Below, piece after piece: positions 1 to 64,000 of a DNA stretch of 64,000 bases. Source of the DNA: Climacium dendroides (taxonomy: Eukaryota > Streptophyta > Bryopsida > Hypnales > Climaciaceae); contig OX467082.1 in assembly GCA_950106755.1 (NCBI GenBank), positions 34,782,001-34,846,000 on the forward strand, in the 5' to 3' direction. The position numbers and the translations under genes are program-made. The notes beneath the pieces were generated by a model. It was not told the DNA's origin and did no database searches. It saw nothing but the letters and a program-made list of their open reading frames with translations. The stretch's first letter is position 1. Each line of letters opens with the position of its first letter.

Positions 1-1860
1 CAACACGAATATCAAGATTGGAATTGAATTCTCGAATGGGTGATCTATTTAGGTTTATAAATTTTTTATATTAAGAACGTAATAGAATAATCTATGATTG
101 TAGAGAATCTAGTAGGTGACAACACTAATTTCAAAAGTAGGTAATCCGCAATTTCCAAAAACAGTTTATAATTTCTAAACAAAGGGGTAATCTGTTCTCT
201 ATTTAAAAATGACAGTTTTGATGTTGTTGAAAGTAGTCTTGACAAATTGTTAGGGATGGACTTAGAACAAAAGCAAATGTACTTTGGACAAAGATGTTTA
301 CAAAAACAGAAGATTGAAAGATATAAGGTTGTATTCAAAAGTCCGAGATGTATTTAGAAGTACAGAATTACAAGAGACAAAAGTTCAGGACGAGTTAGAG
401 TTGAAGACTAAAAATTAGAGTACAAAAGTGAGTTATTGAGACTGAAGAGCCTCTCAATCTCAACTCCTATTTATACTATAGGAGTTGGAGCTTTTTCGTC
501 AAGCTTGGAAGTTGCTTAAGAAGCTTCTATAAACTTGGACGTTGTTGAAGAAGCTTTCATAAATTTGAACGTTGTTGGAGAAACTTCTGTAAACTTTGGA
601 AGTTGCTTGAGAAACTCCTATAAGCTTAAATGTTGTTGGAGAAGCTTCTATGAGCTTTGAAAGTTGTTTAAGAAGTTTTTATGAAGAGAAAAGTTTCTTA
701 AGAAGCTTTTACCATCTTATGCATCCATGATATTAGACAAGCAACAAGGATATGGATGAAATATGTATTTCTCCATCATCCAAGTTTGTTTTCATTCATC
801 AAATGGACTCTCTTGGTCTTCATCAATTATCAAATCTGACTCTTGTATCCAAAGATCTTTCTCTAATTCTCTAAGGTAGTAATTTCTCAAGAATCACACT
901 CCCTACATGTATTAAGGCTAGATCTACTAGTCCTAAAGCTGGATGGAAGGCTAATCTAATTTGCCCTCAATCCGGCCCCAATTCACTACTCTAACTTTAG
1001 ATAATATAAAGTGTTGTGGTTGAATTTTAGGACTAAATTTTTTATTCATATATTTTTGGATTTTTAAAATTTTAAATTCAAAAATATAAAATATTGATTT
1101 TTTCTTTTCTCTTTCTATTTTCCTATTTCAAAAATAAAAGATATAATTTTAAATTTTATTTTATTAAAAAAAAATCTATTTAAAAAATTAAAAGAATACT
1201 TTTTTTCTGTCTCTTCCTATCTTTCTTAACTGAAAAAAAGGAATTTTTTTCACTTTTTTTGAACCTTTTCCAATTTTCCTTTTTCTTGACATTGAAACTA
1301 GAATTGACGTTGAAACTAGAGTTGTAGCTTGATAATAGTTGTCATTTTTTTTCATGAGAATTTAAAGATTTTCAAGCAATAAATAATTTTGGTCTTATTA
1401 CTATAGGGGTTTGAAAATAATCACACTACTAAACACACAATTCAAGAAAACATCTCTTTTTTATTTTAAAAAAAAATCTTTATAGTTTTATTATGAAGAA
1501 AAGTATGGAATTTTTTATTATGAGAACTTGAATGAATTTAATGATAAATGTAAATCAGGTTTTACTATTCATAATATTTCTAGTATTGTAATCTTTCCTT
1601 ATTATATTATTTTTTCAAGTATATGCCATCAAAATTGGTAAAAACATACATCATCTCACAAATGTGACATAACTTAACCAATGACTTTCATTTATAGATT
1701 TGTATCTATACCTAAAATTTAATTATTAAGCATATAATTTACTAAAAGTGTCTATACTATAGCACGTAATTTGTATTTGCACCAAAAAATTTAATTATTA
1801 AATATAGAAACTCACCAAATAAACATCTTATGTTCATTTAAGAACGATTGTATATTAAAA
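1..1860. other. AT-rich spacer left of the transposon island
   Basis: No open reading frame here resembles a protein I recognise. The stretch contains a 10-bp hairpin (arms 461-470 and 478-487, reading CAACTCCTAT / ATAGGAGTTG around a 7-base loop) and a minisatellite at 511-710. From about 1010 to 1860 it is very AT-rich with homopolymer runs. Confidence 0.6.
511..710. repeat. 30-31 bp minisatellite, six copies plus a partial
   Basis: Degenerate tandem units start at 511, 541, 571, 602, 632 and 663, with a partial unit from 693. Each begins GTTG or GTTT and contains a variant of AGAAGCTTCTATAAACTT. Period is 30 or 31 bases. It has no open frame on either strand that looks coding. Confidence 0.85.
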
Positions 1861-2166
1861 TATTGTAGACATGCCACTTATCGTGCATATTTCAATTCAC
1901 TAGCATATTACTAAAGGTGGGTACATTCAAAAGTTGCAACCTTTCTAAAATCAATTTTAACTTGTTTGTGTCCATCTACAATGATCATGAGTTACTAACC
2001 ATGCATCTCTAGTTTCACTAAAGGAGCAATGAATGCAGTTTGTTTCTTCACAAACAATGTCGAAGGTTGTAATAGTTTTTTTCTTTTTGTATTCTAAAGC
2101 TAACTTCTTTTCAACTTGGACTTGAATTTTGGCTTCCCTTTTAGATTTGGCAAGCTCTGCTTTCTT

Positions 2167-2371
2167 CTATTTCTTTTCTTTTTTTGCATTGAACTTGTCT
2201 TCCTCTTCTTTGATTGCTTTCAACCTCTTCTTGGTGAATTCTTTTGAGGTGAGGCATTTTCCATGAGGATTAAGCCTTTTAGGTTTTTTTAAATTTCCTT
2301 GAAGACTTAGGAAAAGGAGGAACTTTAAGTATATTAGACAAGTCTTCAACTCCACCTTCCAAACCATTGCA
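2167..2371 (-). pseudogene. C-terminal tail of pogo-like transposase
   Basis: The frame contains PKRLNPHGKCLTSKEFTKKR followed by a run rich in Lys and Glu. This is the usual look of the tail of plant pogo-like transposases, with a G-x-x-L-T-S motif then a charged coil. A possible acceptor AG precedes position 2371. The frame ends at 2167, but related Lys-rich sequence continues past the stop to about 2060. A second frame upstream also looks plausible (EGGVEDLSNILKVPPFPK), so a slip in the A-run near 2290 is possible. It lies just downstream of the Ulp1-like exons on the same strand, and a splice from the last Ulp1-like segment would keep frame. It could therefore be the tail of a transposase that was interrupted by, or fused to, the protease. 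Confidence 0.55.
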
Positions 2372-2479
2372 CTTGGATTGATGTATACAAAAGAGAATAA
2401 AAATTACTAACCATGAATAATCAATAAAAAATACAAAAATATAAGTTAAAATCAATACAACATTGGAATAATTTCAACT

Positions 2480-4079
2480 TACATGTCTTCAACAATTGAG
2501 GAAAAAATCAATTTCCTTCAAGCATCAATATTGTTTGTTATATACTCATTCGATTGGCATTTGCTTCTATATCTTGAAATATGGCATTTTAAAGTTCCCA
2601 ATTAATTTACTTCAACTAATCAAACAAACAAGTTAACACCATAACTTATTAATTCAAATTTGCATAGAATTAATTAAACAAACATAAAAAACTTTCACAA
2701 ATGTATTGGACGTTCACTCTTTCAATAGACCAAGTTAGAATATATTCAAATAAACTTGGAACTCTTCAAATACTTCAATTTCCAATGTTCACTTACCGTA
2801 TATGCATTATTTTGTCCCAAAGAAAATCCTTCAGCAATAGTATCCAAGAAAACATCCAAATTATTTATCAAATAAACACCACAATCTGTACCATTGTTCT
2901 TAGGTTGTTGAGGGAACTACATCCATACAAAACATAAAAACATTCATATCAATACATATTTGAGAAATGACAAAATCCTTTTCAATATGTCTAAACAATC
3001 AAGTATATCTTCAAACATATACAATTGAATAGTAACTTACATTAATTACTTGAATTTTCAGGTCAAAAAAAACCTTCTTAGGAATTTTCAAAGTTGCCAT
3101 GTTATTTTGTCTTTTGCACTCTGAGCTTAAAAAACTACAATCAATAAGTGCATTATACCAATAGTCAATGACACTTACGCAATGGAAATATGAAATTGAA
3201 AAATTGAAAAAACTCAAAATACTTATAGTTAATTTGAAACATTCATATTATAAAATTAATTGACAAAATTGACAAACCTCAAAATACTTACAATTTGATA
3301 TGCTCATGTAGATCTAAATGAATTGTTGATTTCATTGAGTTCAAATGTAATATAGAAGGTTTTACTATCAAACTTTCTAAATTACACATAACAAGCATGC
3401 TCCAATGTCTATTGTCAATTCATAAAAAAAAACATAGTTAGTAACATTGTAGTAAATTGAAATTAAAATTTCAAAAACAAGGTTTCTAAAAGAGGGTTTT
3501 AAAAACTTGGATTTGGTTGCCTGAGTAGGATAGGTAAGAAAATCTAATCACACTTGAAGATATTTGTATCTTTGAACCAATGTGCAATTTTTTCAAATCC
3601 ATTTATAGTAGGTTGCTTGTGGATGATCACAAACTTTCTGAAGAAAAAACTATTGAAAAAATGAAGTCCTTTTATATATTGTTTCTTTTTTTCTTGGTAC
3701 TTGAGGTAAAAGTCCACCATTGTGTCTGTTAGGCATTGGCCCTCATTAAGTGATTGGAAATCAATGGCACTAATTGTCACTGGATTAGGATCATCCAATG
3801 GCCAAACAATTGAATCTTGGACTTGTATTTGTGCCTCATTGGACACTCTTCATCACATAATATCTCATTGGTATTCTCTTCTTCAAGCAACTTTTGGAGA
3901 ATGTGATTTATCACATCATCAATATTTTCATATTCCACCTTTTTGTCAATATTGCCATCTTCACTTGAAATTGTTTGTTGTACCTCTTCATCTTCCTCTT
4001 TCACATGTGAAGACAAAGACAAACTATTCAAATGAGGTATATTTGGCCTATAGTACTTATTTATTGTTGTTGGATACAC
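2480..4079 (-). pseudogene. Ulp1/C48-family SUMO protease, degraded copy
   Basis: Cysteine proteases of this family cleave SUMO precursors or conjugates. The first part (about 3846-3544) has LNEGQCLTDTMVDFYLKYQ and HFFNSFFFRK, the family's N-terminal signature. Three exons follow with consensus GTAAGT donors and matching phases: 3408-3292 (HWSM, LHLNSM), 3134-3041 and 2916-2797 (FPQQ, NGTDCGVYL). The catalytic His, Gln and Cys are present. The Asp position, normally in LDSM, reads Asn. An in-frame TAG follows IFKCD at 3545-3543, where a Tyr is expected before IFLPI, and I could not find the donor that should join this part to 3408. A possible last piece at 2580-2480 has a further stop. An acidic segment lies upstream at 4079-3846 in another frame. 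C48 genes are frequent passengers of plant transposons. This copy is very likely inactive. Confidence 0.8.
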
Positions 4080-4265
4080 AGAAAAAATGCCTATTATTCA
4101 TCAAACCCCATCTCAACCGTTAATAGACATTCATGTAGATTTTTGAAAAACATAAACAAACATTACAAGAAATAGCACTTATTCAAAGAATCTTTTAATA
4201 CATATTTGATGTTCTAAAATCTAATATTACAGTAGATGGTTTAAGGACTCAGTTCAGAGCACTTG

Positions 4266-6447
4266 CATTACAACAAAATATGTATTTTATGACTGCATTC
4301 AGTCATAATATTAGAAAATATGATTGAGGCAAAAATCACTAAAAATGACTCAAAATATGACTAGGTCTAGTCATTACCAATTAGTCACATTTCTTTTGAG
4401 TCACATTTTCAGTCATTTGATTTTTGGTATAATTTCTTGTATTTTACCTACGTGGCGTACATATTGATCACCTTTACAATTTGACTGTTTCTTGAGGTGC
4501 CAGAGCAAGGAAAAAAAATCCTACACAGCATGTGATTGAATGTAGTCATATTTTTTGCAAATATGGAATATGACTACAATGAATCACATTTTAGCTGACG
4601 TGGCACATGACTCTATGTAGTTATATATTTTACTAAAGTAAAAGATGACTATGGTGAGTTGTATTTTGACTAACGTGACATATGACTATAGTGAGTTATA
4701 TTTTTTGTTGATGTATAATATGACAATTGTAAGTCATATTTTTTTATTGATGTTGAACGTGATTCTTATGAGTCATAATTTTGTTGATTTGAAATATGAA
4801 TTGTGTAAGTAATATTTTCTTTTGATGTGTAATGTGACTTTTGTAAGTGATATTTTTGGTTGATGTGAAATATGAATATTGTGAGTCATATTTTGGTTGA
4901 TATAGCAATTCAATTGAATGTCACTGGTAATTTTGTGACTGAATGTAATCATATAGTCATACATCAATATGATTTAACTACTAAATAAAAGAATTCATGC
5001 AATTAAAAATGAGTGTATATGATTTACAAGATGCACAAGAAGTAGTCATATTGAAAAAAAAATGCAAAAAAAAAATGTAAATCATTTCAAAGACAATTAT
5101 TACTTTATTAGTCATTAATATAAAACATAGTAAAAATATTACAATGACTCATCTTATGATTGAATATTTACACATGCTTGTAAGGTCCATATTACTTACA
5201 ATAATGTGAAGCTATTGATTCTATTGTATTGTAAATAGTCTTCAATGTCTTTACTTCAACATATAATGCCTACATACATAGGAGGTTAAATTTAGTGAAT
5301 GAATAATAAAGGTAAATCTTCAAAAGTTTGATATCCACAAGTAATATAATCAAGTATTATATTACTTTTATTACTAAAGGGTTTTGAAATCCTAGCCACA
5401 TACACAATCAAGGAGATTAAATTTAGTGAATGAATAATAAAGGTAAATCTTCAAAAGTTTATGGCAATACAAATATGTAGTACAAGTTGAGGGTGAAAAA
5501 AAACCAAAACAACTATGTTTTTAGAAATTACAAGAAATAAAAGAGAATAATAATGGAGATGAAAAAATAAGAAGCAAAAGGTGGCAAGTGCTAAGAGGTA
5601 TCAACAAATAAGAGCTAAGATGCAACAAAAGGCAACAAGTAAAAAGCAACAAGAAGCAAGAATAATATGAATTAAGGTGCAATAAAAGGAAAAAGGAAGC
5701 AAGAATTAAAAACAATAAAAGGCAAGATCTAAGAGACAATAAGAGGCAAAAATTTAAGATGCAACTAAAGGCAACAATTAAGAAAGAACAACTAAAAAGC
5801 AACAACTAAAAGATTCACAACAATTAAGAAGAAACAACTAATAGACAACAATAAAAAGACAACAAAAAACAAAAAAGAAGAATCAACAAGAGGTAAGAAG
5901 AAGTAAGAGTTAGAAAGAAACAAATGACAAGTAAGAGAAGGCAAATGAAGTGGTGGTTAGGGTTTCAATACCTTAAAGAAGTGAAAGCTAGGGTTTTAAA
6001 ACCCTAAAAATGGCGGCTAGGGTTTTGAACCCCTAAAAAAATGGTGGCTAGGATTTCAAAATCCTTCAAAAGTAGTAGCTAGGATTTCAAAATTTTCAAT
6101 AATAATATTCTTATATTTTTTTAAATAATTGTTAAAATTTTTAAAGGCTGCCCAAAAAAAAAATTGAAACTTCTATGAAATGTGACTATAAAATATGATT
6201 ACACATAGTCACATGCAAAAATATGACTGCTACATATGATTGGGCATTCCTAAAACATGTTCCCTATAAAACACTTTGACATTCCCAACAAGTGTATATT
6301 ATATACCCATCAAATACAAAGGAAAAATATGACTAATAGTCATTTTTATTTATTAAAGTTTTGGCATACAAAAATATGACTACAAACAATCGCCAATCAT
6401 CCCTAGTCATATTTGTTTAGTCACAAAATGCGTGTTTTGTTGTAATA
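4266..6447. mobile_element. Non-autonomous CACTA-like element with TTG duplication
   Basis: The left end reads CATTACAACAAAATATGTAT. The right end on the other strand reads TATTACAACAAAACACGCAT. TTG occurs directly outside both ends (4263-4265 and 6448-6450), which fits the 3-bp target duplication of CACTA/En-Spm elements. The ends also resemble the CACTACAA-type termini of that superfamily. The interior has many subterminal repeats of a TGACT...GAGTCATATTTT type in both orientations and no transposase. A purine-rich segment at 5500-5950 gives a long leucine-rich frame on the minus strand that I take as compositional. It sits inside the larger pogo-like element and so is younger than it. Confidence 0.8.
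4540..4900. repeat. Subterminal tandem repeats of the CACTA-like element
   Basis: About seven degenerate units of roughly 45-60 bases repeat the pattern GAGTCATATTTT, then TTGATGTG, then AATATGAC. Related motifs recur near the right end at 6180-6420. Such arrays are the transposase-binding regions of CACTA elements in general. That they play this role here is inference. Confidence 0.65.
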
Positions 6448-6519
6448 TTGCTGCTATTTGAGCAAGGGTTGGTTTCAATATAACACCATTATCTCAATTT
6501 GAATTTTGTAATGTCATAG

Positions 6520-7250
6520 TTATTGTTTGGAAGGCTTGAAGCAAGAGATATCTAGAGGTTGCGTATGATATGAAGAATGTGAATGAACTGTAATGATGTC
6601 CAATCCCATATTGAGGCATGTATTAAGTGCCATAGCACTAACATGGCTACAATGGCCATCTAGAACAAGGAGGTGCTTATGATCCTTACTCACACCTCCA
6701 AACATTTAACTTGAAGTAATCAAGCTAAGTACAAAATATCTCATTTGTAACCCATCCATTTTGTTGAACGTTCATTATGACATTTGGTCTACAAAGTTTC
6801 ATGTAATCTTGAAGAAGATATGTTCCTTTAAAAATGAAATATATAATGAGGTATGAAAGTGCCAATAGCATTGATGCATACCAAAACAATTAACCATTCT
6901 TTGCTATCACATGATAGAACGTTAACATTCCTTGATCCCTTTTTGGTCACAACTTTTAGTGTATTGTTTCTTCTTGCCGCTTGAACCCCTGTTTCGTCCA
7001 TGTTCCATATGCGAGAAGCATTGTATCCCTGAGAAGTGATCACAAAGGTAAAATTGTTATAAAACTATCCACATACCATTTTGTTTAAGCCCATACACCT
7101 CTTCAACTCCAAGCCTTCTCCAATTCTCAACACCACCTCCGGATGTCTTGACTTAAAGCATTTCCACCATCTTTGTCCAAGACGATCATTTTTGAACGGA
7201 TATTGCCTTGGATACATCTCAATTTTGCCCCCCCTTAGAGTTAACATTTG
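6520..7250 (-). pseudogene. Pogo-like transposase, HTH and DDE part, broken
   Basis: The first piece (7247-7065) has RWWKCFKSRHPEVVLRIGEG, the CENP-B-type second helix-turn-helix of pogo transposases. The second (7043-6828) has NASRIWNMDETGVQAARRNN, which holds the first catalytic Asp, and KKGSRNVNVLS. The third (6705-6520) has LLVLDGHCSHVS with the second catalytic Asp, and HTQPLD. The three pieces are in different frames or separated by stops: CG-stop at 7065, a stop after NEIFCT near 6725, and a frame change before the third piece. It ends at FKPSKQ-stop, before the usual C-terminal part. The protein would have cut and pasted the surrounding element. In this state it is a pseudogene. Confidence 0.85.
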
Positions 7251-7890
7251 TTCGTTGTTGATTCAATTACAATAGAGTTCAATGCTAATTTGATGTATTT
7301 TTTGGCATTGTGTCATTGCTTAGGCAATGCCCATTGAAACAACATTAATTCAATACTAAATGATGTAATCTTGTTTTTGCACTTATCAAACAATTGGCAT
7401 TGTAACACCATCAAAATAGTTTGATTTTTCTTCCATTTCCAAGTCAATACTAAGTTTATGCAAATTATTTCAATACTTTACAAACAAGTATTCAAGACAC
7501 AACATTGTATCAACTACACTTCTATGTTAAATCACCAATCATTCTTTAGTAACACTAATTCAACATTATTTGTACACTAATTCAATATGTTTTAAGTAGC
7601 ATTCACCCAACTATATAATGATTATTTATTGATTCAACACTTGAAGATGAATGTTGGATCAAATACCACCCAATCTAAAGCAACAATGTAATGAGCTAAA
7701 ATCATCAAACTCATGAAAGATTCATCCTCATGGCCAAATCAAATATTGTACATCATAAAGTTGAATGAAAACAAACTATGAGCTTTTCAACACCAAAAGG
7801 AGGATTCAGTGAACTATTCATGTTTATGAAAGAGAAAAGACAAAATAAATGGGAATACACATGAAACAAACATCATCAGTAATTGCGTAA

Positions 7891-10800
7891 TCAAAACTTG
7901 AATGAGTTTACAAAATAGAAGCCTACTTTCACAAAATGGGGAACCACTTGTACAACTTTGAGAATAGAAGCTGTTTCTACAACTACATAAGAATTAGTTG
8001 CAGAAGTAGTTGATCCATAAACTTGCAGTACCTGTAATTGACACCTTCCCCATATCAAAGTGTATTCAAAAGCCAATTTATCCTCAACAAAGTGCAACTA
8101 TAAAGAAGAGGGGCATCATATATCAATAAATATGAACAAATTTTAAGCCCTAGGACATTTATAAATGAAACACAAATTGGTGGATACTATTCACTTACTT
8201 CAGCATCTTCCAAATTGTTGTCATGGTTGTAGGCTTTCAAGGATGCTATCACCTCTGAACCAATCTTTGGTTGTGCAAAAAGTATCCGTTGTAGTTTTGT
8301 TGGATTTGAATAGCTAAAAGTGGCAATGCCATCAAATGCCAAAGTTTATATGCATAAGGTAGCTTGATATCCAGCCAAGACATTTTGCCCAACTTCCATA
8401 GCTTGTGACCAAGAGAAACGAGATTAGGACAAAAATTTAAACTCTACATTTCAAAAAATTCTAATGAATTTGGAGCTAAAACACAACACTTGTGCTGAGG
8501 TTTATAGAGCATACCAAGTCTAAAGTTGTTGTTTTCTTGATAGTGGGTGCAAAACCTTCTCTTTCTTGGGCATTTTTCTGCAGTGCATGTAATCTTCTAT
8601 TGTACTTTACAATATAGTTGATGTAGTCTTTCCGATTGCTATGCTTGTAAGCTGCTTTCATTAAAGCAATATGCAAGTGTTCATAAAGATTAGAGCTATA
8701 TTTAAATGGCATACAAGACCTTCGAATTGCATCACTAAAGTGACTGATTGTGTGGACTTTCACTAAATGAAAATCTGATTTTTGCCATCTTGATAATGCT
8801 CCTATAAGTGCTTGAATTGCTCTGTAAAACCACAAAAATTAACATAAGAAACTTACCATTCTGCAGATCCATCACATCTTCAAAATACAATAAAAACTCA
8901 ACAAAATGAACCAAGTTAGGTTTGTTGAGGTCATGGTGTCTACTTGAGTGAACTGCTCTATGAAAACAAGTAAAACAAATTAATTGAATAAGCATTCAAA
9001 TTAAGATGGAATACAAAAATATGAAGTCATCAATTAACTCTTGTATGAGCCTATCATTTACTCTTGCATGAGCTAATCCATACTTGCAAGGGACTCTTCA
9101 TTGTGTTCCTTTGAACGGCAAGCTTTTTCATACTACCTTAAAAATTTTACAACAACTTTTATAGTATCTCTTTTAAACAATCCAATTATACACACAACAA
9201 TTACCTGCACCACAATTGATATGGATGTTAAATATTGATTTAAAAAAAAATACAATTTGAAACTCATTGATTGTGCAAAAATTGCAAATGGTTTCAAAGT
9301 TTGTATTAACTAATCTGCATTACTGACCGATGCTCAAAAGTTGCATAATTCGAATTGGAAGAGAAGTACCCTCCTTTATCTGTACCAGGAATATAAAATT
9401 ATGAAAATCTAGAATAATTCCTAATACAAAGAAGTCTCTGATCCAACTCGGGAAGAATGGTAGTAGATGTTGAAGCTACAATGCCTCTTAATATATCTAC
9501 AAGTGTCTTAAATACTTCAAGATCATATTGGTGAAGCATGTCAATATTCACTACTCTGTAAGGGTTGCCAAATATTGTATTCCCCCCTGCAAAGCCCTAT
9601 AGAGCACACTATCCCCATATGACAATTGATTAGACAAATTTGTATACAATTTATATATTTCAAAGATTTACTAATATTGCAATTAACTCTCTAGGGTTAC
9701 AATTAAAATGCAAAATTAAGTAATATGTGCGTACATATACAGGATGAATAGAAAATCATTTGGAAAGGTCAACAATCATTGATGGGGAAGATTTTTGAAT
9801 CTCTTCTAGGAGCCTCTTCATTTCAATCTCTATTCTATAAGGGAATCTCTCATAGACATCCTTCAATTTATTTGAAGGGCAAAAACACATGCTACAAGGA
9901 AGCTTACACTTGTTTGTGTCAAAGGTACACATAATCTGTACAATTCAACACTCAAAATTCAAATGTAAATATTAAAAAATATAATTTAAAATTGTTTATA
10001 ACTTATATCAAAACCTATTCTAGCTTGTATCTTACAATTTTTAGGATGGTCACACACGTACGCATATAGCCTAGGATATACCCATCGCTCGATCATCACC
10101 ATTGGGATCTAGTAGTAAGATTCCTCTGTAACAAATAGGCATTGACTACCAAGTTAAAACCATCATTTCAACCATACAACAAGTTAGACAACAAGTACAA
10201 TCATTTTAGCTATACAACAACAATTTGAAACAAAAATGAAGATCATAATTAGGCTTACATTTTGCTGGCATCTTTCAATGGTTTTAAAACATGTTCCAAA
10301 CAACTTTGAAAAAATTGCAATCTTTCCAATTGAGTCAATTCAGTAGATGGAAGTATGGGAAAAATTGCTAAAAGCGCATGTCCTTGATCTAAATATCTAT
10401 TTTCACAAGATATATTTCCTATGTTGAGCATTAGAGGATGTCTACTAATTTTTTCATCTTTTGACAATGAAGTCTAATTGCTATAAAATATCAATGGAGC
10501 AATCACAATACCTTCAATATTGACATGCTCCTGCAAAAACAAATAAGAGAATAACAAATGAGACATCATATATTAAGAATTGATTATGGGTTCACGAGCA
10601 AAAAATGAATAATTTATTTAGGTCAAAAATCACAAAATGAATAATTTATTCTAGTAAAAAAGTCAAAGAAATACAACTTACTTGCATTTGTTCCCACCAA
10701 TTTGTTGTGCTTGGTGTTGAATACACGTTTTCATTTGTAGTCAAATTCTTAGAGATTGGATATATTTCAAATCCTTCAACTACAATAGGAGAAGAGAACA

Positions 10801-11287
10801 GAGACCCCAAAGCATCAATAGGGTCTCAATAATGTAAAATGTGCCCTTGAATGACTTCATGTTTCCAACCATCCGCTGTAGTTAAGATATTCCCTTCATA
10901 ACTCTTCAAATCAGCAGCTAACCTTACTGAAACATCTTCCAATTTAAAGTTTGGGTGAAATAAAACTTGGTTGAATAGAACATTTCTATCTCTTATTGAT
11001 AAACCACTATTATTTCTACAAGTACGTATCAAATGTACCAAATTGAATGTAGAGTCATAGGATACCTTAGAATTGTCCTCCTCAAAGATGGGAAAATCAT
11101 CCTTAGGTGACTCAAATATGGGACCAAGTGGATCTTAATTGGCATGAACTAGTGGATTTAAATTGTGACTAGTAGTTGGACTTCTTGACCTTTTGGATTC
11201 GCATCCTAGGTATCTTTTATGAACACTAAGAGCCCTAGTATTCCCAAACCTAGTGGCTCTACAAGTAGTACAACTAAAGGCTTCCAT
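7891..11287 (-). pseudogene. Plavaka-like (CACTA-related) transposase, degraded, multi-exon
   Basis: Start ATG at 11287. The N-terminus has a zinc finger (CTTCRATRFGNTRALSVHKR, then C). Exons I can place are 11287-10682, 10530-10259, 10125-10036, 9935-9741, 9586-9428, 8957-8857 and 8821-8515, most with GTAAG-like donors. A C-terminal part lies at 8340-7891. Family features include LTTADGWKH, WWEQMQ, the PLMLNIGNIS block, LLLDPNGDD, YPRLYAYVCDHPKN, CKLPCSMCFCP, NIDMLHQYDLEVFK, and the C-terminal IALMKAAYKHSNRKDYINYI block. It is broken by in-frame stops after HAN and HY and within SN-stop-TSLSKDE, by a 4-base insertion in exon 3, and by a stop near the end of exon 4. Plavaka transposases are best known from fungi. 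The match is from remembered family motifs. Confidence 0.75.
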
Positions 11288-11635
11288 TGAGCACTCAATT
11301 AAGTGCTATCAATTATTTGAGCACAAAAATCCTATACATCCACAAATAATTGTCAGAAATACACTAGTATAGAAATCAAACAATCAAGATACCAATCAAT
11401 GAAACCAACAATCAAGATACCAATCTAAGATTGGTTATTTAATCCTTATTAAACAGAGTATGTTAGAGCTTAAACTTAGAACCGCACTGAAACTGCACTT
11501 GACTATAAACTGATTGTAAACTAAAATTTAATTTGAATATAAACTGAATGTAAACCAATTGAGCAATTGGTACATTTTACCAACAAATTGACTAGCACAG
11601 TAGGATTAACTTATGTGATTCATCAGATCTGTTAG

Positions 11636-12296
11636 TTATTTTCTCCACCATCTCCGACTTAACATCTGGGTACTACCATTTCGACAAACAATAACAATAT
11701 CTCCTAGTGCATCAGCAGGGAGTAGGTCTTCAAAGTCCAGAATATCAAAGATTACAGCTGTCATGTGGAAGGAGTTTGAGATAGAGAGAGTTGTGTTGTA
11801 TATTTGAGGCTATTGTATTATCGAGTATCATAGAAATTGGGCTAGACCGTAAAAGTGAAGCATTTTCATCATTAGCATATGTTCAATTGAAGAAACAAAA
11901 ACAAGGCAATACCGAAGTCATGAATATAAATATTCTCAAGTTCCAATACTGAATGAGCAAAGAAGATGGCATAAAAACACATACCCATGTTGGCCAAAGC
12001 CAAAGCTACTGCTCTTTCAGATAGGGACAAAATTCGGGAGACATGCAATGATTCAGCCTATCAACCCGCAAATCAGTAACTTATTATATAGTGAAAGATA
12101 AAAAGCGACATTTGCAGGTTGTGTTTAATGAATGGAATTTTTTTCTGTGATAGGATGAATTTCTGACCTTGAGGATCGCAATGTGGATAAGGACCATCTC
12201 AAGATACATTGGATGATCGCAAATGACAGCTCTAAGTTCAGCTTCTTCTTCATCACCATTGCTTAGTGTCGATGTCATCCCCAATGGTCCAAGTTC
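11636..12296 (-). CDS. Unidentified spliced gene fragment (three phase-matched exons)
   Basis: Three exons on the minus strand join in phase: 12296-12168 (43 codons, no stop), 12057-11985 (24 codons plus one base) and 11757-11636 (40 codons ending in TAA). Acceptors are TTCAG, GATAG and GACAG; donors are GTCAGA and GTATGT. The reading begins ELGPLGMTSTLSNGDEEEAE, passes through VICDHPMYLEMVLIHIAILK and AVIFDILDFEDLLPADALGD, and ends RRWWRK. The HP-x-Y...H-x-x-x-LK piece faintly recalls a KNOX1 helix, but the rest does not, so I assign no family. A possible upstream exon at 12817-12683 (GGFPIVGRRVHFNF, then CRLN; DDDLANW) has a donor but its phase does not match. It is either captured host sequence or a second gene of the inserted element. 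Confidence 0.45.
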
Positions 12297-13861
12297 CTGA
12301 ACTCAAACACCATGTGATCCATACAAACTTAATCATCTAGAATTTGCTCAAATGATGTACATACTCAATGTAACTGGAGCTCACCAAGCTGAGTTAGTGC
12401 ATTAGAAGAAATATTTAAAAAATCCTCTCAACCAGCAACCTCTTTCATAGTATACAATGAAGCACGTCGTATAAGTATTCAAGTAACTGGAGAGAAAACA
12501 CACCAATATTGGCACCAAAATAGTAAGCTCTCAATTTTGGGCTTGTTTCTCTCTACTATCTTTAAGAATTCATATGTTGGATACACATATCCTAAACTAT
12601 TAAAATTGGACAAAGATAAATGTAACATGATTCAACATCTTATGACAAGAATAGAGTATGTTTGAGCTTGACAGTTACATACCAATTGGCGAGGTCATCA
12701 TCCCCTTGAACACATTCGAGTTCTTGAATGTTTAATCTACAAAAGTTGAAATGCACCCGCCTGCCCACGATTGGAAACCCGCCATAGCAATGCAATCTCA
12801 ACCACAAAACTGCCTCATTGCAAATGATTTAGTTTTTGTATAAGCAACAACACTTGCGTCCCTACAAGGTTCATAACCTTCGAGCGACGGGAGAAGTATG
12901 CTTACACGAGTTTGCTGATTTGAGAAAGACAGTCTTTAGGGTCGGTGCTTTTGGATGTAATGTAGGATGAAAAGTTGTTGGATGAGAAACTCTCAACGAA
13001 AAGTTGGATGGAAAGTGAGGACATGTTTGGATTTGACGTTTTGCGACTTATCATCCAAAAGATGAAAATACAACAATGAAAGTTTGAGATGAAAGCCATC
13101 ATCAATCGATGGCTAAGATTGACAATCAAGCCTATGAACCAATGGCTAAAAAATTTCTAAAGGCTGTATAAATTTTAATTCTACAAACAAAGGTTTCCTT
13201 TTCTACACCTAGAAGTCCAACATGAGTCTTTGGTTCCAAATGTGAACAATGAGCTTCTGAGTGTTGGAAGCTAAAAATGAGTATCTCTTTGGTTTTGATT
13301 ATGAGTGTTGTTGTGAGTATTGTGAGTGTTGCTAAACATGAGTGTCTCTATGGTTCTTAATGCATAGTGTTGTTGTGAGGGACATGAATACCATATTTAT
13401 ACAATGTGACGCTGGCTTATTATTTTCCGAGTATGCCGATGCTCAAGTGAAATTTGTGTCTTGGATCAAATCATGCTTCTTATATAGCAACTTATTTCTT
13501 GAAAAGTATTGGTCACAACTTCAGTTCAAATGTGAGAGGAGCCTCCAAATCTTAGGTTCTAGTTCTTAGGCTTACAATTGAGTTTTTATTTTTGAATGTT
13601 TTTAGCAAAACAAAAGGTATAACTTTGTGACAATTGAGAGGTTATTGATTCGTCTAGCATGGTGCATTGCTGCAATTTTTCACTTAGTAATTTCATTAGT
13701 TCATAGGAACATTCATCCAAATACATTAGATTTCATCCATTGTCACCAATGGCGCCAAGTTGAGCGACACTGACAGGTAATGGAGCTAGTTTGTTTGTTG
13801 TTTGGTTTGCATTAGTTTACTTTGTTCTTTGTTTTTGCATTTTTTATTTTAGTGCTTTCTT

Positions 13862-14867
13862 TGACAAGTTGAGCAATGGCGGATTCTACGTTGAGACCAC
13901 CTTCAAGGCATTCCCCAATGTCTTTTCGCAAGTGCTACTTAATTGCCATACGTATGACCTCCTATTGGAAGGTCTATCAAATTTGGACCTCCAAATAGCA
14001 TTGGAGATTTTCTTGCTCTCAAAACTAGTGCAACAAATGTCACAACTCCAGATCCAATTCTGACTACTTCCAAAACACTTGGTAACTATATATTGATTTT
14101 TATTATTTTGAATGTGATGCAATTTTGATGTAATATATTATTGATTGATTTTGATGAGATGTAGTGTTGATGTAATGCTCTTTTTGGATGCAATGTATTT
14201 TTATGTGATGTAATGCGTTTTTAATATACTAATATTAATGTAGGTTTGGCAGATGGAATCTCTGCTTCAGATCGAATTCTTTTACACAAATTGAAGAAAG
14301 ATACCAAAGAGCAATCATCTCAAATTGTGAAGCTTATGGACATGCTAGCCATAGTAGTTCGAGAAACCATAACCCCTCCTCAATGCACTTAATGGGAGTT
14401 CGTGAAGGTATGATTTAATTTTCATGTAGTTGATATCTTTACATGTATTGCATTAGTATTTTTATTTTGTATATTGTTGTTGCAATTTGGTGACACTAAT
14501 TAATCATTTGAAATGTTTGCAGCGGAGGTTGCCTTTGATCATCCGTTCCTTCCTTCTTAGAAAAGATTCATCTATAAGTTGCATCCATCCAACACAAGAC
14601 AACATCAAAAGAGCCATTCTACAAGATTTTGGTGTTCTTGATGATGTAATTGTTTGCAAGCAATTCAACCAAGTATGGAGACCGCAATCACATGGGGACC
14701 TTAGCCTTCAGAGTAGGGTGTTAAGAAATTTTCAAGATGCTAGAGGCCATATAATAAGAATCATGAAGGATGAGTTCTACCGTCACTTGAAGATTCCTAA
14801 GCCTCCAACCAATGAAACAATTGAAGTAAAAGCCGTTTGGAGAAACAAACTCACTAAGATGCTATAA
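13862..14867 (+). pseudogene. Plus-strand frame inside inserted element, unknown
   Basis: I do not recognise this. One readable segment ends near 14090 (NSIGDFLALKTSATNVTTPD) with a GTAAC donor. A second at 14245-14408 reads GISASDRILLHKLKKDTKEQ and looks like a short coiled coil. A third at 14520-14867 follows a TTTGCAG acceptor and reads RRLPLIIRSFLLRKDSSISC at its start, with VWRPQSHGDLSLQSRVLRNF in the middle and a stop after NKLTKML. Joins are not in one phase and stops occur near 14391, so it is probably decayed. It diverges from the Plavaka-like transposase, as accessory genes of large DNA transposons often do. Confidence 0.35.
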
Positions 14868-15824
14868 GGTATGTTATTCCATGTCTACCATGAATCCTAC
14901 TATCTTCTTGTAATATAGCCAATAATATAACTAATTTTTTTGGAGTGAAACAATAGTGAATGCAATTACTCTTGTCTACTGCCATAACACGAGTAGATTA
15001 AGTAATTACTTGTAGATGTTGAATATTATCAGCCTCATTTGAATTTTTTGATTTTATTTTTGAAATCTTTAGTTTGTATTTTTTGAAATAGAAGGCACTG
15101 AATTTGAACTATAGTTCATTTGAATTGCATCTTTTCAAAGGACAATAACACAACCTATTACTTTCATGAAGCGTATGAAGATCATTGATTTGCCTTTTGC
15201 ATCACCAGTTCATGGCAGTTGATCAAGTAGTGACTCTCTAGAAATGTAATTTTGTGCTAGATTGTACTCTATTGAGACACAATGAAACATTGCATAGTTT
15301 GAACAATTGCAATTTTTTATAACAACATTCATATGACTACAAACCTTTGAGGCACTTTTGAATTGACCATGCTCTCCAAAGATAACAACTATTGAACAAT
15401 GTTGAGTTGAGTTTTGAATTTGAAATTAGTCATTGTTAAATAGTTGTGATAATGTAGTGTGTTATTGATACTATTCCAATATTAGAAGTTAGCTTTGAAT
15501 TTGAAACCATTCATTGTGGAAATTTTGTGGAAATCAATGTAAAAATTTGTAAAATAAGTGTGGTAATGTAGTGTGCAATTTTCACTAATACATTTCTACA
15601 AGTTAGTATTAATTATTTGTTAAATGATTAATGTGATGTTCTCAAATGCAATACCAATTCATCAAATTAATTAGTGATTTTTTTTATTAATAAATTGATA
15701 ATGTGACAAATTTTGTTGTAACAACATTAACTAAGAAATGGTATGCCCTTGCACATCGAAGCAATTGAGTTACTATTGAGTTGATACACCATTGGCATTA
15801 CCTCCACTGGAGTACGTTATAAAT

Positions 15825-16185
15825 CTAGATGTAGCATCTCACAATATCTCGCATTGTATTTTTTAAGATAGGCAAGGTCATAGAGAATGCCCTTTCTTGC
15901 ATTGTGAAGCACCATGTTTTCAACTCATTCTCTTCAACCTTAGTTAAGTAGGGGTCAAAACCATGTCTCTTCTTCTTGGTCTTTCCATACAACCAGTTAG
16001 AAATGGATGATGCGGGGATTGAGAAAGTCTTAGAAGCCTTTCCAATTGATAGTTTCCCCGATTTAATTGTGTCTGACATTTTGCATCACCTCTTTTGTCC
16101 ATTGTCCTTTGCTAGTTCCACCTGCATTGGTTTTTTTCCCTGCACTAGGTCTTGCACATGCAACTTTAGGCTTAGAAGCTTCCAT
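15825..16185 (-). pseudogene. N-terminus of pogo-like transposase, frameshifted
   Basis: Start ATG at 16185 gives MEASKPKVACARPSAGKKTN and continues to QWTKEVMQNV. It then loses frame near 16078 by what looks like one missing base. The next frame continues DTIKSGKLSIGKASKTFSIP and ISNWLYGKTKKKRHG, the psq-type first helix-turn-helix of pogo transposases, then QERAFSMTLPILKNTMRDIV and a stop at 15825. The protein should continue into the second helix-turn-helix, which now lies 8.5 kb away at 7.25 kb. This fixes both the orientation of the large element and the site of the inner insertion. Confidence 0.8.
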
Positions 16186-16544
16186 TTGTTGAGATTCTCA
16201 AGGGCCTCTTATAGTAGAGAATAGAGAAGACTAAATCCTAAACACAAACAACAAAACTACACTCATTAGATTTCTCATTTAGAACATGTAAGAATATATA
16301 AATCTAAGGACATATAAGCACACTATGTGCACACTATTTTCAGAATTGTCCATCACTACATAAACCTCACTAGAGTATCCTTCTGATCATCAACCTCAAA
16401 ACAATGTTCATTCTTTAGGATTAGAATCCTAAAAAAGAACTACAATATTCATTATCTTGGCATTAAATGATCTTTCCAACATGATACTTTTCCGAGCAAT
16501 CATTATTTACCAAAATAATTAAATAAAGCATTAAATAGTACCTA

Positions 16545-17664
16545 TCTGAAGCACCGAGTCCACTACAAGGTTCCAGCTAGATTCCACTTCATACTTAGTG
16601 ATACCAATTTGGAGCCACGAGAATAAATATTACTCTTTATCAACATGAAACATTACAAAAATTCATTCAAAAACTACATTCAATGTATGGGAGCTTTCAA
16701 ATTTGTGAAGTGAAAAGAGCAAAGGTATAATGGCTTACCTTTGGAACCAGAGAATTCAACACGTCTGCAGTTTGCCCAATTGAGACAATTAGGTTTAAGC
16801 CGAGCAATCGAATCTCCTTCCAAAGATCCGCTATAGTATCAAATAAGCTCTCTAATCACTCCTTAGACCAACTTGCATGCATTGGCAAACTATGATTCAT
16901 GAATTAACCATCCCATTGGCATTACTATCAATGTTAGAGTGTACCTTATCTCCATCAATTCTCACCAAAATGAATAGGATTTTCTTAAAGCAAATTCAAT
17001 GTTAGACTGCAATGGTTCATCAGCTTCTTATGAATCCAATGTGATAAAGAAAATACTACAAATCAGCTAGGCCATGAAACAAATACTAAGTAAAATTAAG
17101 TACTTGAATTGGAGTACATGAATGGACTGACAATTACACAATATACTTTAAAGTGTATCAAAGCATACTACGTTTTCTTCTATTTGTACTTCAAGATATC
17201 ACTTCTAAAGTTTTGGTTCAACTAAACAAGTGCCCCTCGATTGTTTAGATTACGCATACCAAAGTATATTAAAATTTTCTATTATCTGAACTTAGAGATA
17301 TTACTACTACAAAATTGTGCAACTACGAAGTGTCCTTGATTTTTTCGATTACGCATATCTGTTTTGAAAGTAAATCAAGACTCTATCAAAGCACATGAAG
17401 CTGTTGATTGAAGCATTGGTTCATTCACCGAAAAGTTCACCAAGTCTTATCCAGAAGTACTTGATCATGCGTCGTTTCTCTCCTTTGATCAAGCTCCACG
17501 TCGTAACAACTATCTATTATTCCTAAAGAACTCCTCCGCAAGTTGCATTTAACAAGGTAGCACACCCAATCATTCCAATTGCTTCTCACTTTCCAACTTC
17601 CTCTCAGTCTCTCACGTACTTCAACGTTCCTATGAGGTCCAATCTTTTGTTGCTCGAATTCCAA
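16545..17664 (-). pseudogene. Captured coding fragments, unknown family
   Basis: Three stretches between the transposase start and the right end of the element look exon-like. One (17664-17449) starts with ATG and reads SWKVRSNWNDWVCYLVKCNL, ending at a GTGAAC donor. One (about 16851-16739) reads LFDTIADLWKEIRLLGLNLI and TADVLNSLVPK, ending at a GTAAGC donor. One (about 16625-16550) reads WLQIGITKYEVESSWNLVVD. I could not join them in a single phase and do not recognise the family. They may be host gene pieces captured by the transposon. Confidence 0.3.
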
Positions 17665-18178
17665 AATATAAGGTCGAGAGAACAGAGAGAGTGCACAATT
17701 GCAAGAAATTCTAATGCTAAATGCTTCGGAGACCGTGACAATGATGAATCTAAAGGACTAAACCTTACAATACCACATAGACCTTACAATACCGCATAGT
17801 TACTAGACCTTACAATACCACATAGTTACCTTGCTTGCAAATTGAAACTATGGATCTTCCATCAAATGAAACCAATATCATGCATCTAGAAATACGTAAG
17901 AGTACAATGCATTTGAACACAATTGTGAAGAGTGTAATGTGTTTGAGACTGATTGGAAATGTTGAGTAATTTGTTAGTTTCATCATCCTTTGACAGAGAT
18001 AAAGACCATGATCATGTGAGTTGATAGTAATGGTTTAGATATTGGCGCAATCATTAAGTGAGAAACATCAAAAAGTTGAAATTTCACATGAAAAGATCTA
18101 ATGATCAAGATGAAAAGTGACTGGTAAGTGGCACTACTTAATGTGCTGCCATGCACGATAAGTGGCATACTTACAATA

Positions 18179-18677
18179 GAACATCTTAATAAGAAATATT
18201 AAACTCAACCTAGTGCTCTAAAAATTCAACAACACAAAAAGAAGTTTCTTGAGTTTACAATTAATAAACATGTACCAAAAACAAAACAAAAAGTCCTTGC
18301 ATTGGTAAATGGTGGAGATTTGTACAATCCAATGGAAGAGCCCAATTCAACCCCAATTTAACTTTAAATGAAAAATCAAATCATCCAAAACCTTATCCTA
18401 ATTGCTCCCCTAGGGCTAGAAGGTGTAGCCCTAAAACTATGCCACCTAAAGCAACACGTAGGATGAGTTGTAATTCCAATCCAACCTTGCACCGGATTTG
18501 AAGAAATTGAGTGATCCATTTGGTTCAAACTTGGAGAGTTCCATCTGGCCCTCAATTTGGCCCCAAGTATACTGGGTCTAAAAGATACTTAAAGTGGTTG
18601 CAAATGTTTCCTTTACCTGGAACATGGAAGAACAACATGTGTGCTTTTGAATAACAGGAAAATGATACAGCAGTTGT
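18179..18677. other. Spacer between transposon island and the 386-aa gene
   Basis: No gene seen. This is the downstream flank of the minus-strand 386-aa gene and should hold its 3' untranslated region and polyadenylation signals, though no single signal stands out. Confidence 0.5.
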
Positions 18678-19838
18678 TCAAGAGGTGCTTGCACTGGAGT
18701 CGGAGTCGTCGTCAAGGTTGACGCACTCCGCCGGTTCCAGATCTCCGAGTGGATCAAATTCCAACATTTGGAACTCATCGAAAGCATCTAGCTCCTCCCT
18801 ATCTAGCAACTCAAATTCTGAATCTACAACCAGAGGTACTAATAATCTACACGAGTTCTCAGTGTCGTCAATGAGTTTGGCCTCTTGTTCTACATGATTT
18901 GGAAGATCTTCACCCCCCGGTTGGTTAGGATTGGGTACCACCCCAGACTGTGAAGCATTTACATCATCCACCACTCCATCCTGACCGTCCTCCGGAGTAT
19001 TCACCTCGCGCTTGTCAAGCTCATCATCTGGACCATTGCCCTGCTTACTGCGTTTCATGTGAAGCTCGGAATCTGGGTACGAATACTGAAGTTTCCGTCT
19101 AGTCTCCCAAAGGGAGTCACCGCCCTCTTCCCTTTCCAGGAAGCCTCGGTAAGCTGTCAACCCAAGTTCTTCAATGCCACGATCTAGCTCTCGTTTCCGC
19201 CGCGTCATGTATTGGGAGCTTAAATCTGACAACCAGGTTTGGTTTGCATGCTCCCGCTCCCGAGCCCTGCTCATCCACTGGAACCCTAATTCACAAATCC
19301 AAGCGTCGTCATGGACCTTGTACTGGCCCTTTCTGGTTCGGCACCGACGCTTCATCCATTGCATCCCGAAATCTGCAATCCAGGAATTATCTAACTCGTT
19401 GTCCAACTCTAATTCGTGTTCTCTGGGTGAGAAATGAGCACTGCAGTCAAACAAAGGACCCCCCCGTGCCTCGTATAGCTTCTTCCGGGTCATGTATTTG
19501 GCACCTAGCTGGGAGATCCAGTCCCCCTCGTTGTCGTCTTCATCATCTTCAAGCGTCTGTTGTTGTTCTGATGGTGTTCTGAAGTTGCCATTTGTGTGGA
19601 ACTTGGGCAGACCGAGGCGACTTTTCCTGGCACTGGGTCTGCTGCTCATGAACTTGTAACCGAGGGTTGATAGTCCCCTGTCGTCTGTGGAAGGAGGTCT
19701 TCTTTTCGCGGTCCATTCTGAACCTAATTTACAAATCTCACCTCCGTCCGCTTTAATTTCCCTCTTCCTCTTCATTGCCCCTGGGGAAATGGGTGATCGA
19801 AATAGAGTTACTTTGCGCTGGAGAGGACGAAAAAACAA
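18678..19838 (-). CDS. Intronless 386-aa protein with W-I-x-x-L-G-x-x-W/Y-M repeats
   Basis: I do not recognise a family. The frame is open for 386 codons, is GC-richer than its surroundings and has no intron. Met22 (19775), which starts MKRKREIK, is an alternative start. A motif recurs: EICKLGSEWTAKRR (34-47), GLSTLGYKFMSSR (55-67), WISQLGAKYMTRKK (107-120), WIADFGMQWMKRR (153-165), WICELGFQWMSR (180-191), WLSDLSSQYMTRRKR (202-216), and a weaker GIEELGLTAY (221-230). Starts are 19-52 residues apart. Each full copy ends in Arg/Lys. The C-terminal third (from about 270) is acidic, with a Ser/Asp-rich end. There is no signal peptide or membrane segment. The early KRKR suggests a nuclear protein, which is inference. 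The repeated helix-like motif could be a short binding module. Confidence 0.8.
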   Translation of the reverse strand: MFFRPLQRKVTLFRSPISPGAMKRKREIKADGGEICKLGSEWTAKRRPPSTDDRGLSTLGYKFMSSRPSARKSRLGLPKFHTNGNFRTPSEQQQTLEDDEDDNEGDWISQLGAKYMTRKKLYEARGGPLFDCSAHFSPREHELELDNELDNSWIADFGMQWMKRRCRTRKGQYKVHDDAWICELGFQWMSRAREREHANQTWLSDLSSQYMTRRKRELDRGIEELGLTAYRGFLEREEGGDSLWETRRKLQYSYPDSELHMKRSKQGNGPDDELDKREVNTPEDGQDGVVDDVNASQSGVVPNPNQPGGEDLPNHVEQEAKLIDDTENSCRLLVPLVVDSEFELLDREELDAFDEFQMLEFDPLGDLEPAECVNLDDDSDSSASTS

Positions 19839-22300
19839 AAAACAAAACGAAAGGAAAGGCTTCCAGCTTTCTATGCTACACCGAACACGTCATATACAGT
19901 GTGTACAACTGTAGCGGGTGAAAAAATAATATGGCCCACAGCAATTACGTTCAAGTTGGAAACTGTTTTTCAGTTTCTAAAAAGTGGTCTAAAGTGCCAC
20001 ACTAAATATGAAAATATATATAATCACGTGGCCTCATAATACTACGGTCCATATGATATCTGGACCACAGTATGTGGTCGCTAAAAAGGAATCTGTAGCT
20101 TAGAGGAGCAAGGCAGAGGGGAATACCCGTAACGAGAAGAGGTTTTTGACATTACAAGTCGGTTTGCAGCTGGCATGATCGAGTAAAACCCATGCCAATC
20201 CTGCAATGAGCAATGTCAAACGCTGCAATCAACTTTAAAGATTATTAACCTGAATAGTGCAATTAGTCCCACCAAGTATAATCTCCAGCGTTACATCAAA
20301 TTCTTGAGAGAAAATCCTGTGAAAACGATAATTTCAACACCTGCTGTCAGGGAGATGAACTCACACCAAAACCGATCACTCCAAAAAAATTCTTGGACAA
20401 TACTACAAGGAAGCGCAAATAGTACTTCAAGGTTCATCATCAACAGTAAAGTAGAGGACACTAAAACCGTTAGGGACCTGATCCCGTCTCCTATACCGAC
20501 CGCTGTTATCAACAGTAACTAATCTTTCCATACACTTGGTTGGTTGCACATATTACCAAGCGGTGTAAGCATGACTTGGCTAATGTCTATAGTCACCAAT
20601 CTTTGGATGGAAACAAGGTTGTCACTGTCACATAAAGTAGTCTACGTCTCCCACTTTGAAATTGTATATAAAAATTTATAGGTAGTGATACAAATTTGAT
20701 CTCAATAGATTTGACGCTTGTATCCAAAGCAATCTCTCCGTAACTCTATACATCTCCCAAAAATCATTCCTACGTATGTTAAAATGAGTAATGTGACGCA
20801 AATAGTATCCCCTACATTAAACCCCGTCGGCAACATACCGTAACCTCACAAAACCTCACCAAATGGACGTCTGCATAGAATGTGAAAACAAAGCAATAAA
20901 TTGAACTCAGAGATCCATACACTTCATGAAACATGTACATTCTCAGTCCACGAACGTACTTCCACTCACCTATGCACTGCTATTCATTCCTTTCTCAAGC
21001 GCCAGATTCGTTAAAATGCCAAATAAAAGAAAATTGGCACTTTCACAGAACCCGTCTGAAACCTCATATCTATACCTTTTCTATTTTTTCTATTCTTTTG
21101 AGCTTTGTGGAATTCAATGTCTCAAAATTAACACTCTGAAACAGGTCAATTTAAACGAATATGAAAATCTCAGATTCTCAGCGACTTTGAAATTAGCGAT
21201 GGACTGCCGTAATTTCAGAGCATTCTCATGAGATTAAGGTTGCTTATTAAACGAGCAAAACCATTGCACAAACAAGTCACAAAGGATGAAGCTAGAGCTC
21301 AACAATAAATTCTTATGAATCACTGCAGGGGTGCGACCATTTTTTCCATTAATGAACTCGTAGTGCTGAAGGCAAGTGAAAGGAGGTACCTAGGTCAATG
21401 ATCCGATTGTGCCCTCTGTGTCGCCAAGCGTCAAAATTCTTGGAGATTTTCAACTTGACCGCTCCAATCTGCTGCATCCAGTCGACCTTCTGTCCTACAA
21501 GGATCTGGACTAAGTAAACTCAAGAGGATCTACCTAAGCTCAAAAAACACCAGAAAAACACACCCGATCATACAAACCCTTCAAGTCCTGAAAACCGGTA
21601 GGTGTAAGCCAAGGTGCCCTTTTACAAATTCCGTCCCTGCCAGCGCAGGTCGAAACAAAAAACGTAAACACTGTTCACACTGCCTTCGCTTACAGCATGA
21701 AAAATTCTACAACAATTTCACTCATTGAAAAATCTGTTCGCCGTTCAAGCCTTCAAGAATCCGCGCCCATGAGTTGTACAAAAACTAAACACGTGAAAGA
21801 CCAACCGCACCTCAACGCTTGTGATACAAAAACAAACCCTAAATCGCCAACACGAGATCTATATCAAAAGTACGCGGATTCTTCACACTTCAACAAGATC
21901 ACAACCCTTCAAACTCGCTCTTTACAGAAAACAGCAAAAAACGTGCGAGTGGTGCTGACCAGAATGGAAAACAGAGCCACACTTCGGAAACAAGAACAAT
22001 TCTGAGTTTCAAAAACATCTGCGAACTAAATCGGGGATCCAAATCCCGCCCTCGTTCTTGCAAACAGGGGAGTTGCTCTGCCACTCTTACTGCCATATCT
22101 ACCAGAAACCCTACATCAATATACGTACAGTGAAGATATCATTTCTAAAATCTAAGAATCTCCCGTTCAAGGATGACAACTACTGAAAAGCGCGGGGAAG
22201 CATCGCTGGCAATCCCCGTAAATAGATTAAATTTCCGTGAACGCCGTATCTACTGCATTACGACATTTTAGAATTGAAAGAACCAATTTCGTTGATTTCA
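19839..22300. other. Intergenic region with dispersed repeat, no supported gene
   Basis: The first 200 bases are the upstream flank of the 386-aa gene; ACGTCA/TGACGT-like sequence occurs at about 19888. A copy of the dispersed repeat R1 lies at 20446-20860. Open frames at 20926-21231 and 21697-22005 have no recognisable features and unconvincing composition. I see no gene. Confidence 0.5.
20446..20860 (-). repeat. Dispersed repeat R1, copy 1
   Basis: On the minus strand this stretch ends in GGGATCAGGTCCCTAACGGT followed by TTTAGTGTCCTCTACTTT. It shares this end with copies at 23.4, 24.4 and 45.0 kb, and shares internal blocks such as CTATGTA...ATTTTATCAC and GCAAGCGTC/ATCC with them. No frame or clear terminal repeats were seen. 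Confidence 0.65.
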
Positions 22301-22301
22301 G

Positions 22302-22860
22302 GTGGCGGGATAAGAGTGGAATATATATTCATGGAAAGACTGGCAGTCGCCAACATGTACCATCAATTGATTCTCCAACCGTTGGTAGACGATTGCTACC
22401 ATCGGTCGCTGATAACATCAACTAATACCCCGAACTCCGCACCTGGTATACCCTTACCCTTCACGATAAAAATCTACGAAAAAAAACATTTTCGTAGATT
22501 TTAGATGGCGGGAGATCCCGAAGGCGACCCTCAGTCGCTGAAGACAACAGAAACTAAATTCTCTGACCGCTGGTATCCTTCGCCTACCACCGGTCGGTTC
22601 TGGAAGCAGGATAATAGCGTTGACAACGTGTGCCGCGAACTACACATTCGGTATTTACGGACACACTGTGACCTAAATCCAAGTATTTCAAGTGGGAAAC
22701 TTGGGACGGCGATCATCAGTCGCCGAAATCAACCATGAGAGCATTGTCCGACCAGTGGTCGCCGACACCGACTTGCTGAAATGCACGGCCGATGTGGGGC
22801 CAGTGCAGCAGGAATCCCGAGGCGCGACGCTCAGTCTTCGATGGGATGTTCTTTGTTTTT
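22302..22860. repeat. About 185-bp diverged tandem repeat, three copies plus a partial
   Basis: Three anchor motifs recur at a spacing of 180-200 bases. GGCGGGA/GTGGGAA occurs at about 22306, 22508 and 22691; CAGTCGC(C/T) at about 22346, 22533 and 22717, with a weaker CAGTCTTCG at 22831; and TCTCCAACCGTTGGTAG / TCTCTGACCGCTGGTAT / TTGTCCGACCAGTGGTC at about 22372, 22559 and 22744. Each unit contains short GC-rich inverted repeats. The array ends about 180 bases before the start of the membrane protein gene and may include its promoter. Confidence 0.55.
22468..22502. repeat. 14-bp-arm perfect hairpin
   Basis: AAAATCTACGAAAA and its exact reverse complement TTTTCGTAGATTTT are separated by a short A-rich loop. 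It lies between the first and second units of the tandem repeat. Function unknown. Confidence 0.8.
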
Positions 22861-23037
22861 TCCCCCTTTGGAGCACATTGATTCTATGTTTAGATGTGCG
22901 CCATGTGGCTTCAGTGCAGGATGACACTGCAACTCTCCAGAAAACCCTCGTGGGACAAGTGATGGGCGTCTTGTTCTGGGAATTCATGTTTCGATGATAC
23001 AGAGTTTCTCGGGAGAACGAAGGATCCATCGCTTGCA

Positions 23038-25190
23038 ATGGGCTCCAGTCCGGTGATGTTGGCGAGTCTTCTCTTCCTGACCAGCTTGGCGATTACCCTC
23101 TACAGCGCGCACCACGCGCCGTGGCATCACCTCCCTGTCTGGTGGGACTTGTATGGTCAGTTGCGTTTCTCTTTCTCTTCCTGCTTGTTGGAGCTTTGAT
23201 GGCAATGTGAAAGATTGGCTTTGGTATAGAGCCGTGAGTTCTAGGGTTTTGCTTGCGCATTGCGGACCTAATTGGCATCTGTATTAAGTTTTGGACATTT
23301 GGGACGTCGTTAGTTAGAGGATGTATTCGCATAATGTAAAGGATTTCAACCAACAATATGGGAGTGCGATTCATCGGGGATCAGTATAGACCAATGGAGA
23401 GATCGCTCTGGGTGCAAGAGCCGAAGTTTTCGAGATCGAATTTTTATCACTATGTAGAATTTCTCATGCGGGAGGTTGAAGTCCACTTTTGCATAACATT
23501 CTTGAACTTCAAGGCAGGGGACCCTTTGCTTCCCATGAATCAAGGCTCCTTTCACTATAGAAAATCTGGAATCCAAACTTGGCCATGTATCGTGCGCCAC
23601 TGTATCCAAACTTGTTACATCGATACTGTAGAAGGACCCACAACCCTCCCCATTCAAGAATGTTTTGTGTATGGGGCAGTAGGCAACCCCATTTCCTTTC
23701 AGAAGCTTAGTGGCCATAAACATTTAGCCAAATCATGCTTACACGATTTGCTAATTCGTCCAACTATTTGTATTGAATAGATGGAGTTGCTGTTGGTAAC
23801 AGGGGTTAGTACGGGACGGGATCAGGTCCCTAATGGTTTTAGTGTCCTACTTTGTGAGCAGGTAATCCGTGGATCTATGGACCTCGATGGGTAGCACTGC
23901 TGGTCGTGCCAGTGATAACCCTACTGGTGCCCGTTGCTCTGAACTGGGTCACATTAAAGAACAATAGCCTACAGGGTCATGGGTAAGATATTTTCGTTGA
24001 TCTGAGGATATGGTACTCTCAGATGCTTGCATTGTCTGTTAATGTATTTCTGAGAATTATTATGTTCAGTTTGAAGACTCCTGGGGAATTTGGTCCTTCT
24101 TGCCTTCTGTTGAAGGTGGTAATGTTTTTTTCTGTCCCTAACAGTGGCAATTGCTTGCAATGGGCAGTGCTGCTTCAAACCAATCAGTTTTCAACATCGT
24201 GGTCCTGCCCGCTTTGTATCTGTTTATCATTCAGACATACGTGATCCTTCCAGCGGAGTCTGACTCCAAGCACAAGTTCCCTGCACGCATTTTTGTGTCA
24301 AATACAGCGCTTTGGGTTCTCATATGGTTTGGCCATAATCTCAAGGTCAAGCAATTATTTCATTTGCTCTGTTTCTTTGGCAAGTAGAATCAGCCATGAT
24401 TTAACCAATTTGTAGGTTTGTGGTTTGGGGGGGATCAGTACAGAGTCATGGAGAGATCTCTGGGTACAAGTCCCAAATCTGATGAGGCCAAATTTTTATT
24501 TGTATGTGTGATTTCCTCATGCTATCATATCTGTAGTGGGAGGTTGTACAGCACTATAGTTGACCCCATTTCCGTTCAAAGCTATAGACATAGGCAATTA
24601 GCCGAGTAATAATACAAACAAGTGTTGGAATAGATGATTTGCAGTTGGTAACGGGGATCAGTATTGAAGACCTAACGATTTTCGTGTCCTCTTCCCTTAA
24701 TGTTAATCAGATAAAGTATTAACGAAATATGTTGCCGGGGTGATTGTAACAGCATCTGGAACCCAACAACGTATTTGGCATTATCAGCCCCTGGACAACC
24801 AACGCTTCTTGGGATATTGTGCATCTGCGAGCAGGTTTGTCAATGACGATGTGAAATTGCTGAAACATTGGATGCAAACCCCCTCACTGGGCTGATGGTT
24901 CTCTATTTATGAACGAACCTGAAGTTCATGCTCTGATTCTACCAATATCAACATGTCAACTTTTCGTTTTTTTCTAGGCCCCTTGATTGACTCTGTTGTT
25001 GGGCCCTGAAACAGGTTTGATCTTCGAAATCTCCGGCGTCTTGCTCTTCATTGCATCATTTGTGGTGCCTCTCGGTTGGCCCATGTTGATCACCCTGTTG
25101 TTCTTCTGGTTGGGTCCCTGGGTAATCAGCTTTGCTTTTGCGTACTCTAAGTCGGCTTCTACAAGTGAGCCTTTGCTTAGTGGAGATTGA
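23038..25190 (+). CDS. Multi-pass membrane protein of unknown function
   Basis: Exon 1 (23038-23155) encodes MGSSPVMLASLLFLTSLAIT, a likely signal anchor, then PWHHLPVWWDLY. Exon 2 (23862-23982) encodes NPWIYGPRWVALLVVPVITL with one membrane span. Exon 3 (24168-24345) has NIVVLPALYLFIIQTYVILP and NTALWVLIWFGHNLK. The last exon (about 25015-25190) has GLIFEISGVLLFIASFVVPL and LITLLFFWLGPWVISFAFAY, then ends SEPLLSGD. That makes about six hydrophobic spans in roughly 220 residues. The joins of exons 1-2 and 2-3 keep phase. I could not find a phase-correct join from exon 3 to the last exon, so another exon around 24.72-24.84 kb, or a different boundary, is likely. Introns 1 and 3 each contain a copy of repeat R1. 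I do not recognise the family. Confidence 0.7.
23356..23861 (+). repeat. Dispersed repeat R1, copy 2, in intron 1 of the membrane protein gene
   Basis: It begins GGGGATCAGTATAGACCAAT and ends near GGGATCAGGTCCCTAATGGT followed by TTTAGTGTCCTACTTT. The end lies directly at the intron's 3' splice site (AG at 23860-23861). The long open frame on its minus strand is a by-product and not a supported gene. Confidence 0.65.
24426..24720 (+). repeat. Dispersed repeat R1, copy 3, in intron 3 of the membrane protein gene
   Basis: It starts GGGGGATCAGTACAGAGTCA and ends GACCTAACGATTTTCGTGTC, matching copy 2 at both ends, with a shorter middle. Confidence 0.6.
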
Positions 25191-27600
25191 AACGGATTCT
25201 TTTGTGGTACTCAACTTCATTAGTAATTTTTTTTTTCTAACTAATGATTTTGAGAAATTTATTCAATTGAAGCGATTTTGGATTCCACAACAATTAAGTT
25301 GTTCACAAAGTTTTTGAGATTTATAAGTTTTTCTTTTCAATTCTTCAATTTGGGTTGCCATTTTTTGTAACAATGGAGTCAAATTTCTAATGCATTCTAA
25401 TGTATGTGTATCTTTTATAATATTTATCATTGCATATGTTTCATTCATTTTTTTTCTAATTTTTAAATTTGATTTTGTCTCGTGTTTGAGAGCTTCTACA
25501 TCGTCCGAGTGAGAATCCTGACGATAAATGATTGCCTAAGGAGAGGATATTTTTTACATTAGTGTAATCATGTCAACGTAGGATGTAGTGAGTTGTATAG
25601 AGATCAGTTGGGAATGAATTTATATCATTATGTATGAATTTGTCATGAAATTTCAAATTAAAAAATCAAACGGATTGTGGATGTTTGAGCAATTGTGAGG
25701 CATTTTTAACATCATGATTCCCTTCTATTGTTGGTGTTCTATTTTTAGGGAACATCACTGTAGGTATTCATAGAAATTGTAATTTCTATCACAAGAGTAT
25801 GATTTAATTGTTTTAAAAAGATATTATTATTTTTTACACATTTTCAAAGTACTCTACTTTGAGTTCAAGCATTTTGAATAAAAGCTACAAATTGTTCAAA
25901 AAATGAGTGGTTTTGGTACATTTTTATCATTCATATCTACAATGACTCCAAAAACTGAGTCCATGTTGTGTTCATTTTCATTGCATGCACCATATGTTCA
26001 ATTTGAATGGACAAAACCCAAAAGACCAAACATGAACCTTGTAGTACACTTCATACACTACAATTCACAAAAAACTTGAAACAAAAAGCAATTACGGTTT
26101 GGAAGTAAATGAATTCCAAAACTAACCATCCCATAGACTTAGTTTTTGAGGCAGGTTTCATAATCACTCCAAAAATTGTTTAGGCTTTTGTTTTGAACGT
26201 GGATGACTTCAATATTTTATAGCATGTTGTTATACATCATTTAAGACCCACTTTCATTGGATTTTTAAAAATTTGAAATACGTATGCATCAAAAATACTA
26301 TTTAAAGAAGAAAATGTAGATAATTTTGCTTTGAATAAAATTTGAACAATATTTCAATATATATGTTGTTAGCTTCCAAATTTCAAATTAGTAGTATAGT
26401 CATCGTCCGGCAATCAATTGGATAATTTTATTGTAGTTGCAAATAGATTAGATTGCAATTTGAAGAGTTTAGTTCTCACATTAAGGTAAACCAATCCATG
26501 ACAAGTCAATTGCTTAATATAGTCATCTAAAACCCCTCCCTATGAGAGTCTTACATAAACCCATGGCAGATTTTTTCTAACTAAACTGCATTAGGGTGAT
26601 TTGTTACCATATCAATGCTTTGAGAGATGGTCATGAAGTTATTAATGATTGTCATAAGATACTTACACCTTTCTAGTGTAAACTTGTCATAAAGTTATTT
26701 TTTTATTCCTTCTTTTGTAAGTCTAGATTGAGTCCATTATGAACTATATTAGGCATGCTCATGTTGATTATGGACACATAGTTATCCTAAATTAGTATTA
26801 ATTCTGATGGTTATCACCCAATCTATGGATTGTTATGAAACTTTACTTTATTAAATAAAATAAAATTGATGTAGTCATCAAAAAAAATTGGGACCACCTT
26901 TGGTGTTTCTTAAGTCTTCTACAGTAGTGAAAATTAACCCTTTTGTCACTAACTTCTAATTTCATACCACATCATGCAATCTACCTATCATAGGTTAGTT
27001 TACCTTAATATCATTTGATTTTATAATACAATTCTATAAATCTTTTATACACTATTGACTCATTTCAAAGTGTTACTACCACATCCGATTTGCCAACTCA
27101 AAGCCTCGTCTTTGGTCCGGAAACAATGAGAACAAAAGCTGAACAAAAGCTGAACAAAAGCTGAACAAAAGCTGATTGTGGAGTATTGATATACGGTGTT
27201 AACAAAGTTGATTAGCAAAAGGGTTGTGATTCTCCGTGAATTCCAGGTCGTTGATTCATGTCATTGCTGGGAAGCAACGTTAATATACTAAGCTCCAACT
27301 GCTTCATCGTGAATATTTCGTGATTTCCTGAAGAGAACCGTGAATATCTCTTCGTAGAATTCTTCAACCCATAGACAAGAATGAACACGTAGAAATGATA
27401 CATTGTCTAAATCCTTGGATGGTGCTCTGCGAGAGAAAGATAACCAATTTCAGTTACGATTCCACTCATCAGTTCTAGTGACTGAGTTCCTCGTGCTTCT
27501 ACAGCTGTTGACTTTCAAACGACATTCTCATTGTAGAAAAAAAAAGAAGGTCATTTGAGGAACAAATGAAAAAAGGTACACCAACTACAATGGAAGTGTA
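25191..27600. other. AT-rich spacer, no gene seen
   Basis: Apart from the 3' flank of the membrane protein gene, nothing coding is supported. An 11-bp tandem repeat (GAACAAAAGCT, four copies) lies at 27132-27175. Confidence 0.6.
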
Positions 27601-27604
27601 AAAG

Positions 27605-27678
27605 TGCCCAATACAGGTCTCGAACCTGTGACCTTCGCGTTATTAGCACGACGCTCTAACCAGCTGAGCTAATTAGGC
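27605..27678 (-). tRNA. trnI-AAU: tRNA-Ile (AAU anticodon)
   Basis: The minus strand folds into a complete 74-base cloverleaf without an intron. The acceptor arm is GCCTAAT paired with ATTGGGC. The D-arm is GCTCAGCTGGTTAGAGC. The anticodon stem TCGTG/CGCGA holds the loop CTAATAA with anticodon AAT (27644-27642). The T-arm is ACAGGTTCGAGACCTGT. The internal A and B promoter boxes of RNA polymerase III are intact. A TTTT terminator follows directly (27603-27600). The inosine-modified AAU reads AUU/AUC/AUA codons for isoleucine in the cytosol. It stands alone between protein genes. Confidence 0.97.
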
Positions 27679-27679
27679 T

Positions 27680-29100
27680 AGTTGCTGCCCTCCGATAACA
27701 GCGTTCGTGAGTGGCTGCAGATATCTCTGGCACCGCTTCGTCAATATTTAACTGACAGTAGGTATCGCGGAGATGCTTCCCACAATATACTGCAAAGAAA
27801 CCCTAAAAATCCACCTTTTGCGATAGCACCATTCAAATCTACGAAGCTCAGTCGCAAATTCATTGTTCACATACTGCAGTATTGCGTAAGCCCTGATTTT
27901 AAGGTTGCTGAACAGCAGCTCCTCGTCTCAGCGACGTTTCCGACGAATAGTGTCGTTAAATATATAATTACAAGACATTGGATGTTTACGCATTGTGTAA
28001 ATGACCTCAAAGACATCCGTGCCAAGAAAACAAATTAGAAGGGGTAATTCAGGAACCTTGAAAGTGAAGCCGCTGGTGGCATAAGGTGCACGCTGGAAGT
28101 ACGCAGTCCCCTGGCATTGTTAGCTTCCTCCCTTGTAAGATATCCAACTAACAGTATCCGCCGCGTTCTTCCATCTCTCCATGCTGCGAAACACCACCAA
28201 ACTCGCCTCATTGATTACAACGAAACGTAAGGGCAAAGTGATAAACGCCATAATCGCAACTACCGTACCATAGAGATTCCTGCTTTTCTTATCTTGCCCT
28301 GGCGTTTCTTCTGCTACTAACCCGGTTCTGCTTCTGCACATGACCTCTGCTTTCACGAGGAAATAATCCATGATTCCCAAATCGCAACCATAGTTGCACA
28401 GACTACCTCCATGATCGACAAAACCGTCTGAACAATCACAGGAAATCCAACTACTTTACCGAATCACTCCGCGAATGGCACGGGATACCGGTAGATGATT
28501 TTCCGTAACACAGGAGAACAAGAAGCACGCACACGTTCCACCGTCTTTTCCAAAACCTCAAAGCAAAGTGATCAACGGACTGGAGCCCGAAATTGGCGTA
28601 GCATTTCCAGAAAATTTTGAAATGGATGAACAGAGTCAATAGATGAATTAGAAACGGATGAATATTTTAATGTAGTAGAGGATGAGAAACGGATGAACAA
28701 CACCATGAAGAAGCCTCCAGAGACACCTACGTTGCTTCCTCGACAACAGGTTTGTGATCACCGACCAACACCCGCAGTGATCCACAGAGCCCGCGGGCAA
28801 ATTGCTTTTGAATTTGTTTCCAAATCCCATATTTTGATTACGGTACTGTATGATCTTGCGCTTCCTCTTTTCCATGTGCACTTTGATGGACCTTTTGATT
28901 GTTTAGGGTTTTGGAATTCGCTGTGCGTGAGGATTTAGGTCACGCGTTTCTGTGTCAGTTTGGATGTTGCAGTGTTGTTTTTGTCGTTCCTTATGTGGCA
29001 GGGTTTGGGATCAGTACCTGTTCTGGCGATGGCAATTTCCTGAATTCCTAGCTTTCGTGTTGGCGTGCAGGGTTTGATTGGAATTCGCGTACAGGTCGAG
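27680..29100. other. Spacer with possible minus-strand coding remnant
   Basis: Composition between about 28.1 and 28.65 kb is closer to coding than the flanks. On the minus strand it reads LEKTVERVRASCSPVLRKII and VVGFPVIVQTVLSIMEVVCA, and in another frame FITLPLRFVVINEASLVVFR. Stops and frame changes separate these pieces, and no family is recognised. The right end (28.9-29.1 kb) is the 5' leader region of the GRAM-domain gene. Confidence 0.35.
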
Positions 29101-29143
29101 TTTCCGTGAATTTAAAGAAGAGTCGAGGAGGCAATCAGTGGAG

Positions 29144-31275
29144 ATGGCGTTGAATCCGCAGCTCTATGGGAATGGCACACCGGTGCCGTTTGTTGATGAA
29201 ATGTTTGTACTGCGGCGAGATGCTGTGGATTTCGAAGTGGACAAAGTTGCTGAGTACGTGGATCTGAAATTGTATATCCTTGTTTTTCAAAAAAAAAATA
29301 TTCAAATTTCTTTGTTGAACATGTGTTTGTGGTTAGCATGTTGATACATTTTTTCTGTTCTGAGCGGTTTTGCAATGCTTAACCATACCTAAAGGATTTT
29401 GCCTACGGTTGAGTAGTTTGTTTGTTTGTTTGTCACTTAGTACGAAGAGTAGCGTTCGGGTTGCATTAAATTGAAGTGATTAAAACGGATATGCAGAGCT
29501 CGTGGAAGCAAGTTGTCAGGGAGGGGAACAGCGTACTTGTCCAATTATCGGATTGTTTTCGTCTTAAGCAAGCCTGTGGATAGTATCCAGGCTTTTGATT
29601 TACCTTTGGTAAGTTTGTGTCCTACTTTTCCTGGTTGGAGAATTCTGACGGAGTACTTTTGTTGCTAATTTGCGTTTCATTGATGTGGTTGATAGCAATT
29701 TATTGAAATTCTGCTGACTCAGTCGAGTTTATAATCTTTACTGGAAATTTCACTCTCTCTGCCGTGCAGGTATATGTACATGAAGAGAAATTCAACCAAC
29801 CTATCTTCTTCTGCAACAATCTTGCAGGCAAAGTGCACCCGGTACGTGCATTCTTTAACGATTATCATGTTGGCACAGATTAGCAGATGTAGATGTTCGG
29901 TCGTTTTAACTGCCAAAGGATGATGATTCTATGAAGCTGTAAGTTATCTAAGAGTGTCCGTCTGTACCAGCCAAGTAGCAATTTTAGTTGAATTGAATTA
30001 TTAATGAAGCCCAAGACGTAGTGTCAATTAGCTAATTGGTGCTAACTTCTACTAACCATCTTGCAATGAATTTACGTTCATATTTACCAGTTAACTTAAC
30101 CCTCCTTTTGGGAGAAGTAAGCTGACTGTGCCAATGGTTTGAAGTGTTAAATCCTCCAGCATCAACCAAGTAGTCGCCGATAGCTATCTTGAAGCCCAAC
30201 TCCCCATTGCAAGTGCGGGCACATAATAGCTTGGTTAACTTTCAGCTAGATAAGGGATCTCAGCACACACCCCAGTTAGCTTGTTGGTGCTACTTGGTTG
30301 GTGCGAGTGAGGCCTAAATCACACACTTTAAAGTTTTTTCAAACTGTCCAAATTCTATATTTAGAACACATCCAAAACTCATGGTGGACTTACAGCTTCT
30401 TCATTATATCAGGTGATCCCAGAAGGTGCAAACAGAGCGCTGTATGCCCCTCATTTCTTCAAAATAATGTTCAAGGAGGGTGGAACTGGAACCTTCATTC
30501 CCCTATTCATGAATCTGATAAAGAACATCAGGGCAGCTCAAAGGATGGCGGAAGATTCCCAACCCAGTGCTCCACCTGCTGAGCCCCTGCCTTCTGCGCC
30601 TGCACCAGTTGACGAGATGATGCGACATGCGTAAGTCTGAACCCCAGCAGAAGATGATTGAATTTCACTGTTTGTACAGCAAGGATCAGCCGACTCTATA
30701 CCTCTCTCAATCTTTTGTTGGTTGTTTCTAAGTATAGTCTGAAGCATTTGGTTACCGAGTTCAAAATACTATTAAATGGTCCTCGATACATGAGTTTTAG
30801 CCCCTGGGTTCGTGAACTAAAAACAGGAAGTCCTCCTTTGAAGCTTATAGCCAATTATGTTCATTTCCAGAACATACTACTACCGTTCAAAGACGTGGGA
30901 CATGCTTTCTTCGTTTGAAACTTTCCTTGAAACTTCCTATATGATTCGTTTTCACTCCTACAGACTTTGAAGCGGTCTCTTTTTGCCATTTAGACAGTTA
31001 CGTGTTAAGGTTCTAACGTAGTTTTCAGATGTGATTATAAGCCAAGGCAGATCTTATTTTGCTGTTCGAAGCGGATCTCGTTCTTATTATTAGTGCTTTC
31101 CATTTACTTTTTCCTTCTGAAACCCAAATCATGCTGTCGGTATCTCACACATGATTTCTGCAGGTACATCGACCCATCCGACCCAACAAAGCTCTATTTG
31201 CAGCAGCCTTCCGAGTCACAGCCAACATTGCGGAGGCGCAATTATTCTTCTGTTGGTGAAGAGGGGCAGATGTGA
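29144..31275 (+). CDS. WBP2-like GRAM-domain protein
   Basis: Five exons join in phase: 29144-29253, 29497-29608, 29770-29841, 30413-30630 and 31164-31275, giving 207 residues. It starts MALNPQLYGNGTPVPFVDEM and continues with a GRAM fold: GRGTAYLSNYRIVFVLSKPV, VHEEKFNQPIFFCNNLAGKV and HFFKIMFKEGGTGTFIPLFM. A Pro/Ala-rich stretch follows, then PVDEMMRHAYIDPSDPTKLY, and the end is RRNYSSVGEEGQM. This matches the plant WW-domain-binding-protein-2-like family from end to end in length and order. GRAM domains bind membrane lipids or partner proteins; animal WBP2 is a transcriptional coactivator, while the plant role is not well defined. Introns carry repeats R2 and R3. Confidence 0.92.
29966..30310. 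repeat. Dispersed repeat R2, copy 1 (intron 3 of the GRAM gene)
   Basis: Its two ends are inverted: GTACCAGCCAAGTAGCAA at the left and TTGGTGCTACTTGGTTGGTG at the right. The interior contains TTAGCTAATTGGTGCTAAC. Similar sequence occurs at 42.03-42.52 kb. It has the look of a small inverted-repeat element. Confidence 0.5.
30780..31010. repeat. Dispersed repeat R3, copy 1 (intron 4 of the GRAM gene)
   Basis: The blocks CCTTGAAACTTCCTATATGA and TTTGAAGCGGTCTCTTTTTG recur with few changes at 39.30-39.39 kb, in an intron of the acetyl-CoA synthetase gene. Confidence 0.5.
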
Positions 31276-31799
31276 AGATTGATATGATCTCGGAAGCAAA
31301 TGCTCTTTTACTAGAGTTCATGGCCTTCGAGGTTTCATGAGTTGCCTGTTGTTTGTAGATATGGATGCTCAGGCTATACTCGTTCAGGGGTCGTGACTTC
31401 TTTGGAAGCCAGTTCGAGGGACAACAGTTATGAATTTGCACTTGGAGCTCTACAGTATAGTGTATGTTGGCGGGGATGTTCAGTTTGTACAATTATGTAC
31501 TATTGTGGGCTGGCTTTTAGGATGAATTCATAAAAGCAAGTTTGTGAGGCATAGAACATTAAGCAGTTCATGGAAGGTTTCTCTCTTTTCTGAAACCCAC
31601 TTTCATGGAGGTGTCCTGCATTTTAATTATTGGTCCAATACTTCAAAATTTTCTTTACAACTCTAATCATCTCTAATTCTAGCCAATGAACATAACAGTA
31701 TCAATGTACAAATTGATTACAAGAATTATATATAAAGATTGTACGTAGCACAAAATCGCTTTACACACAACATTTTCCTCTATAAAAAGTTGTTCCTGA

Positions 31800-33390
31800 C
31801 CTTCAGAGAGCACCTTCATAGAGTTTCCCTGTTAAGATCTCATAATACAATATCCCATCACTATATACATCTGCTTCTTTTGTAAATAGATTTGGGTTCT
31901 TGTTCACCACCTTATGTTTGAGGGCTTGCAATATAAACATCTGCTTCTTTTGTAAATAGATTTGGGTTCTTGTTCACCACCTTATGTTTGAGGGCTTGCA
32001 ATATTTCTGAAGCTTTGAAGAAGCCAGTTCCAACAACTCCAAATGAGCACTCGAAATCAGCAACAAAGAAAACCATAATCATCTTCAAACACAACCTCTA
32101 CATTGGCTACATTACAATTGCCAACATACTTGTCTACATACCTTTTGCAACCATACCCATGACTTGGATCTCCACCTTTCTTGAAAACGGTCTAAAATCA
32201 ATGCAAGTTCTTGCCTTCATGCAATGATCAATGAATGAGAGTTTATAGGTCTTCACTTTCCCTCACTAAAAGAAATGCAAACTGACCATCTAGCAATAAA
32301 GTCCCATAGTATGTGACAAGTGTATCTCAAAGGATGAGATTCTCCCCACCTTTGGCATTTCACTCTCTTTTCATACTACCACTGCTAGAACATTCCTTGA
32401 GGCCATTGTTTCTACAAATCTAGCTTGAAGGTCTCCTTCCAAAAGACCTTCAGAATCCTAATGTTGATAAGTGAGCTTTGGATCCTTAAAGCTTCAAGGC
32501 CCCTCTTGGTTGGCTAGCAAGTGCAGATGCTTGTTGTGAACCTCCATCCATCTCTTTCCTTAAGCTATTGCGGTAACTTACTTAATAGCAGTGATATCAA
32601 AACTTAATTTATGGAATTTAGTGCAATATGCTATCTAGTTTATGGGATTTAGTGGAGCATGCTACCTTCAAGACACATAGGCATCGACTTTGGCTACCTT
32701 GAGAGTGACTAGTATATAAAAAAAATAGAAAAGAAAGGATTTTGCAAGTTGAGAAGGATTATTGAGAGTACTATAACACAAAACTGACTAAATAGATGGT
32801 AATTCCAATGTGGAGGAAGTTGCAATTTTGGCTAAAGTGTCTCCATTAAAAGCCCTTTTCTACAATTTACTAGTAGCACAAGGACTTTTTGGGTAGAAAC
32901 TTAACTAATTTTAGCTAGTACTGGGATTACTAGTTAGCAACAACTACCTTAATGTTTGGATTTTTTGTTAAACAACTATGCCAAAAGACTCTGCCACATG
33001 AGACCCAAGACCCAAAGTTCGCATTGGAGATGATGGTAAGGTAGAACCTAATACCACCATCCACCCAATTCTGCCACCTACAAGATCCTCCCAATTGTGT
33101 CAATAGCCCATCTATTACCACTATCTTTACAACCCTTTATCATGATGGCAATACACTTGGGGAGCAAACACATTAGCCCATGCTTTAACAAGAGTCTATT
33201 CATAGTTTAACATTTTTGCTTTGAAAAATCATAGAAAATTTGCTTTTGTAGAAATGTCTTCATTCTTTTTGCAATTGACTATTGTCAAACTTTTCAATCT
33301 CTCAAAAATATGGGAGCTAACAAATAGCTTTTGTAAAGTATCTAGATAACAAATTTGTGTGGTAATGGGCAGTTCTACTTTACTGGCAGC
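31800..33390 (-). pseudogene. Protein kinase-like pseudogene with internal duplication
   Basis: On the minus strand 32094-31912 reads DFECSFGVVGTGFFKASEIL, the DFG region with Gly changed to Glu and the activation segment. It continues LFTKEADVY and, after the duplication, GILYYEILTGKLYEG. These are subdomains VII-IX of a plant kinase. A 70-base tandem duplication (31868-31937 and 31938-32007) shifts the frame. Upstream, 33150-32930 reads NRWAIDTIGRILQVAELGGW then WY, and 33390-33250 reads VELPITTQICYLDTLQKLF. Both of these are found again at 51.8-52.2 kb. Frame breaks are many, the HRD motif and lysine loop were not found, and it is not functional. Confidence 0.65.
31868..32007. repeat. 70-bp tandem duplication
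   Basis: CATCTGCTTCTTTTGTAAAT and the following sequence to GGGCTTGCAATAT occur twice, starting at 31868 and 31938, with no differences seen over about 67 bases. It is therefore recent, and the period is not a multiple of three. Confidence 0.95.
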
Positions 33391-36300
33391 GCAAGCATTT
33401 CAAAAGGTCGGGGTGTACTAGCCCCCTCACTTGGCCCCTCTAAGTCATTCCAAGGGTGCAAGTAATAAAAAAAACTATTTTGTGCTTGATTAATTTATCT
33501 TATACACCTTCCCTAGCTATTTTGGAGGTTTTAATTGCAAATATGAATTAAGAATTTGCAAATTTATCATGCATGGAAAATTAAAAAATTTCGTGCTTTC
33601 CAAGGGGCCAAGCAAGGGGTTTGTTCACTCTGGCTTTTCAAAAGTCTAGCAGTAATGCTTATTCATAAATAAAATAAAATAGGAAAAAAAATGTTGTAAC
33701 TAAAATACTAGTTTCATAGTTCAATTGTGGTCTTCTGTTAAAAGTTGGATGACCTAATGTTTAGGATATCTTTTAGTCAATTAATTAACTCTTAAAAGAC
33801 GGGTTGGTGATTGTGGAAATCATCCCTTTGAATACCATGGGAATCATTGGCTTAAAAACACTCATTGGAAGTCAAACTACTATAGAAGACCTCCACTTTT
33901 CACAATAAAATTCCAAAGATGAATAGTTGTACTTCTATCCTACACAAATCAAGGATTCTCTATCATTCATTGGACACAAAACATTTGTGGCATCATTTAT
34001 GGGTTAATTAGCTATTTTCATATGACTCCCATATTGAATGGACTTTTCAAATAGTGAGATTGGTTATTTTCTTTGTTTATAACTCAGAATAGAAATTTTA
34101 TAGATCTATTCATCAATTTTCCTATGAAGATCCAAAATTGCAATCGGGGGTTTCTCCAATTCCACTTGCTAACTTTGAACTAGTTGTTGGTTTTCTCCTA
34201 AGATTGAGATGATCTATTTATTGTTGCTCCTCTAGTCATTGCTAGTGATTGAATTCACAAATGAAATATTCAAATGGAATGACATACTATAAAGAAAAAT
34301 TCACATGCGTTTTGGTCAAAACACTATTTAATAAATACAAGGCACATTATAGGTGGTCATGACTTTTCAATCCAATTCCGATCCTTTCAACTTCAATTCC
34401 ACTCTCAAATTGTCATAATGCCAATATATCATTTATAGTTTTACCTACATTACTTGCTACATTAAGATGCAATAGAGTACAATTGTGCTCAAATGTACGG
34501 GGTGTAATTGGGTCGAGGGCAATTTTGGATCTATATAAGGTAAGCCCACCTTTAATAAATATGTCACATTGTAAAATTCTAAATGGATTTGTCTATTGAA
34601 TTGATTATGTATATGGATGCTAATTTAGAAGTTTAGGTGTAGTTTATGAATAATTGAGTGTTCATGATTGGCATTTAATCCTATAACATTGTTATGACCA
34701 ATAATTGACCAATGAATGACTTCGTGAGGACTTTTACAATAATAGAGAGTTTTATTAAAATGGCAATATTCCATGCACCATTTTCAGATTGCGCAATCTA
34801 AACTACAAAAGTACCATCTAGGATTGGTATAGATTTCAAACATCAAGGAATGATACAAGTTTTAGTTGTGTGGTCTAAACCTCAAAAGTGACATCTAGGA
34901 ATGGTATAAATTTCAAACATCTAGGACTAGTAGATTTTAGATTGTACACTCTATATTGTAAAATTACCAAAATTGTAGAACGATTGCCATTTCAATGAAA
35001 TTCTTTATAATGGTAAATCACAATTTTCATCCTAATTTTTTTAGGAGGTATTTGAGCACATTTTTCAAGAACGGTATTGAATATTACCTCATTGTGGTAT
35101 TTTTTTCTTTTTTACTCAAAATAATGTTTGATCCATGGATCACCATGTCAATAGTGTAATTTGACATTTTGTAGATTTTTTCTTTTGATGTGAATTTCAA
35201 CCTTGAAAATTATCTTTTTTAAATATATACTCAGCTATTGAAATGAAGTTTATCACCTAGTTTTTACTTCAATTTGAAAATTTGAAAATTTTCAAAATTT
35301 AATATTTTATTGCAATTTGAACTTTGGGACTACTACCATGGAGTGTTGTTTTTTAATATAAGGATCACATAGTAAATTTTTTTGACACCATGATGTTCTA
35401 TACCTTAATATACAACAATGGAGAAACTTTCAAAATTTTAAGCATATTTTTTCACTTTTGATTTGATAATTCACAATATTTTCAAATTTCATAAAAGAAT
35501 CTTAAATTTCATAACTTATAGAAGACATGTTATTTTATGAAATTTGAAATAAACGCAAAATTAGAAATGTTTTATGAAATTAGAAATAAACACAAAATTT
35601 TTAATCATACATGGTTGTAGAGTAGAAACATATGGAGAGAGGTACTTTGAAGTATGAAAAAGTAGTCATAGATTCATCCTTTCAAGTTAACCTTGGAAGC
35701 ATGAAGTCGATGTTTTGTGTCCTTTGGATGGTCAATGAGGCTTTGTAAGTATTGAAAAATATATTATTTTAATCTAATATTTTTGTGTGCAACTTTATTG
35801 ATGCTATAGACACATTATTGGATTAAATTCAAAATATTTTAGTTCTTATTTTATTTTATATATGGGGTAGTTTTAAAAAAAAATGGTACACTACCATATC
35901 CATTGTATTTCAATATTTGGATCTTTTTTCCGTTGAAACTTGATTTTGACAATCAAAATGATTTCTTTTGCTTTTGTTTGAATTTACAAAATGAATCTTC
36001 TAAAGTGCAAGTTCTACTCCACTTAGAAATTTTGAAAATTTCCTAAAAATAAGCATTGTAGTAAAACTTGAAGCTAATTAAGAATCTATAACAAAAATTC
36101 TGAATATGGAATCTGTAATAAAAATTCAAAATATAGAGTGAAATAGAAATTTTCTTTATATCACAATGTTCTACACTACAATGTATTTCTATTATGAAAA
36201 TTTCAGATGTTTGGAGTATTATTTGTATTTGATATGAGTTTTCTTCATTTTGTACTTCAAAAATTCATAGTAATTTGAATTTTTTACAAATTACACAGCT

Positions 36301-36700
36301 ACAAACTCCGTCTTTTAGGGGGTTAAGGGTTAAAACATCTTGCCAAATGCTACAACTATAAGGTAAATGTACTCAAATCCAATCACTTAAGGTATTTTGC
36401 AGCAAGTCATGAGTAGTTTAAGGCACAACAAATTTTTTCCATGTAGAAAGATAGGAGATATGGGGATTGCAATTCTTTTGTAATTTTATTGCTAAAATTG
36501 ATATTATTGTGGATTTTAGAAGCCAGAAAGTGCTTAGACCTCACAACCAATGTCCATAGTTTTCCAATTTTGATCATTCAAGAACTACTTCCTGCTTACT
36601 ACTTACTACTTTGTTGTTTGCTACTTTGGTACATGTGTCATGATTTTATTAGTCCCAACCTTCAAAAAGAGATAAAAACATATTCCAAGCTTGGGTTGGA
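33391..36700. other. AT-rich spacer, no gene seen
   Basis: Long runs of A and T and many short repeats of TTTGAAATTT-like sequence. No frame with coding character, no terminal repeats and no RNA gene were recognised. Confidence 0.6.
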
Positions 36701-37823
36701 AATCTAATCCAACCTTGGTTGGAAAAAATGCCCCCTACAGATTGGATATGGGTCGTGGTTGACAATGGGTACGTTTACCTTAATTTTAATTTCACTGGAG
36801 CTCAGCTGCTGAGCCACAAAGCAGATAGCGGTAAATTTCCGTAAAGCCCACGTCGGGTTGAAAGTGGAAGCAGGCGTATTTAGAAGAGAGCAATACAGAC
36901 ATGCTCCTGATTGAACTACCTCAAAAGAATTCATGGAGCGCCAGATCTAAATAATGGCACTCGCTACAACTGGTAAGCAGATCATGCGTTCATTATAAAT
37001 ATTACAACATCAAGTCACTGAACTCAGTCTGACATGGTGGGCTCAATGGAATGGAATAGGTCACATTTACATGAACAATTCAAAGTCTGTCAACACCTAT
37101 TCAAAAAGCTGCATTCAAAAGTGGAATCTAGTATCTCTCTGTATATGCTAAGAATGAAATTCAGTTACTCCCGCAAAGTTAGAGTGGTAGAATAAAGAAA
37201 CTGGGATTTGGTTGGCTACCTGCACAAGTCCATGCAGAGAGAACCATACCTTTGTACAGTACAGTACTTTGAGATCAATAAGGTTTCGACTGCAATTCAA
37301 GGCTATGAGACATTTTAACATATTTAACAATGCAAGAAACAAATCAAGGGTGGGGAGGATCAAGAATGTGCAAGAGTGTACTTTTGGGTCAACCAAGGGC
37401 CCATATTGGACGCAACGTATATTACGGGTTGAAATCCTCATTTCTAACCAAAGAAAATGACATATCTGTGTTGACTATACTTACAATGAATATAAGGAAC
37501 TTTGAGTAGGACCTTACTGGAACAGCTAGCCATGGCTACAGGGACAGAGCTTCTCACAAAGAAGATGCTTGGTTCCAGTTCCTTCGAAAGGGCGCTCTGT
37601 TATTGTCAAGAGCATTTCACCTTCGCCAGTGTCAAGTGACAAAATTGTTCATGAAAGACACAGAGCTAAATTTTCTACAGCTGGTGGTCTCTTGCACAGA
37701 AAGAAGTAGCTAAGCACCCCTCCATACACAAAGTGCGGTTTCAAATCCCATCGTTTGAGCCGTCACACAAAACCTCACTATTTCGAAAGGAACATTCAGC
37801 GCTTCTTCTCTGAGCATACGAAT
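36701..37823. other. 3' flank of the acetyl-CoA synthetase gene
   Basis: Composition is closer to transcribed DNA than the spacer to its left. It should hold the 3' untranslated region of the minus-strand synthetase gene. No coding frame is supported. Confidence 0.4.
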
Positions 37824-40800
37824 CTATTTGCCACGGAGATTAATGAGTTGATCAACCACAGCTGTATCAGCCAATGTACTGATGTCACCTACTTGGTCCA
37901 GCTCGTTGCTAGCGATCTTCCGCAATATTCTGCGCATGATTTTCCCACTTCTTGTCTTGGGTAGCCCTGGAGCCCAATGGATAACATCTGGCGCGGCAAA
38001 CGCTCCAATCTGCCAATAAGAAGATATGGAAAAGTCAGAATGCGAGAATCAAAGAGCCCAAAGAATTCATTAAAAAAATTTCATTGAAATTGGACTGATT
38101 CAGGGAATTTTAAACATATAGAAAGGTCACCGCCATGATTCATGGTTAGGTCTCACTATGATCACAAGCCTCCTTATGATGCATAAGGAGGCCAACATAT
38201 GGTCATTGTGACAATAGGGAGACCCCGGCATGAATCGTGACAAAGATTCATTTAACGATGATGACGAAAGTTTCTGAAGTACTGTAATTATACTGGAAAT
38301 CATGTTACATAATGCTTTTATCGGATCATCACCTGAGATCGAACAGCGTTGATGAGAGTTCTGCGAAGCTCATTGCTATACTCCACTTCTTCCAGAAGCG
38401 TGACGAAAGCATAAATTCCTTGGCCTTTCACCTGTATCAAAGTCCAGTAACAAATGCACCACCCGTCGTGAGTTTTGAGCGCATCACAAAAGAGAAAAAG
38501 AGCAACCTTGTCCAACGAAGATGGCACTCAATGTGTCACTATAAACCAGTGTGTGCAGTTTCATTCACCTCGTGGTCAAATCCCACAACTGCAGCTTCAG
38601 CGCATTGGGGATGCGAAACTAGAGCCGATTCAACCTCCGCAGTGCCTATGCGGTGCCCACTGTGCCCTCACAGGCAAGGTGAAGATCAGAATATTATCCA
38701 TCTACATATGCATTTAAGGCAATGTACAAAACAGAAAGAACTTAATGCGTAGTAACATGATGCATATTAAGTTTTTGTAGCTGAGGGAATGTATGCAAAA
38801 AAAAAGCTGAAATTTAACAGTAACTAAGAAGAAACATTCAAACTGCCGAGCAAGCGTCACTGACCTAACATTGATGACATCGTCAACTCGTCCAGTCAAC
38901 CAGTAGTAGCCATCTTTATCCCTGCCCAAATAGTTCTCACCGATATTAGAACTCACTTCCTAAGGGTCTGTTTGGTTGGAAATAATTAGTTTCTAGTATA
39001 TAATCTTCAAATATTGGACGGTTTAAGAACACAACGTACACAGACAGATAATATTCTGACCTTCACCTTTGTCCATTACAAAATTGCAAACCAGTTCATT
39101 GATGATCTGTTTCAGGAGCTAGATACCTACCACATACAATAGAACCTCATCTATAAGGAAAGAGGTTAACTCCTAGGTGACAAAAATAAAAATAAAAAAT
39201 CCAACTTTGGAAGCTAATAATTGATTATAGTAACTTTCAAAACATATCTCTATCGTTTAAAAACATAGGCAGAGATTTCTTCTTTCAATTGATTAATCTT
39301 GATAACTTCCTTGAAGCTTCTTATATGATGTATTTCAACTCTTAAAGATATGGAAGCGGCCACTTTTGCCCATTTGAGCAGTTTACGAACACAATGGAAG
39401 CTGACCTGCGGCATCCATCACCACTGAAATAAAATCCTTTATATGGAGCAAAATATGTGGTTTCATATCGATCATGGTCTCCTTGTAGAGTTCTCATCAT
39501 GCCAGGCCATGCGGCCTTGATGCACAAGTAGCCGCTACATTCTCCAGACTGTTCTTGTGCATTTTCGTCTACTACAGCAGGCTGCAGATATAGTGAAACT
39601 CATGCAAAGGAGTCAGCAAGAGTAAATGAAATGATCTACATGTATTGCAACCATCTGTTCATATTTCTGGAGTTCATCGGATTTGACTTGATACCCGTCA
39701 CGGAATTCACGTCCTAAAGAACTTCATTTCTCTACTCATAAACAGAGATTTCGTTACATACTTAAGATTCAAATATTAAGACAGCAGAAGATGGTATAAT
39801 CGCACCTGAACACCAAAGAAAGGTAAGGTAGCAGATCCAGGTTTAAGGCCCCAAGCCCCGGGAAGTGGGGTTATCTGAACGTGGCAAATATTCATGGTGT
39901 CAGCACAACAGATACTCCCGTAACATTAACCGGTAACAAATAAAAAGTTTTCTCTCAGCCACTAAATTGAAATAAAAAAAAAGTAGAAACCAACCCCTGC
40001 CGCCACACGCAGACCAAAAAAGTAATCTAGAAAATCTAACCGTGTTTAACCTTGCCAATTGCAATGCCATTTGAGGCTGTTTCTAACATGAACCCTGCCT
40101 ATTGTTCCACGGCTAGGTTTTCTAGAATACCTTTGAGGTGAGTTTTCAGCTACTATTGCATGGACCAAGAGAAGAAAAAACAAATAGATTAAAAGGTGCA
40201 AGATGGTTGCCTGCCAAAATAACATACCATAAACCCTCCTGTCTCCGTTTGCCACCATGTATCAGCTATAGGACAACGTTTATCGCCAACTACTTCGTAG
40301 TACCACTTCCACGCACTTGGATTTATCGGTTCTCCCACACTCCCAAGCACCCGTAGTGATTTACGAGAGTGTCGTTTAACAGGCTGCCACAAACACAAGG
40401 CAACACAAGGCAGTTGTGTATCAGAATACTATAATGACCACATCAGATGTATGTCACAATTCTACATTGATCGCGACGGATTTGGCTCCTATACCCAAAT
40501 ATCTCTTCACAGCTCTATACAATTTCCAAAAGACACACTCCTACATATGTTCAAATTCTTAAAGTAAAGTAAATATTATCCTCTACCTTAAATTAGTGAT
40601 TAGCTAGAATTCTTACTTCTCGATTGATTGCCATAAGCAAAACTAGTCTGAGACTGTCGTAAAGGTTAACTTTCTATACCAGACATCTTGAAGCGCATCT
40701 AAAGAATTGGTTAATCATGCAACTCAGCAGCCTGACAATACCTCGTCACCCGACCGCATCAACGAACGAATTGCAGTTGGGGCAGTGTAGAAGATGGTCA

Positions 40801-43800
40801 CATTATACTTGTCCACTATTTCCCAACAGCGCCCTGCATCTGGATAGTTGGGGACCTGCCCACACAGAAAAATGCATAGATAACATTCTCGTAAGCACTA
40901 ACACCATTTCTGTAAAGTCAAAAAACAAGGTTTCACTTTATCATTTTCCGGAAACTTTGAGAAATAAAAGACAAAGGTAACAATACAGACTCGAACACAT
41001 CCGAACACTAGGGTATGTACGAAGAACCATGAAGGGAAAAAAAAGAGATTTTTAAAGTAACTACACCCTCAAAAAAGTTCTTCATAAATGATAGGTAACC
41101 TCGTTAATAATCACATTTTATGTTGAGTGACACTTCAAAAGAGATTCTTTCATAATAAAAAATAATTTCGAATTTGGCATTGATAGCAATGCCGAAACGA
41201 CAGAACATTTACCCCTTCAAAAACAACCATGGTAGCACCATTGAGTAAAGGGCCATAAGTTAGGTAGCTGTGACCAGTAATCCATCCACAGTCTGCAGTA
41301 CACCTGCGCAAACATCCATAAGCTTGCAGTATGTGACTTTCTCGTCTTGACACAAAGCTTCAAATCAATACCGCAAGATATGCCCCATAGGATATGAAAA
41401 ACATAAACGCACCAATAGACGTCGTCATCGTGGTAATTGAACGCATGCTTAAAGGTTGTGGCAGCGTATACCATGTAACCTCCCGTTGTATGTAGCACGC
41501 CCTGCCAAACATCTTAAATGTCAAGTAATCTATTTAGCATTACATCAAGGACAAAGAATACCAGAATCTGCAATTAAACACTTATTCGTTTCATCATGTG
41601 ATTACTAAGCCCTCGTCCAACACCCAACAGAGGCTAAGCTGCTAATGTGAAGTACAATACCTTGGGCTTTCCTGTGCTTCCACTGGTGTATAACAGAAAC
41701 AGTGTATCCTCTGCATCGACCCATTCCACTTCACATTCTTTTGCTTGTGATAGTACGACATCCTACAAGAGGAATCACAATCTACTAACTTAAAAAAAGT
41801 CAAGTTGACAGCTCAAAAAGTTCTAGCGATGAAACAGTTTGGTCCCGTCAACACCATCCTATTAGTGCGAGTGACACTAATTCACCGAAGTCATATTATT
41901 TTAAGCTACTGCAATAGTACTGTAGTGCACTAATTTCCACCCCAATTTTTTTTTGTAATGACATTAATTTTGCAAGTGATACTTACTTTGCGCACTCACA
42001 AATAGGATAAAATCAGGATTTTGCAAGGTAACTAATACCGTCAACTTAGCTAACTGCTGCTACTTGGTTGGTACATGCAGATTTAACACTTCCAACCATT
42101 GGAATAGGCACAGTTACTTTACTTGTCCAAAATCAGGGAGTTAACTAAACTGATTAGAAAAGGAATGAACAAAATATTGCAAGTTACACTGAAACCACCG
42201 TCAACTGTTGCCAACAGTATTCACAAGAGGCCACACTAGTAGTTATTGTCAAAAATACTGGGATTCATTCCATTTCCAGTTGATGCAAAATGTTTTTAAC
42301 ATGAAGAAAATAACTATTCAAATGAATGAAATTTTGTTCAAATGGATGAGTTTACCCACTGCATTGATGCACGTACAAGATATGGTGATTCATTGTAGTT
42401 ATTGGAAGTTAGTAACAAATGTCTAAAATGAGAAATTGGGCGGTGCCGGCATTTAGCAACTAATTCCAGTTGGCTAATTGGCGTTACTTGGTTTGTGCGA
42501 ACAAGGGCTAAAATATGATTAAGCAAAAATAGGAAAGAAAAGAAGCACAGTCTAACAAAATAACGGGTAGAAACCAACATTTTCCATCAGGGTAAGACAT
42601 TAGTCAAGGGAGAAGGTAAATCAAGCATATATCAACCTGCCACCATATGTCACGACCTTCTTTCCATGCGGTTTCTTCTCTCTTTATCGCCAAATCGTTA
42701 TCAAACGTCAAACACACACCTGCAGAAAACATCAAGTGCACATAAAGCACAAGGGAAATTTCACCAAAGTTTATAATGAATTATTCAAAATTTGTGGCCT
42801 AATCATAATTAATCCCTTGATGAAATAACCTTGTGATCTTCCTTGAAGTTCCTCACCTACAGTATGGCCATTCTTTGATGCTCGTATCAACGCATCATCA
42901 ACGATTTCCTTGAGTTTGATAACCTTGGCGCCACGTTTCACTGCACTGCTAGTCAAGATAACATTTGGCTTGCAATCAAGTATGCGCTGATACAATGACT
43001 CCGCCGAGAATCCACCGAAGACGACCTGCACAGAAATACCATATTAGGAGCCATCTTCGAAAACCTCTTCATAGACAAAAGTCCTAAGAAATAGCCTTCC
43101 GAAAAGCAAGGAGACTCGTGACTAATTTCAACTACACCCCCCCAAAATGGGTAAACTTGAGATCATGGACGTCATGGCAACAAGTCAAGACGTGTACTCA
43201 CAGAATGGATAGCTCCAATTCGTGCACAGGCAAGCATGGCGATCGGCAACTCCGCTAGCATTGGCATGTAAATTGCCACTGCATCGCCTTTCTTAACACC
43301 TTGACTACGCAAGTAGTTTGCAAGCTGCAGTCAAATACAAGAACTTTATCAGCGAGACCTACATTTCAAAGAAATTGACAATAATAGATGATCTTATAAA
43401 TAATAGTGCGTCACCTCTTTTGACCCTCAATACGAATTTATAGAGCCAATGACATTGAAGTCACCAATAGAAATCAACAAGGGTCGACTGTAATTTACCA
43501 ACGCTTGAGATGCCAAAAGAATTTTTGGACCTAAATTTCGATTTGGAGTTGCAAGAGTGGGACTAAATCCCCAATTTGGGGAAGCTAACTCAATGTCAAT
43601 TCATTGCATGTAACTATGAGCTCTTGTCATCCCAAAATAGCACAAAGTTGGACAAAAATTTAGATACAATCTAGAAACATGGCATGTATGTGAAGTGGAG
43701 GGGCAACCCACTATCACTTATACACACAACTCTAGCAGTCACACTTCATTTTCTTGGCATGGAAGGAAATCGATGCCCAAGCATACAGACAAGTTCAGAA

Positions 43801-46296
43801 AGTGCCACTCCAATGACATGCAAAAAAACCTGGCAGTAAGATAAGACCATTGTGTAGAATCTGTATTGAACAGAAAACATACAAGATCCACACCTGGCAA
43901 ACGCGATCGAGAACATCGTTGTAAGTCAGTGTGGCATCCACGCCAACATCATTCCCTTCCCAAAAGAAAGCAACCTTGTCACCGAGGCCTGCCTCCACAT
44001 GCCTGTCCAGGGCATTGTAACAGATGTTGGTTTGTCCACCCTTGAACCACTGCCACGCATCAAAACATCAGTGAAAAGAGAAATAGAACATCCTCTCATG
44101 ATCCGAAAGTGTCACGTTGATCAATGTTATTTGCTAAGGCAAGCATAGCTAAGGTAAGCCATTCTACTTGTGCCACCAATATATTTGAGCCTAACTGTGC
44201 CACTATTTAGTGGTAGAGCACATTTGAAAATGTGCACTACTGCAACATAGTGGCACAAATAGGCTCAACTGAATTGGTGGCACAAATAAGATGGCTTACC
44301 TTTATACCACCGGGGGCTGGTTGAGAAACGGACCTCAACAGCCACTCGTCCTTTGCGAACATCAATGTTTTCAGAGTGCAATTTTCCATCCTTGACGGGC
44401 CATTTCTTCTTCCAGAAAAACGATGACGCAATATCACCCCAGAATCCATCAGGATCCTCCACGGATCGCTGGTACATCTCGTCATACTGCACAACATTCC
44501 ATCCCAAGCATCTCTGTCATCCACTGAAATCCTAGAGGGGAAAATTTTCAAAACTGACTCCATATATAACATAATTCAAATAACATACGGCTCAGAAAAG
44601 CTTTCAAAGAAGCTCCACCGCACAGCAAAGGAAGTCATTCAACCTTCGACTTATTAAAAGTCGTTGATAATCATTATGTCATGAATGAAGAATTTCGTCA
44701 TTGGTAAGCCCTACAGAACCAGAAGGCCCAAATTGGGCATCACGGTTATTTTTTAGCAGTCTTGAGTAGTTCATCTAGGGACCTTTCTACGGTTCAACTT
44801 GATTCGTTTATTAATCAACGCGTGAAATGATCTTCACCAATTCTAGTAATATAAAATTTAAACTCATCCGAATTATATTTTCCAATCACAGTGATCATTT
44901 TTAAATCAGTCGATCCTTGTTCTTTAAGGGGTTCCCCAAACCTGGTAGAATAAACTTCGAGTCTGATTGATATCAGCTACTACTATAAGTATCAATCTGG
45001 CAATAATAAGGTAGAGGATACTAAAAGCCATTAGGAACACGATCCGATGTCTTATACTGGCCCCTGTTTCTAACGGCAACACTTGGTTGGCCTTCAAGTA
45101 ACAAGTCTGGTGTAATCATAACTCGAATAAATTGGTCAATGACCACAGATTTTTGAATGGAAAAGGCATTGTCTAATGTCCCTTCAATAGTGTCTTACAA
45201 ACTCCCAATTTTGTATAATTGCATAAGAATTTCGTACATAGTGATAAAAGTTTTGTCTCAGCAGATTAGGCTCTTATATCCAAGACGATTCTCCAATGAG
45301 CTCTATATTGATCTCCAAATGGAAGTGCACTTCTACATATGAATTAAGATGCTTAAATTGACATAAATAGTATTCACTGCCTTAATTACAGAAATGTTTT
45401 GTTACACCATAACCTCAATGGAGCCCATTCCTGTAGCGGTGGCAACCATGCAAGAGCATAATTATATCTCGTAGTCTTGTTCTGGTGACCGCCTTTTAAG
45501 ACTCTCGATTGAGCATGATTAAATAGGACCCAATAGTATTATCCAGTAACCTGAAAGTAGAAAGCAGAGCCTCGTTGTATAAGCTAACGTCCCTCTTAGC
45601 TCCGTTGCTTAATATGCTATTTCTCATAACGAGGCTCAACTTTCATGCCACAGAATTCATATCAGATCAACTGAAGCCTCAAAAAATTACACTTGAACTA
45701 AGAGAGATTCATATTTGTATCAATGAACTAAGAGAGATTCATATTTGTATCAATGAACTAAGAGAGATTCATATTTGTATCAATGGTGTCATCAAGAAGC
45801 GCTACTCGTTAAAATTCAACGGTCAAGCCAGTATTCCACCAATTCAAGCACAGAGATGCCAAAACATTTCTTTGCGAACAATACAAATCGAATGCTCAAA
45901 GCAGATTCAAATTAATAAATCTTAAGCAAACTGCGTAAAATAATTGGCATCCGCACTAACCTGCGCCCGAGACGACACCAACGCCCGCGCCCGAAACGCC
46001 TCGCTCGCCTCCACGATCTCCTCCTCAGGCTCCACACTCACCACATTAGCATCCCCGTTCGCGGCTTCAATTGCGGAATTCGCCCGCATCGAGCTCGCGA
46101 CTCCCATTCTGCGACGCCCATTCTGCGACGCCATAAGCTTAATCAAACCCGTCCTCTCCCGCCCCGGAGAACCAAGCCTCCGGAAGCTCACCTGCGAAAC
46201 GGCAATCCAAGCACGCGCGGGCTCCGTCCAATTGGAGAGCGCAGGAACGGTGCGCGCGGGCCTGGTGTGCAAGGCAATCGGCATGGTCTCGAACAT
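37824..46296 (-). CDS. ACS: Acetyl-CoA synthetase, 17 exons
   Basis: It makes acetyl-CoA from acetate, ATP and CoA through an acetyl-AMP intermediate. Exons on the minus strand: 46296-45961, 44486-44334, 44049-43894, 43324-43202, 43025-42857, 42719-42637, 41762-41661, 41501-41413, 41303-41213, 40855-40742, 40383-40228, 39874-39806, 39581-39406, 38921-38865, 38659-38569, 38431-38333 and 38009-37824. All phases match, giving 749 residues and a stop. Motifs: [10 protein letters not shown] (365-374, ATP loop), [11 protein letters not shown] (512-522), FSGDG (599-603), [11 protein letters not shown] and RSGKIMRR with the catalytic, acetylation-controlled lysine at about 711. The first exon adds about 100 residues rich in Arg, Ala and Ser, which fits a plastid transit peptide (inference). 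Every donor begins GT, but exon 2 has a weak one (GTCCGT). Introns hold several repeats. Confidence 0.96.
38132..38241. repeat. Imperfect foldback in intron 16 of the synthetase gene
   Basis: The centre is a perfect hairpin with 11-base arms (GCCTCCTTATG / CATAAGGAGGC, 38168-38192). Outer blocks CCATGATTCATG, GGTCTC and the matching GAGACC, CATGAATCGTG continue the fold at lower identity. It resembles a small foldback element. Confidence 0.6.
39180..39395. repeat. Dispersed repeat R3, copy 2 (synthetase intron 13)
   Basis: CCTTGAAGCTTCTTATATGA and ATGGAAGCGGCCACTTTTG match the copy at 30.8-31.0 kb in the same order and spacing. Confidence 0.5.
40440..40610 (-). repeat. Dispersed repeat R1, partial copy 4 (synthetase intron 10)
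   Basis: It shares the blocks GGCTCCTATACCCAAATATC, CTCTATACAATTTCCAAAAG and CTACATATGTTCAAATT with the copies at 20.7 and 45.3 kb. The characteristic end is missing, so it is truncated. Confidence 0.5.
42030..42515. repeat. Dispersed repeat R2, copy 2 (synthetase intron 6)
   Basis: It contains TTAGCTAACTGCTGCTACTT followed by GGTTGGTA near 42050, and GGCTAATTGGCGTTACTTGG near 42472. Both match the copy at 30.0-30.3 kb. Boundaries are approximate. Confidence 0.45.
44151..44302. mobile_element. About 150-bp foldback MITE in synthetase intron 2
   Basis: The ends AAGGTAAGCCAT and ATGGCTTACCTT are exact inverted repeats. The similarity continues inward through ACTTGTGCCACCAAT / ATTGGTGGCACAAAT, TTGAGCC / GGCTCAA and GTGCCACTAT / ATAGTGGCAC, so almost the whole sequence folds on itself. 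No coding content is present. The target duplication is uncertain; TA-rich flanks would fit a Stowaway-like MITE. The right end lies 32 bases inside the intron from exon 2. Confidence 0.85.
45005..45430 (-). repeat. Dispersed repeat R1, copy 5 (synthetase intron 1)
   Basis: On the minus strand it ends GATCGTGTTCCTAATGGCTT then TTAGTATCCTCTACCTT. Its interior blocks align with the copy at 20.4-20.9 kb throughout. Confidence 0.65.
45695..45784. repeat. 30-bp perfect tandem repeat, three copies
   Basis: GAACTAAGAGAGATTCATAT followed by TTGTATCAAT repeats exactly three times in intron 1 of the synthetase gene. Perfect identity implies recent expansion and likely length polymorphism. Confidence 0.97.
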
Positions 46297-46900
46297 GGCC
46301 GTCTGTTGTTTTCGGGTGTTCTGTCAGCGTGATTGAGTGCTATGATTGAGGAAGGGCTAGTAAAGAAAGTTGTGATTGATGATTGTCAGGTGCGCAAACG
46401 CAAAAAATGCACAGGATGCACTGTAAGTTTAAGTTAAGGGGAATCAGAGATGGGAGAGAGGAAGAGAGAGAGAGTAGGAGCAGGGAGGACGACTGTGCGG
46501 TCATGGGGATTGGATGGGGTCACCGAAGACCGCGGATGGAGGTCTGGCGGGGACTAAATTTAGCGGGACATGGCAGTTGGCATGAGTCGCCTCGCTGTTT
46601 GTTTTGGCTCAGGACCGAAGCGGAGAAAGGGGTCCTTCCACCTCAGTTCCGATTCTCCGAGAAGGTGAACGTGGCGCTTTGTTGTTGGCTGTCTGTGGAT
46701 TGCAGTGCTCTCAACCTCCGAGAACTAAGAGTGTCAATTCTTCTCCTCCGCAGCGCAGGTGGAGAAATGGGGTTGAACAAATTTCTTGAAGAATTTTTGA
46801 TCTTGCACTTCATAGTTTCATCCATCTGTTGCCATACTTTCACCCCTATTGGTTCACCTAGTCAACTTCAACCTTTTTGATTGGGTCCGTGAACCTTACG
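46297..46900. promoter_or_regulatory. 5' flank of the acetyl-CoA synthetase gene
   Basis: This GC-richer stretch lies directly upstream of the minus-strand start at 46296 and should contain its leader and promoter. A GA-rich tract (GGAAGAGAGAGAGAGTAGG) lies at 46461-46479. GA tracts are common in plant core promoters, though none of the elements was tested. The long plus-strand frame across this region has no recognisable features. Confidence 0.4.
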
Positions 46901-49900
46901 AGTAAAGCATTCTCCAATTTTTATTCTCTGTGCTCTACACAACAAAAAAAGAGTGTCACACCTTCTTCTTGCACAACAGCTCCCCCCACTAGCTCTTCTT
47001 TTGTCTCACCAACTTTGCATTCTTCAAAGAAATTTACTTCTCCAAGGACATATGACTATCCCTATTGTATGAGAGCATTCACATTGTAGCCATCAACATA
47101 ACATTGTTAACAAGCCTAAACCATTCCCCCTTGGAGAAGGGATAATGCCTCCATATTTGGGAAATAAATTTGTTATATTTTGTAAAGAATCATCGGATGG
47201 CTTGGAAGTTGCAATGCTAGTTTCATTAAATGAAGAGGAAGTTTGGAAGAGAGTCATTGGCTAGTTGGAAACAATTGTCATATTGGGTGGCTCCTTCTTC
47301 TTGTGGAAACAAAAGGGCCCCTCCCCATTAATTAACAATGGTGTGTAAAATGTGTAACACTTGCTAGACTTGGATGTAAGTGCTTCGGGACCCTCAAAAT
47401 ATTCTCATGGCATGCATCCAATCCTAACATATCAAGCAAATGGCCTTAAAATCATTCTTTGTTTAGTGACCTTTATCCTACATTCCACTTGATGATTGGT
47501 CAATTGACTATTTATAGGGCACAATTGGTGAATAAGGGTGGGACAAGATTTTTGAGGGCTCTTCAAAACTAATATTAAAGTACTTAGCACATCAAATTTA
47601 GCATGTATGAGTACAAATGCTTTGAAGAAGTTTGAGTAGAACTTTGCTCCAAATTCAAGTCATTTTAAAGAATAAAAAATGAATAGAAAGACATGATTTG
47701 TCATATCTTGTTTGTCTCCTTTGAAGACTTTGCAATCAATTGTCTTCCTATGGCACCTCTGTTAGACACAAAACACGAAAGATAGAAAACATTTACCTAC
47801 CCTCCTATGGCACCTTTGTTAGGCACAAGAAATGAAAGATAAAAAACATTTACCTATACTTTGCCTTGCACAATTATAGAATATTTTTTACATGCCAGCA
47901 TTTACGGAATCAATTTTTGAAAATTTTGAGTGTAGTGCCTACAATCGCTTTTCATGGCCTAGACCACAAGTTAGCTTGTTTGTACACCCATTTCAGACAA
48001 CAATATCAAGCTTCCATATGACAAATAGTGGTCAACGCAAAGGGGGATATTTCTTCATGTTGTTCCAATTTTTTTTTTTTTGACTTTTAGTTCATGTTCT
48101 ACCTTTCATTGTTTTGAAAGTGATTTCCATTGCTCTTTGGAATATTGGAAAGCCTAAATCTCTTATAGAGTTTTTTTGATGAATTCATGGAACCATTAGA
48201 AAAAATTTGACCCTACAATGGGCTATGAGTTTCTAATTTTTAGCACCCCTATAGTGCAAAATACAAAAAAAAATAATATTTTTATTTTTATTTTTATTTT
48301 TATTTTAAAAGTATATTAAAATTTAAAAATAGACAATATGATGTGGCATTGACATGGCACCAATAGTAGTACATCAAATTTAAAATATATTTTTTTAAAA
48401 TCTATAATTGCATTGTGGAGGTACAAAATTCGTAGCCTCTTTGAGGCCTCAATTTTTCCTAATGATAACCACTCTATCTAAAAGAACTTTTTCAACTTTT
48501 ACAAACTACAAAGTCATCCATAGTCCAATTTCATAAAGTTTTACAACACTTCATTGTGAAGTATGATAATTATTGTTATCAAACTCATCAACAAACTCCA
48601 CCTTCAAAGTACTTAAATCCAAAGTATAGCTAAAATCTTCATCTATATTTATTCATTAACAAATTTAATTCCTAAAGTCCCAAGGCCTTTATTCCATCAA
48701 ATTCCACTCAAAACTATTATTTCTATTGCAAAGAATAAAAACTTTAAAAATTGTTTTTTTGTACATCTAACTGTAAGATCTTGTACTACACTAGTATAAA
48801 AATGTGTGGAAAAAATTTCAAGAACTTTGACCTTTTAGATTGCAAGATATTTGTATTTAAAATGATGAATTCAAGATTTTTTTTAAGAAGATGCTTAGAT
48901 TGCCCACAAACTAAGATTATCTATAATTTTCTCATCACTAGTTCAAATGGAATGAATCAAAGCTTTAGACATAGACAAAAACATAATCTTTGAGAAAAAA
49001 AAATTAAAAATTGAACAAATTCAACTTTTTGTGATTTTTTTGGGTTGCCCCTTGAGTTGCTTTTTGAACTCACATTGGCAAAACTTTTGTTTCCAGGCAC
49101 CAATTGAAATAAAAATCATATTCCTAGAAAACTAATCCAATTTCCTATCTTTGAAAAAAATTCAAAAAATTATGTCAAAAATTGAGATCATTCGAGTCTA
49201 TCCAAAATCCCAAAAGTCCCTTGTAGGGACTTTAGATCTTTACGGGTTAACCATAGGATCCTTCAGTAAACTTGATAAAATACACCCTACTAAAATTTTA
49301 ATATAAAAAACTTACCAATTGCAAGATCAAGCCACTTGAATTTCAAAAAGAATTATTTTCAACTCTTCCCAAATGGTTAGATTTCATTTTTCAAACTTTT
49401 TAAATAAAAATGTGTAGATTCAACAACCTCTCTCTCTCTCTAATTATAGGCTATTCCTTAGGTACATGTAGACACATATTGTATGAAAATTTCAAAGGAA
49501 AAAATAAAGTTTTGTTTATAGTGAGCTACCCAGAATCACTATGTAGCCCAAAAAATGTAGTTTAGTCTTTTAGGGGTTACAATCCATAACCATCTATGTG
49601 ATGCAAACATGCAAATACAAATGGTATACCAATGAGCACTTGTAATGAACAATTTGATGTCTATGATTAAAGGCATTGCACCCAAAATTTCCAAAAATCA
49701 ATCTCATAAATGCTAGTGTCCAAATGTATTCCATTTCCCATTATAAACAACCAAAATTTGACATTTAATTCATAGAATGTCAAGTCAAGTCTCATATGGC
49801 TATCTATGATACTTTGTACAAATTTGAATTTTAAAGTCTAGCCTTACTCCATACACTTTCCTATGCTAGCTTTCAATTTGGTATAGTGTTCCTTCTTCTC

Positions 49901-51620
49901 ACTTTATAGCTCATATACAAATTGTAGAAATCAATGTGGATAAATCTTGCCATGGAATATATCAAGCATGGATTATGATGGCCTTAAATTAAAATCAAAT
50001 TTCTATTTAACATTGTCCCTTGAGCAATCTAAATAGTACTTAGAAGATATTCATTGCAAAAGTTTGAATATTACAATGGCTTGACATTATAGCAAATATT
50101 TGAAAAATTAATGGATTGAACTCTAAATATATAGACAAATATTTGAAAAATTAATGGATTGAACTCTAAACATATAGACAAATATTTGAAAAATCATGTA
50201 CTTGTTGACTACAATTTGCCAACATTTGGAAAAAAATCAATGTTCATTTGCATACAATCATGACTATGAGTATATTGTAGTATTCCATGGCTTTTGTTTT
50301 TTTTATTAATTCATTAATGTCAAAATCAATTTTTGATAAAAAGTTAAGTAACAAATAGTAAAATTTGTTGAAAATAAATAAGAGTTCTATCGAAAACTTC
50401 ACTAATAAAGGATTAGTGTTGGAAGGGTTTAGAATTGATGGCCAATATGACTATAGTAGTATATGCACCCCTTTGGTACTTGCTTAGATTAGCAAGAGTT
50501 AGCACACTGCATGAATTACACATTTAACATTTGTATTCACAAATATCAAAATGCTTTTAACAATATTGTTAACAAATAATTGAACCACTATTGGTACCTT
50601 GAACCATTTCAAAGCCCACTTCTTCCATGCATGTATACACCCAGTAAACAAAATTATAATAATTATAGTGTTCTTGCTTTTATGATTCTCTTAAATTTGA
50701 AAAGACATGACATTTCATTTACAATGAAAAAATGATGAATTTTAAAACAATTACAAGACTATGGCACAAAACCAAAATCATTTTTCATTTATATAAGTGT
50801 AAATCAACCACTTTGTATGAAAAAATAATTTTTTCATTATTACGAAAACAAAAGCCATGTCACACTACAATAATTTTTCTAGAAATAGTTCACCCTATTT
50901 TACTCATGTAAGCTTAATCCCTGAAGCACTTGATCCATTGTAAGATGGTCAAACATCGTATCTAAACTAAATTTAGCCTTTCAAATTGTGTTCCAACAAC
51001 AATCTTATATTTTTATCATTTGAAATTGTGAAGTGTATATCACTCTGAGAAATTTCAATTTGTTTTGCAAAAAATTATAATTATTATTGTTTTTGTTGCA
51101 GAAAATTAAAACAAATAAATAAAAATAAAAACAATCCAAATTATTTGAAATTTTCTCAGGAGGTACAAATAGAAATGGAGATTAGTGAAAAAAATTTCAA
51201 TTGGTTATTTTATGGTTTATACCCAAAACAACCACAACAAAGACCTTAAAGTCAAATTCAACTATTAAACCAAATTTATCCTTTTATTTAATTTATGTAT
51301 AAAATTTTGATATTTTTTACTAGTGTAAAATTGAATTTTCTATTTATTTTGTTTTTTCCAATAATTTTGATGAAAAAATCAATTTATTGTGATTTTTTAA
51401 AGCAAAAAGAGGAAATAAAATTATACCAATTAGAAATATACTAGAATAATCTGTAATTTTTATCATAAATGAAGGATAGAATGAGAAATATAAACTTATA
51501 ACTTAAATTTAATATTCATTTCAAAATATATATTTTCAAATGAAAAACACACCATATTGTGTTATTTGGATTTTAACACATGGAGTTTTCAATTTCAATA
51601 ACTCTTTCAATTTTTGACAT
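46901..51620. other. AT-rich spacer, no gene seen
   Basis: No supported gene. A 43-base tandem repeat lies at 50093-50200. The sequence is dominated by A/T runs with scattered CCAAAATTT-like motifs. Confidence 0.6.
50093..50200. repeat. 43-bp tandem repeat, about 2.5 copies
   Basis: CAAATATTTGAAAAATTAAT and the rest of the unit start at 50093, 50136 and 50179. The first two units differ at one base seen (AAATATATAG / AAACATATAG). Confidence 0.9.
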
Positions 51621-51777
51621 TTTTCAATTTTGTCAAACGGAGTAGAAACAAGACTTGTTAAACTTTATTTTCTTAGTTCAAATCAAATTCCAATAATTAT
51701 TATTTTGAAAGTTACAATTAGGGTTGACCAAGGTGCATTCACTTTTTGGATGCGTGGACCTTACAAGGTTAATACAC

Positions 51778-52215
51778 TACGACTTAAGGTAGAACTACCC
51801 ATTACCACACAGATTTGCTATCTAGGTACTTTGGAGAAGCTATTTGCTAGCTCTCATATTTTTCAGAGATTGAATTGTTTGAGAGAAGTCAATTGCAAAA
51901 AGAATGAAGACATTCCACCAAGAATTGAATTCTTTGTGATTTTTGAAGGCTGAAATGTTAAGCTGTGAATAGACCCTTGTTGAAGCATGACCAGATCATT
52001 GTTGAAGCGTGGCTGATGTGTCTGCTCCCCAAGTGCATCATCCTCATGATAAAGAATTCATAAGATTGTGGTAATAGATGGGCCAGTGACGGAAATGGGA
52101 GGAACCTGTAGGTGGCAGAATTGGGTAGATGGTGGTATTGGGCAGTTCCACCTCATAGTGATTGCATGTCCACACCAAGTGATATTTCAACAAGGTGGAG
52201 GCAAGTTGAAGTTTT
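51778..52215 (+). pseudogene. Second copy of the kinase-associated segment
   Basis: VELPITTQICYLGTLEKLFA and NCKKNED, then further on RWA...VAELGRWWY, repeat the minus-strand content of 33390-32930. Nucleotide similarity is high over about 400 bases in opposite orientation. Stops and frame changes break it. It ends about 200 bases upstream of the TMEM33-like start codon. Confidence 0.6.
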
Positions 52216-52428
52216 ACTGCAAAATGGGCTTTCCTATTTTCAGCTGAAGAGAATTGCTCTGCATTAGGGTTTCCATTTCAGCGATATTGCAGAGTCCCCT
52301 GGAGATTCCTCGTCGTTTTGCAGTATCTTAGGGACTCTCGAATTCGCAATTTCGCCGCTGATTGGAGAATCGTCCTTCCCGTAGTTTGCTGCGACACGGG
52401 CGTACGTGGTGGATGTGAGCCAACAGCC

Positions 52429-55400
52429 ATGGCGGGGGAGGGTCAGGCGCAGAAGCGAGCAGCAGCGGAGGCCTATGCGTTCGATGAAGACTCTCGATGG
52501 ATCGATTACTGGAACAATGTGCTTATTCCGCCTCAAATGAGTGCTCGCCCGGAGGTCCGGCGCCACTTTCAGCTTAAATTTTTCCAGCGTTTTGTCGTAC
52601 GTATCATTCCCGACTCCGTATCCTACTCTTTTTAGTTTTATTTTGAAAATTTTAATCTTTAATGTGCAGGTTTATAATCTTACAAATCTACGCATTCACA
52701 CGATCACACCCTCTAGTTTTACATGTTGCGATGTAAACGTAATAATATAGATTGAATTACGTGTGAAAAGGGTTGAGATTTTAGAGGTTTGGGTCTTAGA
52801 GGCAAGGGTTATAAGTCTTGCCTCTGTATGATCACATGTCCTTGTCACACAATATTCTTACATCTCCGTATTGTTTCCGTGATCTGAGAGGTTTTGGTGA
52901 CCTTGTTCAATTTGCGACAATAGTTTAAGGTTTAGTGAAGCATATCCAAACATCTATATTGTTAACAATGTTCAGTGCCAGGTTTCTATTTTGTGGCGTA
53001 GGGTTTAGTTTGAATTGGTCTTTTTTCTATAACTTAGAGCTTAATAGCCAAGTATTATGTTCTGTTTTGCACAGGATCCTGAACTTGAAGTGCAACCTCT
53101 TTCAAGCCTGAGTGAGAGCTCCAGGGATAGTTCTCGTCCATCCGTGTCTGCTCAACAACGTCCAGCTAGTACACGGGGAAGCACAGGTATGCTTAAGTTC
53201 TTTATTGAACGGAACAGAATGGTCAGTGCCTTCTGCACATCTGAGGCTGTACTAGCTATATTGTTTCACCGAATCAAAACTCATTCAATAAAAAGTTTGG
53301 TGCATGCTCCAAACGAAAAGATCAGCTTCTTAATTATCATGTCTGAGGATATCCAACGAAAGATCCTTAGATAGGGCCGATCCGTCAAAGCCCTTGAGAT
53401 TTGCGTTATTATTCTGCCTCTCACATATCTCAGGCAGTGATCACATTCACAGCTTAATTAGTGTCCTGGAATTGCCAATAAATCTGAAGAAGTGATTATT
53501 CAGCAATTGGAATTGAAAGTTTTACTAATTGACCTTCTAACACCAATATGCGATAATTGTAGCTCAGAGCACGGCTGGAAACATTCCGCCACGACCTCCT
53601 GCCCGTGCTACTCCTCCAATTGATAGCAGTCTTCAGCTTGACCAGAAATCTTTTCAGTTTCTGAACAATGGATGGGTAGGTTGTCTCAAAATGTAGCTAT
53701 TCGGGTCACAGCTTTTACAGTTTTTGTGATGTTCAATGAGATTACGGGTGCACTCTTGCGCTCGAGGTATCCATGGACTACAGATGCACTGTTAGCATGA
53801 GACTTAGCTTTCCCAAGGCTGGGATGTGATGGAGACGACCAATTGTCTTCTTGCATTCTACAGCTAAAACAGATTCATTTTCGCTTGTTAGTGACAAACT
53901 AATTTTTGGGATCTTATGCAGGTTGTTGTGATGGCTATTCTTGCCGTTTTCCCTCTTCCACTACGAAGTATATCCGACCGTGGATACCGCTTCTCATTAG
54001 CGGGCTCTGCCGTTGCTTGTGGTCATTATCTCTACCTAAATAATCGGGTATATACATGCGCTCTTACCCTTGGGCTCTATGGTTGCTCATGATGAATTTG
54101 ACGAATAGACTATTTACTAGGTTAACAGGCCTGTGTCACAAAGTAGTGTGCAAGTCAGAGTTGTCGAACTTTCGAAATGCAATGGTGCGTATGATTTGCA
54201 TTGGATGTGGACTCTTGTTTTATATTCAAGTTAGTTATGCTGGGTGTGCTCTTCGTCAAAGAATATATATATGCTCACGTTTCTCATTCATATCTCGAGA
54301 GGATTTGCATTAGTGCTGCAATGATTTTGAGGATGATAAACTCTGAACTTTACCAAGCAAGCACTATCTAGAAGGTTGCAACACCACTACATGTTTTTAA
54401 TGCTTGGATCACTTGTAGCTCTTTTATGCGACTGTGGTTTGCGAGGATTTTGATGTATTCTGATTGAGAGTGAGTTTTGTGTTATATGTGCAGGGTCCTC
54501 GTACTTGGAATTTTCAAGGTTTGCAGCAATGGATGCGAACTGTAGTACCTTCTAAGGATTTTCTGTCGTTACTGTACTCTCTTATTTTTCTCACATCCAT
54601 TCACCCTGTCAAGTGTGAGTATCTTTCTTTCCCCATATCCCCGTTCAACTTGCATCATTGCTTGAAGTATGTGTTGTTTATTTTTCAAGGTGTGGGGGTT
54701 TGTTCTATATCAGGTATCAGTCCATCCGTACTATATTCATGAATTTCTATTAACATTCTCCCAATTATTTAAATATAATTGAATCCTGAAGTGTATTGCT
54801 GAAGAGCTCTGAATATGCATGCAGATGCGGTGATCCCTGTTCTTTGCCGGTCTTTGGAGCATGCTGGGATGTACTTGCGGGGGAATTTTAGCAACACTCA
54901 ATTGTACAAGTAATCTTTTGAGAAAATTTAACCAACAATTTAATTTCTGATAATAATGTTTTGGGCATCTTCTTCTATTAATATTTGTGAAGCATCTACT
55001 TTACTTTGTCTTATTTTCACTTTATGCAGCATAATATCATGGTCAAATTTTTAGGAGTTAATTTCCTACTGTTTAAGACATAGTTTGCTTTTTGATCAAC
55101 AGGAGATTTCTACAGAGGCCTTGCGACTTGCTGGCAAATAACCGGACAAAATTGCAAATGGCAAGTGCCAATGCAGAGATCGGAATTGGATTCATGTTAA
55201 TTTTCATGATTCTTACGTAAGCTCCTCCTTGGCTTAATTCCCTGTTTTTAATCGGAAGTTAGAGAAGCTCTATTATATATGAAGTTTGATCTTGATCTTA
55301 TAAACTGTATCTCCTTTGAGGTATCTTAATCGACTTTTAAAGTGCCAACTGACATTGCATCCTAATTCTTACTCCTTTGTGTTTGCAACCTACCTCTAGA

Positions 55401-56051
55401 TCGTGACCCTCACTCTTTGTTTGCTTGATTTGCTACTCTTTCTTTTGCTTTACAAGTATTCTACAGTTGTATTTCCGAGTTGACCTTTGACTGCTGCGAC
55501 TGTTCGTGCACCTTTTGCTCGAGGGTCAATGCAACTCCATAATTTTCCTTTGTCATGGTAGCAAAGGCATCTTAGAGCGCGTGTTTATATTGTAAGAAAT
55601 TATTCACCTCATTCACTTTTGAAATCCTTGCAATGTAATGTTGTGTCCTGTTTGCAGGCCTCAACGTAATCTCGTCCAAGCTTTGATCTACTGGCAGGTA
55701 AGAACTAAATACTGCCTTTCTCAAAAATGCTCACCTCTTCTAAGTGACTTTCAATATTGTGAAATTTAGCTTCTAGAATGGCATATGACATTTAGAATTC
55801 TGAAATTTGAAATGCCAGTTTTAAATATTTAGTCCTATCGTAAGGTTTTGTTTCCCTGATCTTACAAAGTGTGTGTGTGATGTATGATGTTTTTCCAGCT
55901 ATTGAAGCTCTACTATAGAGCACCGAGCACTTCCCTGTATCATCAACATATTTGGGCTAGAATAGGCGCTCGTGCCAATCCACTGATACATCGCTTTGCA
56001 CCGATTTTGGAACGCCCGCTTGATTATGTGCGGAATTGGTTCCTTGGGTGA
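52429..56051 (+). CDS. TMEM33/Pom33-family membrane protein
   Basis: Nine exons join in phase: 52429-52596, 53075-53186, 53563-53675, 53922-54047, 54494-54614, 54825-54909, 55103-55216, 55658-55697 and 55899-56051, giving 343 residues. The cytosolic N-terminal third is hydrophilic (EDSRWIDYWNNVLIPPQM, then a Ser/Pro-rich linker with PPRPPARATPP). Membrane segments follow: VVVMAILAVFPLPL, FSLAGSAVACGHYLYL, DFLSLLYSLIFLTS and IGIGFMLIFMIL. RNLVQALIYWQLLKLYYRAP is the family's conserved C-terminal block, and the end is DYVRNWFLG. Family members sit in the ER and nuclear envelope, where yeast Pom33 helps place nuclear pores. The longer N-terminal linker is typical of plant forms. Function in plants is not well known. 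Confidence 0.88.
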
Positions 56052-57005
56052 GACATCTGTACAAATAATTACTTCAACTTATTTTTTCAGTTTCTTCAGC
56101 TCTCTGTTTCACAAGGAAATCAGAATGTTTAAAAGAGGAGTTTTTTGGAGCTTTCTGTCACATCATTCTGGGGATCAGTAGTTTCACCTTTTATCTTTAT
56201 TCCAACCTGAACCTCTTTGCAAGTGTTCTATGATGCGCGGTTCAGCCCCTTAAAGCCCAGGCAACCACTTTTGGATGTGAAAATGGCAAATACATGAAAA
56301 ACTCAAAATCCTTGAGGAATTGGTTTTTTCAGATCGATTCAAACTTCTGTTTGTCCGTCATGCATCCTATGCAATAAAATCATTCCATTTTGAGCATCCT
56401 AGCTCGAAGGATGCTCAAGGATGTAGAAAGAATCTCATAGAATCTGTGGATTTGTATATATTTTAGAACACGTAAATTGTGTCTTGCTATTACGAATGAG
56501 ATTTTTCAACCATTGTTTTTTTGTTACCGTGTTCTCTACTTTCCCCACAGTTTAGATTGTCTTATCTTTATATCATTCTTCTACTATCTTGTGTGTAGTC
56601 AGCTACAAAGAAATTATTCCCTGTTGAGATGCTTCCCCACATACTCAATACTTCACCAAATTCTTCACCTAACTACATGAAAGAGAGAACAAAGTAAAAA
56701 AATTTGAGTGTATCCAACAAGGAAAAGGAATAGTAAAAAAAAAATTAATCATGTTTAGGTCTCATAAGTTGTTTTAAATCCATTGCTAATGTACCACAAA
56801 TTTAAAATTAATTCATTTTCAATCTACAAGATGCTTATTTGATTTGAGTTACTTTCAAGTTTGAAAGAGTGGTTTGGAGTCAAAACAATGTTGTTGGATG
56901 TTAATGAGTATGGCACATTCCTTGAGAATTACAAGTGCAAAATTGTCCTAGGGGAATTTTTTTTTTTAGTGATGACAATTGTCTACTCAAACCTTCATAC
57001 AAGTT

Positions 57006-57081
57006 TTCCCTCTTTTTCAGCTTTTAGAATATGTAGTTAATTCAAAATTAATACATATTCTAAAAGCTGAAAAAGAGGGAA
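57006..57081. repeat. Perfect hairpin with 30-base arms
   Basis: The arms 57006-57035 (starting TTCCCTCTTTTTCAGCTTTT) and 57052-57081 are exact reverse complements around a 16-base AT-rich loop. It could be a young foldback element or a source of a small-RNA hairpin. No target duplication is visible next to the arms. Confidence 0.95.
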
Positions 57082-57337
57082 GTAAAGAATGAACTTTTTA
57101 ATCCACATCTCTATGAGTTAACATGACTTTTGTTGTAGAAAAAGAGTCCTTAAAATCCTTCAATAATGTTAAATTCTTTACAAAATGATCTTTTCATATA
57201 TTTTTTATGTATTCTAGAAAGCCTAAAATGTGCTCCATAATTGAAATACATTTTGTAGATTGAAAAAGATCATGCATGGAGAATTCTACTCAACTCCAAA
57301 GGAGCAACCCCTAAAGTGAATTGGAGATATTACTGTT

Positions 57338-57367
57338 GGGGGATAAAGTGAATTCACTTTATCCCCC
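57338..57367. repeat. 30-base perfect palindrome
   Basis: GGGGGATAAAGTGAA followed by its exact reverse complement TTCACTTTATCCCCC, with no spacer. Part of the half-site (TTGGGGGATAAA) occurs again directly downstream at about 57379. Confidence 0.95.
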
Positions 57368-59179
57368 TAAAATTGATGTTGGGGGATAAAAGGAATTAGA
57401 GACATTACTTGTAATTCACAATTGCACCATTAGACAAAGTCTATTTTTTTAAGAAATACACCACATGTCCACTTTATCATATATGAAAATTCACTTCAAG
57501 TAGATGTGTACAATAATTATATTGTTGCATATTGTAGATGACATATTTAAATGTTTTTTATGTAATGATGTTTTGCAAGGATAATTCAACAAGTTTTAAG
57601 AATCAAATACTTTCTTCGTGAAGAATCAAGTCTCTCCAAAGTTTTTCATACTATAAAAAACATGATTTATATTCAAATTTAAATTTCATTTTATCATATT
57701 CAATTAAGACCATTACATGCTTTGGTCTAAGCATAAACAAAATTGAATGACAAAAAGTTCCAATATGACTTATTCAAAATTGTTACAAATATCTATATAA
57801 GAATTTAAACAATAGTACAATGAAATCAATTTAAATTAAAAGGACACTCTTTCTATGACTTGAAAGGCCAATGCTAGAAAAGGCTATAACTATTTCTTAT
57901 ATGTAACATAGGATATAATTTTATATATTTTATTTTTATATTTTATATTTTATATATTTTATTCCAATAGTGAAAGCTAATTATAAAATTAACCCCTAAA
58001 CATTCATGTAACAAACATTTACAAAATTGTCAAAAATTAGTACTTCCTAAAAAAATAAAGTTATTAATAATTATATTTATTTTTTAGAATTTATAACCAT
58101 GGTATCTTATTTTTGGCTAAGATAATTTAGGTCACATATAAAAAAACTTGGGGTTTGAGAGCAATGTATGTGTGAGAACACATCCTACAAAGCAAAGCAT
58201 TTTCAAGAGTGTGTACCTACTTTTGACAATGTGGCTTTGTCAGGCTCTTGAATCCCATTTCAAATTTTCTCTACGTGAAAGATCAAAAGGCTACATATTT
58301 AAATAAATATTCAAGTTAAAAAGACCTCGTATGCAATGAAGTTTAAGGTGCGGGTTGTGGAAGCCCAAGGTTTATTATGCAAGGAAAAACATTCAAAATG
58401 TATTTATATCATTTAAAATTAAGGCATGGTTTTTTCTTTCTAATCATATTTTTATCACCTCCTTGAATTTTTATAATATATTTCAACCAAGATTTCTCTA
58501 CTAATAAAAAAACTTTTTGGATATTTGGAAAACTTAAAGGTTTATTAATTTTTTCTTAAATCTCAAAAAAAACTTTTTGTGCTTTGGCATATTGGTATAC
58601 ATCATTTTAGATTGTTGTACATGAATAAAAAGAAATTAACATTAATAGAATTTAAAATATCAACAGTTTGATAAACATGCAAATGATGTTGGTTCTAACA
58701 ATATTTGAAATTGTTTTTGAAATTTGAGAACATGGATAGCATTAGCCATTGTAGAGAGAGTGCACTATGGACTATTGTTACATCTTAATGCCCTTGCATT
58801 TAAAATATTTGTTTTCCTCACTTTGAACTCAATATCTTACAATCTATATAGTAAAAAAATTCTAAAATTTCTTCTACACATTTTCATATAGTCTTTTACA
58901 AGATCCTACTATCAAATATACAAAAAATACCATTTCAAACTTTTTTTGCTCTTTGTACTAAAAAAGGAAATTTTGAGCAGTTCTTGATTAAAAAAAAAAA
59001 AAAATCTTGAACCTTCAGGGTTAAACCTTTTGTATATGTGTGATTATTTCTAATTGACATATTTTTCATGGCTATTCGCCCCGACAAATCGATAACACGA
59101 CGAACACGACATGAATTTTATCCCTTGTCTATCTAATAAGGTCAAACTTCCTTTTGACTTTTCAACAAAAATTTCAGCC

Positions 59180-59600
59180 CACCTATTGGCCACGTGGCTA
59201 CCATATAGTCTCTACATGGCATAGGAACGCATACAAGTTTGGGTGACCTTAGGTACAAGGCAAGTGCGGGTAGGGCAACCTCAAGTGCATTTGGAGGGCA
59301 AGTGCAAGTGGGCGTGGTGCACAAAGACCCACACTTGCCCTTCAAGGTACCCACAATTGTCCTACCCAACCCGTAGTTGCCCTCAAGGTATCTGTAGTTG
59401 CCCTAAACCCGCAGGCACCTTATACAAGCACCCGCAATCGCTTTTAAACCGCAGCCACCCAATGTTTTGGATCTGTGGTTGCCCCACCCTCACCCGTGGT
59501 CGCCCACCCATAGTCACGCCACCCACAGTTGTCCATGGTGACATGGTTTGGGCTTTCCATGTAGGATTGCCCATCGAATAGAAAATTTTGAAAATTTGGG
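59180..59600. repeat. GC-rich array of short GTAGTTGCCC-like motifs
   Basis: Within an AT-rich setting this 420-base stretch is GC-rich and repeats a degenerate 10-12-base motif: GTAGTTGCCCTCA, GTAGTTGCCCTAA, GTGGTTGCCCCAC, GTGGTCGCCCACC, ATAGTCACGCCAC, plus inverted forms GGGTAGGGCAAC and GGGCAAGTGC. Open frames across it are by-products of the repeats. Such arrays occur as subterminal repeats of DNA transposons, but no terminal repeats were identified. Confidence 0.6.
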
Positions 59601-61000
59601 CGACTTTGGGTAGGGCGACTGCATGTTCGTCGTATATGACTGACACTCATCATATACAATATGCAACGTCAGACAAACAACTCGACACCAAAGCTTGAAA
59701 ATGTATTCGACAGAACAACCTTGATATCTTTGTAAATGTTGTAATTGGCACTTCGAAGCTGTAATTATACAAAAGATCATACTATACCAAAGGCACATTC
59801 TATCTCTATTGTAGAGAGATTTCCATGAATTAGTTCATTCATAGTGTTGAGTACTTTGCTAGCATTGTGTCAATCTAGTTGAAATTTTGACAGTCAACTT
59901 GTTTTTACAATGCAATTTTTTGACAAAATAATCTAGTCCTTATGTCTTTGAATTGAATCTATTGGCTCTAGAGTAAAAGGAGAAGAGCCTTTGCTTTGAT
60001 AAAAGTTACTTTCAAGAAGTTTGAGTAGACTACTTTTATTACTCAAAAAGTGAGATATTACAAGGACATAACTCCTTGTAGTGGGTTTGTTGTAGCAATG
60101 CATGTTAACTTTGTTTCTCCTGTTATCTTTAAAAGGTTTTTGGGGGTCATATTGATGTTGTCTCCTTGTATTGCAAAAAGCAAGGGCAAGAGCTTGTGAC
60201 CCCTTCTTGACTTCAATACACGATCAAAATACATTGTCCAACAATGAGTTTTTTCTGAATTAATAGTAACAAATTTCTACACTTTGAATCAAAAAATTCA
60301 ACATATTTTGTTAATTTTGTTGGAACTTTGAAGTCTGAAACTTATTAAATAAGGCAAATAAAACAGAAAATTGCTTCATTCTAGAAAGGAAAAAACCCCA
60401 AAAAACATCTACATTCTAAGAGGCTTTGCCCTTGCAGTTTTTTTTTTAACAAGGTAGTTAATCAAACTTCCTTTGTGTAGCTTGTATCAATACAAAGCCT
60501 CCTCCCTTCAATTGAGAGACAAAAATAAGAGTCTCTCATAAGTTCTTCATATAACTTCCCTCCATTTCATCCTTTGGGATTTTAGACACCATTTATTATC
60601 ATTCTTTGTGGATAGTGCACAATTGATTTATAAAATTCACTTAGAATAGACAATAAAGACTTATTCTCACCTAAACAATGGTATCTGAAATCTACGAAAG
60701 TAGCTACCAATAGAATCGATGAAGTTTGTGAATTAGTAAAAAGAGGTCCTTGTGTACCAATAAATACCTAGTGTCAAAGTCAGTGCTTGGGATGTTTTTT
60801 TTAGTTTTACTAGCTAATTTCATTCAATTATCATATTAAACCATTTTTTCAAGTACTGAGTACAATTATTTTCTCTATTTTTTACTCTAAACAAAAATTT
60901 CACAATTTTTTTTCACTGGAATTTTGCCAATGTTTTCGAATTGCAACCAGTTTTTTTCCCAACTCCACCAGACTAACTGCAGTTTTTTCCGAAAGACATG
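59601..61000. other. Spacer, no gene seen
   Basis: AT-rich sequence without recognisable coding, RNA or terminal-repeat features. Confidence 0.5.
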
Positions 61001-62160
61001 TCAGAGTGTGATGCCCAAGGTCTGTATTGGCACCAAGCTAGTGTAGAATTTCGAGTTTCAAATCCACTGTTGTTGTGAGCGAGGTGTTTCCCACTGCAGT
61101 CAGTCAGATTTGGGGGAGGGACTTAACGTAAGCGTCAGTGCATCGCCATCTCTGGCTCGTGGGCAATTGGGCATGGACATTCTTCTTGCCACAGGTCGAA
61201 AAGCTGGCCCTCTTGCCCATGACAGTTGTGTGCAGTTCCAGTTGCAGTTTTCGAGGATGGATTCTTCCCGGCTTTCGGGTGGCATGGGCAGCCAGAACCT
61301 CAAAAAGGTCTTCATTGGACTGAGTCACAGCCCCTACTCGTACAGGGACTTCAATTTGTAAAGTAGCAACATTGTTGTTGTTGTTGTTTGTTTTGTCAGA
61401 AAGGACTCGTCTGACCAGGAAAAAAGGAGCGCCGTAGCTTGAATGCGATTGGCTTCGCTGCGCAAGGGAATGAAAGCTGAGTAGCCTGAGCAGTAGCCTG
61501 AATAGCCTGAACAGAATAAATGGCTATTATGATATCAGGCGCGGGACTTGGCTTGTAGCACCGACTTCGGGTTCTCAGCGCTCGTCGTGATGATTTGCCG
61601 GAGCGGAAACTTTCTAGAAGTGAGGAAAAGGTTGGGTGAGGAGCCCTGGCTTTTCCATGGAACACCGGAGCGCCGGAGCGGCTCTTTTCATGGATAGATG
61701 GAAAAATTGGAAAGGGAAGTACCTCTGACACTTGGGCAACTCATCAGTGGTGTCTAGATGGACTAGATTCCTAGAGCTACGAGTTTCAGTGAGATTTTTC
61801 TGCCATCGCGCGAGAGTGGCCGGTTTTTGGAGTTTATTGCCTATTTGCACATCTGAATCTGATCTCAGTGTCCGCGTTTCGGAGAACCGAATGTCTAATT
61901 CGGCTTACTGTTCTTTCCGGAGAGGTCTGCAAGTAGCCGAGCTGAGAAGTGACACGTTCAGAATGTTCCTGCATACCATCCAGATCTCACACAAGAAGAA
62001 GAAGCCCCACTTGTGAAAACGAGGTGTTTGGGCACAACTACACACGACAAGAGCAAGTAGACCCATATGGGCACCAGCTTGATGCCCTTGAATTGTGGGC
62101 ATGTGGGAACCAAGCACTTGTTACGGAGCTTCAGTAGAAGCAAACGGCAAGCCTGGAAAA
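61001..62160. other. Island of gene-like composition, unassigned
   Basis: Base composition here is that of the transcribed regions of this window and not of the spacers. Several overlapping frames of 60-110 codons exist on both strands, none with a recognisable motif or good splice context. A (TTG) run at 61372-61386 is followed by TTTGTCAG, a possible acceptor. It may be an exon or leader of a gene not otherwise visible, or a decayed gene. Confidence 0.35.
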
Positions 62161-64000
62161 TTTTAGTTTAGGTGACTTTTCACGAATGGGAAGTGTGGGG
62201 AGTTTTGGATTGTGTGACCTAGTTCATTGCTTTCGGGCAATCTTGCTACTTCTTGTAGTTGTCTTTTGCTACTTCTTATTGCTTTGGTGCAACTAGAAGT
62301 GACACCATTTTTTCAGTGCTTGTTGGTAAAGACTCTCCTTAATACTACAATTATATTGTATGTTTGCAAAGCATGTTGAAATAAACAAGTACACTCCAAG
62401 AAGCTTTATATAACACCATTTTCTTGCTTTTCATTACAATCAAATTTCTTCACATATAACTTTTGGCAATACAAAGCCTCCTCTCCTTCAAACTATGTCA
62501 GAACTAAGTTTGGGGTCTTCTTCCCAATGGGCCACCAATTAAATTGTTCCATGATAAGTTGAAAATCTCGGGTGTGTCCATTGTTTTGTTCAAATATAGT
62601 GTGGCATCCACCACCCAATTAGCGAATGGAGTGCAATAAAGTAGACAGAAAAAAATAGAAATTTGGACTAGACCTATTTGTTATAAAATTCCTCCATTAG
62701 AAAAAAAAATTGTACTTCACCAATGCAATTTCAAGGTGTGATAAGGGTTTCTTAAAATTCTTTATAGAAACTTTGCTTCCTGTGACCTATATACTTGTAC
62801 CTTTCTATGCACAAATTTGGAGTGAAGGGAAGGAGTCTTTTCATTAATAGAAATTAAATTTGTAAAGGATATTGAGTAGGTCTTCAAAGTGAGCCCATAT
62901 TATAATGCCAAAGGAACTTAATTAGTAGAAATGTGCTCAACCTATGTATATGTGGGCATAAGTAAGTTGAGTTTTCTAAAAGGCGTAGTTGGATTTGAAA
63001 ACTTAGCACAATGAAAGAATTAATGATAACAACCCATGACATTATTGAGTTAGGGAGGCTTGGAAGTCCTTTGCAAATGACATTGTAATAAGAATAAAAA
63101 CTTTTACAACAACCCACAATTCATTGACAAGTTCACATTCAAGATTTTCGTCAATGAAAGAATCCTTGATTCATGGGAAGGAAAGCCAATCCCTTACCAT
63201 GAAGTTGAAGAAAGTTAAAATTTAGTACCATTCCAAACATAGTTTAATCCATTCTATGAGTTTTCAAAAATGTGGTTTAAGCTCAACTTGTTGTAAGACA
63301 TCTGATTAATAGCATAGAACCTACATAAAATTCAATTAAAACCAAATAAACAATGGTCGACTTTAAATTTCAATTCCATTGTCTATGTCGGGGATGGTGA
63401 CAAAATCCAAACATATCATTAGAAAAAAAAGGCCTCTAGAAGGTTGTTTTGCAATGACATCCTTACACGGAGAGGACACTCTCATTACATTTTGGGTACT
63501 CACGTGCGACGAAGTGATTTTTTGACCCCCTATTTACTTTGGAATAAACTATAATTTCATCTTACAATTTTGAGCTTTGTTTAACAATGACTAAAGGTTT
63601 CTATTGACAAAAATTTCAATTCCAAATAACATAAGATATGTTGTCTAGAAAAGGTTAAAAAATGAACTAAAATGGCATATTTTTCAACTAAAATATTTAT
63701 AGAGATCACATGATGATGACTATTGCATCAATATTCAACCAAAATAAACTTTCAATAGAAAGCTATTCTATAGAATTTTTTTATTTTTAAATTTTTTTTT
63801 CTTATATAATATAGGGGTGTGAAAGTTATTTTCAGATTTACAGTGTATCTTTTTTCCTTAAAAATTTATAACTAATTACTATTAGCATAAAAAAATATCA
63901 ATAATTCAAAACATTAACTTTTAAAGTAGCATAATCTATTCATAATTTTTTTTGGAAAAAAAAATTAAATTTTAGGATGTATTACATGTATTACTTTTTT
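62161..64000. other. AT-rich spacer, no gene seen
   Basis: A/T homopolymer runs dominate, especially after 63780. No feature is supported. Confidence 0.55.

Follow-up and report, generated by a model that had tools for sequence, protein, structure and literature searches.

The window analysed here, 64,000 nucleotides of the moss Climacium dendroides (contig OX467082.1), contains on its minus strand an open reading frame at 18678-19838 that encodes a repeat-bearing protein. A preliminary description had reported this frame as intronless; it is indeed present, with the corrections that it lies on the minus strand and that its ATG is at 19775, and "intronless" holds for the coding sequence, a single open frame colinear with its relatives. 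The upper end of the frame, 19838, is an in-frame TTG. Related proteins place the initiation codon at the ATG at 19775 rather than at 19838, since full-length non-Sphagnum relatives open with MKRKR and the 92% identical P0001 likewise has 365 residues and opens with MKRKRE. The features of the gene are as follows, with copies numbered after the Sphagnum array.

18678..19775, minus strand: coding sequence, 365 residues plus stop, no intron; start placed from P0001-P0005 and P0007
19758..19775, minus strand: N-terminal MKRKRE, a basic cluster resembling a nuclear localisation signal, with putative nuclear localisation; MKRKR opens all ten non-Sphagnum relatives with a full N-terminus (P0001-P0005, P0007-P0011)
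19698..19739, minus strand: motif copy 1, EICKLGSEWTAKRR, residues 13-26; 22.4 bits, above all 500 shuffles
19635..19676, minus strand: motif copy 2, GLSTLGYKFMSSRP, residues 34-47; 25.2 bits
19479..19520, minus strand: motif copy 3, WISQLGAKYMTRKK, residues 86-99; 35.6 bits; six-frame scan
19341..19382, minus strand: motif copy 5, WIADFGMQWMKRRC, residues 132-145; 38.2 bits; six-frame scan
19260..19301, minus strand: motif copy 6, WICELGFQWMSRAR, residues 159-172; 37.8 bits
19194..19235, minus strand: motif copy 7, WLSDLSSQYMTRRK, residues 181-194; 34.9 bits; six-frame scan
19137..19178, minus strand: degenerate copy 8, GIEELGLTAYRGFL, residues 200-213; read from alignments, without a profile call here, called in P0009 and Sphagnum P0012
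19083..19109, minus strand: C-terminal half of a probable copy 9, WETRRKLQY, residues 223-231; aligned with LVAELGSQWETRRK, which is called in P0010 and P0011, without a call here
18681..19085, minus strand: acidic tail, residues 231-365, net charge -29
18711..18785, minus strand: conserved C-terminal block, AFDEFQMLEFDPLGDLEPAECVNLD, residues 331-355; activation-domain-like by composition only

Antisense to the gene runs a putative 159-codon stop-to-stop frame (19103-19582, plus strand), seen as an open frame alone. Elsewhere in the window, pieces of an acetyl-CoA synthetase lie at 37827-44067 on the minus strand and probably belong to one multi-exon gene:

43798-44067, minus strand: ACAS_N, E 3.1e-5, below cut-off
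40192-40428, minus strand: AMP-binding, E 1.3e-10, above cut-off
37827-38048, minus strand: AMP-binding_C, E 4.7e-4, below cut-off

Furthermore, the window holds a tRNA-Ile gene with anticodon AAT (27604-27678, minus strand), a weak GRAM-domain-like stretch (29480-29665, plus strand; E 0.019, below cut-off) and an open stretch (45527-45925, plus strand) whose translation contains ELREIHICIN three times, which suggests a short tandem repeat in the DNA.

The frame is intact in the 412.6 Mb assembly of 123 contigs. A search of this genome with the window protein matched the motif gene itself as the sole locus, and Sphagnum P0012 and a 15-unit motif array as queries (E up to 10) returned the motif gene alone, in 2 and 3 matching pieces. 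These three protein queries revealed no paralogues in the genome, with the limit that the first pass scored just 3, 1 and 3 candidates and weak copies could escape. As judged by protein search, the gene is thus single-copy.

To call motif copies, we employed a profile of six copies from nine proteins (P0001, P0006, P0008, P0010 and P0014-P0016 unused), leaving out the group under scoring. Built without the window protein and P0001, this profile called six copies in the window protein, which scored 22.4 to 38.2 bits and each exceeded every one of 500 shuffles, the best of which reached 13.1 bits. The strict pattern W[ILV]xx[LFIVM][GS]xx[WY][MT] occurs four times, whereas in 10,000 shuffles it averages 0.0001 occurrences and never exceeds 1. 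The called copies start 21, 52, 46, 27 and 22 residues apart, and a weak seventh copy starts 19 residues beyond the last. The preliminary description, which had seen six clear copies and a weaker one at spacings of 19-52 residues ahead of an acidic C-terminal tail, was accurate on these points, the weaker copy being read from the alignment only.

That description had also named a lack of homologues and of transcription as grounds against it. Three protein searches yielded 15 different relatives besides the window protein and, from candidate pools of 2833, 5612 and 231, kept 12, 14 and 13 (E up to 10); as they require shared five-residue words and similar length, a liverwort or vascular-plant relative could be missed. 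The four relatives with an assigned organism are all from mosses: Ceratodon purpureus (KC19_9G038900, 62% identical), Physcomitrium patens (P0007, 50% identical, one relative cluster in the searches), Sphagnum compactum (P0012, 35% identical over 64% of the query) and Sphagnum troendelagicum (P0014). Restriction to mosses thus holds for these four and is presumed for the other 11. Relatives at 92, 62 and 50% identity span 97-99% of the length. A tree was computed for 13 of these 16 proteins, leaving out the fragments P0006, P0015 and P0016; it has a midpoint root only and carries a program warning that long branches meet. In it, the window protein and P0001 form a starred pair, the Ceratodon protein and three others a starred group, and both together with Physcomitrium a starred group of seven. 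P0009 and a group of P0008/P0010/P0011 fall outside these seven, and the two Sphagnum proteins stand apart on a long branch.

Copy number, whose comparison between species the preliminary description had suggested, varies across these proteins. Figures in brackets give how many of the called copies scored above all 500 shuffles. Six (6) copies were called in the window protein, in each of P0001-P0005 and in Physcomitrium P0007; 9 (8) in P0008, which contains a duplicated two-unit block; 8 (7) in P0009; 8 (5) in P0010; 8 (6) in P0011; 8 (8) in Sphagnum compactum P0012; 7 (6) in Sphagnum troendelagicum P0014; and, among the fragments, 4 (4) in P0006, 6 (6) in P0015 and 4 (4) in P0016. The Sphagnum compactum units read WICDLGSEWMSKRR, GISEVGLQWMSSRP, WISDMGSAWMQRRK, SIAELGSELMQRKR, WVADVGYRWMSRQR, WICELGFQWMSRRK, WLSDLSSLYMSRKK and WISELGADWMSRKK, and a probable ninth, below profile calling, ends in RRKLEF. 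Compared with these units, the window protein retains 1, 2, 3, 5, 6 and 7; its unit 8 is decayed, of unit 9 the end is present, and the unit 4 pattern is missing. Since Sphagnum compactum has eight called copies, the array is older than the split of Sphagnum from the other named mosses. Moreover, each of the six copies is more similar to the same copy of Sphagnum P0012 (identity 0.49-0.76) than to its other copies (0.31-0.45), so that, as far as sequence can tell, the copies had already become distinct before the Sphagnum lineage separated. In 29 of 48 comparisons the same copy was the unique best match in Sphagnum; copy identity has therefore been kept, though it is imperfectly readable from 14 residues. 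The Sphagnum and Sphagnum-like proteins open with MKKRSR, MTSRSR or MTRRSR. They occur in two forms, P0014, P0015 and P0016 being 57-62% alike to P0012 and having weaker copies, which may reflect a second gene or, alternatively, rapid divergence among species.

We then examined constraint along the motif in 54 units (six copies from each of nine of the 13 aligned proteins). Position 2 is I, L or V, position 5 is L, F, M, V, I or Y, and position 9 is aromatic in all 54, while position 6 carries a small residue (G, S or A) in 53. Methionine occupies position 10 in 45 units and D or E position 4 in 38; R or K is found at positions 12, 13 and 14 in 41, 45 and 35 units, respectively. Information peaks at positions 2, 6 and 10 (3.17, 3.29 and 3.31 bits), with 2.03 to 2.73 bits at the basic end. 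A small residue beside large hydrophobic ones would be expected of close helix packing, whether on a partner or on a second helix; a loose contact with a membrane or nucleic acid would not need it. In the same number of aligned proteins (9 of 13; P0001, P0006, P0008 and P0010 dropped), mean column conservation is 0.78 over the motif (104 positions, including decayed copies 8 and 9), against 0.62 in the linkers (126 positions to residue 230) and 0.48 in the tail (135 positions). The earlier notion of a motif conserved among diverged linkers is borne out by these values, and the interpretation attached to it in part. Within the tail, residues 331-355 reach 0.66-0.73 per ten residues, compared with 0.22-0.59 over residues 241-330; this block is mostly absent from Sphagnum.

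The distances between copies were compared in 12 proteins (P0006, P0008, P0015 and P0016 not counted). Copies 1 and 2 are 21-22 residues apart in ten of them and 25 and 32 in the two Sphagnum ones, copies 3 and 5 lie 45-46 residues apart in 11 (50 in P0014), and copies 6 and 7 are separated by 22 residues in nine of 11 and by 24 and 25 in the remaining two. Copies 7 and 8 are 19-20 residues apart in 4/4 proteins, copies 8 and 9 20 residues in 3/3. The gaps between copies 2 and 3 (52-75 residues) and copies 5 and 6 (27-39) vary across the 12 proteins. The array thus looks like units of about 20-23 residues arranged in two or three blocks with two loose gaps between them. Several near-constant intervals imply that some fixed geometry is possible, as free beads on a string would not need them.

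AlphaFold2 modelling of the window protein from 13 aligned sequences gave a mean pLDDT of 45.1, a pTM of 0.17 and no confident packing. Helices cover the six called copies (residues 12-24, 37-44, 83-103, 131-146, 154-178 and 182-203), with further ones at 117-127, 207-217 and 222-227, and the tail is unstructured. With Sphagnum P0012 as first of 14 sequences (pLDDT 46.9, pTM 0.20), a helix overlaps all eight called copies. Helix confidence is mostly at pLDDT 50-70, both models are poor and the alignments are shallow; the copies are therefore predicted to be helical at low confidence. Structure prediction, which the preliminary description had proposed, hence supplied a low-confidence helix over 6/6 called copies and no global fold. 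By our own reasoning on a helical wheel, W1, L5, W9 and I2 would share one face, with G6 and M10 near its edge. We rejected a strong amphipathic or membrane helix, as the hydrophobic moment is ordinary and none of 21 copies beat 95% of its own shuffles. The 20-residue stretches around the copies are near neutral (net -3 to +5; 14 of 21 at 0 to +2), owing to acidic residues upstream and at position 4. A hydrophobicity scan detected no signal-peptide-like stretch in the first 45 residues of any of the 14 proteins with an apparent true start (fragments P0006 and P0016 aside), the highest 12-residue Kyte-Doolittle mean being 1.32 in Sphagnum-like P0015 and 0.27 in the window protein. Likewise, none of the 16 proteins has a membrane-like stretch, no 19-residue stretch exceeding 0.64.

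Family libraries gave no assignment, consistent with the earlier statement that no known family fits: Pfam and NCBIfam matches stay below cut-offs and the PDB match is chance-like. No Pfam-A family reached its curated cut-off in the window protein or 13 of the 15 relatives (P0015 and P0016 left out), the best match being zf-MYST in P0008 (19.5 bits, E 7.7e-4, cut-off 28.8). We discarded Dbr1_C, BLI1, Spore_YhaL, zf-MYST, DUF4178 and NYN_YacP, all of them weak matches that stay short of their curated thresholds. Of these, Spore_YhaL gives weak matches in 8 of the 13 members (best E 0.0072); among the matches listed they lie mostly over motif copies, and we read this recurrence as likeness of a short pattern. 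NCBIfam, searched with P0013 and P0012 only, gave at best 12.8 bits against a cut-off of 493, and profile searches of the PDB gave no match for profile A1 and a best E of 1.9 for motif profile A4. A likeness to N-hydroxyarylamine O-acetyltransferase, seen as a single PDB match of the window protein (E 0.013), was judged to be chance, because the same stretch appears in PDB and NCBIfam and the NCBIfam score is far under the cut-off. Among literature titles and abstract beginnings there was nothing on the motif gene, and the Ceratodon locus tag appeared in no paper. The gene is real, old and, within what was searched, undescribed.

Alpha-alpha hub domains (Sin3 PAH, RCD1 RST, NCBD and TAFH) bind helical short-linear-motif ligands, and these ligands resemble the motif protein in being disordered, in a spaced hydrophobic short motif that likely becomes helical on binding, and in an acidic context (PMC7948954). 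Their phi-phi-x-x-phi pattern (PMC7948954) is contained in the moss W-I-x-x-L; the strict RST, PAH2 type I and II and TAF4-TAFH patterns, however, are absent from the window protein. We tested the RST, PAH2 type II, TAF4-TAFH and one NCBD pattern (PMC7948954), together with EAR, 1-5-10 and BH3 patterns, on 7 of the 16 proteins, and the PAH2 type I, ETO-TAFH and second NCBD patterns on all 16. Phi-phi-x-x-phi occurs seven times in the window protein against 5.40 in shuffles (134/500), no excess, and eight times in Sphagnum P0012 against 4.18 (16/500), an excess; P0012 alone shows an excess of the first NCBD pattern (16/500). The second NCBD pattern is rarer in the window protein than in shuffles (3 vs 8.66), and its four ETO-TAFH matches (1.77 in shuffles; 52/500) all lie in the tail, outside the motif copies. 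The RST ligand (D/E)X(1,2)(Y/F)X(1,4)(D/E)L is absent from six of seven proteins and occurs once in P0009 (148/500), and the relaxed form FDPLGDL in the tail is at chance level (268/500). Sin3 PAH2 type II ligands, A(A/V)X-phi-phi-XX-phi, EAR repressor motifs, LxLxL, and the BH3 pattern L-x-x-x-[GAS]-D-x-phi are absent from all seven proteins, as is the PAH2 type I ligand phi-zz-phi-phi-x-AA-xx-phi (z, any residue) from all 16. Hub ligands usually have one or two motif copies, compared with six or more in the moss protein. The spacing of a BH3-type helix, hydrophobic-x-x-hydrophobic-Gly-x-x-aromatic, occurs in five copies of the window protein, a count that none of 500 shuffles reaches in any of the seven proteins. 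This excess restates the moss motif, and the Asp after the small residue is absent in all seven; the likeness is one of shape only, and Bcl-2 proteins are not known in plants. The protein is of a known kind, that of repeated short motifs, and the motif itself matches no class tested.

What such a protein might do can be approached from its parts. Together with the lack of a known domain, the MKRKR start, the basic clusters and a C-terminal block that is both acidic and hydrophobic suggest a regulator acting in the nucleus. We tentatively favour, at somewhat less than an even chance, a probably nuclear and largely disordered adaptor that uses repeated helical docking motifs, avidity and an acidic effector end; helix formation on binding, the nuclear site, docking and the effector role are what we infer. 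The N-terminal two thirds would present six short helical motifs in the window protein and eight or nine in some relatives, each preceded by acidic residues and ending in basic ones. Every motif would dock through W1, I2, L5, W9 and M10 into a groove of the partner, the small position 6 allowing close packing, and several copies would bind by avidity or gather several partner molecules. In lineages having one, the acidic C-terminal block, activation-domain-like by composition, may form the effector end. This reading draws on copy-wise conservation, the small position 6, two gaps as variable as flexible linkers would allow, helix over called copies without confident packing, the KRKR start with no secretory signal, and the conserved block in a variable tail. 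Against it stand the ordinary hydrophobic moment, the pLDDT of mostly 50-70, helices also outside called copies, the near-constant distances, the C-terminal block largely missing in Sphagnum and the misfit of the plant docking-motif classes tested; the glycine within the helix also disfavours a free helix. A more specific proposal, which we regard as doubtful, is that W-[IL]-x-x-[LF]-[GS]-x-x-[WY]-M-x-[RK]-[RK] constitutes a new helical docking class of the moss lineage, confined to one protein that gathers many copies of one nuclear receptor with partly fixed geometry, as a moss-specific hub of lineage-variable valency.

Other readings have to be weighed against the docking adaptor. The R and K residues at positions 12-14 and the KRKR N-terminus would suit basic helices that bind nucleic acid or chromatin, their ends contacting phosphate or the nucleosome acidic patch while the aromatics pack and the acidic tail regulates; yet the copy stretches are near neutral, with acids upstream and at position 4, and information is highest at positions 2, 6 and 10 and not at the basic end, which leaves this reading rather unlikely. 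Similarly improbable is that the copies recognise one another, acidic start against basic end and with the small residue at the interface, whether as a regular helical array whose units measure some 20-23 residues or through self-association or condensate formation of the chains. Such packing would account for the near-constant spacing of copies 1-2, 3-5, 6-7 and 7-8, for the 45-46 residues from copy 3 to copy 5, which equal two units and in Sphagnum P0012 have copy 4 between them, and for the near-invariant small residue, the acidic residues before each copy and basic ones after, and the many copies per chain. However, the AlphaFold2 single-chain models, built on shallow alignments, lack confident packing, and two gaps vary widely.

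An array of 1-5-10 calmodulin-binding helices (W1, L5, M10 and the basic end), a prediction from sequence, seems very unlikely. Copies 3, 5, 6 and 7 have the anchor spacing and basic end, and the 1-5-10 count of the window protein is nine against a shuffle mean of 4.0 (6/500), with at most 48 of 500 shuffles reaching the count in six of seven proteins (11 to 48 in the other five). This excess, however, is a consequence of the motif and adds no independent evidence, it is missing in P0010 (220/500), and the moss copies differ in their low 20-mer net charge (down to -2 in the window protein and -3 in Physcomitrium), conserved acid at position 4 and conserved glycine. An acid at position 4 and a glycine at position 6 are atypical of calmodulin-binding helices. 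Of the two roles guessed in the preliminary description, repeated binding modules fit best, whereas a precursor that frees peptides by cleavage at the basic ends can practically be dismissed: basic residues do follow most copies, but a signal-like N-terminus is lacking in 14/14 proteins with an apparent true start, an NLS-like start standing there instead, and constraint is strongest inside the motif. A chance open frame or pseudogene is just as hard to credit, given an intact frame and relatives collinear over nearly their whole length down to 50% identity.

Taken together, the proposed docking adaptor would follow a known design, many copies of one short docking motif, with a moss motif that lies outside the family libraries and motif classes tested and an array whose individual copies have persisted from before the divergence of Sphagnum from the other named mosses. 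Gene targeting is routine in Physcomitrium patens, and as the searches showed one relative cluster in this moss, the role of the array and of its copy number is directly testable there. If a single nuclear partner were found, the protein would offer a clean case for the evolution of docking-motif valency and spacing.
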